Both the position numbers and the translations under genes were made by a program. Below the pieces are notes generated by a model. It did not search any database and was not told the DNA's origin. It saw only the letters and a list, made by a program, of their open reading frames with translations. 64,000 nucleotides of DNA from Trametes villosa. Taxonomy: Eukaryota; Basidiomycota; Agaricomycetes; Polyporales; Polyporaceae. The stretch covers positions 1 through 64,000 of the forward strand of contig PUDQ02000022.1 in assembly GCA_002964805.2 (NCBI GenBank), given 5' to 3'. Shown in pieces: positions 1 through 64,000 of the stretch (within the stretch, counting starts at the first letter, position 1; the number at the start of each line of letters is the position of its first letter).

Positions 1-36
1 CCTACTACTTGCCCATCGCTCATCTTCAGGATACGG

Positions 37-1974
37 ATGCGTTGGGCAGCTGCTTCAATCTGCCTTGCGGCCTGCTTCGCGGCGCAGGTTGCGGCTCGTT
101 CACCTCTTGAGTTCGCAGCCGGACCTGGGGGCGCTGAAGCCGGAAGCCAGCATGTCATAGCGTCCCCGTTTGAAGATAGTCGCCAGGCGAACACTTCTCT
201 GGATGCCGTTTGTCAGGAATCGCGCTCACGCTAGCAGTACGAGCATGTGTGCTGACTACTTGACAGACACGGAGCAGTTCACTCATCCAGCGTTTGCGGA
301 CTACCGACTGCGGATCACACAGCCGAAGTTGTGCGATCCCTCGGTGAAGCAATACTCTGGCTACCTCGACATATCAGAGACCAGGCATCTCTTCTTCTGG
401 TGAACGCTTCACGCTCAGTTCGCGGAGGGGGAACCAGATTAACTTTCTGCGCGCAGGTTCTTCGAAGCTCGCGAGAACCCCGAGTCCGCTCCTCTCATGA
501 TGTGGCTCAATGGCGGGCCCGGGTGTACCTCCACGACTGGGCTGTTCTTCGAAATGGGCCCCTGCACCATACTCCAGAACGGCCAAACCGCACGTAACCC
601 GCACTCATGGAACAACATCGCTAACGTCCTCTTCCTCGACCAGCCCATCGGTACCGGCTTCTCGTACTCCACCGACGGCTCGAAAGTCGATACCCTCGCC
701 GACCTAGCCGTAGACGTGTACGCGTTTCTGCAGCTCTTCGTGGGACGCTTCCCCGCACTCGGGTCGAAGCCGCTGCACATCGCCGCCGAGAGTTGGGGTG
801 GGCACTACGGGCCGAATATCGCCAGCTACGTGCACAAGATGAACAAAAAGAGGATCTATGCGCCGTTTCCTGGCCAGAAGCACGTCAATCTGGCGTCACT
901 CATCCTCGCGAACGGCCTCACAGACCCTGCGGTCCAGTTCGCGTCCGTCCCGGAGTACATGTGTGGCGGTGCGCCGTACCCGCCCTTCGAGCAGAACAGC
1001 CTCGAGTGCCGCGCCATGAGGGCAGAAGCGCCTATCTGCAAGAGGATGATCGAGAGCTGCTACCGCTTCCCGTCGAAGGCGACCTGCGACCCTGCCACGG
1101 TGTACTGCTGGACACGAATGCTGGTGCCGATGTCGAGTGGGTAACCGCATATGTTAGCCATTGTTTTTATCACTTGCTCAGTGTGTTGACAGACACCGGC
1201 CGTAACCCATACGACCTGCGCATCCCCTGTGAGGATCCAGAGGGTAGCTGCTACACTGAGTTCCGCGGCCTGGCTACGTGGATGAACAGCCACCGCCGCG
1301 CGCTCGGCGCGGACGACGAAGCTGGCGATTTCGTGCATTGCAACATGACGGTCAACACTGGCTTCTATACGCAGGGCCAGGCCATGCTCAACAGTGCTGC
1401 GCTCCTCCCCGACCTGGTGAAGAGCGGTATCAGGCTGCTCGTCTTTGCCGGCGACACGGGTACGTTACTCTCGCGCTCTCTACGAACTCTGTACATTGGT
1501 GCTGAACGTTGTCCAGATGGAGTTTGCAACTTCATAGTGCGTTCAATATGATTCCTCTCGCTAGCCGCTAGCGCAACTGACCCGCGATAATCCCAGGGCG
1601 TCGAGCGATGGATGCTCCAGCTCGAGCACGTTCTTCATCGCGAATTCGTGAACGCTCCCGCATTGGAGTTTGTGGTAAACGGCACAGGCGCGGTCGGAGG
1701 CAAAGTGCGCAAAGCTGGAGGCTCTGGGGCAGGCAATGTCACTTTTGTCCAGATTTATGAGGCAGGGTGCGTATCAAACCGCCATTTGGGCTACCAGCCG
1801 TCGCTAACCCATCCCGGACAGCCATATGGCGCCGCACGATCAGCCGGAAGCTACCCTGGTAAACAAAGATACTCATGAATTCTGTTCTGTGTACCTCAAC
1901 CTCTAACACTTGTTGTCTAGGACATGATCACCCGATGGATAAAAGACATCCCCTTCGATGTCCTCAACTACTAG
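37..1974 (+). CDS. Serine carboxypeptidase, family S10 (CPY-like)
   Basis: Removes C-terminal residues from peptides; vacuolar or secreted. The N-terminus from 37 is a hydrophobic, alanine-rich signal peptide. Later exons, all with GT..AG sites, are about 250-399, 457-1136, 1193-1459, 1517-1536 (20 nt), 1597-1766, 1822-1858 and 1921-1974. S10 landmarks are clear: VKQYSGYLD, the oxyanion segment WLNGGPGC, the nucleophile Ser in AAESWGGHYG, TGRNPYDLR, the catalytic Asp in FAGDTDGVCNFIG (split over three exons, including the 20-nt one) and the catalytic His in AGHMAPHDQP. All three triad residues are present. The weak point is the 5' end: the signal-peptide frame and the frame of CADYLTDTEQF differ, and I could not place a good intron between about 150 and 250. 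The first exon boundary, or even 5' integrity, is therefore open. Family assignment is secure. Confidence 0.85.
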
Positions 1975-2280
1975 CTACACGCTGTCCTCTCTGTAAATTC
2001 TACCATGTACACTACAACTCCCCGCTCGAATGCAAAGTCTCTAGCTCACTGAGTATACGCTCAAATGGTGGCACCACGAGACACCCGCAGTTGTTGCGAC
2101 GCGCGCATGGACGCGCTGAGCACAAACGCGCGACGCGCCCCGATCAAGCGCGTCTGTGGCGGGTCACGTGTACCCCACGCGTTGAACCTGCCTCTCGACG
2201 AGTGGCCGAATGCAGACAGATCTGCTCGAATCCATCATCGCGTTTCCATATACCCCCCTGCACCATCCTGAAAACTCGCA
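1975..2280. other. Spacer between carboxypeptidase and coiled-coil gene
   Basis: About 300 bp holding the 3' region of the carboxypeptidase gene and the promoter of the next gene. I see no additional coding exon, no RNA gene and no clear TATA box. An unrecognised upstream exon of the coiled-coil gene cannot be excluded. Confidence 0.5.
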
Positions 2281-3107
2281 ATGCGTCGCGCACAAAGTGT
2301 CAGGCACTACGCTCGCGCGTCCCTAGCCTCCGGCGCGGACGATCTTGGCGTTTTGAAAGAGGACGAGTCGGTGGAAGATGTTCTCCGGAGACAGCTGCTT
2401 GAGAAGGACAGGGAATGCGACAAGGTATGTTTCAAGCCATCCATCTCGAAATGGATATAATGTCTGACCTGCTGCGTAGCTGAAAATCCAGATACAGGCG
2501 CTTCAAGCGCAGCTCGCCCAGCGGCCACCGTTGGATACGGTTCAGGCGCTCGAGAAAGAGTATACCAACTTGGAGATTTTGCTGCAAGGCACTCAGCGAG
2601 AGAATGAGCGATGCATGTCAGAAATGGAAAGGTTCGTCCACTCTCTGCATGTGTTCTCTGAACGAATGTCGATGCGAACTGTGGTTAGAGGGAAAGCGCG
2701 AGAGAAGCTGCTGGAACGTGAACTGGAGAAGCTTGCGGGGGCAAACTGGCAGGTAGGTTGCATGTCCGTTCAACGGATCTACACGTAGTGACACACCGCT
2801 TCCTCAGGCAAACCTCGAGCTGGGGGCGCCTGCACCTACATCATCCTTCCATGCTCGGGCAGCCAGCCTGATTAGCCCTGGCAAAGGTGGTTCGCCATCC
2901 CCCGGCGGCGCGGGTTCATCCAAGACAGACGGCGCGACCGTCGACGCTACGATGGCGTACATCGAGCAGGTGAAGCTGCTCATTCTCGGCATGGAGCAGC
3001 GGCTGCAGACGCGCGAAGAGAAACTCGTCAAGCACATCGAGCGAGCCGAGACGGAGGGCGCGCGTTTCGACGAAGCGCGCAAGCAGGCCCTGTCGACACA
3101 CTCATGA
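2281..3107 (+). CDS. Small coiled-coil protein of unknown function
   Basis: Four exons (2281-2424, 2480-2631, 2689-2752, 2808-3107) join to 660 nt, 219 aa, with canonical sites (gtatgt, gttcgt, gtaggt donors). I do not recognise a named family. The protein starts MRRAQSVRHYAR. It has heptad-like helices over residues about 30-120 (RRQLLEKDRECDKLK, LEKEYTNLEILLQ, KLLERELEKL), then a Pro/Gly/Ser-rich linker (ISPGKGGSPSPGG), then a second helix with EQVKLLILGMEQRL near residues 170-190. No signal peptide or membrane segment is visible. The start is the first in-frame ATG of the open first exon; an upstream exon could exist. It could be a coiled-coil scaffold or a piece of a longer cytoskeletal protein. 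Function is unknown. Confidence 0.7.
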
Positions 3108-3743
3108 GGGATTCCTGGAGCTGTGACTCGGTCTGTTTTTCTGTGTCAAGTCTTCTCGTGGAGGCTACCTGTTCGTTTCGCAGCATCATCAACATGTACT
3201 TGTACCGACATAGCGGATTAGCTATACCCCAGCATACGAATACCTGCATATCTGGATTTCACCACATTCCGTCTGATCGAACTGCTACTTGCAGCGGACC
3301 GCACTGAGCATCGAACCCTCATATTCAGGACACAGTCCCCCTCGAGGCAGAGGTGAAGGGGTACGAGTTGCAGGACAAGTTAAGGGGGCGAGGGGGTACA
3401 CTTGTGAGACACCACCGTGTCGATCAGAGTGATCGCGGCGCGGTGACGATTCGTGAGATCGCTCCGGGCCGCCGGCTAGCGTTTGTGTCATAACGGCCAT
3501 ATGGTCCGCTGCAAGCCCCACAGGCCGAGTGATGCGTAAGTATGCGCAGTGCAGCTCGCGCGAGCTGCCTGCGGTTCAACTTCAACATCCTCACAGAGGT
3601 CAGGTCGACGTCCACGATTAGGCCGTGGGCGACCCTTTCCACGATCGTCCATGCACATCATCCCACCCTCCTCGCTCGTGCGCCAACCACGCACCGACCC
3701 CCATTTTACGAGGACCACGGCGGCAGTCCATTCAATCCTACCG
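3108..3743. other. Intergenic; promoter of amidohydrolase, duplicated near 18.4 kb
   Basis: No gene is seen. The part from about 3428 (atcgcggcgcggtgacgatt) to 3500 matches 18352-18420 closely, including cgggccgccggct. The stretch near 3690-3760 matches 18630-18730 (cgacccccattttacg versus cgacccccgttttacg). The dispersed duplication that produced the downstream pseudogene therefore carried this promoter and leader with it. Confidence 0.6.
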
Positions 3744-5691
3744 ATGACCGACACAACCCTACTGAACTCAAGCTCAGCGTCAGGCCGGAACTTGGAGCAT
3801 TCAGCAACTACGCGCGCCGAACCAATGCAGCGATCGTCGGCAGTACAAACGAACACCAGAGGCTCAGAGCGGACCGTCAAGATCTACGCTGGAAAACTCT
3901 TTGATGCGCAGACGCTGCAATTACTCCCCCAGCGCGTGGTGACCGTCTCGCCGGAGACGGGGCTCATACTCGATGTACAGCCATACTCGGACGAGGACGC
4001 GCTGCAGGTCGATTTGTCCGCCGGGAACAAGGATGTGATCGACCTACGCGACGCGACGGTCCTGCCCGGGTTCGTCGACGCTCATGTGCACAGTGAGTCG
4101 CGCATCGTCATTGAGGACTTTACACTTCAGAGTTCACGCTCCGATGTTGTGGCCTGCAGAGTTATCTCACTTGCAGAGAGCAACAATCTACGCGTCGAGG
4201 TCCGATCACTGACTTGCGATTTTGTAGTGTTCCTACACTCCTATACCGAGGCCACCTGGACGGAGCAGCTGACAAAGGAAAGCCTGGTCGAGCGCACCGT
4301 GCGTGCAACTGTACACGCGAAGCGAACACTGATGGCAGGCTACACCACTGTGCGGTACGCGTTTAGTCTCAATCGCCATGCTGCACAGGCCGGGATACTG
4401 TGTACAGTCACGGTCGGCCGGAACTCGCCTTTTCCTATGCAAAGGCAAAAACCCACTTCACTCACTCTCGCTGTTATTTGCAGGGACCTGGGCACCGAGG
4501 GCGCGGGTGACGCCGACGTGCAGCTAAGGAAGTGCCTGTCGGGTCCGAACCCGCTCATTCCAGGGCCCCGATATTTCTGCGCGAACCGCGCTATCATCGC
4601 GAGCGGAAGCTACGGTACGTTCTTCAGGCGCCGCTCTGCGCGCTAGCACATTTGGCTGAGCGACGGGCGCGGGCTTAGGTCCGAAGAGCGAGCTGCATCC
4701 GCACCAAGACGGCGTCGAGGGCGTCCTTGGGGCGGACTTTGTCGACGGCGAGGCAGAATGCACACGGGCGGTGCGCAAGCAGGTCGGCGCGGGCGCAGAC
4801 TGGATAAAGGTACGTCGATCACGCTCCTCGGGCCGTACTCGATGTTTAACCTTACTATGCGCCTGTCTAGGTGTACGCAGGTGAGGGATGTGGCATGCAT
4901 CGGCGAGGTGGAGGCTTACGATCAGCGTTTTGCCGCCAGACTACCACCTCCGGACCCGCATTGGCGACGTAGCGAAGAAGATTCCGCCGAAAGACTTCCA
5001 GACGTTCACGAGCGACGAGCTGCAGGTCCTTACTAACACCGCGCGGCAGCTCGGCGTGAAGGTTGCCGCCCATTCGCAGACGTGGCGCCCGCACCTCTTC
5101 CAGGCGGGCGGCGGAGTGGACACCGTCGAGCACGGGAACAACTTCGGGCCCGGAGACGAGCACATCGACGCGCTGAAGCAGTCGCGCATCATCTGGGTGC
5201 CCACCTTGTCCGTGTTTTACGAGAGCGACACGGAGAAGGCCCCGGGCGGTGTCTGGGACCGCACCGCGCGCAACTTCCGCCGTGCGCTGGCAAAGGGCGT
5301 GACGAACATCGCGTGCGGCGGGGACACGGGCGCGTTCCCGCACGGGGACAACGCGCTGGAGATGAAGCTGATGGTGCGCCTGGGTGCGGACTGGCGCCAG
5401 GTCCTGCGCTGGGCGACGCTCAGCGGCTGGGAGTGCGTTCGCAGCACGACGTGGGAGGGCGGAGAGGGTGCGGCGCGGCTGGAGAGGGTCGCGGAGTTGG
5501 AGGAGGCTCCGGAGATTGTGGGGGACAACGAAGTGCCGTTCGGAGTGATCAGGCGGGGCTTCGCGGCGGACATCGTGGCAACTCGCGGAGACCTGGAGGC
5601 CGACTTCGAGGGCGCGGTGGACAAGTCCAATATTACGTTCGTCATGAAGGGAGGGAAGGTGTACAAACGAGACGGTCAAGAGCTCGTGTAA
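3744..5691 (+). CDS. Metal-dependent amidohydrolase (imidazolonepropionase-like)
   Basis: Exons 3744-4092, 4228-4354, 4484-4614, 4679-4809, 4871-4880 and 4940-5691 join to 1500 nt (499 aa). The N-terminal beta-sandwich (KIYAGKLFDAQ...VIDLRDATVLPGFVD) leads into the metal-binding HxH (DAHVH), which ends the first exon. The TIM barrel follows with GYTTVRDLG, then GADWIK carrying the candidate bridging Lys, AAHSQ (metal His), VDTVEHG (second His) and GGDTGAFPHG (catalytic Asp). The C-terminal cap ends KSNITFVMKGGKVYKRDG. All metal ligands of the superfamily are present, so it should hydrolyse a C-N or related bond; the substrate cannot be read. The 10-nt exon 4871-4880 is needed to keep frame. 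I chose ATG 3744; in-frame ATGs at 3549 and 3822 are alternatives. A decayed copy lies at 18350-19935. Confidence 0.87.
4871..4880 (+). other. 10-nt microexon of the amidohydrolase gene
   Basis: The exon gtgtacgcag is flanked by ctgtctag upstream and gtgaggg downstream. It encodes Val-Tyr-Ala plus the first base of Asp, giving IK-VYA-DYHLR across three exons. Without it the 4679-4809 and 4940-5691 exons are in different frames. Confidence 0.75.
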
Positions 5692-6706
5692 CGGCCTGTT
5701 ACGTCCTCCTGCAGCGCCCTAGTCGATACACGCAGGCCTCTCTAGATATCGAACAACAAGGATCTGTCATTATACACGTTATATGTTGACCAGAAGCACT
5801 TGAATACCATATAACCAGTACATACCAAGTACAGATCCCATCTGGACAGACCATGAGGCGCTACAATGTACAAACACGAACGCTCTTTGCAGCAGATTTG
5901 GGATATCGCTTGTGCCCTTTCAATGTAATGGCACACGGCGGTATGAATTGCAAGCAGATAGGCTGAACTATAAGCCACTCTGGATCGGAGTGCCGCACAC
6001 AAGGGGAGTACGAAGCTGTGAGAGGGACCGTCGCCGGCCCCGAAGTGAAGGGACCGCATGCGTAGTTCCACACCACCGGTATGCGCCCGCGGTGGTATAG
6101 ACTGGAGATATCAGATCCGCGCGCAATATGAACACATTTAGGCTGTTGTCGCCGCTCGAGCGTCGACGTGGGGTGGCCAGCGGACCATGCCATAAAAGGC
6201 ATGCGTAGAAGATGGGCGGTTTACGTCCCGCCGACAGTGTCGGGGGAAAGACTCTGTTGGATACGGGATACATAATGGCGCCATCCCGGAAGAGAACACT
6301 GCCAGAGCAGGCATGGAAAGCATGTCGGCTGCGCTCACCGGGCGGCACCGCGCTCTGGGCAGGGACAGGCTGGGAGCACTGGTGCCCGTTCTAGAACCCG
6401 AGCGGGAGAACCACGCCCTTAGCGGACTGACATGGAAGGCCCGCTAAGTCTGTGATTCTCTGCAGCGGTGTGACTTTCTGTATTGAACGCTCAGCACGCG
6501 CGAGAATGCATTTCCATTATGGAACGTACCTTCCGGGGCGTGCACAAGGCAGGCAAACGGCTGTGTAGACCACAGCGCGCCCGGACAAAGACGCGTTCTC
6601 CGATTGGAGTCGTCGGCGACCCTTCGCCAGTGCCAAGGAGCCTTTGCGCGTGTGGAGAGCGCGCTCGCGAGGTACCCGATGACATGGAAGTGCAAGAGCC
6701 TCGCCA

Positions 6707-6748
6707 CGGCGTGCACTCCGTATTCAATCGTACACGGAGTGCACGCCG
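6707..6748. repeat. 15-bp perfect inverted repeat (hairpin)
   Basis: Arms 6707-6721 (cggcgtgcactccgt) and 6734-6748 (acggagtgcacgccg) are exact reverse complements around a 12-nt loop. No gene borders it. It could be a terminator-like stem, the end of a lost element, or a protein-binding palindrome. Confidence 0.75.
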
Positions 6749-9700
6749 ACTTCAGCCTTAGCCGACGCAGCACTCGCTCGCCTGCAGGCAGGCGAAGCAG
6801 TGGCAGCGCGGGAGCGCTTTCTCAAGCAAGCAGCGATAAAGCCTCATCCGGTTGCCGTGCTCGCAGGATATGACGACTGGCAGCCTCGCGCGGCGCCCCC
6901 GTCGCTTCGCGTGTACTCGGTCGGGCACCGACGCCGCGCAGTTGTCGTATCGAGTTGGCAGGCCGCCCGTGCTGGCCAGCACTCAAACTGGCGTATAATT
7001 GATGGCGCGCCCCGCCTGTCCGCCCGGGGATTCTCCATGATAGCTTACGTTCATAAACGAGCCGGCCGGGAGAGCACGATACGGCAGGGAAGAAGGAAGC
7101 ATTTCATTATCGAACAGGAACCCGGTCGCGACCGGGCCTGACCGGCGTCGTGAACGTCTGGCAGGCGAGGCGGCGGGAGCAGCGCAAATCAACGCCTGAG
7201 GCCGTCGGACTGTATAGGGCGCCAATTGCGCTGCTACGAACCCACCCCTTCAGCAACGGCATCTTGAGCTTGACGGGAGAAGTTGCCCGCGGGGACGCGC
7301 CTGCCAGAAGCAGAGTCGCCGTGCGAGACGAATGGACTCCTGGCCTCGCCCGCTTCCTCTGGGGACCACGGAACGGCGAGAGAAGGGGCGACACTCACCT
7401 GAACCCCGATCGTGTGTGTCAACCTGCGAGTCATGAGGCGGCGTTAGCGGTGGGGCATGGGAGGCGTCCGCAACCCCCGTATCTCTGCCCTGGGAGAGCA
7501 GCTGTATTGAGCAGTGCTGGCCACCCCGGGGCTGGTCATGCAGCGCATCAGCGCAGGCTGGCGCCTGTGGGAAGCCGTGGAAGAACGGGCATGCGGGCCT
7601 CAGCAACGCGAGAAGCCGCCATCCGCGCAGGCCACATTGATCTCGCCAGGACCGACTGGCCGGCGGCGGGAGTAACCTTTGCCTTTGTGCGCCAACGCAG
7701 CGGGACAGCGGTGCTCGATAGGGATATATCGCATCCCTCTCGGCTGGCATGTCCGACCCCCATCGCTGACGGCATGGCAGGCGAAGGCGCGGAGGGCGCT
7801 GCGGGTGCGGTCAGCGTGCATCCAGATTTGCATACGGCACCTTGCTCGCCTTCTGTGCGTGGATTCGAGCAGTATTCCGGCAGCTGGAGACACGGCAAAA
7901 GGAACGGAGGTGTCCTGAACAGGGTTGATAGGCCGAGGTGACCGCACCCTCTGTCGCGCGTCGATGTCCAAGAAGCTGTCTGGTGCGCGAGATGTAATCG
8001 CAGGGTACAGCTTCAATCCGCCAGAGGTCGTGTGTTACGTACATCGCGGTCGCAGGTGTGCGACGTCAGGGCTGCAATCTTGCGGAGGAGTGGTGAACTT
8101 TGCAATATCCACTCCCGTATGATCGTCGGATGTCGTGATATTTCGGAACTTGCATAATTTCGACGACGGGCGGGCGCTCCGATGTATTAGGCATAACCGA
8201 GCAACCAAGTGAATTGGCAACGGTTATTGTCCTCAGTAAATGGGCTGCCCAAACGAGGCCTGGGACACGGCCGACGTCATGTGAGTAGGGTGCAGAGAAG
8301 GGACATCAGAAGAAAGCCCACAAGTGCAGGCCTACGCCAAGAAGTGTCGCACCTAAGCTCCTGTCAAACAAGACCAGAGCGGTAGCTGATGTGTCGATGA
8401 CAGGAATGGATGAGAGGCACGGGTTCGTAAACAGGATGTGACTTGCCTTGACCTCCCTGACCGTGGAATACAGGCTGCGTTCCTGCGCCGTGCAGCCCGC
8501 TGCACTTGCCACGACGGATGTGCTCCACCGCACCGACTTGCGGGGCACAACTTGCCGTTCGAGGATGCCACATGCCGCTCACGACGGTCGCTGGGGTTAC
8601 CACAATCATGCCTTCAGCGTAAGCCGGCGAGCCTGCAGTCATAAAATATGACCCACCCTGTCCAGGCCGTCGACACTCTCCAGCAAGCCGCTCACCTGTC
8701 CCACGCACACCAGCGGTGCTGCGCCTCGCCATACAATGCCGAGTGCAAGGCTGATCCGCCACTACGGCTGGTTGTTTCGGCCGACAACCGTCAGGACGTC
8801 GCTAAGAGAACACTCCACATAGCTAGCAATTCATCGGGCAAACGCTCAGCTCGGAGGCGCGGCAGGGTCGTGGTAGACAGACGCACCTCGCTGGCGCTGC
8901 AGCCCGTCGACGATTTCACCTCGGCCGTCCGGCAGGAGATGGTGGCGGCGAGCGTACGGCCTAGGCAGGGAAGCGTTTACGATTAATTCAATAGAGGGCG
9001 TTTGCGGCCTCCGGAGCGACGACGGCGATTGGTGCGAGTAGAAGATTGTGGGCGCGGGCGGGGCGCCAGATCGAAACAAACAATTTGCGAGGCGCCCCAG
9101 GCGAATCTTCTGCGCGCCCTGGCGCCGGAGAAGCACGTTCCAGCACGGTCGCTCGGCGGGAGAGAAGCTTGCTTTGGGTATTTTGCTGTGGCGCTCCGTC
9201 GTGCGCGTTTGTCGCCTCGGGCGAGCATCAGTCTGTCACAGGCCCGGGCAGACATAACCTACACTTAACTGGCACAACATCGGCCGTCCATCAAGACCGC
9301 CAGAGCCTCATGCATCTGCGTGGAATTCTGACCGGGCTCTTGAGCTGAAAAGGGCAGTCAGTGGCCGGGATCGCGAGAGGGGCAGCAGCGTGCATCACCT
9401 CGGAGGCGTGATAGGTCCCGCTTGCAGCCGTCAGATATTGGCCTGCAATCAGTGTTCGTGGCGACGTTGGGCGATGACTTACCGTATGGAACTTCGCGCC
9501 ACCCACACGAACGAGAGAAGCTTCCGGATCGGAGATCATCCGCGAGCGTGGAGGGCGAATCGCCGAAGGGTGCCTCTAGACCGGGCCGAGCACGACACCA
9601 GATCGAAGCGGAGATGCTTGACGGCAGGGAGTAACGGCTGGCCGCGTGAATCGCAATCAGGTAACGGCTGGGTCGAGTGTGGAAGGCGGACAACACACCT

Positions 9701-12444
9701 AGGTTCGAGTTGCGGAGCACCGGAACACTGCTTCTCGGACGCACAGAGCGGATCGGAGGGCGGACATGAAAGCCATGCGCGAGACACATGATGCCCACGA
9801 GAATGAGCTTGCCAGCTTCTCTGCAGGTTCACGTCACAAGAAGTGAGATAAGAGGAGCGCAAGAGGTCAAGGGATGCCCGGTGACGTTCGTAGACGTCCA
9901 GTTGTGCCGTGGCGTATCGCAGTCGTGCGATCAGAAGTTCGCCGCTCAATGACCATCCCGGCGCAGTTGCTTTGGAAAACGCACCCTGTGGAATTTGCGA
10001 GTGGCCGCACGTCTAAACACATCCAGCGTGTCCAACATGGGTGCAATTAACATAGAATCTTCAGATGCGAGCGTGTTAACGTACAGAATAGGCTACATAC
10101 CTGTGGCCGCTTACACTCGCGGCCGGATCCTAATATATGCATCCTCTTCGCCCGCGATTCGGAAGCTCGTTCCAAGCGATGCGAGCCGGGTGGCGATTGA
10201 GAGGCAGGCTTTCTGGCAGAGGAATGCGTAGATGAGATTCTGACCTCCGTTTGTCAGTATTACGCGCATCTCCTGGGCGGCGCCACCCCGTCGTCCGTGC
10301 CCGTAAGCGTGGACGGGGCTCCGGTTATAAGTATTTCGGGGAGTTCACACTGTGGGGCGGTGATGACATACGCGTTCGGTACAGCAGCAGTCAATTCAGT
10401 CCCGCGCTCGCATGCGCCACCCCTCTCCCCGATGAGATGCGGTCCAGAGCGACGAGTGGACGAGTGTGATACCCGGACGCCACCTCGACAGCGCGAGGAC
10501 CGCGACGTGCGCGTGCAGGGGGAAGAGCACGCCGTCCGCCAGCCCCCACACTCCGCACTGTGGGCGCGATGAAAGCGCGATCGGCCACGCCTTCCCATGA
10601 TCGAGGTCCGGGGTCGACGTCGATGGATCGGCTAGCGGAGTAGCGGAGCGGAGAATGCTGTTCAGTCGGAGCCGACGGTCCCTGGCCCGACCCACGCCCC
10701 GCCCGCTTCTGCGTCTGCAACGTCACAGCTGCACGCCGGGCACGGAACGAACGTCGTCATCGCGAGGCAGACGGCAGCGGCGTGAAGCTTGGCGGCCGCG
10801 CGTCGCGACGGGCGAAGTGCTTCGGAATTGGCGCGCGCGGCGGGTGGGAACGGCCTGTGCGCACGGCGTCGTCGAAGCCCGCGCAAGCGGGCGCGGTGTG
10901 AGAACGCTCTCATGCGCCCGCAGCTGACGGGCGCGGTGCGGGGCGGACGGGGCTGGCAGCTGCCCGACGCCCCGGCGCGGAGGGCGCGATCCCGCGCGGC
11001 CGTTCCCAGTCCCCAGCGGGCGCAGGATGCGCTTCTTGTGACCGTCCGGTGGAACGTGCGAGCTCGATCGACAAGCTGGCCTTCGTGCGGGGCGGAGGGC
11101 GCGAAGGAGCTTAACTGGCGTGCGGGACTAGTGCGCTTCGCTGTGTTCGGAGAGAAACCGTGGCGGCGAGGAACCGTCCGGTTCCTGTCTTCGGCTGCGT
11201 CGCAGCAAAAGAGCTGAGGATAATGGTCACATGAAGAGGGCGTGGAAGCTCTACGAGGTCGCGCATACGTCAATGTGCAGGGGCGGAGTGAGCTAAGGCT
11301 ATACCGTCGTTGACCGGTCAGTCCGTCAAGGCGGCCGTCTCGGGCAGGCAGGGGCCGTCACTGTACTCTATTTCCAAGATATCAGTCCGATACACGACAT
11401 ATCGTAAGCGCAGTTTTTGACAGATCTACCTGACACAATTCATGACCACAAGAAGGCGGACGATACGAGCTGCCATGAGAGAGAACGAGTCGTCGCCGAC
11501 AATCGCGGCGTATTGCTGGTGACGCATCCCGGAGGTAATAGAGCAGAGGCCGCCGACGAAGACGTGTATGCGACTGATTGAGGACAGTAGGCGGATACCA
11601 ATGTTCAAACGTGCTCACCGATAACAAACGTTTGCTCGCCAACCTGACCGCCCGCGGCCTTCAGTCATTCCGGCCTATGCCCATCGGGAGCAAAAATCTT
11701 GCCTCGCCTAACCACGGCACCAGTAGCGGACGAAAAGAGAACCACTCGACGGGCGTCGCGAGATAAGTCAGAGCCCGCAGCACTGCCAACGCCGTCAGAA
11801 AATCCCCGAGGGCCACGCCAAACACTCCCGGACGCACCAAATGCGGGAGCCAGCAGTGTGTTCGCCGACGCCAGTCCTCATAGGACGTGTGCGGCCTGCG
11901 ATCAAAATAGCTCAATTGGCAAAAATGCGTCCGAGGGAGCCAGGGCGATAACACGTACTAGACACTGCGACGCCGGCCTCTTGCCTGGTCTTGCCCGCTT
12001 TCGGCGCGGGGGCTGATAGCGCACCAGGGCCAGGTCCGCGCCCGAGGCTGGCTGGATACGGGTTTGATGAAAAGGGCGAGCATCGGAGGAGCGGCCGCCT
12101 CGCCTCCGTGGGTCGTCGTCGGCCCGCACAGCGCTGCAGCTGGCGAGTGCGCGGGGCGCCGAGGTCCAGGAGAGCGCGACTGATAACGGGGAGGGCCGCA
12201 GGCGGTGGTTCGAACAGTCGCGCGCAAGCGCACAGCGTCGGGCGGACTTGCGCGCACGCGAGGCGTAGCGGCCTTGTGGCGCGTCCCAATCGGGCCAAAA
12301 AGGCAATCGTCCAGCCACTCCCGGCGAACTACACCCACGGCCCCCCGCGTCGAGCCCGCTTCGCCCACGGCGTCTTGCCATAGCGATGCGAACACAATAA
12401 ATGGCGCGGATGCTGTTCCTGCAGTCCGAGGAGAACGCGCCCGA

Positions 12445-12480
12445 CGCTCTATCAGGGCGGAATTGCCCCGCCATAGAGCG
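12445..12480. repeat. Imperfect hairpin
   Basis: Outer arms cgctctat (12445-12452) and atagagcg (12473-12480) are perfect complements. They are extended inward by ggcgg/ccgcc pairing around an AATT-containing loop. It stands alone in the gene-free region. Confidence 0.55.
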
Positions 12481-14099
12481 CGGCAGCCGATCAGGCTGTC
12501 GACGCGAGCGGACTCGGACGGAGGAGCGGCGCGCGGAATGTTACCGCACTCGAAAAGTAGACAGGGCGCACCAGCTATTCCAGCCCGCATCACGCTGCCC
12601 ATCACCCGCTTCTTCGCCCCGGCTGCGTCCACGCTGCGTCCCGCGAGAAGGGAGTGGCCTGCATGTAGCTAAAATGGCACCTTCACACCCGAGTCAATGC
12701 GTGCAGCGCATACATAATACAGACCGCTACCTTCCAGATCTCGCGGCCTGTCATGCGCGCCGCGTCCTGTGAAGGGTGCTCCCGCGATGCTGCGAGGGCT
12801 CGCGTATACGTCAATGAGCAGGCCGGCTGGTGGAAACGGGATGGCAGCGTGCGCTTGCGCTAAGCTTCTGTCCATCGTCTTCTTCGTCCCTGTCCGTCTG
12901 CTGCTCCCTCCCCTGCGCACCACGCTGCTTGGGCGTGGCAGACCGTCGGAGAACGGCACAGGATACAAGGATCCCGGGGACCGTCCGCTCGTCCCCCGCC
13001 GTACGGCATCTGCGCCCGTCGAAGGGTCCCCGCGCCCAAGTGCGATTCTTCCAGCTGAGCAGGGTGTATGTTGCGTACTTGGGACGTAATGGTTGTCAAA
13101 GCCGCTGCTGTGATAAGCAAAAGGGTTGGCGCGCTCCGCGCGATTCAGACCCTCTGTGCCGCCGCGTCAGCGTTATTAAGGAACGTCGGGTACGCACACA
13201 CGCCCGCGAAGCTACCGGGCGGAGCTGCGGGCAGGCGAGGGGTGCGAGTATTGTCATGACGCGCACGACGCGAGCGGGGTGGCCGTTCTGCGATCGCGAC
13301 ATGAAAGCGGACTTGAAGGGCTGATGTGCGGGCGGAGAGAAGCCAGAGAGGGGTGAAGCCTACGCTTGATGGGACGAGGCGCCGAGCGCAGCCGCTTGCG
13401 GGCGATCTTGGGCGTGTATCTGCCCGCGCATAGGGAGCGGCGCGCGGGAACAGCTCTGGGCATGACAAACGCTCGCGACGAGGATCCAGCTGATGTTTGT
13501 GGATCGCGCAGGTCAGCTGGAAGCGGAGTAAGACTTTTTTGTCGACCCGGAGGCAAGGAACGAACCTTGTCGGACTCGCTGTGGACGCCGTCGAGTCCGG
13601 AACTACGATGCCGCCTAACAATCCAATGACGCTCGCCTACAGGTCCCCCGGCGCACACAAAGCAGACGGTGTCTTTCGCGAGGGCTTCGTGCATAGACAA
13701 GCGAACTCGCACCTGCGAGAACAGGTGCGTAAGATGATCAAGAAGACGGTGTTGCAGCTGCGGTACCCTGAGAGCCCGGAGGCAGGAAGGCAATGCAGTA
13801 TCGGCGCAGACTCGCGCTACACCGGATGTAGGTCAAGAAACAGCGTTGTGGAAGCTTGGCGAGGGCGACGAGGACCCTACGGTGGTGAGTACGGCAGTGC
13901 CAGGGGAGATGTGGATGGTTAAAGTGCGTATTCATTCCAGCCTGGAGAGATAGAGCGGGAACGCGGACGGTATCTGGCCGGCACACGTAAATGCTGTGCG
14001 AGCCCCATGACGAAGGGGTCCGGAGTAGTTGACAGGATGGGATCGGGCCTGGGCCGGAGGGTCATCAGCTCGCGGCGCAGCGGGTGGCCACCGCTAGTG

Positions 14100-14480
14100 C
14101 GACGGAGGGAGGGTGCAGAAGAGACGGAACACGGGGGAGGAGGGCGCAGGGAGACGCCGGGCGCGCAAAGAGGAGGCAGCGGTGACGACATTTCGGTAGG
14201 GCCCTGAGCTCGCGTGGGAGGAGGACGGCGACTGGGTACGAGAATGGACAGGGGGATCCGGGGAGGAGGCAAGTGGGCGGGGTTGGAATGGACAGGCGTG
14301 GGCAAAAGCGACGGAGGAGGGGACGGAACGCGAGGGGACGCGCCCGGAGGGTCGGGATGGTGGCTTGGGCGTCGGGACGGGCTCGCGGTGGGGAAGGCGG
14401 CTGGAGGCTCGGCGGCGGAGAAAGGAGGAGGAGGGCGAGAAGGCGAGCGGAGAGAGAATCGGAAGGGGCTCGCGCGGGTG
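14100..14480 (+). other. G/A-rich purine tract upstream of the F-box gene
   Basis: The + strand is dominated by GGA, GGG and GAG runs (such as gggggaggagggcgcaggg and ggatccggggaggaggc) with few pyrimidines. The tract ends about 440 bp before the F-box start. Several clusters of G-runs could form quadruplexes. The open frames across it are composition artefacts. Confidence 0.5.
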
Positions 14481-14919
14481 GTGGTGAGATACGGCAGCGA
14501 AGCCCAAGAATAGCCGTGATGTGCGACCGAAAGCGGAACGGCGACTTGAAGCTGGGCGCGGGGGCTGGCCGGGCGGCGCGCGAGCACGGCGCGGGCAGCA
14601 CTCGCGACGCGCGCAGGCCGGCGGAAGCGGTCGCTGCAGGAAATGGGCTCGCTCGGTGGGGACTCGCGCGACACGGGCGCACGAGCACCTGCCATACGCG
14701 GAGAGGCCGATCAGAGATCTCGCGTGACGGCCGTGACCAGATTCGACTCCGGTCGCGCGTCCTCTGAAGCTTCGCGCTCTTCTCCGCCCCGCCAGCTGCT
14801 CGCCCTCCTCCCAGCGCTCAAGCCGAGAACGTCTCTTAACGAGATAAAAGCCTCCCCGCCCCCGACGCCATGTCCCCCTCCAGCCGCCCAAAGCTCCCCC
14901 GCCCCCGTCTCTGACGGCC

Positions 14920-17302
14920 ATGGCGTCCCCCTACCTCCAGCCTGCCTCGCGCTTCTGCACCCGCCTCCCCCACGACGTCGTCCTCGCCATCGCGTACGAG
15001 CTCGCGACCATCGACATCCTCGGTCCGCCGCGCCATCTCCCGCCGCTCTTCCTCACATGCCGCTACGTGCGCGACGTCCTCCTAGCCCACCGCAAGGCCC
15101 TCTTCGCGAGGATCTACCGCGCCAAGTTCGACACCCAGGCTGCGACCCGTCGCCTCAGCGCGAGTGCGATCACAAACACCGCGCTCGCATTCCAGCTCAT
15201 AAAGCAGACCCTCGCGCTCAAGCGCATCCGCCAAGGTGACCTCGACTCGTACACCCTCACCCCAGACCTGTGGACTGCGTACCTCATGTTCATCGAAAAC
15301 GACGGGCGCAACTACAGCCACCTTATGGACTACGCCCACATCGACGTCTTGATTGAGCGTTTTATGGACTCCAGGCTATGGGCGCACCGCGAGTCCAATC
15401 TCGGCTGGCCGGTCGACACCACCTCCAGTTCTCTCGTAGTCTGGATGCTCTGGTTCACCATGACACCAGGTGCGTGCTCTCTCACTCCGCGCCCGAAGCA
15501 GTGCTGGACGCGTTCCTTCTAGACCGCCTCTCGGGAATGTCCGCAGAGCGCCGCGGCAAGTACATGGACCTACTCCGTCCCTTCGCGCTCGTACCCATCA
15601 TGTACTACCCCTTCCACGCACCGGACTCGCGCTTCGAACTGCCCGACTCGAGCGTGCTTCCCGAGCCGCAGGAGGACGCGACACCGGTCGGCCTCGTTCC
15701 CACCTTCCGCGACCCCGACATGGTCGTGGAAGAGATCGTGCACTACATCCGGAAGGTGCCCATCATGCCTCCCCTCATCGGCCTGGGAGCGAAAATGGTC
15801 TTCGTCATGCTCGCAGAAGCGGTTCCCTACGATCCGCCCTCCATCCTTGCTGTCGACCGCGCGCACGCCGACCCCGCCGACGGCATCCGCCCAACACAAG
15901 CCGACTTCATCGAGTGGGCCTCTATTCGAGGTGTCCAGCTGTACCAGCCAGGCTCGTGGGATTGGATACAGGGACTCAGCGCCGAGCAGCGTCGGCTCGA
16001 GACGGGCGTGTCCTGGCGCAAAGACCTCAAGGCGATTAGTGCCGGTTTTGACAACGACTGGAACCGCCTGACCGGCTGCTACGACCCTCGTGGCTACCTG
16101 CCGCTCAAAGGCGTTGTCTACACGTTCGGCTCCATCACGGGCATGTTTGCCGGACGCATGCAGGTACGCCGCTCGCTCATTTTCCGCCGCATTTTGCGCG
16201 TTCTGAACGACAGGACAGATCCCGGACTTCTTTAGGTACCGCGACGTCGTCCAGGCTGACCAAATGCCGGACCTCACGGAGTTTCCGCGGGTCGCTGAAC
16301 AGCCTGTCTTCGTGCGGTTTCGCGAGCACCACTGTATCGACCCGGAGATCCCCGTGCCGACGGGCAGCCTTCCAGGGAATCTCGGCGACAATGTCCAGAA
16401 CGCTTATCTCCCCTACCCCTTCGACTACCGTCACGTCGGCAACACGCTTCGCGTCGAAGTCCAGGAGACGCGCCGGGTGGTCAAGTACGAAGACTACGTC
16501 GAGGGCAAGCCGAACTCGCACAACCCGCGCAAGTGCCGCCTCTGCCTCGCCACGCAGGAGGACGAGGAGAGGGCGTTGCGCGCCCGCATCGACGCGTACC
16601 ACGAGCGGGTGGCTCGCGCCGAAGCCGGCGAAGGCGAGGACCCGATCGACGACGGAGACGGAGACGACGATCCCATGGACGAGGATCCGGCTCCACGCTC
16701 CCGCCGCGGAAGCATGAGCTCGCAGGACTCCGACGCGACCTACTACTTTGGCGACGAGAACGCCCCGCTGTTCCTGCGCGACTTGCGCCTGGAGCGCGAC
16801 CGCGAGGCGGAGGCGATCGTCGACGAGCTCATGTCGGAGGGCGTCCCGGACGACTATGAGGAGTACATCGAGAACGAGTGCAACGGGATCCAGGACATTA
16901 TCATCACCGGCGAGGTACGTAGATCGCACAACTCGTGCCCGTCCCTCGTGGCCCAGGCTCACATTCGTTCGGACGCTGTAGGTCCTGCCGCGCCACGGCG
17001 AGGCGTGGCACCACTACCGCTTCTACGGCCGCGTCCGCAAGTGGGACGGGCTCGTGGTGCTCGTCCGGATCCCGACGGGGCTGAATGCCAGTATGAAGCA
17101 GATCTTCCGGGGCTACTTGATCGGCAACAAGAACTTTGTCGGCTCGTGGCGGATGTACAACGACAACTTGAACGCCATCCCGCTCGAGGGCCCGTTCGCC
17201 CTCAGCCGGATCGAAGTCCCGCCCGTCCGCCCCGCCGAGCCGTTTTCGGACGCTCCCCCGCGGCCCGCCGCCGTGGTTACGCCCCAGTCCGCCGCTGTAT
17301 GA
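14920..17302 (+). CDS. F-box domain protein
   Basis: Exons 14920-15469, 15502-16163, 16219-16914 and 16982-17302 join to 2229 nt (742 aa). An F-box-like helix bundle lies at residues about 15-60 (RLPHDVVLAIAYEL...LFLTCRYVRDVLLAHR), suggesting a Skp1-bound substrate receptor of an SCF ubiquitin ligase. The long middle has basidiomycete-type features (VVWMLWFTMTP, RPFALVPIMYYPF) without repeats I can name. An acidic linker (residues about 500-560, DDGDGDDDPMDEDP) is followed by GRVRKWDGLVVLVRIP and a Pro/Ala-rich tail. The first intron, needed to join the frames, is only 32 nt (or 29 nt with the nearer AG), far shorter than the gene's other introns. A TATA-like gataaaag at 14843 lies 77 bp upstream of the ATG. 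F-box identity is moderate; the gene itself is secure. Confidence 0.8.
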
Positions 17303-18349
17303 TTACGCTCGACCCCACACCCCTCTCCGCCCCTGTGTACGTTACGCTATAGCCTGTCTATCTTGGTATGTCCCGATATTAGTGCTCTCTCGTCCTCATT
17401 GTACCATATCATACACATCTTGCGTGGACGTTTGATAGACCCACCCATCTACCTTTCCATATGCATTCACGCCCAATAGGATACATCGCTGTACGTCGCT
17501 ATACACCTTCATGTCTGCTTAGACGCATCCGGCACGCCGCGCCGCCGTGCCCATCCCCAGCCACGCCCAACACACACCGCTCCCTTCCGCTCGCTATTCG
17601 CCGGAACATTGTCGCTCGCCACCCGATATGGATACACACCGCACCACCGCCATCCGCGCACACACCGTCGCGGGACGCGCAGGCTGCGATCCTCCTTTCC
17701 GAATGCATACACGGAGTGCCCGTCCCAAGCCCGCCGAGCAGCGTGCGGCTTCATTTCCGGCGCACACGCGGTGCGCGCGCGTGCATGTGCCCGCGTCATG
17801 CCCCCCGCATATGCCATTCTGCACCCCGCGCATCTCCCGGGCGGGTCCCGAGGGCGGGCACGCTGCAGCGCGGGAGCGGCCCAGGGGGGCTGTTGGTGTC
17901 CGTGGCCCGTCGGCTCGGCGGCTCGGGGCTGCTGGATCGGCGTGGCTGCGTCCGGGCGCGCGTTGTTTGTCGCGGTGGTAGCAACGGGCGTGCTCTGCTT
18001 GTTGTTGCGTGCGCGTGCGCATGCGCGCGCGACAACAGGTGTGCGAGCCGTCGCCCGTGTCGCCGGCGCATCCGCCGCCATCCGAGAGCGTGGGCTCCCG
18101 CGCCGTCCCGCTGACCCGTCGACCCGTCGACCCGCCGCCGCGGTGCTGCTTGGCGCGAGCTTGAGCCTGTCTGCGCATCGCGCGTGTGATCGGGAATACA
18201 CCGGCGGGCTGCATAGAGTCGCGCGCGGGCAGGGTCATCAGCCTATTTGGCGATTTGACTGTCCGCTCGCAAGGCGGAGTGGGGGAGGTGGCAGGCGCGC
18301 TGGACTCCGCCGTGACGGCCGTCACGCTAGGGTGGGCCTCGCCTGGCAG
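17303..18349. other. Intergenic, C-rich
   Basis: No gene is recognised. The first 200 bp are the 3' region of the F-box gene. The rest is cytosine-rich, and long open frames on both strands (17509-18505) reflect composition only. A short tandem repeat of gacccgtc (three units) is at about 18116-18135. The duplicated amidohydrolase promoter begins near 18350. Confidence 0.5.
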
Positions 18350-19935
18350 CGCGATCGCGGTGGGCCGGGTGACGATTGGTTTTGTGAGATCGTCCCGGGC
18401 CGCCGGCTCGCGTTTCCATCGCGGCCACGACGATACGCTGCCCTGGCCAACCTGCGCACAACACGCGCTTCCGCTACCTCCCGAGGGCGCATTCAGTTGG
18501 CGTAAACCGCCTGCAGTTTGATGCTACGGTACTAGAGTCAGAGGAGAGGCCATGATCAGCTCGTAAGCTCCCGCGCGCGGACGCTCCCGGCCGCGATCGT
18601 ATACACTCATCTCACCCTTGCCCTGGCAGAACGCCGCAGCCACGCCTCGACCCCCGTTTTACGCGAGCGGGTGACGACGACGGTAGCACGCTGTTTAACT
18701 CAGACAATAGCCAACACAACCCTGCCAAGCGTATAAACACACTCGGCATCCGCCCGGGGACTCGATCCCTTCACGGTACCCGGACCCCGCACAGGGATCG
18801 TCGACGGCGCAACTGAGGTCGGGAGGCGTATTGGCAGGCTCGGACCTCGTCGCGAAGATCTACGCCGGCGGCGGATCTCCCGCTCTCATGCGCAGCGCGC
18901 GGTGACCGTCCCGCCGGAAGTGGTGCCCGTGCTCGACGTGTCGCCATACTCGGATGGGGTCGCGCTCAATGCTCAGTTCTCCGCCGACAACGAGGATAAT
19001 CTCGACCCTGACGCGGCGATCGTCTTGCCCCGGTTCACCGACGTCGACGTTTGCAGTCGGTCGCGTTTCAGGATGGCGAGCTTCGTGCTTCATACCTGGC
19101 AGCGTTCAAACGCCGTCCCCGCGCCTCCCCGTATCCATACACACCGGCGCGTCGTGGTCGGGACCGGTGGACTGGAGACTTCTTTCATTTGCGGAGAATT
19201 AAATGTGTGCGTCGAGGTCCGGTCACTGATGCGCGGTTCATGCAGTGTCCCCTCGTCCCTGCGCCAAGGCCACATGAATAGAGACGTTGACAAAGGAGAA
19301 CACTCTCGAGCGCATTGCGCCCGCACCTATATCTCGTCACGAACACTCATCGCCGGCTGCTACCGTACGATGCGTGCTCAGAGTTACGTCCGTATTACGG
19401 AGAGGAGAATACGACGAACAAAGGGCGGCAGCCTGGACCCTCCCCCTTCCCGTGGCCGATGGAGAGGCGCGTTCGCTCCGCCGCGAGTGGAGAGACTCCG
19501 TGAGCACAGAGCATGCGGGCGACGTCGACGTATGGCCGGCGAAGTACCTATCGGGTCCGAGCCCGCTCACATTCCAGAGCTCTGGTATCCCTGCACCGAT
19601 GCCACCATTCGCATTGCGGAAGGTGAATGCGAAGGGGTGTGTCCCCAGCTCGGTTCTGCGTATTGAGGTCATTAACCGAACGACTGGAGCCTAGATCCGA
19701 CCCGCACCTGCGCTAGAATAGTATCGACGGCGTTACGGGTCAAAGTTCGTCGGTAGCGGAGCAGCGTGTACATCGGCGTTCCGCAAGGAGGTGGGTGCGG
19801 ACTGGAAACAGACATGTTGAACACCGTCACCGGGCCGTGCACCTCGTTTGAACTTGTGCGTGCCTGGGTGTGCGCGGATGAGCAGCGGGCGGGACGGAAA
19901 GGTGGAGACTTACGATCAGCGTTTTGCTCAATGCG
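18350..19935 (+). pseudogene. Decayed copy of the amidohydrolase gene
   Basis: This stretch aligns in order with 3428-4937. Landmarks are the promoter (ggtgacgattggttttgtgagatcg versus ggtgacgattcgtgagatcg), the leader, the start of the domain (gcgaagatctacgccgg versus gtcaagatctacgctgg), the strand DVSPYSDGVAL versus DVQPYSDEDAL, the second-exon region (gacaaaggaga), atcgggtccgagcccgctca versus gtcgggtccgaacccgctca, and cttacgatcagcgttttg versus the same string near 4917. It is broken. A deletion near 18870 shifts the frame into a TGA, the metal-binding HxH is replaced (DVDVC for DAHVH), the intron-1 donor gtgagt reads gtcggt, and the 10-nt exon has lost its donor. Homology fades before the 3' exon, which carries the remaining active-site residues, so the copy is also 3' truncated. 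Confidence 0.82.
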
Positions 19936-22890
19936 TTGCACGCGAAGCATAATGACACAGCGCTCTGGACGCCATGCAGCCGCTGGTACCGCACGCAGGA
20001 CGTGGTGTCGCAGGGTGAGGGAGCACAACACGGTAATCACAAAAGCGACTTGCATGGAAATGTCGTCCATAGTGGAGGAGCGGCGGGCAAGAGCCCGTGT
20101 AGCGGTCTGTGATCCCGTGCCTGCGTATCTAGGTCAGCCTCACGGTGTTGGTCGTAGAATACTGACTCGGAAATTAACCTGATCTGGGCCCGGTGTGGGG
20201 TATGTCTCGCGGTTTGCGGTCTTGCAGTTCGCCGCTCTGTTGATCAGTCTGAACGGGTAAGCGTGACCTACTGATATTGGTCGCTTGAGCGACCGGGCTA
20301 ACCTCGCGAAACGCATGTTGCGTTGCCTGCGTAACATGGATAAGGGAACGTGTACCATTAGGGTTCTGATGTGTGTCGGGGCATTGCCTGGCACGAGCCC
20401 TTCGCAGCTGCCGCCCGCCAATCGAAGCGGCGGCGGGCGACGCAACGTCAGAGCCATGAGGCAGGATTCGATGCGACTAGAAGACGTAGGTTGCGTAGCA
20501 GGCACTTCAGGGTCCATCTAGGCACACGTCAGTTGTTGACCAGAAGCCGACGGATTTCATACAGCGGGTGCGTACAGAGTTTAGATCCCTGGCCGTGCGG
20601 GACAGGCCATGACGTCCGTTGTAGGGATGCAGTAGCCTGCACGTTCCTTGCAGCGGGTTCGGCGCCGCCGTGGAAAGATGCGCCCACAAAGGATTGCTAT
20701 GTGGAAAGTGAGTCCCCGTCATACAACACATTAGGCTGTATGGCGTGAGAGGCGGCCGCCACGGGGGAGCGGCGAGGAGGAAGTGCGCGTATGTACCTAT
20801 GTCTAATTGATGCTCTCCACGTTGACCGGGGGCCCTGGGTGCCACTCTGACTGCGCCTTTGACACGCTCTAGTGCAAGCCCTGCCGTATGAAATAGAAGT
20901 CAAGATCTTCAGATATCATATGCTCCGAGTCAGAATATGACATACGAAGGACGTACCATCGTGTTCACGGCGATGCCCCATAAGTGGTTTCATGACGATG
21001 GTGCGTACTCTCGCAGTCATCGCGTACGTGGGCGGGCGAGAAGCCTCGTACTGCTGTATCAGAATAGCCCAGGAGGACACGGGGAGGGGATGCGGGTGCA
21101 ATGAAACCGATGGAACGGCCTTGTTCAGGGGGCACAGTAGGCGCAAAGTTGAGACCCTGCTTCATCATCTTGTATTACCTGGATGCGCTTGATGGTAATA
21201 GCCATGGGCATGGGAGAGAGCTTCGTGAGCGTTGTACATGGGACCTGTTCCATCTACTCCTCTCCAAGCGGCGGAAACGATGAGATAGCTACGCACGTGC
21301 AGGAGCCGCGACCGCCGAAACGTCACGGATGACATTATCGGTCAGCCTTGTCCAGGCCAGGCGGCCATACGTGAGACCGCGCCCTGATATTAAGCCACGC
21401 TCGCAGCGGAATAACGGCGCCAGAAAGGATCAGATACGTCTGTGTAGTACGTCAGCAACGTCCTCGCTATACGCTTCACAGGAGCATGCCGACAGCAAGA
21501 AGTACGAACCAATGTAGGTTATCGGACAAGTTACGCAAGATCTCCAGATGTAGCATGAGAACGAGGTTAACGTACCGGTTCCAGGGCCCCGTCTGCATCG
21601 CGACAGCTTTACGCCGGCTGGGGTACAAGTTTATTCGCGCAGTGGGAATGGCGGCGAGCGGCGGGTCGCTGACTTTAGAGATGTACTGCGCCCTGATCGA
21701 AAGCTGCATTCAGTAGCATTGCATTAGAGGTCTATCTCACAGAACTTGTGAGGTTATCCACACCTTATTGGGATGATTTGACACCTAGAAAACCTGAGTT
21801 GCCACAATCCCCAACCGCGAATAGGCAGTGTCGGTCTCGGATCGGGAAGACGGCATAAGACGTCGCGTATACCGTAGAATAGTGTGCGACCTTCGCAACC
21901 GCAAGTGTCGGCATATATGTGAAGTCGAGGGGTCGCGCATTCTACGATTCGAGCTGTGTGCAAATACCAATGGTGAGATATGCTGAACGGAGGATGATGA
22001 GATGTACGTAACCAGGTGGAGGGTTGTCCCGATACTACCGCGCGAACTCGCAGGAGTACCCACGTTTATCATTCCGTGATCCCAGAGTAAATGTGCATCT
22101 GCAGAGTAGGAGGAGAAGCGGATAGTTCACGACAGAGCTGTTAAAGCGCAGAACAGGGCTGAACTTCCTGACCGCCGAAACTGGACGCACAACGGATCAG
22201 CGGACCGGCACGGAGGGCGTGGGAATAAATGCGAGTATTTTCTTGAGCTCTTGGGCGCTTTTTGTTCTCTCACCTCCTCCCTCTCCTCCCAGCCCGCTGC
22301 GGGCACTCGGAATTTTCCTTCATGTCATCCCACTTGAGCACAATGCACACGTTCTGTTCATTCTTGAAAGGTCTGAGTTGGGCTGCTCGTTTCCGCCAGT
22401 GATATTGTGAGTTCGATAACACGGCGTCGTCTGCGGCTTCCTAGTTGTATCACGCCGTCGCGTATGCTCGTTCGTTCATATCCCATGTACCAAGTCAAGG
22501 CCCTTCACAGCTTCCTACGTGTTGTGTCTGTTACGGTCGTGGAAGATTGACGCTTCTCGGCTGCCCTGCCCTTCGTCCCCGTCATGGGGATGGGGGGATC
22601 ACAGGGTGTCGGGTTTGCTTCGTCTCAGTAGAGTTGAGCGCGGCCCTGGTCCCTGGTGACCGCCTTTCTTGGCCGTGCTCGTAGTTTTGGGACATACATA
22701 CCTTCGATGTGCTTCATGTAATGAGAACCCCGGAATCTATAATGCCTCCATTGATACCCTCGATCCTGTGTGAGGTTCTCGCACGAGCTTCCCGACCGAG
22801 ACTGGACCGTATCCTGTATGCGACACCGAAGCTTCTGGTTGTGGGACCGAGGTAAATGTTACGTCCATACAAGAAGCCAGGGTCGTAGAG
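19936..22890. other. 3-kb gene-free region
   Basis: I see no supported gene. Open frames are short and mutually overlapping. GC content looks lower from about 20.9 kb onward than in the 5.7-14.9 kb region, and the last few hundred bases before 22890 are the 3' flank of the minus-strand transporter. No terminal repeats or transposase motifs were found. Confidence 0.5.
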
Positions 22891-24516
22891 TTACGCCTTC
22901 CAGGACCACCCCCCCTTGTCTCGCGCGTCCAGCCAGCGAACATACGCTACGCACACCCCAGCAGCGAGAAGGAGCACCCCATCGAAGACGGCGACTTCGT
23001 TATATCGATTCTTCAGTATGTCGAGGTTGAACCCCATGCTTCCCGTGTTCCGAGCGCCGCGTTGGTGGCTCCCCAGGATAAGACCCGCAACAGGCGCGCC
23101 GAAGAGAGCCCCGAGGCCGCGAATAAAGTAGATGAACGCGTTCACGCTGGAGTAGTTCTGGACGCCGAACACTTCCGTAATCGTCGTCGGCAAGAGCGCA
23201 TTATACCCCCCGGCAAGGATGCCGTAGAATACAACGAAGGCGAGAAAGCGAGCACGCCCGGAGTCGTACCACAGGGCGAAGACAGAGATACCGGAGAAGA
23301 TGACCTGGGAGGGCGTTGTGGGAGACTCTAGGCATAAAATGGGCACAACGGCTTACGCTTAGGATCATGGTGTTCTGCCGTCCCACGCGATCCGCGAGAA
23401 TCCCCATTCCGATGCGGGCCACGCTGTTCACGGCGGTGTTTACAGCCAGCAGAAGACTGCCCGTGGAGCTGGAGTACGAGAGGACGGAGACGGAGTACGT
23501 GGTCAAGAAGTACACCGGCACCATGTTGCCGGCCGCTTGCAGGAGGGCTCCGAGGGACTAATCGCAATCAAGCTTGAGTTGGCATACTGGCCCCGCGAGT
23601 CTGCAACCGCTCGTACCTGGAGAATGAAGGTCCCCCGTTTGATCATGGCCATGCTGACCCGGGTACGCCCCGCAGCGGTCGCCGCTGCTCCGTGCTTCTT
23701 CGTCAGGACGCTCGAGATAGGGATGCCGAGCAGGAAGTTCCATATGCCCAGGACCCGCAGGGCCCACCGGATCCCGAGTCGGGTGAGCAGGATATGGAAG
23801 ACCGGGGAGAGGACCAGGCCGCCGACACCGCTACCGGCGAGAACGACTCCCATTGCTGCGCCGCGATTGCGGTCGAAGTATGCTGGCGTAAGGGACATGA
23901 TGGGGAAGTAGTACATGCTGGAGCCGATGCCGTATAGCAGCCCTTGGGTAAGGTACAGTTGCCATAACTGCGGATGTATATCAACTTGGATGGTGCAACA
24001 CTGTATTGCGAGCACGTACCTGGTTGCAGAAACTGGCTAAGAATATGCCGACGCTCATGATGAAGGCCCCGGTCAGTGAGATGAGCTTGACGTTATGCAC
24101 TCTGCTGATCATCGGATTCACGTAGATGCTGCCGCTCCAGGTCAGACCGCTACCGATGGTCCCGACGAGAGAGACCAGGGCGTCTTGGCCCTCCGCCCCT
24201 TTAATATTGGTCTCAGGTGACGTATAAAATTCCTGGAGGCGGAATCGTAAGCATAAAATCCATACATTGTCCTGCCACGTAGACACACCTGAAAGAGACC
24301 GTAGATGGAGTTGATACCGATAACATGGAATGTCATCATGAAGCCGGCGAAGACGAGTAGGCACTGGTATGTTTGAGAAGGCTGGACGGGCACGTCTTCG
24401 TCCTCGGCACGCTGGGACTCCGTAGCACTTTGAGCATTATTTACTTCGCTCGCATTGCTGCGAAAAGTGCGAAGAGACAGGATGTCCCCGCTCGCCTGAG
24501 TCCGGGGCGAGCTCAT
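22891..24516 (-). CDS. MFS monocarboxylate-type transporter (MCT/SLC16-like)
   Basis: Five exons on the minus strand (24516-24289, 24232-24020, 23967-23617, 23557-23357, 23304-22891) join to 1407 nt, 468 aa. The N-terminus (about 60 residues) is hydrophilic and acidic. After it come about twelve hydrophobic segments starting at CLLVFAGFMMTFHVIGIN. Family signs are NPMISR, GLLYGIGSSMYYFP, YFDRNRGAAMGVVLAGSGVGG (cytosolic TM4-5 region) and the second-half A-motif-like GILADRVGRQNT. The protein ends KGGWSWKA. Fungal members of this group move monocarboxylates, riboflavin or related small acids; the substrate is not deducible. The start ATG at 24516 lies only 172 bp from the Snf1 start, so the two genes are divergent and may share control elements. 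Confidence 0.85.
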
Positions 24517-24688
24517 GGCGGTATTCGGAGGAAACAGTGACGCCGCAGCGAACAAACACGGGACAACAGCACCCCGCATTTGTCGATCACTGGAGCGATC
24601 CGCATAGGCGCCCGCCAATAGCGGTTGCCTCCTCTCATACCGCACCCATATACCGGACTTCTCTCTGCACCCCTCTGATCGCCTCAAA
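24517..24688. promoter_or_regulatory. Shared divergent promoter, transporter/SNF1
   Basis: Only 172 bp separate the two start codons. On the + strand a CCAAT box (ccaat, 24615-24619) and a TATA-like catatacc (about 24648-24655) lie about 70 and 40 bp before the SNF1 ATG. Both 5' leaders must fit here. Confidence 0.55.
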
Positions 24689-26942
<2,254 letters not shown>

Positions 26943-28253
26943 TGGCTGTGTTCTGCCCTGGATCGTACGTGCTCGTGTGCTCTCCGCTGCTCGCTATACT
27001 GTGTCTGTACTGCTTATTATCGGGTCGCCGTTAGATGTTACTCGCAATGTAGCTTTGGAATACCGGATTGATGTATCATTACCTCGTATAGGAGAACGAC
27101 TCCTATGGCATACACCGATTGAGTTCATCGTGCTGTTCGGCGAAGACACCTCGGTGAAGTCATCGCCTGTCCAGAGGTGCGCAACTGTCAACTCATGCCC
27201 CACCGGAATTCGAGTCTCCCATGCTCAGAAGGTACCGTCCGCGCCAGCTTGCGTCGTACCGAAGCTGATCAACGCGAATTTACAGTCCGCTGCTCCTCCC
27301 CGCCGTCATATGCGCCGCACATGGGACCTACGGCCGTCCATGCGCATGTCGCACCTGTCATCGGCGATGGACGCGATAGCCTCATGGGTGCCATCGGCAC
27401 GCTTCCGGCGGCGCATCCTTTCACTGCGTGATGATTTTCGTACTTGCGCTTCTGTCTCTGGCCATCCGCTCTGGGAAATGGCGCGCTCGTAAATTAATTC
27501 CTCGATCGATGCGTCTCCGGCGCTTCCTTCATTTCTCGGACTGCAAGCAATTCCGCGGACCGTTCTTCGACGTGGCTCTCTCCCGGGTATGCGAGATATA
27601 CGCACTGAAATCAATCTGACCGCAGGTGCTCGCTTGGCCGCCATCGGATCCGCATGAAGACGAGGCCCGCTCGGACGAAGTCTGACTGCCGCACTCAATA
27701 CCCCAGGGAAAACTCAAACCGCTCCTTTCGGGGCTTCAGTTCGGCCCACGTGTGTTCGCAACGTCCCTGTCAAAGGAATCGCGCAGCACGTCGGTGAGTG
27801 CTTCTTACCGGAATACCTGCTCCCCTCTTCTCTCAGCAGTCTTGATAGGTCACGTCGGGCGTCGTGCGCAACACACGTCTGACGATGTGACACCGAGCCA
27901 TACATGCCCCGCTCGTCCTGTCCCTCCATTCTGTCGCAGCCCAACACCCCGGAGCGCGGGTTGGCTCAGGCCAACAAGACCAGGAGTGCACTCGGAGCAT
28001 AGGGACGCCGTGCACCCGGGAGGACGGTGGCGGCGCCGAGGGAATCCGCCCCGGCGGTTTGCTTTGGTGTTAATCACATTGATGTGACCATCGAGGAAGG
28101 CATCCAGCTCTGCCCGCAAAGTGTCGCGTTCCCTGACAGTGCCGCGTGGGAACGCTGAGAACTCGCCCAATCTGGTCACCGAACACCCAAATCGAGCTGC
28201 GCGCCCTCCTCAAGACCCACCTCGTCACGCCGGTCAAGGCCAACCGGGCGCGG
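26943..28253. other. Intergenic between SNF1 and the Puf gene
   Basis: 1.3 kb without a supported gene: the 3' region of SNF1 and the upstream region of the Puf gene. An in-frame ATG at 28146 extends the Puf reading frame but lies upstream of the TATA box, so it is more likely untranscribed. Confidence 0.5.
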
Positions 28254-28260
28254 TATATAA
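28254..28260 (+). promoter_or_regulatory. TATA box of the Puf gene
   Basis: tatataa sits 63 bp upstream of the ATG at 28323, a normal fungal spacing. It favours that ATG over the in-frame one at 28146. Confidence 0.65.
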
Positions 28261-28322
28261 CCTTCTGTCGCCGCTTTGCCTTCCTCCTCTCATCCCCCCA
28301 CTATCCTTTACTCGCCGCCGAC

Positions 28323-30979
28323 ATGGACAAGACCTCTGCTTCGCAACCATTCGTCCCTCTCTTCGACCCTCTTCCCTCTTCGAGGTCCTCCGCTTCTTCC
28401 ATCTGGGCTCCCCAGCCTCAGCCCTCCGACGTCGCTTGGTCAAAAGCCATCGACTCGTTCACTCGAGTCAACTTTGGTGGCGCACCCGGAGCACTTCGCC
28501 CGGACCCTCGGCGCTCGTCTTCGTTCCCGGCTCCCACCGCTGGCGAAGATGTCTTTGGCCCCGTCGGCATGGACGGCCAGCGGCGCCAGTGCGTCGGCGC
28601 AATTGGCGACGGTCGCAAGAAGACTACGCCGATCTACGACGAGCTCGTGAGTGGACTATATGCTGCTTGTATGCGCATATATTGACTCTCTATGACGTCT
28701 AGCACGTCGAGCAGATGCTTCGCTCTCTCAACCTCAACTCTCCTGCCCCCGCCGCTCATAGCAGCCGGCTCAAGAACGACTTCTCGCACTCGCCCACCTC
28801 TCCGGATCTATCGCCTATCTCTACCACCTCTGCTCTTCTTACCCCGACTGACCTGAGCCCCGCCAAGACGTTCGACCAGAAGGTTCTTCCTCCCTTTGAC
28901 TTCAGCGTCATGCATCGCCCAGGGGACAACAACTCTCTTATGTTCGAGACCGGGTATAGAATGCAAGAAGGGAACATGGGTCCCCAGAACTCGTTCTTCG
29001 CCGCGGCGCAGTCCTTTGGGCCGGAAACCGGGTACTTTCCCGGATTCGAGCCCTTCGCGGACAGCCCCCTCGCTCATTCCTCTCGCGGGCCGTCGCTATT
29101 CCCGCCAACAGTTCCGGCTGAACGTCGTCGTCTGGAGTCTACAGCTCTTCCTCCTTCGCTTTCGCCGCCTTCGTGGACTCAGCAGCGCACGCGGCCCTCT
29201 TCCGAATGGCTCAGAGCGGACGAAGGAGCAGATCATGGGCTCGCCTTCATCGGCGGCGAGGCGCTCTTCCGTTCGCCCCAGTTGCACTCCATTTCCTCCC
29301 ACCGCTCGAGCTCCCAGGTTCACGAGGTTCGTCTTAGTCCTACACTCTGTGTGACACGTCCTGACGGCCGCCGCAACAGCCTATCAACTTCTTGTCTCTC
29401 CTGCATCCCTCTTCCACACCGCCGTATGACTTGTTCGTTGGGCGAATCATCAAATCATCCGACCAGCAAGCTTCCATCTTCCTGCAGCAGAAGCTAAAGG
29501 TCGCCGATGTCGACGAACGCGCGAAGATTGTGGACGCCATCTGTGCCAAAGGTTTCGAGATGATGGCTCATAGGTACGTACTGACGACTCGTCTGTCTAC
29601 GTGTGCGTTACTGAACACCTTCGCGTTCATAGGTTTGGCAACTGGGCTGTGCAGCGGTGCCTGGAGGCGACCTCTAGCGTCGACGAGAGGCGCAAGATCG
29701 TTGCCTGCATGCGGTAGGTAGTCCACCCACACTCATGACGCGTCCTCAACTTTCGATCAATGTAGCGGCCGCGTCGTCGACCTGGCGACCAACTGCTACG
29801 GGTGTCACGTCCTCCAAAAGGCGCTTGACTGCGAGGAGGAAGTTCGGTTGCTCATTGTCTCTGAGCTACTCCTCGGGGACCCGGCACAGACGTTGGTTAA
29901 CAAGCACGCTTCGCACGTCTGGAGCAAGGTACGACAGACTGGACTTCGTGGGGAATGCTCTCACTGACGACGACGTAGATTATGGAGCTCACCTGGACTG
30001 CTCCTGCGCCTCCCATATTCGCGTAGTATGTGACACGTCCTCAGGCGTCCACTCAATCTAACTATGTATCCATCTTAGCGTGAACAAGTCCCTCAAAGGG
30101 AAGTGGGCGTCCCTAGCTTGCCACGAGACGGGGTCTTTGGTGGTTCAGGTAAATATCTTCGTACACAATGCGATTACCAGCTCCTCACATTTCTCATGAT
30201 GCCTCAGCATGCTTTCGAGAATCTCGAGGAGTCTGCCAAGGACGGAATCGTCGATGAGCTGTTGAACCAAGGGCCCCTCGTCTTCGGCGAGGTGGCCAAG
30301 AACCAGTGGGGTTCGTACTGCATTCAACATAGTAAGTCGAACGTTACGTGCAGGGATACTCTCAGCTAACGTAACTACTCCTGAAGTACTCGAGCATGGC
30401 TCCCAGCGGCATCGCGACATGGCCATGAGCCATCTGCTGTCTGGGCTTTTGGAGTACGCTACCAGCGAGCAGGGCATCAAGTCCATCACCAAAGCGCTCA
30501 AGGAGGGCGGTAAGGACACGCTGGACAGAGTCATTAGGAGGATGTGTGAGCCAGCGAAAAGGTCTGTCTGTGAGCTCATTCTCTGCCGGAGATTTACTGA
30601 ATTGTACGCGCTCTACAGTGCTCGGAGGGCGATGATCGTTGACTTGGCCTTGTCGCCGACCGGCAGCCAACTCATTGCCAGTGTTCTGCCGAACGTGAGC
30701 ATCAATCTCATCCTCTAGCTAACTATGTCCTGACTAGGATTCATAGGCCGACAAGGACCAGCGTGCACTATTGTACGAGTCCATCCGGGGGCACATCGTC
30801 ACTCTTCGCGGGTGCAAGACCGGTTCGAAAGTCATCTGGCTCTTGTAAGTGCCGCATGACTCTGCTGGCTTTTCACGTCGTTGACCAAACTTCCAGTGAC
30901 AAAATGGTGAGGACGACGGTCTCGGCACCCCCATGATTGTGTACTGACAGCGCTATAGCGCGCATATTACGGCTACTAG
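28323..30979 (+). CDS. Pumilio/Puf-repeat RNA-binding protein
   Basis: Thirteen exons (28323-28646, 28703-29326, 29380-29573, 29633-29713, 29766-29928, 29979-30022, 30079-30148, 30208-30331, 30387-30561, 30619-30694, 30747-30844, 30897-30906, 30959-30979) total 2004 nt, 667 aa. The N-terminal half is Ser/Pro-rich and disordered. The C-terminal half is a Puf superhelix. Repeat cores are FGNWAVQRCLE, YGCHVLQKALD, HASHVWSKIME, TGSLVVQHAFE, WGSYCIQHILE, then degenerate EQGIKSITKAL, TGSQLIASVLP and TGSKVIWLFDKM. Early repeats carry the base-reading pattern (N/C/S...Q); the third and the last three do not. Puf proteins bind 3' UTRs and repress or localise mRNAs in the cytoplasm. The chain ends RAYYGY on a 21-nt exon. 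The mix of good and degenerate repeats recalls the yeast Jsn1/Puf2 class, but that subfamily call is tentative. Confidence 0.88.
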
Positions 30980-31298
30980 ACGTTTCTCAGCAACATTTCA
31001 TCGGCATATCTTCAGGCATATATCAAGTACAGCAAGTCTCCCGCAGCATTTCGAATCATCTTGCCGCGTCGCATACGCGGTCCCATCCCATCACTCGCAT
31101 TCAAGCCCGGTATCCCCAAGTTCCCTTCTGTCACGCACCACCATCAGCCGTCAGCACCACTGATTCTCGCCTTATTTACATATAAAGCAGCATCGTTTCT
31201 TTATTGCTCCTTATTCGCATCATTCGGACTCTGCCATATCTCGCCTGCAATGTCGTCGCTCCCTTTTTGATCCCCAGCCAATACGTGCCGGTGCATTA
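30980..31298. other. 3' flank of the Puf gene
   Basis: About 320 bp of AT-richer DNA that should contain the Puf 3' UTR and polyadenylation signals. No gene is seen. It ends in the TA dinucleotide used by the inverted-repeat element. Confidence 0.5.
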
Positions 31299-31406
31299 CA
31301 GCTGGTTCGGAAAGTAATGAGACTTGACAGAATTTTATTTTGGAGCTCCGAGGGGTTCACATCTTCCGACCCAATCTTCCGACGCATCTTCCAGCCCATA
31401 AGCGCC
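31299..31406 (+). repeat. Left terminal inverted repeat
   Basis: 108 bp beginning cagctggttcgg and ending cccataagcgcc. It is the reverse complement of 31735-31841 with scattered mismatches between about 31325 and 31355. Confidence 0.82.
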
Positions 31407-31734
31407 GGTACCGTCGCCGGTCTTCATGCAATATCATGAGCGAGACCTCACGGTATACTGATTTCACAATTTCTACGGGCTATGTGAAGTGCTAGTGGTG
31501 CCCAGAATTATTCTCAAGGATCTCTGGCATCATGGCCAGTGCGTGCTGCAGCGGGAAGCAACCAGCAGCCTGGGCCTGCTGGCTTATTCCGACAACCAGG
31601 ATCAGGAAAAATCACATAAATCGCAGGATTGACCATAGGGGTCCCCCTAGCTTATATGAGCACACTGAGGGTATCTCAGATACTTCCACACCACGCACGC
31701 TCCCCATACTACATCGAAAGAGGGCGAGTTCACG

Positions 31735-31841
31735 GGCGCTTATGGGCTGGAAGATGCGTCGGAGGATTGGGTCGGAAGATTCCTCGCGCTTTGCGGGCTC
31801 CGAAAAAAAGTGGCGCGTCTCATTACTTTCCGAACCAGCTG
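31735..31841 (-). repeat. Right terminal inverted repeat
   Basis: 107 bp beginning ggcgcttatgggctgg and ending ccgaaccagctg, pairing with the left arm. A TA follows directly. Confidence 0.82.
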
Positions 31842-32223
31842 TAAGCTTCCCATGTCGGTCCAGCTGCATGTCTCAGTAGCTCGTTAACGCGTTACCACTA
31901 GTACTGTCTTTACCCTAGATTGCACAGTCTTTACGCAGACAAAACGACCACTCCTGCCTGTCAGCTTAAGGGTGAACGGAGCGAATTCAGCCTCACAGGC
32001 CAACGTCAAAGGCGACGGCCCTCTCGCAATGTTCGCCAATGTACCGGTCATGCGGAACTCTTCGCAAGAACAGAGGTCTATGGCACGCAAGGACTCTGAA
32101 TCCTAATGGAATGATAGTGTACGATTGACTTTTCGTGATACAATACTACGAGAGTATTCATTAGGTCGGTATATGCGCGGACAAGATTACGACGACGTAC
32201 TCTAGGAGAGTCTGCAGGACTGC
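31842..32223. other. Spacer between MITE and COX6 3' end
   Basis: About 380 bp with no recognisable gene. It should contain the 3' UTR of the minus-strand COX6 gene. Confidence 0.5.
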
Positions 32224-32686
32224 TCACGACGTGTAGAGCTCCTCCCGGATGTTGATGCCTGTTTAGCCGACGGATCGTTGGAAAATAGACCATGAGACGG
32301 CGTGAATTAAACGCACCGAGCTCCTCACGGAGAGGCTTGAGCTCGTCAAGGTACGCCTGGTACTGCTGCTTGTTCTCCACCTTCTCCTTGATACCCTCGA
32401 AGACCCGGACGGCAGTCGCGTAGTCGTTGACACGGCGGGCAGCGCGGACGGCAGCCTCGACGACCGAGGGGGCGGGGACGAGGTCGTGCGCGAAGCAGTT
32501 GTTGAGGCCGCGCTGAACCTCGAACAGGTCCTGGGCGGACTGGAAGAAGTTGACGTAACGCTCGTTGAAGGACTCGAACGTCTCCTGTCCGTGTGCGCTG
32601 GACGACGCGCGGGCGAAAGCGGGGGCGACGCGGGACGCGGCGGGGCGGGCGCGAAGGAGGGTGGAGGCGAGCTGGGCGCGGAGCAT
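32224..32686 (-). CDS. COX6: Cytochrome c oxidase subunit VI (COX5A-type), mitochondrial precursor
   Basis: Two exons (32686-32317, 32258-32224) join to 405 nt, 134 aa. Nuclear-encoded subunit of respiratory complex IV on the matrix side of the inner membrane. The N-terminal 30 residues (MLRAQLASTLLRARPAASR, then VAPAFARASSSA) form an Arg/Ala/Ser-rich presequence without acidic residues. The mature domain has the family signature: ETFESFNERYVNFF, DLFEVQRGLNNCFAHDLVP, AARRVNDYATAVRVFEGIKEK and LDELKPLREELG, with the C-terminus INIREELYTS supplied by the 35-nt last exon. Length and order match the fungal COX6 / animal COX5A family throughout. It is divergent from the RRM gene at 33140, with 453 bp between the starts. 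Confidence 0.95.
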
Positions 32687-33139
32687 CGTGTCGAGGAGGG
32701 CGGGGAGGTGCAGGAGGACGGTGCGGCGAGGATGTGGTCGTAAAGAAAGGCGGGCGGGCGTCGAGCAGGGTGGGCACGACCCGCCGCGGCTCAGCCGAGG
32801 CTCCCGCCATCACACCAGCCGGTTCAGTCCGACTCGCGCCCGCTCCGTTCAATCCGCCTTCGACGTCACATAATTGCACTCGTCGGGCAGGGTCGTATAT
32901 TTCCTGCAGAATGCTGGCCCTGTACGTTTTATGGGCCCCTTTGACTGCATCCAACGCGCCCCTTGCGAACGAACGTGCAAAAAATCCGGATTGGGCGAGT
33001 GAACGCCGGTGAGCTGGGTGTGGTCGTGTTTGCGCAAGCGGGGCGTCTTAAATTACATGGGGCGGGGCGGAGACGTTCTCACCCAGTCCCCTCCATTCCT
33101 GCACATCTCCCCCGCCCGCCCCCCGCAACGCACGCAGCA
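32687..33139. promoter_or_regulatory. Divergent promoter region, COX6 / RRM gene
   Basis: 453 bp between two oppositely transcribed starts. The right part (33060-33139) is pyrimidine-rich (tcccccgcccgcccccc), as in strong fungal leaders. No clear TATA box was found. No gene is seen inside. Confidence 0.5.
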
Positions 33140-34632
33140 ATGGATGACGGTACGTCTTCAGCATCAGCCGCCCCGCCATCGACGACGACGACCCCGAGAC
33201 CGTTCCTTGTGTCCTCGACCGGTACTCCGTCCGGCATGTTCGCCCCCAGCTGAATACAGCGCGCCGGTAATGCGTACCGCCATAGCAGCAGCAGCATCGG
33301 CAGCATCAGCCTTCAGCTCGCAGATGACGACTCCAGCATCCGCGCGGCTCTCATGCGTCGTTTTCGTGTCGCTCGACTCGCCGCCTGTTGGCTGAAGGCC
33401 TTCACTCGCCGGCGCGTTCTGCTCTTCAGTGTCCACGTCGACGCGCCCGTTTCGGCTCGCCATCACTTTCGCCGCGCTTCACACGCGTCTCGCCCATTCT
33501 TCTCCTCGCCCGGCGGTGTGCCTTCCGTTCTTTCGCGTCGCCGCTCCCTCCTGCACCATGCCCGTCCTCGACAGCCTGTGACACGACCTGACTACGTTTC
33601 CACCCCTTCCCTGTCCCTCTCTGTCCTCAGCCTGGCAGTCCCAAGACATGGCTCCTCCCAGCAATGGGGGTGGAATCAGCATCCCCACCACCGACACCGT
33701 CATGGCGAACACCGGCAGTACTCAGGACGAGCAGCCCTGGAACAACGACAGGCGTTCGCCTCCCCCTCCCCGTGGAGCTGAGCCCCCGCGTCGCTCCAGC
33801 AGGAGTCGCAGCCCGGGGAGGAACCCGGACAGGTATGTCCATATCTTAGCTCGTCTCCTCAGGTGTTATGCTCACGCCGCCTCGTAGGGACCCGAACGGT
33901 GGTGGCAACAACCCCGGAAACAACTTGCATGTTTCTGGCTTGAGCCACAAGGTAGACACGCGTGACCTCGAGGCTGCGTTTGCCAAAGTTGGCCGAGTGA
34001 GTCTTCATGTCCGCTCGACGTGTAGCATATACTCACATTATAGCAGGTCAAGAAGGCCCAAGTGATGTATGACCCTCATTCCCGCGAGTCACGCGGGTTT
34101 GGGTTTGTGACGATGGAGTCTGCTGAAGAGGCAGATGCTGCCATCACTGCTATGAACGGTGCTGAACTCATGGGCAAGATGATCTCCGTAGAAAAGGTGT
34201 GCACGAACCGTTCTCTCATCTGGCAACTTATTTACGACACTCCGGTGTAGGCGCGCCGTGGTCGTGCACGGACCCCCACCCCCGGCCGCTACTACGGCCC
34301 GCCGAAGAGGAACGAACGTGAGTCCTTCTGTCATGATGTGGTGTGTCGCACGGCTGAGGCTTCCAGTTTCAGATGAGAGGCCATATGACCCCCGGCCGTA
34401 CGACAGCCGTTACTCTCGTGGTGGTTACGACGAACCCCGCCGCCGGCCTCGCTACGAAGACGACTACCGCGGTGGACGTGACTACGACCGCGGTGGCGGA
34501 GGTGGCTACGGGCGCGACTACGAGCGTGGTGGAGGCGGTGGTGGTGGTGGTGGTGGCTACGGTGGTGGCGGCGGTGGCGGCGGCGGCCGCGACTACGACC
34601 GCGGTGGTCGTGACTATGACCGTCGCTACTGA
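33140..34632 (+). CDS. RRM protein with SR-like N-terminus and Gly-rich tail (Tra2-like)
   Basis: Preferred exons 33140-33149, 33631-33832, 33888-33996, 34047-34196, 34251-34317 and 34373-34632 join to 798 nt, 265 aa. Residues about 40-75 are Pro- and Arg/Ser-rich (PRRSSRSRSPGR). One RRM follows: NLHVSGLSHKVDTRDLEAAF (RNP2-like) and RGFGFVTMESAEEAD (RNP1). It ends in GRARTPTPGRYYGPPKR and a tail of RGG/GGY/DYDR repeats. This layout is that of Tra2/SR-type splicing regulators in the nucleus. The first exon is only 10 nt (ATGGATGACG) before a 481-nt intron, much longer than its neighbours. An in-frame ATG at 33648 is an alternative start giving 256 aa. Confidence 0.82.
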
Positions 34633-34850
34633 GCATTCAGCATGGTACCCTTGTGAGGCACTGCGCTCCTGCAGTACGTCGCAATGCGGTCGTCTATTCG
34701 CGAGGTGAAGCGAAAATGCCTGTCTGTGACCCTGTCGTTCGTGTATGCAACCCTGTGTGGTATCTTGTCGCTGTCGGTCTACTTGTACTTCGCTATATAT
34801 TGTGCCAATCTGTTGATTGTGCACTGGAACCCTGTCATGAATCGCGTGCT

Positions 34851-35915
34851 CTACTTCGAGGACGCAGGGGGCGCCCCAGCACTCCCAATACCCATCTCGA
34901 CGACGAAGCTCTCCCTTCCGCGGCGCCTCATCTCTTCCACCACCTCGCCTACCTTCTCAAATTCGACCCAATCCCTTCCGGTCTGGCTCTCGGCCTCGAG
35001 GATAGCTTCTATGAAGCGTAGTCGGAGCGCAAGCCACTGCATGCCCTTCACGCGCGCGACGAAGTCTTCGACGTCCTGTCGGGCACCCTCGCAGTAGATG
35101 ACGCCTGGGTAACCGACCTTGGTGAACCCGCTCAGGGAGAGCTCGTGCGACCATTGCGAGAGTGAGCGCCGCTTAGAAGGGGACTTGAGGTGGTGTGACG
35201 TGAAGAGGGCATGGTATCTCGGAGACGGCGAGTCGGAAACAAGCGTCGGGGCGGGTGCGCGACCCCCAGCGGAACCCGCAGTTTCGTCTTCCCTCTGTGT
35301 GGCGTCCGCGTGTAGTCGTGGTAGGAGATGAGAGGAGATCAGCTCGAACAGCGGGTATCTGTTTACACGTCAACCACTCATTCGTCGTAGACATGACTGT
35401 AAGACGCACTCACTGCTTCTCACTTCCTCCATAGCTTCGGCGACGACGGTTTGCCACCGCTCCTGGTCTGCGCGCCTAAGCGTATCACCTTTCACCGCGA
35501 CACGAGGCATACAGCCCTCATCCTTGTACCCCTCCGGCAGCTCGACCTCGAACCACACATCGCTGTCCTCCGCTCTCACTGCAAGCCGCGCGGTGTTTGA
35601 TGTAGGCGAGAGCTCCGCATCCGGGTCGAGCGAGTAGGCATCAAGCAGCGATTCCCAGGCAATCGAGTCTTCAGTGAAGTAGAGCAATTCGCCTGGGAGG
35701 AGAGAGCACTTCAGAAGATGGAGTTCCTCGAGCACAGCGCGAACAGAGGTCATGATGGCATGCGAATCCGCGGCGGGTGGCGCAGCGGTGCCTGTCTCTG
35801 CCTGTCTGCGTACCTCCGGTACAATCGGACCGGCCCCCGAAAGCAGGAATGCGGGGTAATTCTGAAGCTCGGTCTCGGAGCGACCATGACCGGGACCGGT
35901 GAGCGCTGCAACCAT
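34851..35915 (-). CDS. RWD domain plus DUF1115-type protein (RWDD2-like)
   Basis: The first exon (from ATG 35915, or 35753 giving MTSVRAVLEELHLLK) encodes an RWD-like domain: LLKCSLLPGELLYF, then the strand pair DVWFEVELPEGYKDEG and MPRVAVKG. The second exon (to the stop at 34851-34853) has YPLFELISSHLLPRL, a Ser/Pro-rich linker and the C-terminal domain WSHELSLSGFTKVGYPGVIYCEG, ending RESFVVEMG and a short Ala/Pro tail. That order (RWD, then the domain with GYPGVIYCEG) is the RWDD2 family. Function is not established; RWD domains bind partners. The intron near 35357-35430 is a problem: the obvious gtgagt donor and the acceptor before ATACCC leave the frames one base apart. The alternative gtgaga donor with an acceptor just before CTGATC keeps frame but loses YPLFE. 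Confidence 0.7.
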
Positions 35916-36120
35916 GTTAGGGGCCACTTATACATGGAACCAGCGGCGCAGTGCCGCCTGTATGCCCTCACGTAACGCGCGTTGCGCAGCGCATAGGCAG
36001 CTTTAGCTCAGTTCCCGAGCACGCCGACTCACGCCCGTATTCAAGACCTGGAGGCGACTCCGAGGCCACCGTTCTAATCCGAAAGGCTCCTCAAGAAACC
36101 GCTTCTCCTGACTTGCCACT

Positions 36121-36526
36121 ATGAATGTGCCGCCGCAGGTGAGGCATTCGTTGTGGCTGTTTGTGCGAGGGTGCCTAGGCCTGCTCTGACGTCTGTGGTT
36201 TCAAGGCCTTGCCTCCCTGGATGCGATTTGCGCTCGCCGATATGCGCGTACGCTATCCCAACGACGCTATGGACATCGTCGCGCGACAACAAATGAACCC
36301 CAGCACGGGAGGCACCGTGACCGTGTTCCGGCTCGTGTGCGGCGACTGCCCGGGCAAGGTACGCACCACACTGCAGCGCACTTCGGAAGAATGCTGACAA
36401 ACGCAACTTCAGCTTTACACGCCTGGCCCGGGGGATACGTTCTCTAACTTCGAGATCCACTTGAAGAACCGCATGCACCGGGGCCGGGTGCAGGTCCGAA
36501 TCCAGCCCCGGAGATCACTTCTTTGA
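36121..36526 (+). CDS. 94-residue protein resembling the tail of fungal SNF5/SMARCB1
   Basis: Exons 36121-36138, 36206-36358 and 36413-36526 join to 285 nt, 94 aa. The sequence has PPWMRFALADMRVRYPNDAMD, then a two-cysteine motif RLVCGDCPGKLYTPGPGDTF, then NFEIHLKNRMHRGRV with two histidines. The Cys-x2-Cys ... His-x5-His spacing looks like a single zinc-binding unit. From memory, the CPGKLYTPGPG...FEVHLKNRxH pattern occurs in the C-terminal part of fungal SNF5-type SWI/SNF subunits; here it stands alone as a complete small gene with its own start and stop. Whether it is a free paralogue of that domain or a member of an independent small family needs a search. The gene model is good; the name is tentative. 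Confidence 0.62.
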
Positions 36527-36961
36527 AGGGCTACATTTTGGGGTATGGAGTATAGATGACATCTTCTTGGGACGCAGTCATAGTGTTGGGATTGTCACGG
36601 GCAATAATGAGGCGGAGCTCTTCGTCGGACGATTCGTGCTGATTCAAGTTTGGGCTTCTACACAGTTTACACAGTCAACCATTATGACTTACAGTTGATA
36701 AACATACCGACACATCGTACGATTCGGCGCACCTTCACGGCGGTGGCAGACGGTGTAAGGCGGACAAACCGTCATAGGCGCTGGAAGATGAACTACAGCA
36801 AATACCAGATCGGGACAAAGATAGCTTTCCCACGGGTGCTAATCAGAGATTCCGTATCCTTGTGCACAGAACGGCCGAGTTCAAAACATACCACGTCCCC
36901 TCTACGCGTTCCTCTAGGCATCCTTGCAGCACCCCTTCGACAACACCCGCGAATACTCAGT
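36527..36961. other. Spacer before the ankyrin gene
   Basis: 435 bp containing the 3' region of the small zinc-motif gene and the promoter of the ankyrin gene. No further gene or clear TATA box. Confidence 0.5.
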
Positions 36962-37819
36962 ATGGCAGAAGGCGCAAGCAACAGTACGTGCACGCGCTCG
37001 GCGCAGTGCTGCCCGTCCTGACGACCGCAGACGAAAGGCTCCTAGCCGCCGCACGGTCCGATAATGAGGACATGCTCCTCGAGGTCTTCGACGAAGGGAA
37101 GTTCAATATCAATGCTCAGGACGGGTGCGTAAACATATCTAGCGAGAGTTGGCGTAGCTAATCAGTCCGCACTAACGCAGGCTAGGCAACACCGGTACGC
37201 CTTCATGTTCAGCCACCGCCCGGTGCGGCCGTTAGTAGTACGACGGGCTCACGATGCATGGTGATCTGCAGCTCTTCACTACGCGTACGTAGGTTGCGCG
37301 TGCCCCATTACGTCCTCGTGCCAGGTCTGACGCGAAGTACCGGCCCATTGCAGCGCGTCGAACGGATACCTTGAGATCCTCGAGCACATTCTTGAGCACG
37401 AGGACTGCGACGTCGACCCGCAGAACCGGATCGAGAAGGCAACGCCCCTCCACCTTGCGCTGCGCATCGAGGATCCAGAACTACGGAAAGCGGTCGTCTC
37501 GAGTCTACTTGAGGCCGGCGCGGATACCAGGTGAGCCCTCTGCGCTCTCGATCGCGGGCTGGAGGGGATGCCAACATGCGGGTGGGACACAGGATAAAGG
37601 ACAAGAACGGAGAGACGGCAGCGGATCTCATCCCGCCTGAAGATACTGAGATCCGCGCGTTGCTGCGGAAATCGCAAGCGCAAGCGAGCATCTCGCGCGA
37701 CGATGTGGCCGACGACGGTAGGAGACATTCGCTCTGCTCACAAGGTGTCCACTGAGAGGGTTTGTACAGATGACGAGGATGACGGGGAGTACTCGGGCTC
37801 TGGTTCCGACGACGAGTAA
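36962..37819 (+). CDS. Small ankyrin-repeat protein with acidic C-terminus
   Basis: Seven exons (36962-36983, 37031-37124, 37181-37194, 37272-37284, 37354-37530, 37593-37717, 37770-37819) join to 495 nt, 164 aa. The start MAEGASN is followed by three ankyrin repeats: LLAAARSDNEDMLLEVF...INAQDG; LGNTALHYAASNGYLEILEHIL; ATPLHLALRIEDPELRKAVV...GADTRIKDKNGETAADL. The C-terminus is acidic (DDDDEDDGEYSGSGSDDE). Two adjacent exons of 14 and 13 nt encode the first TALHYA motif. Size, repeat number and tail recall the yeast Yar1 type of small ankyrin chaperone, but the sequence is too generic to claim orthology. It converges on the HisRS gene; the stop codons are about 180 bp apart. Confidence 0.83.
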
Positions 37820-37997
37820 ATTATCATGGACAGTACTACACGTTCGTAGAAGCAAGGATGTATTCTCACAGACAGGGCAACACACGGGGCGGACATTCCT
37901 GGCAGGAGGACGCAGATGAAGTTCAAAGCAATCTATAACGTTTGTACATGAACGATTACTTCCATCCCCACTATCTTCTCTGGTACTCCCGCGTGCA

Positions 37998-40341
37998 CTA
38001 CGCGATCAGCTTCCCGCTGGACCAGTCCTTGAACGTCGGCGTGTCCTTGATCCACTGGATGAGCTCGGAGCGCTTGACCTTGGTGCCCTTGTCGTTCGAC
38101 GCGACCTTGGCCTTCTTGCCGTCGACGAATTCCCACTTCTGCTCTTTCACGGTGACGAGGCCCTCCTTGAGCTCGTCCCCGCCCAGGATGATCGCGAACG
38201 GCGCCTCGTCCTTCTCGCCCGCCGCAAACTGTGCGGGCAGCTTCGGCTTCACCTTGAACAAGAAGTCCGTCTGTCACCGACACACTCAGTCAGCATCCGG
38301 AGTCGCACGGTTGCCCTCCACTGGTGATCAGCGGAAGGGCAGGGGACGTATGCGCACCTTGATACCCGCCTCGCGGAGCTCGCGCACGAGCTCGACGCGC
38401 TCCGCGAGCAGCCCGTCGCCGGCGGCCATGACGTACGCCATCGTCTCCTTGCTGCGCATCCCGCGCTCGACCCACTTCGGCCACACGAGCGCGAAGATGC
38501 GGTCGAGCCCGATGCTCACGCCGACGCACGGCAGGCCGGGCGCCTTCTTGCCCTCGCCCGCGGCCGCGGCGGTGAACATGCCCACCAGGTTGTCGTACCG
38601 GCCGCCCGCGGCGATCGAGCCGACGCCGACCTGCGACTCGTCGATCTCCTCTTCGTCGTCCGCGGAGGCCGCCTTCTTCGCGGGCTTCTTTTTGGGCAGC
38701 TGTTGGGAGGCGGGCGGCGCGGCGTTGGAGACGGAGGGGGAAGAGGAGGAGGCGAATGCGTTGGCGGACTTGAAGCCGGGAGGGGCGGAGGCTTCGACGA
38801 TTGCCTCGTAGATGATGCCGGTGTAGTAGTCGAGACCGCGCGCAAGCGACAGGTCGAAGGATATCTGGCGCAGGCAGCTCTTAGCGTACGCGTACGGCTG
38901 ATGATGAGACGGCGGGACACACTACCTTATCGAGGACATTGAAGGCCTTAAGATAAGTGAAGAGAGTGACCATCTCCTCTACACCGGTTTTCGCGTTTGA
39001 GTTGGCCATGAGTGCTGCGTCGGCCTTGAGCAGGTCAAGCAGCTCGGGGCCGCCTGTCGTTGTCTTAGGGATATGGTCCAACACCCTAATGGCAACTGCA
39101 CATACCCTTGTGTTTGACGTACTCCCCGATCTTGTCTGCGGCAGCGGAGTCGAGACCCTTCTCATCTGTCATCTCCTTCTTCACGTCCGCCCAAGCCATC
39201 TAAATAGACGGTGAGCACGACAACACCCAGGCGTACGTGACGAAGCGGACCTTGTCGAGCTTGTCTACCGCCGAAGAAATCGGGCGGATTTTGTCTGCGG
39301 GAACACCGCAGACCTCGAAGATACCATCCAGAATTTTGCGGTGGTTCATCTGGCAAACTCCATTCTCAGCGCACAGTCGTAATGTCGGCTGAGCGGACGA
39401 GCATACCTTGACGAGGAACTCGCCAACATCGAGACGCGACAGGATTGTGCAGAGAAGGCTGATAATCTCCGCGTCGGGAATCATAGTATCCCAGGCTCCA
39501 GTAATGTCAATGTCCTACGGACCGGTGAGACAGTCGCGTAGGCACAAAATGGGGCATACGTACAGCCTGCGAGAACTCGCGCATGCGTCCTTTCGACATG
39601 ACGGGGTTGTCTCTCCTGTACACCTTGCCGATCTGCCAGAGCTTGGCTTGGGGGGCGATCGCGCCGTTCATGGCGAGGTAGCGCGCCAGAGGGACTGTGT
39701 GGTCGTACCGCAGGGCGAGCTGCTCACCACCTTGGTCCATGAGGTCGAAGATGAGTTTGGCATCCTCTCCGTACTTTCCTGCGAGGACCTCCTTGCGCTC
39801 GAAGACGGGTGTGTCTAGTTGGCTGCCACCGTAGGTCGTGAAGACGTCCTTGACGATGCGCTCGATGTGTTCGCGGCAGAACATCTCGCCCGGACCATAG
39901 TCACGCGTGCCCTACATGCCGTAGCACCACCCAAGCAAGTGAGAGTGGTAGGCAGCAGCACGGTCTTCGCGATGAGCTTGAGTTCTCGTTCGCACACAGA
40001 GGTGGCGGACGCACCTTGGCCGTTTTGAGCAGTATGCGCTCCTTCTTCTTGGCGTCCTTCGCGCCGCTCGCGCCCGCGTTCGCGTTCTGCTGCAGAGCGA
40101 GACTCCTCTTCAGATCGCCAAGCTTCTTCTTCGCGTCCTCCACCAGTGCGGGGTCCGCTTGCTGCTTGCGCAGGTCGTTCAGCAGCGAGCTCTGCGCCGC
40201 GATCTCGTCCGCGAGTGCGCTCGCGTCCGGTCGTGTCGAGGAGGCCATTCGTCTAGAGAGTCTGGGGATGGGAGGAGATATAATACAAGATCGATACGGG
40301 CGAGAGAAAAGGAAAGCGGCGCGGTTTGCCTGGCGAAGCAT
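37998..40341 (-). CDS. HTS1: Histidyl-tRNA synthetase, dual cytosolic/mitochondrial
   Basis: Eight exons (40341-40015, 39911-39564, 39514-39407, 39349-39251, 39199-39106, 39053-38926, 38864-38358, 38270-37998) join to 1884 nt (627 aa). It charges tRNA-His. Class II motifs are present: [25 protein letters not shown] (motif 2), the histidine signatures [10 protein letters not shown] and GGRYDNLV, and [12 protein letters not shown] (motif 3). The C-terminal anticodon-binding domain ends DWSSGKLIA. Residues about 40-80 form a Lys-rich helix pair like a WHEP domain. A Ser/Ala/Lys/acidic insertion follows YEAIVEAS. Two in-frame ATGs exist. From 40341 the extra 31 residues ([18 protein letters not shown]...) are basic and lack acids, like a mitochondrial presequence; from 40248 ([10 protein letters not shown]) a 596-residue cytosolic form results. 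Confidence 0.95.
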
Positions 40342-41458
40342 TAACTGACGGACTTGTGCATAGATTTCTTGCGTGTGACCCGCTCCCTTGACTCGATCGT
40401 CGTCCAGATCTAATCTAATCTCTCCTCGCTTGCCGCCTCGCGAACGCCCGCTGCTCGCAACTCTCAGTCTCCGACCTCCACCACCACCTCCGAGTTATGC
40501 ATTTCAGCTTGACCCTCTCGAACACCGCGGATTTGCTCTTGTTCGACAGTGCAATTGTTATTACATCCACCCATACACCGCATATCTTTCTGGAACTCCT
40601 CGGACGGGTCTTCCAACCCCGGTGGATTCTTCTCCTCTGAGGGCGTTCTTACACGCTTTCTACATCGAGGCAAGGGCATCGTATGCAGCTCAACAAAGGA
40701 AGTGCTGCTACCTATCAGTGTACTCGACAGGATTCGGGCAGGGCACGGGCGGGCAGCCTGTATCACTTATCCTTCGGCTCTCTCAACCTCCGAGAATAAC
40801 ACTGCGTGTCGCAGACCACACTCAGGCGGTGATGCAGAAGACGGGCGCGGGCGCGCTCTTCATGTTGTTCGCAAGTAACGCGCTCAAATCCAAAGGCACG
40901 GCCCTCCCGGAACCGCTATCCCGTACTCCAGCTCTATTGCAGTGACGAATAAACTTTTGTTCCTGCACAGCGAAGCCGAGTAACTCCGCCCTGAAAGTCG
41001 ACCAAAGCTGTGCAGTACTGTACTCGTCTCGCAAGAACCAAAAATACTATCCCGCAGCTGCGGATGAGGACCACGAACGGCCTTCCCCAGGATTTACTTA
41101 CCCCCGGTAAGCACCCGACGTCCGCACCTACTGCGGAGAGCAAAGAATAACTGCGGTACTCATTCTCCCCGCCCGCTCAGCGGCCAGATGCTCACGACGC
41201 CCACCGTTGTGGTTACCTCGCCCTGAAGAGCATCAGATATCCGTCCGATGCCGACCGCGCTCGCCGTGCTGTTTCACGAACAGAAGTACAAGTCCGAGTA
41301 TTGCAACTGCAGCGGTCGTCACCGGAAGTCTGCGCGGAATCAACTTGATGAGTCGCGCGCCGATGAGGATCCTCATCGGCTAATCGCGTGGGGCTGAGGC
41401 GCAGTCGTACTTACGGTAGGAGAATTTGTGGTGAACCTCGGAGGGCGATCGGGGTACC
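40342..41458. other. Intergenic, divergent promoters of HTS1 and the fucosyltransferase-like gene
   Basis: 1.1 kb. One open frame (40388-40945, +) exists, and a short ATG peptide at about 40497 begins like some small basidiomycete proteins. Neither shows a convincing exon chain or domain, so no gene is called. Confidence 0.5.
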
Positions 41459-41465
41459 TATAAAA
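41459..41465 (+). promoter_or_regulatory. TATA box of the O-fucosyltransferase-like gene
   Basis: tataaaa lies 60 bp upstream of the ATG at 41519, a good consensus match at the expected distance. Confidence 0.7.
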
Positions 41466-41518
41466 CCCTCGGCTCGCTCGCGCAGGTTCGAGCTCCCCTT
41501 CCCACTCGTTCTCGACCC

Positions 41519-43247
41519 ATGCTCCCGCTCTATGGTACCGACCGTGACTGGACTTACTACGATTCTCGATCTTCCTCTAGGGGCCGGTGGTTCATCTGCC
41601 TCGCTGCCGCGGCGACCTTCCTATTCTTGACGGACGTGTTGGTTAGGTTCTATAACCGAGCCGCGGTTCTAGTCACACCACCACTCTACCAAGCACCAAG
41701 TATACCAAACGCGCCTGCTTACCCACCAACATATCCCGAGTACCACGACGCGGAATTGCAGCTGCCACAACACCACTGGGACCGAACACATCCTGCAGGA
41801 GACGAGAAGTTCCTGTTTGTTGCCGGTCATAGCAGAGGTCAGTACCGTGGACTTTCTGGTGTTTCTACGATCCTGCTCACCATGTCTTCTATAGGGCTTG
41901 GTTGGGGGAATGCTCTACAAGAGCACCTGCTCAACGCCTATTTGGCGTACGTGTCCGGCCGAACGTGAGTTTCCGAAGTTATGCAGTACGACCACAAGCT
42001 GACGTAGTAGCAGCCTTGTGTTCGACAACTATACCTGGTCAGATGACGGGTCCATATACTCTGAATGGAACGGGAAGTTGATCCCGTCCCAGATACCCTA
42101 CTCAGCCCTAGTCCGAGGTGCGCATATAGCCGTCTTCTTCCGTACGATGTCATTGAACCACCTCATAGGGCCTTCCGTGGGCGAAGCCACGCCGTTCAGC
42201 AATTTCGTACCGGCGGCGGTGAGCAGAACCTACTTCGACCATCTCTGCCGACACAAGACCTCGCTTCGCCGGGAGAAAGTCTACTCGACGTACCCCACCT
42301 CCGCGCTTGAAATCACCGACAGGTGGGCATCCGTTCTGCAGACAACGGATGACGCCTGCGTCGAGTCAGCTCGTGAATCGGGACCCATTTACACGCATAC
42401 ATTGTGAGTACTCCAACCCACACGCCATGCGTTCAAGCGTTCTAAGCTTCAGGATAGCACATTCGGAGTGCGCACGTCGCTCCTCGATCTTTGGCCATCG
42501 TTTGCCTCATCTCCCATCATCACTCATTTCGGATGGTCCCGCTTGGTCGAGCTTGCATTTGACACAAATCGCGGCCTATTCATCCCCCACGCCACCCCTG
42601 TGGACTCGCTCCTTACCAGCACGCCATTCACCACCAACGCCGAGCGCTACACCCCCATACCAGGGCTTATGGCTATCCACGTCCGCCGCGGAGACTACGA
42701 GCAGCACTGCCGGAGTCTCGCCGCGGTGTACGAGGATTTCGTGAGCGTGAACGCGTTCCCGAACATGCCCGACCCGTTCACGGTCCCGCCCAAGACCTCA
42801 TCCGTCACGAGTACCGCGATCATCACCGAGCTGTACCGGGAGCGGTGCTTCCCGTCCGTGGAGGAGATCGCGGCGAAGGTCGCGCAGGTGCGCGACACGC
42901 CGGCGGGGCGCGACGTGAGCAAGCTGTACATCATGACGAACGGGAAGCAGGCGTTCATCGACGAGCTGAAGACGGCGCTGTGGGAGCTGGGCGGGTGGGA
43001 CGCGGTGTCGAGCAGCCGGGACATGGTGCTCAACTGGGAGCAGAAGTACGTCGCGCAGGCGGTGGACATGCTCGTCGCGCAGCGGGCGCAGGTATTCATT
43101 GGGAACGGGGTGCGTCCTTGCTTTCGCCTAGACTGTGTCGGATCCGCATGCTGACGTGACGGTTGGTAGTTCTCGACGCTGACATCTGGAGCGGCCATGA
43201 TGCGGTTGGCGAACGAGTTCCCTGCGGGCAGCACTCGTTTTTGGTAG
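41519..43247 (+). CDS. O-fucosyltransferase-like type II membrane protein
   Basis: Five exons (41519-41837, 41895-41964, 42014-42403, 42458-43109, 43170-43247) join to 1509 nt, 502 aa. A short cytosolic N-terminus is followed by one membrane anchor at residues about 22-42 (RWFICLAAAATFLFLTDVLV), then a luminal domain. GLGWGNALQEHLLNAYLAY is the GGxxNQ-like first loop of GT-B fucosyltransferase relatives. IHVRRGDYEQHC is the conserved Arg-containing donor-binding motif. The end DMLVAQRAQVFIGNGFSTLTSG carries the Ser-Thr-Leu-Thr segment typical of the family, and the chain closes RFW. The expected role is Golgi/ER transfer of a sugar (GDP-fucose in known relatives). The acceptor is unknown, and fungal members are poorly characterised. 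The acceptor at 42458 is the only one that restores frame. Confidence 0.8.
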
Positions 43248-43482
43248 AGTGGCGTGTCATGAAGGACCAGGACGTTAGTCGCGTTATGTGCGTCGCGCCG
43301 GTCCTGCCCCACTATTGTATCGTTAATGTACGCGAAGCCAGAGCGCTCGGCTGATAATCTTATTACTACGTCCCTGCCCAGAGTCCCGAATGCGACCGCC
43401 GTGAGTTGTCCCGCAACTTGGCCGCAAGCTCACGCCAGTGACTGAACGAGCCCCAAGAGGCTCTTGAAGGTGAGGCCGCGGG
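43248..43482. other. Spacer after the fucosyltransferase-like gene
   Basis: 3' flank with no gene. The similarity shared with the upstream region of the second polygalacturonase gene starts just after it. Confidence 0.45.
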
Positions 43483-43811
43483 ACGGCCGGGCCGCCTCGG
43501 CTATGGAAGCACCATGCGCGACGCGCCGTGCTGCCCTCGACGACATCCTCTCCGGAACCGCGACCGTCGACGCACCTGGAGGTCATATGCTCGTCGTACC
43601 TGCCTCTCATTGGGCCAATCATGCAGCTGCCGGCAGAACTGTCCTCAGAATGTTCCTTCGAGACGGTTGCGCAGACTCAGGTGATGCTGACCGCTGAGCG
43701 GATCGACGACTCGCTTGAGCGGGCCTGAATGCACTCCTACGACGTTATAAGAGCTTCGTCGTCGCCCCTTGCACGAGGTTCTCAGCCGTCGTCCAACCCG
43801 GCTCCACGAAG
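43483..43811 (+). promoter_or_regulatory. Promoter of polygalacturonase 1, duplicated at 46330
   Basis: This block aligns over its length with 46333-46655: ccgggccgcctcggctatgg, ctgccctcgacgacatcctc, ggtcatatgctcgtcg, attgggccaa, cagactcaggtgatg, and cttgagcgggcctg. It contains a CCAAT motif (gggccaatc, about 43612) and a TATA box (gttataagagc, 43746-43750), 62-66 bp before the ATG. Sharing across the two genes marks it as functional or recently duplicated. Confidence 0.68.
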
Positions 43812-46217
43812 ATGGTCAGAATCATCCTGTCATTAGCGCTACTGACCTCCTGCGTCTCCGCCTGGAAGACGTTCGTCGTCCCGCACGTGGACGGCCAGGA
43901 CGACACGCCGGCGCTCGCGGCAGCGCTCGCCACGGGGAACTACTCAGCAAACGCGACCATCTTGTTTGCGAAGGGGACGAAGTACAACATCTTCACGCCC
44001 ATCAAGTTCCCAGTGTTCAACAACGTGGAGGTTCGCATCGAAGGGAACCTGAGCTATCCCGACGACATTGCGACCGTGCAAGGTAGGTGCACCACATTGC
44101 CGACGCCTGCTGGACTAGCTGACATAGATGTGAAATCAGGGATTGTTGGGAAATCAGTAAGTCAATGGGCGTTGGACTGGCCCGGAGTGCGGTTAACCTG
44201 TTTACTACACGTAGGGATTTCCGGGCTCGTGGTGCGTACGAGTACTACGCTAGAGCGATAGGCCCGCAACGTGGCAGGTTAGCTAACTTCGAGGCCCCCC
44301 ATACCCAGGTTCACCTTCACCGGCGGCAACAACGTGACCCTGCGGGGCTCCGAGGACCCGCAGTGGGGCTGGATAGATGGTCACGGCCAAGCTGTGAGTG
44401 TTCTACCTGAGTTCATCTACATATCATCGAATTCACAGTCGCCCCGATAGTGGTGGGATGCTCAAGAGCAAACCAACAGGCCACACGGATGGGCGTTCAG
44501 CAAAATCACCAACGGCGTAATCCGTGATATGAAGCTCTGGAAGGTGAGATTGTAGTCTCCGGTGTCAGGTTTTCTGCGCTAACGCGCTCATCACAGCCTG
44601 TAGCGTGGAACTTTGCAACGAGCGGCTCGAAGAACATCCATGCATTCAATAACCGGATCGTGGCCGTCTCTAGCACCAAGGTACGTCCTATGCGCTGCAC
44701 TTTCCTCCGCTCGCCAGTCATCCATATGCACCGTCGCAGGCATTCCCGTTCAATACGTGAGTACAGCATAAATGCGGGCATAGCGGCGACTTCTGAACAA
44801 GCGAGCTCGTTCATGCAGCGACGGTACGTCCAGTCTAAGCCGCAACGCCGGCTCCCGGTCTTATCCCGAGGCATACATCAGGTTTCTCGGCGGGCGGCAC
44901 GGACCTCGTGTTTGAGAACAACCATATTCAGAACGGGGACGACTGTTTGACGGTAGGCAGCGGGGCCAAGAACATAGTGTTCAAGTATGTGCATTGTTCA
45001 GACGTCTCCGGTATCCGATCCGATACTCAGGCTGACAACGAACGTCATTCAGAAATAGCTTCTGCGAGGGAGGCCATGGGTTGTCTATCGGCTCTCTTGG
45101 TAAAGGAGGCTCCGTCGCAGACGTCCAGAATGTCCTGTAAGTTGTCGTAAAAGATACGACACCCGCTGCTATCAGCTGAATTTCCCCACAGGATTGAGAA
45201 TGTTGTCATGGTGCGTGAGGACCCGGCAACACGCCTGCTTCGCTGCGACTGACATTCCCACGTTCTGGCAGAAAAACTCCTTGTATGCAGCTCGGTTCAA
45301 GAGCTGGACTGGCGGAAACGGTCTGGCGCGAAAGTGAGCTTGGTCCGGTGCTTCGAGGCCTCATTGTGGGCTGACACGCCACAGCGTGACTTGGAGGAAC
45401 ATCGCCTTCGACAACGTCGTGTTCCCTGTATGTATAACCTTCATACTTTGCACGGCGGGTGTCTGACGTCTGCGCCGATGCCTGTAGATCTACGTGACCC
45501 AAAAGTAAGCAGCCAACTTATGTCGAAGGTGTATCGGGTCCATCTGATTTCACGACTAGCTACTGGGACCAGAATGTACGTCGCAACTCTTCCCTCCCTA
45601 TGGTCTTTCATCTAACCCGAAGGCCTTTGACAGCTCGGCGCTCGCCCTAACGCCTCCAGCACGAACAACACGCACATCCAGGACTTCCTCTTCGAGAACT
45701 TCGTCGGGACAATCAACGAGTACGTACACTAGCAGCCGAGGTCGTCGATACTTCCCTCACGATTTCCGCCCGCAGTAAACCAGGCTACGTCGAAGGCTCC
45801 TGCGTGAGCGACCCGTGTTGGTGCGTGGGAGCCATAATGCATAAGGCACTCCCAAATTGCGCTCGCACTCATTAGTTGCTCCTAGGTTTGCCGTCCCGGG
45901 CGCGACGGGCAAAGAAGTCGCCATCCTGGACCTTTATCCGAACACAGGTACGTTTAATGTGGCTGTGGTACTGGCTCGGCTTTCCTCAACGTGCCATCCA
46001 CAGCCGCCAACGTCGTCATGAAGCACGTCCTTGCAAAGACGGCCACCGGAGCGCCGGTCAGGGTGATGTGCAATGCCTCTACTGTAAGTTGTGCCTATCC
46101 TGTGATACGCTTGCTGTATCTGCCTCTTACGATCAATCTCTGGCTCAGATCACCTCAGACGTTGGCTTCAAGTGTTGGGACGGGCTGTTCACACCCACGA
46201 GGGCTGGATGGGTGTAA
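43812..46217 (+). CDS. Exo-polygalacturonase, GH28 (copy 1)
   Basis: Twenty exons total 1275 nt, 424 aa: 43812-44082, 44140-44156, 44215-44231, 44309-44393, 44451-44543, 44597-44680, 44740-44756, 44819-44823, 44882-44984, 45053-45136, 45192-45210, 45272-45333, 45385-45427, 45488-45504, 45560-45575, 45634-45719, 45776-45820, 45886-45947, 46004-46083, 46149-46217. A signal peptide (MVRIILSLALLTSCVSA) targets it for secretion. Then come DDTPALAAAL and the parallel beta-helix. GH28 motifs are complete: FNTDGF (Asp), NGDDCLTVGSG (two Asp), GGHGLSIGSLG (His) and ARFKSW (RxK). It should release galacturonic acid from chain ends of pectin. RGSEDPQWGWIDGHGQAWWDAQ is typical of exo-acting members. Many exons are 16-19 nt and one is 5 nt. 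A tandem paralogue follows. Confidence 0.92.
44819..44823 (+). other. 5-nt microexon with the catalytic Asp codon (GH28 copy 1)
   Basis: The exon is cgacg. The upstream exon ends ..AATAC before gtgagt (44757) and the downstream exon begins GTTTCTCG after catcag (44881). Splicing gives AAT-AC|C-GAC-G|GT: Asn-Thr-Asp-Gly. Flanking introns are 62 and 58 nt. Omitting it shifts frame and removes the NTDG catalytic Asp. Confidence 0.82.
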
Positions 46218-46329
46218 CCCAATGAATACCAGTCTCGAACTCCAACTGAATGCGACTACTGTGAATCGTGCCGCAAACTTGGCAGGCCTACCGAACGTGC
46301 TCAGAGTCAAGGAGGCTTAAGGTGGGGCG
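46218..46329. other. Short 3' flank between the polygalacturonase genes
   Basis: 3' region of copy 1. Nothing else is seen before the duplicated promoter block begins. Confidence 0.45.
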
Positions 46330-46655
46330 GCGGAACCGCCGGGCCGCCTCGGCTATGGAAGCACCATACGGGACGCGCCGTTCTGCCCTCGACGACATCC
46401 TCTCCCGAACCGCAACACTCATAGAGGTCATATGCTCGTCGCACCTGCCTATCATTGGGCCAAATGTGCAGCTTCCGGCAGCACTGTATTCAAAACGTTC
46501 CCTTAAGATGTTTGTACAGACTCAGGTGATGTTGGCCGCTGAGCTGATCGACGAGCTTGAGCGGGCCTGTTGAGCGCACTCCTACGACGCTATAAGAGCT
46601 TCCTCGTTGCGCGGTATACAAGGTTTCCAGCCTTCGCCTGGCCAGTCTCTACAGG
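46330..46655 (+). promoter_or_regulatory. Promoter of polygalacturonase 2
   Basis: Counterpart of 43483-43811 with the same ordered blocks. The TATA box (ctataagagc, 46591-46595) is 61-65 bp before the ATG. The CCAAT motif of copy 1 reads gggccaaat here, so it has lost the consensus. Confidence 0.66.
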
Positions 46656-49061
46656 ATGCGCGGGATCTTTTTATCGCTAGCACTGCTGACTTCCTACGTC
46701 TTCGCCTGGACGACGTTCGTCGTCCCGCATGCAGACGGACAGGATGACACGCCGGCACTTACAGCTGCGCTCGCTACGACGAACTACTCGGAAGACACAA
46801 CTATCCTGTTTGCGAAGGGAACGAAGTACAACATCTTCACGCCCGTCAAGTTCCCCGCCTTTAACAACGTGGAGGTCCGCATCGAAGGAAACTTGAGTTA
46901 TCCCGACGACATTGCTACCGTGCAAGGTGGGTACACTACAAGGCCGACGGCACTCTAGCGTTGCTGATGCATATGCGAACTAAGGGATTGTCGGGAATTC
47001 AGTGAGTTAGCGGACATTGGTCGAATTGAGTGCAGTTGACCTATTTACCGCATGCAGGACTTCCCGGGAGCATGGTGCGTCTGAAAATCACGGGGAGGGC
47101 CGGCTTTACGACGCAGGCAAGCTAACCTCGAGGTTTATCGCACCCAGGTTTACTTTCGCCGGCGGTAACAACGTGACGCTGCAGGGCTCCGAGGATCCGC
47201 AGTGGGGGTGGGTGGATGGTCATGGTCAAGCTGTACGTTTTCTCGCTGCGTTCATGCACCATACATATTCAAAGCCGCTCCGAAAGTGGTGGGATGCTCA
47301 AGAGCAAACCAACCGGCCACACGGATGGGCATTCAGCAAAATCACCAACGGCGTCATCCGTGACATGAAGATCTGGAAGGTGAGCCTTTAATATGATACA
47401 TATGACGCTTTTTGCTCTAAGATGGTCATCACAGCCGATAGCATGGAACTTCGCGACAAGCGGCTCAAAGAACATCCATGTGTTCAAGAACCGGATCGTG
47501 GCCGTCTCTAACACCAAGGTATTATGCGCTGCACTACTCTCCTCCAACCGGTCGTTCACACGTTCTGTTGTAGGCGTTCCCATTCAATACGTGAGTACGA
47601 CCTGTGCGAGCATAGTAACGACTTTATAATAACCGAACCTACCCCACATAGCGACGGTACGTCTATGCTAGGCCGCAACACCAACACCTGTTCTCGCTGC
47701 TGAGGCATACGCCAGGTTTCTCGGCGGGCGGTGGCACGGACCTTATCTTCGAGAACAATCATGTCCAGAACGGGGACGACTGTCTCATGGTGGGTAGTGG
47801 CGCAAAGAACATAGTGTTCAAGTATGTGCATCTCTCAGCTATGTCAGTCCTTCGCTACTGACAAAGCGAGCGTCGATTAGGAATAGTATCTGCGAGGGGA
47901 GCCACGGGTTGTCTATCGGCTCTCTTGGCAATGGCGGGTCCGTCGGAGACGTTCAGAATGTCCTGTAAGCTCATCGAAAGAGGGAACCCTTCTCAATCCG
48001 CTCAACTTTCCCACAGGTTTGAGAATGTTGTCATGGTGCGCGTAGACCGGGAACCGGTTGTCCTCGCCTGCGACTGATATCTCCACTGCGAGGCAGAAAA
48101 ACACTCTGTACGCTGCTCGATTCAAGAGCTGGACAGGCGGTAACGGTCTCGCGCGAAAGTGAGCTAGGTTCCGCAGTCCGAGACCACTTCATGGGCTGAC
48201 ATGCCATAGCGTGACCTGGAGGAACATCGCCTTCGACAATGTGGTGTTGCCGGTACGCACACAATCCTTCGCGCTTCACATAACGGATAGAATCTGACGT
48301 TTTCGCCGATGCCTACAGATCTATGTGACCCAGAAGTAAGTGGACAGTCTACGGCGTGATTGCGTCGAGTCCGCCTGATGTCGAAATTAGCTATTGGGAC
48401 CAGTCTGTTCGTCGTAGCCGTTGCCGCTCTATGGTCTTCTATCTCAACCAAACTTCTATGATAGCTCGGCCCTCGCCCCAACGCTTCGAGCGTGAACAAC
48501 ACGCACATTCAGGACTTCCTCTTCGAGAACTTCGTCGGAACAATCAACGAGTGCGTACACTGGCGGCCGAGCTCGCCGATGCTCCTCTGACGATTTCCGC
48601 CCACAGTAAGCCAGGCTACGTTGAAGGCTCCTGCGTGAGCGACCCGTGTTGGTGCGTCGAAGCCACGATGCAGAATATCCTCCCAGATCGCGCTCGGACT
48701 GATTTGTTGCTCCTAGGTTTGCCGTCCCGGGAGCGACGGGCAAAGAAGTCGCTATCTTGGACCTCTATCCCAACACCGGTTCGTCGTCTAGGTCTATCTA
48801 GGCAGTAGAGTTGGCGCAGCTCGTCTCACGACGCCGGTTATTCACAGCCGTCAACGTCGTGGTGAAGCACGTCCTTGCAAAGACAGACACCGGGGCGCCA
48901 GTGAGGGTGATGTGCAACGCCTCCACCGTAAGTTATGTCCATATTGTCGTGCACTTGTTGTATTTGGTTCTTACGATGGATTTCTGGGTCAGATCAACTC
49001 CGACGTTGGCTTCAAGTGTTGGGACGGGCTGTTTGTACCTACGAGGGCTGGATGGACGTAG
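46656..49061 (+). CDS. Exo-polygalacturonase, GH28 (copy 2)
   Basis: All twenty exons of copy 1 are present, totalling 1278 nt, 425 aa: 46656-46926, 46985-47001, 47058-47074, 47148-47232, 47287-47379, 47435-47518, 47574-47590, 47653-47657, 47716-47821, 47881-47964, 48017-48035, 48097-48158, 48210-48252, 48319-48335, 48391-48406, 48465-48550, 48608-48652, 48717-48778, 48848-48927, 48993-49061. Exon sizes equal copy 1 except one exon that is 3 nt longer (an extra Gly in FSAGGGTD). The signal peptide is MRGIFLSLALLTSYVFA. The catalytic set is intact: NTDGF, NGDDCLMVGSG, GSHGLSIGSLG (canonical SHG where copy 1 has GHG) and ARFKSW. A secreted pectinase, probably with overlapping specificity. No stop or broken splice site was found, so both copies look functional. 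Confidence 0.92.
47653..47657 (+). other. 5-nt microexon with the catalytic Asp codon (GH28 copy 2)
   Basis: The same cgacg exon lies between ccacatag and gtacgtc, with flanking introns of 62 and 58 nt exactly as in copy 1. It again encodes the Asp of NTDG. Confidence 0.82.
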
Positions 49062-49856
49062 TAACCCAACCGGTCTCGAATTCCAACATATAACTTGACG
49101 GAATCGCTCCACAACCGAAACGTTACTCATTCAACGAATGGTTTCACGAAGATCGTAATGCAGATGTTGTCGGTTCACACAGTGGGAGTGACAGACAGGA
49201 CTCTGATGCTGGTCCTACATCTGGATTCTGGCCTAGAGTCGGCACAGGCGCTTACCGTATAGCAACTCTATCAAACTTAAGCTTACTAAGCAAGCCAGTC
49301 ACCGCCACTACTAACTTCGTGCTGCCAGCCCTCACCTTCATCAAACTCCCTCTGACGAACCACTCGCATCGCGCTACTGCTAGATTTGTGGTACCGCCAG
49401 CCGCACAAAGAGGTGCCATCTCATCTTGCATCATGCGGCGTGAACCTTCTCGTCTCACCACCTACGTAGCACGCCGAGTCTCTCTAGGGGAACCAACGGA
49501 CCGTCTGAGCTTTTGGGTCTCCCTTACTTGTGCTCTCCTGGAGGTGACTCGGAGGGATACGGACGCCCGGCGCCGACATCTATACTGCGTCACCGGGGGT
49601 ACTAGCATCTGCTCTCGTTAGTCGTCCGCATCAATCGAATGATCTTACGTTGAGGTGGATGTTCTTCATCGTTTGAACTTCATTCAGAGTCGCTCGAGCT
49701 TCATTTGGTTGAGCGCGTTGCTAACTCAATCAAAGGTCCAAATGACAGGCTCCGTCAAGGCTCTATACAAAGGGTTGCATCTACGGGTCCCACCCCCAAG
49801 CCCCTTCACATCGCCTCACTTGTACGTCTCCCATACCAGAGATATTGTGTTCTCCC
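49062..49856. other. Spacer before the mucin-like membrane protein gene
   Basis: About 800 bp with no gene supported on either strand. A TATA-like tatacaa at about 49764 lies about 90 bp before the next ATG. Confidence 0.5.
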
Positions 49857-51577
49857 ATGATACGTCTAGCTCGATTCTACTTCCTCCCAGTTCTCGCCTT
49901 GACTTCCACTTGCATCCTCATCAACCGCACTATAGACGACGAGTACGGCGACAGCGAAACCGGGGCATTACCCTCATACAACCCCGACGACTCGGCTGTC
50001 TGGGCTCTTGGAACTACATGCACTCGGTGTTACATCTACCCCGAGGGCGAGCAACATTCCGGGCCTGGGGCAGCGGTCGATGTTACAAAAACTTTCAATG
50101 GCACCTGGCACGACTCGACATCCTCGCCCGGAAACGCCGCCAGCGCAATCACTGTCGAGTTTACCGGCCAGGCCGTCTACGTATTCAACATCGTCGCCAA
50201 CCAAGTCCCGGGCACCACAACATTGACCGACCTCGTATTCACGCTGGACAACGACGTCATTGGTCAATACTCCCATGTCCCCGACCCCGACGGCCCTGAG
50301 CTCATGTACAACGTGCTAGTTTACGCCAACTCGAGCTTGCCTTACGGCCAGCACTCCCTCGTGATCTCAGCCGGCGGGACCGCGGTGTCCCTCATCCTGT
50401 TCGATTACATTGTCTACTCCACCGAAGTCACTTTGGCTGAACCTCCCCCCGCTAAGGTGTCGATTGGTTCCCCTTCCACCGAGATGTCGTCTCGTTCCCT
50501 TCAGCCCACCGAGGTGTCGGCTAGTACTTCTCAGCCGACCGGGCTGTCAGTTTATCTCCCTTCCACCAAGGTGTCGGCTGGCTCTCCTTCTACCACGGTG
50601 TCGACTGGCTCCCCTCCCACCGGCTCGGTGTCGGCTCAACCCCCTCAGCCCACCGAGACTGCGGCCCGCAGCTCTATCGCATACAACTCCACAGTTACGC
50701 CGGCACTCCCGACCCGCCAACCCAGCCTTCCCGGAGCAACGAGCACCACGGTGTCTGGCGATATCTCTTCTGCTCAATCCCCAGGTGAGCAATTCAAGCA
50801 CGATACTCAACCCCTTAGACTAACCGTGACCGCCCTCTCGAACCGCACACTATTCTTCATGCTACCTGCACCTACTGGCTACTGCTACTGCGCATGCACG
50901 ACTAGGTCACACCCGCCTACCTGCATACCCCGCAATCGTTGGCGGAGCTGCCGGAGGGTCCGTTCTCGCCGCAACTCTCGCGGTGCTGACGATTGCCTTT
51001 TTCCGAGCTCGACGTCGCCCCCTGCAAACTCGTAATACCAGGTCCTCCGTCGCGCCGAATAGCGACATGGCTGTTGTGTCTCAGCCCTTTCCGGGCTTCT
51101 TCGGGGCCACGCCAGTACTCCCCCATCTCTCTCGGGCCCGCGACGGGCTCTCAGCTTTGGCGACCCCGTCAGATCCTATCCGGTTATCTGTCACTGCACG
51201 TTTCCTTTCCAACGTCTCACTAAGATCGATGCTCAGGCTCCCATCCCCATCCCCAACCAGAGGCGATCCGGTCCGCGGACGTTTCTTCAGGATGATCCTC
51301 GCAGCGTCTGACAGGGTCACGGCGTCTCCGCAAGTACTAGGTGCGAGCGGCGTGCCCTACGACTCGAGTCGCGTGAACTAACTAGCGCGGGCCTCCTACA
51401 GACCACACCTCGGAGATTAGCACCCGTAGTCGTTTCTCTGAAGGCCAGGAAGCAGAAGCTCTGCCCCCTGCAATTCAAGCCGCTGGCATGCGAATCTTCC
51501 AAACCGAGCTCGACGCAGGGGCGGGGTTCCTTACGGTGGCGCACCCCTTTGAGCCACCACCTCCCTATGAACCATGA
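49857..51577 (+). CDS. Single-pass membrane protein with mucin-like stalk
   Basis: Exons 49857-50784, 50906-51340 and 51402-51577 join to 1539 nt, 512 aa. A signal peptide (MIRLARFYFLPVLALTSTC) precedes a beta-rich ectodomain of about 170 residues (WHDSTSSPGNAASAITVEF, AVYVFNIVANQ, YNVLVYANSSLPYGQHSLVI) with several N-glycosylation sequons. Next is a Ser/Pro/Thr stalk of imperfect repeats (SPSTEMSS, QPTEVSAS, SPSTTVST), then a Gly-rich transmembrane helix (AIVGGAAGGSVLAATLAVLTIAFF) and RARRR stop-transfer. The cytosolic tail ends HPFEPPPPYEP. Such ectodomain-stalk-TM proteins with proline-tyrosine tails are frequent in Agaricomycetes and have no assigned function. The ectodomain resembles carbohydrate-binding jelly-roll folds only in general character. 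Splice phases all agree. Confidence 0.78.
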
Positions 51578-52049
51578 GTCTGTAGGTGGGCGTACCAGGG
51601 GCTAGACTTCGGAGGGACGCAGCGGATCCTTTTCTAGCCTTAACGCGGTGTCTCTTTCGCTGTGTTGGGAGGTTCATTACGGTACCTTCTGTAGCGTATT
51701 TTACCTCAATTCTCCAGACCTGATTGAAGTGCCCAGGATATCGAGAATCTCCAGTGACATTGCTACTTGGTATCGTGTCGTGCTCCTTAGCACCAGGTAT
51801 CGATTGGTACTTACTGCGCTACCACTACATATGGCTAGCAGTCGGGGAGGTGGCTATAACCATGTGTAGCATTTAGCCACGAGCCATGTCTAAGCGACGC
51901 CGGACAAAGGGGGCGCAAGCTTGGCTACGATGAACAATGGGACCTACAGGCTATAAGTTCGCACTACAGGCCAGAGTCCATCCAAGCTCTGCACTCACCT
52001 CGCCTTATTAGCCCCCCGGGAAACTGTACGGACACAAGGACCAGCCAAG
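51578..52049. other. Intergenic spacer
   Basis: About 470 bp: the 3' region of the membrane-protein gene and promoter of the next gene. No TATA box or extra exon recognised. Confidence 0.45.
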
Positions 52050-52607
52050 ATGGGTGGCACCGCGGACAAGTACCGACTCTACCTCGCGATGTACGACAAC
52101 GACCGGGCTACCGCGCGCCCAGGGCAAACTCCGCGGGTCCACTGGGCGCTCCTCCTCGGGACGAAGCACGAAGACCCAACGTCGCTGCGGAAGACGCACT
52201 GCCGGTTCCACGCGACGAACCGCAACGGGTACTGGGCGTTCGAGCGGCGCCCCGTCGAGTGCGTGCGCTCGCCGTCGATGCTCGGGCGCGTGCTCCTCGG
52301 CAAGGTCGAGCAGAGCGAGCTCGAGCTCGTCGACCGCCTGCTCGCGGACCCGCGCCGCGTGCGCGCGGGCGACCCGCGCTGGGACTGCTGGACGTGGGTC
52401 CAGGAGGCGCTATGCGACCTGCTGCAGAGGGGTTTGGTCCGCTTGGTGGTGAAGGAGATTGACTTCGCGCATTTGCGGGCATACGGGGAGTACCTCTCCG
52501 CAGAGATCGTGGCTAAAGGTCTCGACAGAGGATATGAGATTCCCGTGACGGTGGTTTACCCCGGGCCAGGGCCGTGCGTGTACCTGCTTCTTCATGTACG
52601 AACTTGA
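52050..52607 (+). CDS. 185-aa protein, possible LRAT/NlpC-like (papain-fold) enzyme
   Basis: A single exon, unusual in this window. It has no signal peptide or membrane segment. The N-terminal half has VHWALLLGTKHED, with a His-Trp pair entering a beta-strand, followed by RFHATNRNGYWAFE. The C-terminal half has PRWDCWTWVQEALCDLLQRG, with a Cys-Trp pair at the start of a helix. In LRAT- and NlpC/P60-type papain-like proteins an HWAxYxG strand supplies the catalytic His, and an NCEHFV-like helix start supplies the Cys in the permuted order seen here. The resemblance is by pattern only. If right, it would be a thiol hydrolase or acyltransferase of a fungal lineage-specific kind; if wrong, it is an uncharacterised conserved protein. 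Convergent with the hydrolase at 52828. Confidence 0.7.
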   Translation: MGGTADKYRLYLAMYDNDRATARPGQTPRVHWALLLGTKHEDPTSLRKTHCRFHATNRNGYWAFERRPVECVRSPSMLGRVLLGKVEQSELELVDRLLADPRRVRAGDPRWDCWTWVQEALCDLLQRGLVRLVVKEIDFAHLRAYGEYLSAEIVAKGLDRGYEIPVTVVYPGPGPCVYLLLHVRT

Positions 52608-52827
52608 AGCATTACTGACGTTCACCCGTCAGGATTCCATCCCAGATCCTCAAGTAATGATACGAATTGACGCACCGATAATGTGTAGGATAGCATGTGC
52701 ACTAGCGGATGTACGACGCCGCATCGCGTTTTGTAGCCGTTGCGTTGTGTAGCCAACCAGTAGTTGTAATGTCTGTGATGTCTTGTATGAGGCCGCAAAT
52801 GGAGGAGTCACCGAGGACCCAGCGTGT

Positions 52828-54028
52828 TTATGTCGCACCCAGCGCATCGGTCCACGCCTGAATGCGTGCCCAACACTCGCGTACCTCGACCGGCCAGGCT
52901 TGCTCAACGGAGTTAAATATCAGGAAGTCGTGGCTGTACCGAGGCAGGATATGCAGAGCTTCGTGTGACGTTACTTGCACGCCCGCTTCGCCTAGCTTCA
53001 GTACCAAGGCGGCGATCGACGGCGTGAAGCGCTCTTGCGCGCCGGAGTACACAAGTGTTGGGGGCCATCGAGGGGGTGGAGGGTGTAGTGCCGAGTTGAA
53101 GTACGGTCCGCGTAGATCCTCGGTGGGTAAAGGCCCTAAGAGGTGTTTCGCTTGATCTACGTCCCTGCAAGTCACCAGACTGATCAGAAGCCTAGCGTTG
53201 GACGCTAGGATGGGTTTACTCACGTCGTCAGATCACACCATGGACTCAGTAGCACCAGGCCTTGCGGGGACGCCAGGCACCCGCTTTCGAGGATATAGCG
53301 CTGCAGAGCTAGCGCGAGATGTGCGCCGGCGGAGTCGCCGATAAGAACCATTCGGTGGGCTGGTATACCGAGGGTGTCCAACAGGTGGCGATATGCAGAC
53401 AGCGCCTCTAGAAGCTGCAGAGGGAAGGCGCAACTGGTATCATCAGCCTCCCTACGTGCGAGGGTGTACTCCAGTGCTGGATATGACTCAGCTTCGGCAA
53501 TGAAAGTAGCACAGAGGAGTAGGACGTACAAAGCACGCAAGAACAGATGCGATGCTATGCAACGCACGTGGGTACAGTTAGTATTGCCCCAGTACGACAA
53601 AGCTTGAGTAGGGGCGCACCTGCACGAAGCCGCGAGGTATGCCTGGGCAAGCACCCCTCTCAGCAAAAACTCGAAAGCGGCACCGGAGAAAACAACTTAC
53701 GAGCGAATCCAGAGCGCACATCCTTCACGCTCCCGAGGACGTACCCGCCGCCGTGGAAGTGCAGCCCAACCCAGCCTTCGCCGCGCTGGTCTTCGGTCAG
53801 AGAGCTGCCACTGTACCACCACACGCCATCGACAGATCCAAGGACAACTCCCGCCCGATCTGCCTGTGTCTTCATCTCGGCATTGACGAAAGTTGGAGGT
53901 ACGGGAGGTATGGTTTCGATGTAAGTATGCGCGTCGTCGGAGACCTCCACCCCTGTAGTGACCGCGGTATCCTCGCGAGCCTCCCGCTTCCTCTGGAGAA
54001 GGCCCACAACTCTCGACCATGTCTTCAT
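52828..54028 (-). CDS. Alpha/beta-hydrolase (fold-3, HSL/steryl-acetyl-hydrolase-like)
   Basis: Four exons from ATG 54028 (54028-53701, 53642-53620, 53486-53224, 53164-52828) join to 951 nt, 316 aa. The family signature is complete: oxyanion HGGGYVLG, nucleophile elbow VLIGDSAGAHLALAL, LVLLSPWCDLTT (acid-loop region) and the terminal His in RYSHDFLIF. It should be a serine esterase or lipase acting on acetylated or short-acyl substrates. The 23-nt exon (RIPRGFVQ) is required for frame. The start is uncertain: MKTWSRVVGLL at 54028 is the first Met before the clearly coding part, but family members usually have a longer N-terminus, and a hydrophobic stretch (VIRIFLVLLLWAL) is encoded in another frame near 54250. 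An upstream exon is possible. Confidence 0.78.
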
Positions 54029-55431
54029 CCTGGAGATGTCCTTCAGTAGCGTGCGCGATGGAAGAGAACAACCATACGTCGGAAGAGATGTGACCGCACA
54101 CTGTCCGCAATGTTTCGGGCGGTTCCCATGACATCTTCGCTGGTGGCATGATCCTGAACACATTGACAACTGGCAAGAACGATAGGCTGGCATGAGGGGC
54201 GCAATGGAGCAGTTGGATGACTGATTGCATAGTCCAGCATAATACGCGACAAAGCCCAGAGCAACAAGACGAGGAATATACGAATCACCGGCTCTGCTCC
54301 TCCAGCTGAGGAACCGCCGGGGCAGCGCAGAGCACTAAGACATCCGCAGCTCGCTCTTCGCCCTGCTTTGGCACAGTCCTGCCGTGCGCTCGCCGCCCGC
54401 GAGGGCAGCGAGGGTAGGCGGCCTGCAATTTGACGTGAGGTGCGTGGAGAGGAGAGCAAGCGCGCGCCGACGCGTCGCTTTTGAGGGCGCCAGCGCCCGC
54501 CACGTGGCGCGAGATCGGGTGCGATCGCGCCCTCCCAACCGTCGATCTTGGTGCCCGATCTCTCCAAGAGTCCCAGCGTCGAGAACGCCGCGAGCTTGTT
54601 TTGCACTCCTCCTTCGACGAACGCATACCGCGCGTGCCATTACGCACCTCCTCGTGCTGCAGAACTCACTACACGCGCTCGAACACGCCCCACTCATGTC
54701 GCCATCTGCCCTGGCAACTGTAACCGCGGCCCGCGCAATCGCCTCCCGCGCTGAGAGCCACTGCACCCCCGCGTTCGCGCAGGGGCAGGCCCAGGGGACA
54801 GGCCCGCCCCGGTATATGCTGTCGACACTCCCATACAGTCGCACGGGCGTGGCACGCCCTCGCCGCCGCGCACTCGCCCCGCAGCCAAACCTTGTCCACT
54901 CTCCCAGGCCGCGAGCCCACGCACCCAATCGCGCGCGGGGGCACTGGCCACCATCACCAGGCAGAGCCCAGTGCGGCTTTATATCATCACTCGCGCTGTC
55001 GCGGCGTACAGCTGAAACACTGCTCTGGGGCGAGCGGTGCCGCATTCGAGACGCCAATATGCCTCGCACAGGGATCTCTGCGGCGTAGCGTTGTCAATGT
55101 GCTCGTATTCGGCGCGGGGCGGACACCGTAGCATGGGACGCGGACGGGATCCTGTGCGTGTTGCGCCACGCCGCGAAGAAGGCCGGGGGTACATAAGACG
55201 GCGTTCGTTGGAGCGCGGCGCTCTTAGAGAGAGGAACGGACGCACGCACTATTGCTATCGCTCTCTTCCGAGCATTACACGGTGAACCACCGAGCGACCT
55301 CAACCGCTACCTCATCCCTGCTCTGCTCCACCACCCACACCCTCTGACGACACAAATACCAGGAGACGCAGGCGGGCGAACGCTCCAAGGCAAGACATAC
55401 CGCACCGCACCACATCACACGACAGCGCGCA
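54029..55431. other. Intergenic, possibly with a 5' exon of the hydrolase
   Basis: 1.4 kb. The left part may contain a missed minus-strand exon (hydrophobic peptide near 54240-54290). The rest is GC-rich with overlapping frames and no domain. A TATA-like tttatatc at about 54977 faces no called gene closely. Confidence 0.45.
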
Positions 55432-56760
55432 ATGTCGCTGCTCAAGGCATGGAAGAGCGTCTCCTCGATGAACGGGGCCCCCGACGCGCCGAAGAAGGGC
55501 CGCTTCTCGCTGCTGACCCCGCGCCCGAGCGTGCGCCGCCCCGGCGCCGCGCTCGACATCGAGCTCGCCGACGGCCGCGGCGCGTTCTGGAGCACCCCGA
55601 GCACCGACCACGTCCTGGGCACGGCCGCGGAGCGGCACAGCGAAGGCAATGGAGAGGGGGAGGTGACGCTAGAGCGGAGCTTCACGCTGTCGATCCTGGA
55701 GGGCCACAAGCATCCCGCCGTGCACCCGCGCACGCCGCGCGTGAGCACCGCGACGAGCAACACGTACGTGAGTGCCGCCGCGAGCGTGAGCGAGCTCGCG
55801 CCCACCCCGCCCGCGAAGACGTCGCCGCTCCCCCTGCCGCCCCCCGTCCCGCCGAGGAGCCCGAGCAGGACCCGCTCAACGTCCGTCACCTCGACCCGCT
55901 CCGTATCCGCAGAGGGGCGCCGCAGGAAACCGAGCTTGCGTCCACAGGCCTCGGGGCTTCCGGAACTCGAGGAGCCGCGCCCGGACGAGTCGCAGACTGT
56001 GCACGGCCACGAGCACGACCACAGCCTCCCGCCGACGTACACGAGCATGGTGTACCCGGCGCACGAGGTCACGTACCGCTTCGCACAGGCGGGGCCGTTC
56101 GCGATGACGCTGGAGCCGGAGGGGAAGAGCCTCGCGGACGGTTTGAGTTTGTGGCGGTACCACCTCGGGGTGGGCATGAATGTGTGGACGCTGCGATCGT
56201 GGGTGACGACTGTGCGCCGGGGCGCCGAGGACGGGCTGGTGGTTGCAGAGATTGAGTGAGTGCGGCGATTCCTTTCTTTGCACCCGGCTGTTGACATTAG
56301 GGTCAAGATCGGGGTCGGCGGCGGTGGGCGCGACAGTTACGATGGGTGATACGAGCAGGTCATCAAGGGAGGTGTTGTCGAGAACAGTGAGGTGCGTGTG
56401 TATTGCTTCCATCCGGGGAAGCATGCTCACAGACATCCATCGCATCTGCAGCTCGAAGATGTACTTCATCGGCGATGGTACTGCCATTCGATGGCATCTA
56501 GGAGAGACTAGATGGGAGGTGAGTATGGGCGTTGTCCGGAAACCATTGTGGCACTCACGCGAGGCGCTCAGGCGTTCTTCGACTCCGTCGAGCTTGCGAC
56601 GTTCAGTTTGAGCCATCCACGCCGGCTGGTCATGCAGCCACTCGCGCATCGGTTTTTCGACCACATCGTGGTTGCGGTGCTGCTCATGATGCGGGAGAAG
56701 GAGGACGCCGCGTGCGCGCGAGCAGATGCTGGGACGGTGCCCTCTTCACCGCTGGACTAA
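55432..56760 (+). CDS. Basidiomycete-type protein of unknown function
   Basis: Exons 55432-56255, 56308-56518 and 56572-56760 join to 1224 nt, 407 aa. I do not recognise a named domain. The N-terminal third is basic and Ser/Pro-rich (KKGRFSLLTPRPSVRRP), followed by a disordered Pro/Ser region (PLPLPPPVPPRSPSR, TSVTSTRSVSAEGRRRK). From about residue 210 the sequence becomes globular: LPPTYTSMVYPAHEVTYRF, FAMTLEPEGKSL, LWRYHLGVGMNVWTLRSWVT, then RICSSKMYFIGDGTAIRWHLG. It ends with an alpha-helical RRLVMQPLAHRFFDHIVVAVLLMMREKED and a short tail. No signal peptide; the hydrophobic HIVVAVLLMM helix is too short to be a clear membrane anchor. Possible phosphorylation-rich scaffold; function unknown. 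Confidence 0.72.
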
Positions 56761-57671
56761 GAATAGCGCGGTCCGTGGATGGAGGGCGTCGGAGTTGCAG
56801 ACCTATTGCACTTTTGTCGAGGCTTCTAGACGGTCTCTCGACATGGCCACCGGCCGCACTGGACGAGAGAGGGAGGCTTCGAGAGGCCGGGTGGAATCGG
56901 CGAGGATGTCATAGGCCGCTTAGGTTCGGACGATTTGTATTGTACACTGTAATGACTTGATAACGACTGGCTTCCATCTTCCGGCACGACAGAACTCTGG
57001 CGCATGTGCAGACGAGATGTGGAGCGATATCGCCACGCGTGCTAGGAGAGATGTCATGAGGCATGCAGTGAGCACAGCAAATGCTCAAAATCCATATGAT
57101 CGATGACCTGTGGCCTTGCGGACTCCGGAGGATGGAGGAGGTGGATGGAGGAGAGGAACGCAGGAGGAGGGTGGCGGCGGCTGTGGGCAGGGTGACGCTC
57201 CGAGATTGATGGCGGGCGGTAACCACGCCCCGGACGAGTGCCGAGGCGTGGGCGCCCAGGACGCTCACTCGGGACGGGGGCAGCAGTTCGTGTCAATTAA
57301 GGCCGTAAGACGGTGGGAAGCGAAGCGCGTCCTTCCTGGTGCGCGGACGAAATAAGCAGTCTGTGGTTCAGCACGCCTGCGCCCGCCCCCGCGCGCCCTG
57401 GACGGACTGGGACGGGCGGGGAATGGGCGGGTGGGCGGGAGGAGGAGGGGGCTCGGAGGGGCGGCTGATCGTCTGGGCGGGCTGATGAGGCCGGAGAGGG
57501 CGTTTGTGTGCTGAGTCAGCTGGCTTGCGCTCCCCACTCCAGACCGCGTCCTCTCCTCTTCCGCACGAGATATACCCCCGCCTTCGATTCCTTTCGCTCT
57601 TTGCTCTCCTACAAGTACCCTACAGCCCCTACTCTGCGAAGGCCGCTCCTTGCCCCCGCCCGCAGCCCCCC
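56761..57671. other. Intergenic, upstream of the deacetylase gene
   Basis: About 900 bp with no gene seen. It contains a dense G-run cluster (57409-57439) and a pyrimidine-rich leader (57520-57670) with a TATA-like gatatacc about 100 bp before the ATG. Confidence 0.5.
57409..57439 (+). promoter_or_regulatory. G-run cluster / potential G-quadruplex with GC boxes
   Basis: Seven runs of three or four G within 31 nt, separated by one to three bases (gggacgggcgggg then aatgggcgggtgggcggg). This meets the usual quadruplex pattern and also contains gggcggg GC boxes. It lies about 235 bp upstream of the deacetylase start. Confidence 0.55.
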
Positions 57672-59776
57672 ATGCTCCCCACCGCGCTCCTCGCAGCGAC
57701 CCTCCCTCTCCTCGGCCTCGTCCTCGCCCAGGAGGAGGGCCAGCTATCGGGCCCCACCTCGTCCTCCTCCGCCGCGGGCTACTCCTGCGATGCCACAAAG
57801 TGCAAGCTGCCCAACTGCAACTGCGCGAGCACAGATCCCCCTGGCGGCCTCAAGCCCGTAAGTAGTCTATTCCTCTAACCTTGTAAGATGGGCTTCCCTG
57901 CAAGGCACGCCGCCGCCGCAAACGGCGTGCAAAATGCCTGTCTCACCCACCGTACCTCGCCCCCGCCCTGGCTCCTTCCCCGGTACCGCGCCCTGCTTAA
58001 CGCCATTTACTGACCTCTGCATTTTTGCGCCATGTGATCAGTCCGACACGCCCATGTTTGTCGTCTTCACTGCCGACGACGCCATCCAGAGCTACACGCT
58101 CGATGCGGTCAACCAGTTCCTCGCGCACCGCAAGAACCCGAATGGGTGCCAGCCGAAGATGACGTACTACACCTCGCTCAACTACACCAACTACACGCTC
58201 GTCACGGACTGGTATGTAGACGGCAACGAAATCGCAGACCACACGTACGTCGTCGTCCATTATCCGCCGCGCCTCCCGCGAATTTTTCGCCGGTGGCTCA
58301 CCGAGAATTCTTTGCAGAATGACGCACGTCGGCACGCCGCCCGAGAACGAGGTCACCGGCAACCTGATCGCCCTGAACCAGCTCGCGGGCATCCCGCTCA
58401 AGGAGATCCAGGGCTTCCGCGCTCCGTACCTCAACTACTCCGTCGACACGCTCAAAATGCTTGCCAAGCTCGGCTTCACGTACGACTCCTCCGCGAGTGC
58501 CTCCATTCCCGTGACCGACGACGGCACGGACGCATACTGGCCGTACACCCTTGACTATGGTATGGCGAATGACTGCTTGGCCGTCGATGGCCTGTGCAAG
58601 GGCGAGCCGAAGCTTCCGGGCTTCTGGGAGCTTCCCATGTATGCGCTCTTCGATAACCGTGGCGTTGATGGACCCCATCTCATGGACCCCTGGCTGTAAG
58701 TGGCTATATGCGAGCTTCTATCGGGTTCCCTGATTGACCGGAATTCACAGGGACACTGCCAACGGCGAGACTGCTGTTAACGACACCGCGACGCTCGAGT
58801 ACCTTAAGAACACATTCACCGCGCATTACAACGCGAAGCGCCAGCCCCTCGGTCTGTACACGCACCCCATTCACGTTTCTGTACGTCTCCCGCGCATTCA
58901 ATGTCGCTGGAACTTTGTGCTGACATGTATGCCTCAGCGCTCCGTCCCGGGAACCACGGTCACCAACTCGACGATCAACATGATCAACCAGTTCCTCGAC
59001 TGGGCACAGATGCAGCCTAACAGTACGGATCCACCGTCCTCACTGCCCAGTTCCAAATTGACTGACATCGCGCCACAGCCTGGATCGTGTCTTCGCTGCA
59101 GCTGCTCGAGTGGGTCCGCAACCCCGTCCCGATCTCGCAGCTCGACTCGTTCGACCCGCTCAAGTGCTCCGCGCCCGCGGTCGACGCCTCGATGAAGATC
59201 TGCAACGGTATCCCGCAGAACGAGGAGGGTCTCCTCGCGCACTGCGCGTTCCCCGACTTCCCCTTCTACACTTGCGTACGTCTCTTCGCCTGCGTGAAAC
59301 CTGTAGGAGTGTGCTAACCCGCATTCAACAGTACGGCTGCCCCGCCGAGCCTCCCACCCCCGCCCAGCCCGCGCCGCCGCAAGCCACCGAGAGCTCCCCC
59401 GCTCGCTTCCGCAGTACGTACCCTCCTTCCCCCTCCCCTCCTGAACCTTCCACTAACGCCTCCCCGCACAGTCGCCGCGAACTGCTCGACGCCGTTCTGG
59501 GACCCGATCAAGGGCGAGTGCATCTGCACGTCCTCGACGTGCGCGTTCACGGACCAGTCGCGCCCGATCGGGCCGAACGGCGCGAACCTCACCGGCGACC
59601 AGGTCTCGTCGAGCGGCGACTCCGCCGGCGCGAGCCAGAGCGCGAACCCGTACATCCCCTTCAACGGGAACGGCGCCGCGCCGCACGCCGCGCTCCCCGC
59701 GGGCCTCTGGGCGGCCGTCGTCGTGGGCGTCGTCGGCGCGTTCGTCGGCGCGTACGGCGCGGTGGCGCGCTTCTAA
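57672..59776 (+). CDS. Chitin/polysaccharide deacetylase, GPI-anchor type
   Basis: Eight exons (57672-57857, 58042-58244, 58318-58695, 58751-58880, 58938-59022, 59079-59275, 59332-59413, 59472-59776) join to 1566 nt, 521 aa. A signal peptide (MLPTALLAATLPLLGLVLA) is followed by a small Cys-rich segment (YSCDATKCKLPNCNC). The NodB-like domain then has FVVFTADDAIQ (the TFDDA metal motif with Ala in place of Phe), ADHTMTHVGTP (H-x3-H metal ligands), QGFRAPYLNYS and GLYTHPIHVS. The C-terminus has a Cys cluster (CSTPFWDP..GECICTSSTC), a Ser/Gly/Asn stretch and a hydrophobic Ala/Val/Gly tail suited to GPI attachment. It would remove acetyl groups from chitin or related wall glycans at the cell surface. 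Divergence of the TADDA motif and tail make it less like classic fungal CDAs, so substrate is uncertain. Confidence 0.88.
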
Positions 59777-60446
59777 GCAGTTATCATGCCCTTGAAGCTT
59801 GAACTGAACTCGTCAGCCGGCTCGCATCCGGACTGGACTGCGGCTCGTTTTACGGACTTTCATGACCTTCTCGATCCCCCTCCCCTTCCCGCGCTACTAC
59901 CTACCACCTATCTACGCCCCTTACTTATTAGTCGTCGCACACCACGGATCACGGACTTCTGCATCGCACGCACGTCTCGTCTCGTCTCGCCTTCTCCGCC
60001 GGCCCGCTGCCCCCTAATTGGTTTACGGGGCAGGCTGAGGGGGGGAGGGGACGGTATTGATTGACCCTCCACACACACACGTACTACGCACAGTACTAGC
60101 CCGCCGCTCGCTCGTCTCCCCCAGGTCGTGTTTAGTTATACGGACTGGTTAATGGATTTTCTTCACATGGTGTATCAGGGCGTGCTAAGTGTGGACGTCG
60201 GGAGCATCAGCGCGGCCGCTAACGACCAGTGTATGCGCTCGTACCGTGCCCGTTGGACGGTCAAGGCTACTAATCTACGCAGCACTGAGACTTTCGATCA
60301 GAAGCTGAAGGACAAGAATTATATCATGTGCATAGGGTACATGCGTAGTACAAGTACACCAAAGTCCAGCAAGACGGAGACGATCGCACCAAATACACTA
60401 CACGTCGATGCGCATACAACGTGGCTCCTCAGAGACACGTACGAGC
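59777..60446. other. Convergent 3' spacer
   Basis: 670 bp between convergent genes. It contains short simple repeats (ctcgtctcgtctcgcc near 59978 and a CA run near 60070). No gene recognised. Confidence 0.5.
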
Positions 60447-62567
60447 TCAGTCAACCCAGATAGGCTCCCCGACGTACTGCGCCTTGGGCTTGTACGGCCC
60501 GTCCTTGAGGCCCTCGGTCTCCATGCGCAGCTTCACGCTCCGGTGCACATAGAACGGCTCGTGGTGCTTCGGCACGACGCGCCCATGGCCCAGGTTCATC
60601 CTGTACAACCCAGCATCAGCCTTCCCACCCTCGCAGACACCCAACGTCACATAAGAGCGAACACTCACGAGACGACGTGCATCTCCTTATGCTCCGGCGC
60701 GGGGCCCTGCCACCTGCGCTTCATCGGCAGGATCTCGAGCGCCCACCAGTACGGCGCGAGCGCGAGCTGGTCGTACGCCGGGCACAGCGCGTCGCGCACC
60801 TCGTGCTCCTCCTCCGTCGTCAGCGGCACCGGCGGCGCGACGCTCGCGAGGTGCAGCGCCGGCTGCGGCTGCAGCGCCGGCGGGCGCTCGAGCACGACCG
60901 GGTGCAGCGCGGCGGGGTCGAGCCCGATGCGCTTCAGGAGCTCGCCGTGGAAGCGGATGCCCGTGTTCGTCTTGAAGCACTCGCGGATCATCCACCGCAG
61001 CGGGATGCGCGCGAGCGTGTGCTGGACGTCGTCCGCGACGGACCCGCCACCGACGTCTGTGGGTGTTGTCAGCTGTGCTACGGTAGAACGTGCAAAGGAG
61101 CGCGGACGCACCACAGTGGCATCCGGCGAACCAGACCTCGAGCACGTCGGTTGTACCGTCCGAGCCCGGGTCGCTCGCGTTGAACTGGCGCTCCAACTTG
61201 CGCTGCTTCGCCCACTCGCTGTCGGTCTTCTTGTGGCCGGGCCTGTTGCTGCTGCCTTTCCCGTCGCCGTCCGTCCGGATTCCGACGCGCGTTGCGTACT
61301 CTGTGTCCCGCTTGGGCATGTCCCCCGGCTGGGTGCCGCGCGAGGCCTGGCGTTTCGTGGGGTGCTGGTAGAGATTCGGCTGGAAGCGCGCACGGTGCTC
61401 GTCCAGGGAAAGCGCGTGCCGGAAGACGCGGATCGCGCGGTTGGAGGACGTGAATGGAAGCGTGTGCGGGATCACGCCGACGGACGAGACGGTGTCCCTG
61501 AGGTATAGAAGAGTGAGAATGGGCGCAGCGCGGCGCATCGGGGGGAGGCACCCACCAAACGCCGATGAAGTCAATGTCGACGTCGATACAGAAGGCCTTC
61601 TTGAACGCGGTGGACTGCTTCCAGCCCTGATCGTCGTCGCGCGTGAACATCTTGTACGCGAAGGGGACCTGTTGGTGGTTACAGGCAGGGAGCAATCCAA
61701 CCTGAGTACCGAAGGCCACCATAAGCAACGTATTCAAGGAAAGCTGTTCCCTGTGGAGCTTACTTTGTGAACCATTCCGGCAAGAGCGCGGGCAGTGTAT
61801 GCGCCGCGCGAGAAGCCAAGGATGCATATTTTGTCGCCAGCTTGGTCTGTAGCACGAATAGGTGAGTTGAATGAAGCATCTGTAGCCATAACCCGCCCAT
61901 GCGCGACGTACAGTTTTGCATGAGGAATTCGTACCCGCCTAAGGTTGGCACACAATCAGCATGTTGAAGTGGCGTTGTAGAATAATCTGCCACGAACCTT
62001 GTACGTGGGACCGGAGGTTCCACGCAATCATCTCGTCAAGGAGCTTGTCTACCTTTGCCTTGAGTGGCGTAGCTGCTTGTGGCGTCGTGTAGGTCCCGAT
62101 GCCAGACTATCATAGGCGAATGTCAGTGACGTCTCGAGTACAAAACCACATGGTACTAAGAGTTTCTTACCTGGTAGTAGACCATTTGCTCGTTACGGTC
62201 GTCCTTCTTCAGCATACTGAAGAACGCGATGACATTCGAGTTCTACAAACATTAGTTAGTTAAACGAGCATGGTGCAAAGGCAGAAATCACAACGCGTAC
62301 ATCGGTATTGAACTGGTCGCCCGTCCCGTCGAAGCAAAGGACGAGGGTGCGTGCGGGATGGAACGGCGGGACAATATCCATGTCACCGGTCTCGCTAGAC
62401 GAAGAGTGCTCGGCTGAGACGGGTGGCGAGCCCGTTTTGCCGGTCGACCCGTAGTGCGTTGTTTTGCCATCCCAGGTCGAGAACGGGGACTGGTCGACGG
62501 CGGTGGACCCCGACGGCTGGGGCGAGTGCATCGCGGGGGCCTGAGCTTGAGGTGGCGTAGAGGACAT
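60447..62567 (-). CDS. DUF2235 alpha/beta-hydrolase (Tle1-like phospholipase domain), copy 1
   Basis: Nine exons (62567-62301, 62242-62171, 62106-61998, 61938-61912, 61846-61764, 61701-61556, 61497-61112, 61056-60669, 60600-60447) join to 1632 nt, 543 aa. The N-terminal 65 residues are Pro/Ser/Thr-rich and disordered. The DUF2235 domain starts RTLVLCFDGTGDQFNTD. It continues with SGIGTY, the nucleophile elbow CILGFSRGAYTARALAGMV (GxSxG), FIGVWDTVSSVG and later a Cys/His run GCHCDVGGGS that carries the usual HxDVGGG catalytic-acid loop. The C-terminal region (WMIRECFKTNTGIRFH) is characteristic of fungal members. The domain is that of bacterial type VI Tle1 phospholipases, and fungal homologues are presumed lipolytic. 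A TATA box (minus strand, 62621-62626) lies about 55 bp upstream. A tandem paralogue is at 63334. Confidence 0.9.
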
Positions 62568-63333
62568 GGCGGGGCTTGAGAGGTGTGGGAAAGCTTAGAG
62601 GGAGGCTCTGCGCGGTGAACTTATAGCGTAGGGAGAGCGCGTGTGGACGACGTCAGAACGGGCAGCGGCTGGAGCACAGACGGAAGGCAGGGAAGGAGGG
62701 CAGCAATCGGGGGACAGAAGCCCTATATGCCCCCCGTCCCGTGCCCGCACCCCCGCCTTCTCGTCGGGCGCGAAGGCATGGAAGCTCGATGGCGCCCCCG
62801 ATCCGGACGCGGGGATTCGCGTCCCCGCTTATGGGCGACATCACCGCGTTTGCGTCGGCGTCCGCCCACGTCGCACCGGCGCGTCTGCCACCGCCGTCCG
62901 GGGCGCGCCCTCGCCGGTCGCGTCGCCCAGCACCCGAGACTTGTGTGAGACACAGCCACTCCCTGCGGTCAGCGCCCTGGTGGCGGGCGCCCTGACCCTG
63001 ACAGCCGCGGCGACTTGGCGGCTATGTGAGCGTTATGAACTCTGGTTCCGTGAACCCTCGGTGGCACCCGTGGATCTGCGAAGGCCAGTAGCGTGAGTTA
63101 TCGGGCAGTGGCGCACACTTTACTGGTCTAAGCGCGCGCCAATCCGCCATATAGTGACGTCTTAACAGCGCCGCGCACTCGCGCATGCCAGTGCGAAGCA
63201 GGGAAGCCCAAGAAGAATTATTCAAAATCATCTACTGTAGAGATGCAAGAAAGGCTATCGCCCACATTAGCTACGACAGTACAGCATGTGAAGCATAGTT
63301 AGCGACGTACCGTTGGACATGCGGCAACACCGT
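62568..63333. promoter_or_regulatory. Spacer between the tandem DUF2235 genes, promoter of copy 1
   Basis: 766 bp. The minus-strand TATA box (ctataag read on the minus strand, about 62620-62626) serves copy 1. The rest has no recognised gene and includes the 3' region of copy 2. Confidence 0.55.
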
Positions 63334-64000
63334 TCAGTCAACCCAGGTAGGCTCTCTGACATAGCGCGCCATAGGCGCATACGGTCCACCCGGCAACCCC
63401 TTCGCCTCCATGCGCAGCTTGACACTCCGGTGCACGAAGAACGGCTCGCCGCGCTCCGGCACCAGGCGTCCATTGCCCCTGTTCATCCTATACATAACCC
63501 AGCGCCCATGAGCAACACCGTCTCTGCCAACAGAGCACAAATGGAAAACTTACACCCTCTTCTTGGCCTCCGGGGGCCCCTGCGCGGGTTGCAGCATCGG
63601 CAAATACTCCATGGACACCCACTTATACCACGCCAGGTCGAGCTGGTCATACTTCGGGCTCAGCGCGTCCCGCACCTCGTGCTCTTCCTCCGTCGACAGG
63701 GGCGCCTTGAGGGCCGCGCCTACCAGGTAGCTCGAGTGCGGCACGAGCGGCGGCGGGCGGTCTGCAACGCGCGGATGCAGCGTCGCGGGGTCGATTCCGA
63801 TGGCTCTCAGGGACTTGCCGTGGAAGCGGATGCCGGTGTTCGTCTTGAAGCACTCGCGCACCATCCACCGGAGGGGGATGCGCGCGAGCGTGTGCGGCAC
63901 TTTGTTCCCGACCGAGCCCCCGCCGACGTCTAACCCCAAGCGAGAAACGTTGAGCAAGCGACGCAACGCAAGAATCCTAGTACAGGACGCACCGCAGTGG
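63334..64000 (-). CDS. DUF2235 hydrolase, copy 2 (truncated by the window end)
   Basis: Only the 3' part is in the window: an 8-nt piece of an exon (64000-63993), then 63929-63554 and 63487-63334. It encodes DVGGGSVGNKVPHTLARIP, WMVRECFKTNTGIRFHGKSL, STEEEHEVRDALSPKYDQLDLAWY and the C-terminus RYVREPTWVD. Each matches copy 1 (DVGGGSVADDVQHTLARIP, WMIRECFKTNTGIRFHGELL, TTEEEHEVRDALCPAYDQL, QYVGEPIWVD). Intron positions and phases are identical to copy 1. The catalytic domain with the GxSxG lies beyond the window, so integrity cannot be judged. Tandem orientation shows duplication of the whole gene. Confidence 0.88.

Follow-up and report, generated by a model that had tools for sequence, protein, structure and literature searches.

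The GH28 gene at positions 43812-46217 of the window (the whole 64-kb stretch of DNA that was analysed) and its tandem duplicate very probably contain a constitutive coding micro-exon of only 5 nt. The genes are intron-rich polypore GH28 genes of predicted exo-type, the micro-exon is in both tandem copies, and the arrangement is probably ancestral to Agaricales and Polyporales. We favour the constitutive reading because the exon is identical in the two copies despite their diverged introns and because the pair is under purifying selection. Since the micro-exon carries the catalytic Asp, the pair provides a clean case, outside plants and animals, of two tandem genes that each rely on a 5-nt exon for a catalytic residue. 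The features discussed below are as follows.

43812-46217, + strand: GH28 gene copy 1, from ATG to stop; 20 exons, 424 aa, PF00295
44740-44756, + strand: copy 1 exon 7, 17 nt, encoding A-F-P-F-N-T (up to AC of the Thr codon)
44757-44818, + strand: copy 1 intron 7, 62 nt, phase 2, GTGAGT..GCAG; the retained form has TGA right after Asn-Thr
44819-44823, + strand: copy 1 exon 8, the micro-exon CGACG, 5 nt, containing the Asp codon
44824-44881, + strand: copy 1 intron 8, 58 nt, phase 1, GTACGT..TCAG; donor rank 3 of 38, acceptor rank 28 of 38
44882-44984, + strand: copy 1 exon 9, beginning GT TTC and including NGDDC
46656-49061, + strand: GH28 gene copy 2, the tandem duplicate, with the same 20-exon structure, 425 aa
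47591-47651, + strand: copy 2 intron 7, 61 nt
47652-47656, + strand: copy 2 exon 8, the micro-exon CGACG
47657-47715, + strand: copy 2 intron 8, 59 nt

Copy 1 was rebuilt exon by exon, which gave a coding sequence of 1275 nt from 20 exons with GT..AG ends at all 19 introns. The NTDG motif was spread over exons 7 to 9 (AAT AC / C GAC G / GT), and the Asp codon GAC lay entirely within exon 8, a very short internal exon of 5 nt with canonical GT..AG introns on either side. The rebuild thus confirmed what the first-pass annotation had proposed, namely a 5-nt exon with the complete Asp codon, a total of 1275 nt in 20 exons, and GT..AG ends of both flanking introns. Its view that 5 nt is close to the lower limit of exon size was too strong, as 1-nt exons have been published (PMC4674806, PMC12940212). 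Other tiny exons of 17, 17, 17, 19, 17, and 16 nt were found in copy 1, and the 5-nt exon is the extreme case in a gene chopped into small pieces. Micro-exons of 16-17 nt were also noted as exons 2, 3, 14, and 15 of copy 1 (44140-44231 and 45488-45575), and these are kept in the tandem copy. A bacterial promoter scan gave nothing informative.

The translations of copies 1 and 2 matched PF00295 with scores of 157.5 and 148.8 bits, respectively (cut-off 22.9), and both contained the catalytic motifs NTDGF, NGDDC, GHGLS, and RFKSW. The NTDG of both copies aligned with the NTDG of solved GH28 enzymes. This alignment, together with the precedent of D180, which is required for catalysis in Aspergillus niger PGII (PMC8952511), agrees with the catalytic role assigned earlier to the Asp. 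Names among the listed relatives included galacturonan 1,4-alpha-galacturonidase and exopolygalacturonase C, and the pair is predicted to be of exo-type from these names only.

Besides the pair, nine places in the genome matched PF00295 (E up to 10; five of them only above 0.001). Motif search and reading located NTDG within one exon at six of these (L009, L010, L011, L042, L043, and L044) and found no motif at L045 and L046. At the remaining place, L012, a single 55-nt intron (2315-2369) split the Asp codon itself (g/at), at a site 2 nt downstream of the intron-7 position in the window genes. Because six other loci have a one-exon NTDG, the micro-exon appears to be a trait of the clade of the window genes and not of the GH28 family. 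Furthermore, the one-exon NTDG at six loci and the single intron of L012 suggest that introns entered NTDG more than once, or moved.

Copy 2 was absent from the first-pass annotation. Its exon 8 was identical to that of copy 1 (5/5), and the two genes lie in a direct tandem repeat of ~2.84 kb (46319-49061 versus 43467-46217) that includes ~350 bases upstream of the gene, with 74-91% identity 5' of the start codons. The exons of the two copies agreed at 1107 of 1275 positions and the intron interiors at 647 of 916; for introns 7 and 8 the interior identities were 31/51 and 33/49, respectively. With a dN of 0.056 and a dS of 0.566 (dN/dS ~0.1), purifying selection acts on the gene pair. A second tandem pair was observed at 60447-61058 and 63334-63931, with a spacing of ~2.88 kb and 77-81% identity in pieces.

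A protein search found 386 homologues, and motifs were counted on the 120 that were listed, among which those of Cubamyces and Trametes were closest. A clean NTDG was present in 90 of the 120 listed homologues and missing from 30, and the aligned column held Asp in 99 and another residue in 21. NGDDC and RFKSW were kept in all 120, and HGLS was broken in none of them. When 24 conserved 4-mers were compared, breaks were most frequent in six (12-24 rows), each overlapping exons 7 to 9, and the other 18 were broken in at most 4 rows of the 120 listed homologues. Insertions were also common at the border of exons 6 and 7 (16 and 19 rows) and in exon 16 (10 and 12 rows); annotation error or natural length variation apparently extends beyond the micro-exon site.

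Signatures of read-through into the flanking introns were scored in 201 homologous proteins, 57 of which stop short of the site. Where FxFNT lacked the following D, it was followed by Tyr, Cys, or the protein end in 14 of 19 cases, as a GT[AG] donor predicts; of these 14 proteins, three stop at FPFNT, eight have FNTY, and three have FNTC, which fits read-through of AAT AC/GT[AG]. Likewise, a residue other than Thr before DGF at the site was Ser or Arg in 6/6 cases, as AG/N GAY G predicts (a seventh match to the DGF pattern, in P0090, was dropped, being located elsewhere in the protein). NTDG was followed by Thr, Met, or Asn in five proteins, as a GTA donor (G/GTA) predicts. P0193 had a 19-residue insert between T and D, corresponding to an intron-sized 57 nt, with DGF joined behind it, and P0111 had 14 residues and a split codon (45 nt, again intron-sized) inserted after NTDG. 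Some broken rows, e.g., P0046, P0058, and P0102, were misfits to read-through. Binomial values treat related rows as independent and are rough; P0099 and P0105, for example, are one species with the same tail. In the models P0121 and P0132 (Termitomyces and Arthromyces), FPFNT ran straight into exon 10. In copy 1, exons 8 and 9 add up to 108 nt, and loss of both leaves the frame intact; dropping them would hide the annotation error in these two models with the frame kept.

Signs of read-through were seen in genera that we take to be Polyporales, e.g., Steccherinum, Grifola, Cerrena, and Epithele, and in presumed Agaricales, e.g., Marasmius, Lyophyllum, Hypsizygus, and Moniliophthora. Because many of the mispredicted residues fit read-through of the flanking introns, the split motif is probably common to Agaricales and Polyporales. 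Twelve rows among the listed homologues were assigned by us, on assumed order membership, to Boletales and Hymenochaetales. Broken rows numbered 0/12 in these orders versus 30/94 among the other named rows (Fisher p 0.018; rows not independent). Since no break occurred in the 12 rows, the split arrangement may be absent from Boletales and Hymenochaetales, which is suggestive only.

Homologues known from jgi/lgn contigs only read NTDGF in 14/14 cases among the 120 listed, although these rows are a biased sample in that ORFs from defective transcripts are shorter and fall outside the length limits of the search. Broken rows accordingly numbered 0/14 versus 30/106 in the rest (p 0.020; rows not independent, with length bias). 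P0016 fills its 1341-nt contig except for 72 nt, and two introns of such size do not fit; in 9/14 cases the spare contig is at most 586 nt, below the 969 nt of 19 introns of 51 nt. Other proteins from such contigs, e.g., P0149, terminate where exon 1 runs on into an intron. Such endings suggest that the ORF caller used on the jgi/lgn contigs works without splicing. Because it seems not to splice, the 14 contig proteins probably derive from mRNA or else from genes devoid of these introns; in relatives, the genes behind the contig proteins may be missing one or both introns. We infer the inclusion of the micro-exon in Trametes villosa from its sequence, and its occurrence in further species on the basis of contig ORFs and protein models.

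All 38 introns of the gene pair are 51-77 nt long, including introns 7 and 8 (62 and 58 nt in copy 1, 61 and 59 nt in copy 2). On splice-site scores derived from the same gene pair that was ranked, the intron-8 donors (ACG/GTACGT) were ranked 2 and 3 of 38 and their acceptors 26 and 28, which is weak. The intron-7 donors (TAC/GTGAGT) were ranked 33 and 34 of 38 and their acceptors 3 and 11, which is good. Retention of intron 7 gives a stop directly after NT in both copies. We propose that two short introns, each of the usual length for the gene, lie 5 nt apart inside the conserved NTDG, and that introns 7 and 8 would be taken out successively as normal units by intron definition. The tiny exon would then need no recognition of its own, and simultaneous binding of both splice sites would be unnecessary. 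Intron 8 would be removed first and intron 7 later, an order favoured by the strong intron-8 donor and by published plant data: around plant micro-exons, removal of the downstream intron tends to precede that of the upstream one, which is detained (PMC8831610), and the splicing order of potato invertase, as cited in PMC4674806, is invoked for downstream-first removal. Failure to remove intron 7 would lead to an immediate stop and no enzyme. The gene pair also provides a compact system for testing how fungi with short introns splice exons that cannot accommodate two bound splice sites simultaneously.

Splice paths were enumerated by allowing at most two introns, each 20-200 nt long. Copy 1 gave 8598 paths and copy 2 gave 3947, of which 184 and 96, respectively, were in frame to the exon 9 end. 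NTDGF arose from one path per copy (1/8598 and 1/3947), which was the proposed path. A few further in-frame paths contained NTDG by reading into intron 8, with extra residues after the motif. The first-pass annotation had named a different splice path giving NTDG as what would overturn its model, and the enumeration left NTDGF to the proposed path alone. Use of a later intron-8 donor, by which NTDG is followed by extra residues, is indeed available in frame in both copies. However, it would add residues to a motif that is NTDGF in 99/201 homologous proteins and in 14/14 contig proteins, and the GTACGT donor directly behind CGACG is among the best of the gene pair; we consider this path highly improbable. 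The possibility that NTDG results from wishful splicing of a chance pattern or a decayed gene could appeal to the fact that no transcript was seen for the gene pair, but it is opposed by the dN/dS of ~0.1 with 20 matching exons, by the Pfam match over the full length, and by shuffling. In dinucleotide shuffles of the 125-nt stretch, scored for the pattern AG-NGAYG-GT with both introns at least 40 nt, a suitable 5-nt exon appeared in 23/20,000 and 9/20,000 for copies 1 and 2, respectively, i.e., ~0.1% or less, and a pseudogene is a practically negligible explanation. In the 64-kb window the same pattern occurred twice on the + strand (once per gene) and three times on the - strand.

The first-pass annotation had further proposed that regulated skipping of the 5-nt exon acts as an on/off control of pectinase output. 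As it had stated, skipping removes the Asp and shifts the frame, with a stop after 205 aa in copy 1; in copy 2 the stop comes after 221 aa. There are also plant precedents (PMC3340406): cold leads to skipping of the mini-exon in potato invertase, and in Agave the mini-exon is missing from an EST of a fructosyltransferase. Against the proposal, the skip signature, tested with all four glycine codons, was found in 0/201 homologous proteins (57 of them not reaching the site), and a search with the skip product itself returned 82 relatives, none with the signature. Furthermore, the skip intron would be 125 nt, outside the 51-77 nt of the 38 introns of the pair. P0058 was considered as a skip product and rejected, as it matches the loosest pattern only (FNT then Leu) and its downstream reading is unlike skipping. 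Abundant skipping in relatives is unlikely, and the proposed on/off control, which these results do not bear out, is very unlikely. The side product hinted at by relatives is instead a transcript that keeps the upstream intron. On an lgn contig of 2425 nt, the ORF P0130 has exons 1-7 without an insert and then YVLPES, resembling an intron-7-retained product. Slow or regulated removal of intron 7, with a retained form ending ...FPFNT, could thus limit output, and the weak intron-7 donors with a stop after NT in both copies, the 57-nt insert of P0193 with DGF joined behind it, and the more frequent detention of the upstream intron at plant micro-exons (PMC8831610) are in line with this. On the other hand, P0193 could be genomic sequence from a gene that has fewer introns, each case comes from a single contig, and the intron-7 acceptors are good, so that we regard such a limitation as rather unlikely. 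A splicing checkpoint, in which intron 7 is held back or regulated, only fully spliced mRNA gives the Asp-containing enzyme, and the arrangement has been maintained throughout mushroom-forming fungi as post-transcriptional control of pectin digestion, is a more speculative and unlikely extension. Constitutive inclusion of the micro-exon remains our preferred reading.

The practical consequence is the clearest: when orthologues are annotated automatically, the Asp is often missed, and the enzyme then looks broken. A survey of fungal GH28 discarded ascomycete sequences without D180 as non-functional (PMC8952511). The same filter on mushroom genomes would drop genes that are probably active; the other catalytic motifs are intact in relatives lacking the Asp.

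In GH32 invertases, the catalytic nucleophile is the Asp of the DPN sequence. The 9-nt mini-exon of plant GH32 acid invertases, which encodes D-P-N of NDPNG, is likewise a micro-exon that falls within a glycoside hydrolase's active-site motif; it is conserved across a lineage, and annotations often omit it (PMC8831610, PMC4579127, PMC3340406). However, skipping of that 9-nt exon keeps the frame, whereas the exon in the window is 5 nt, shifts the frame, and belongs to GH28 in another kingdom. The GH1 gene bglA of Sirobasidium magnum, also a basidiomycete glycosidase gene, has a smallest exon of 5 bp, with its exons set against cDNA (PMC9142197 Table 3); it belongs to a different family, and the available part of that report states no tie of the exon to a catalytic residue and no conservation survey. 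In Arabidopsis APC11 and Fusarium CYP621A, constitutive exons of 1 nt, which gene models miss, preserve the frame of a conserved motif (PMC4674806, PMC12940212); they are shorter than the exon in the window but do not supply a catalytic residue of a secreted hydrolase. Within Polyporales, P450 genes of Phanerochaete chrysosporium have short introns and exons as small as 6 bp, in another family and, in the portion of the paper at hand, with no single catalytic residue assigned to them (PMC1184071). A fungal micro-exon that controls plant-cell-wall degradation is found in Xlr2 of Trichoderma virens, but Xlr2 is a transcription factor and the inclusion of its micro-exon is regulated by glucose (PMC11121469), whereas the present case concerns the enzyme gene itself. 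Among the titles found in openly licensed literature, none described a micro-exon in GH28. Taken together, exons of 1-6 nt in fungi and plants (PMC12940212, PMC4674806, PMC1184071, PMC9142197) and an active-site mini-exon in a glycosidase, classic in plant invertases (PMC4579127, PMC3340406, PMC8831610), were already known, and what is new here is a well-defined GH28 case of such exons.
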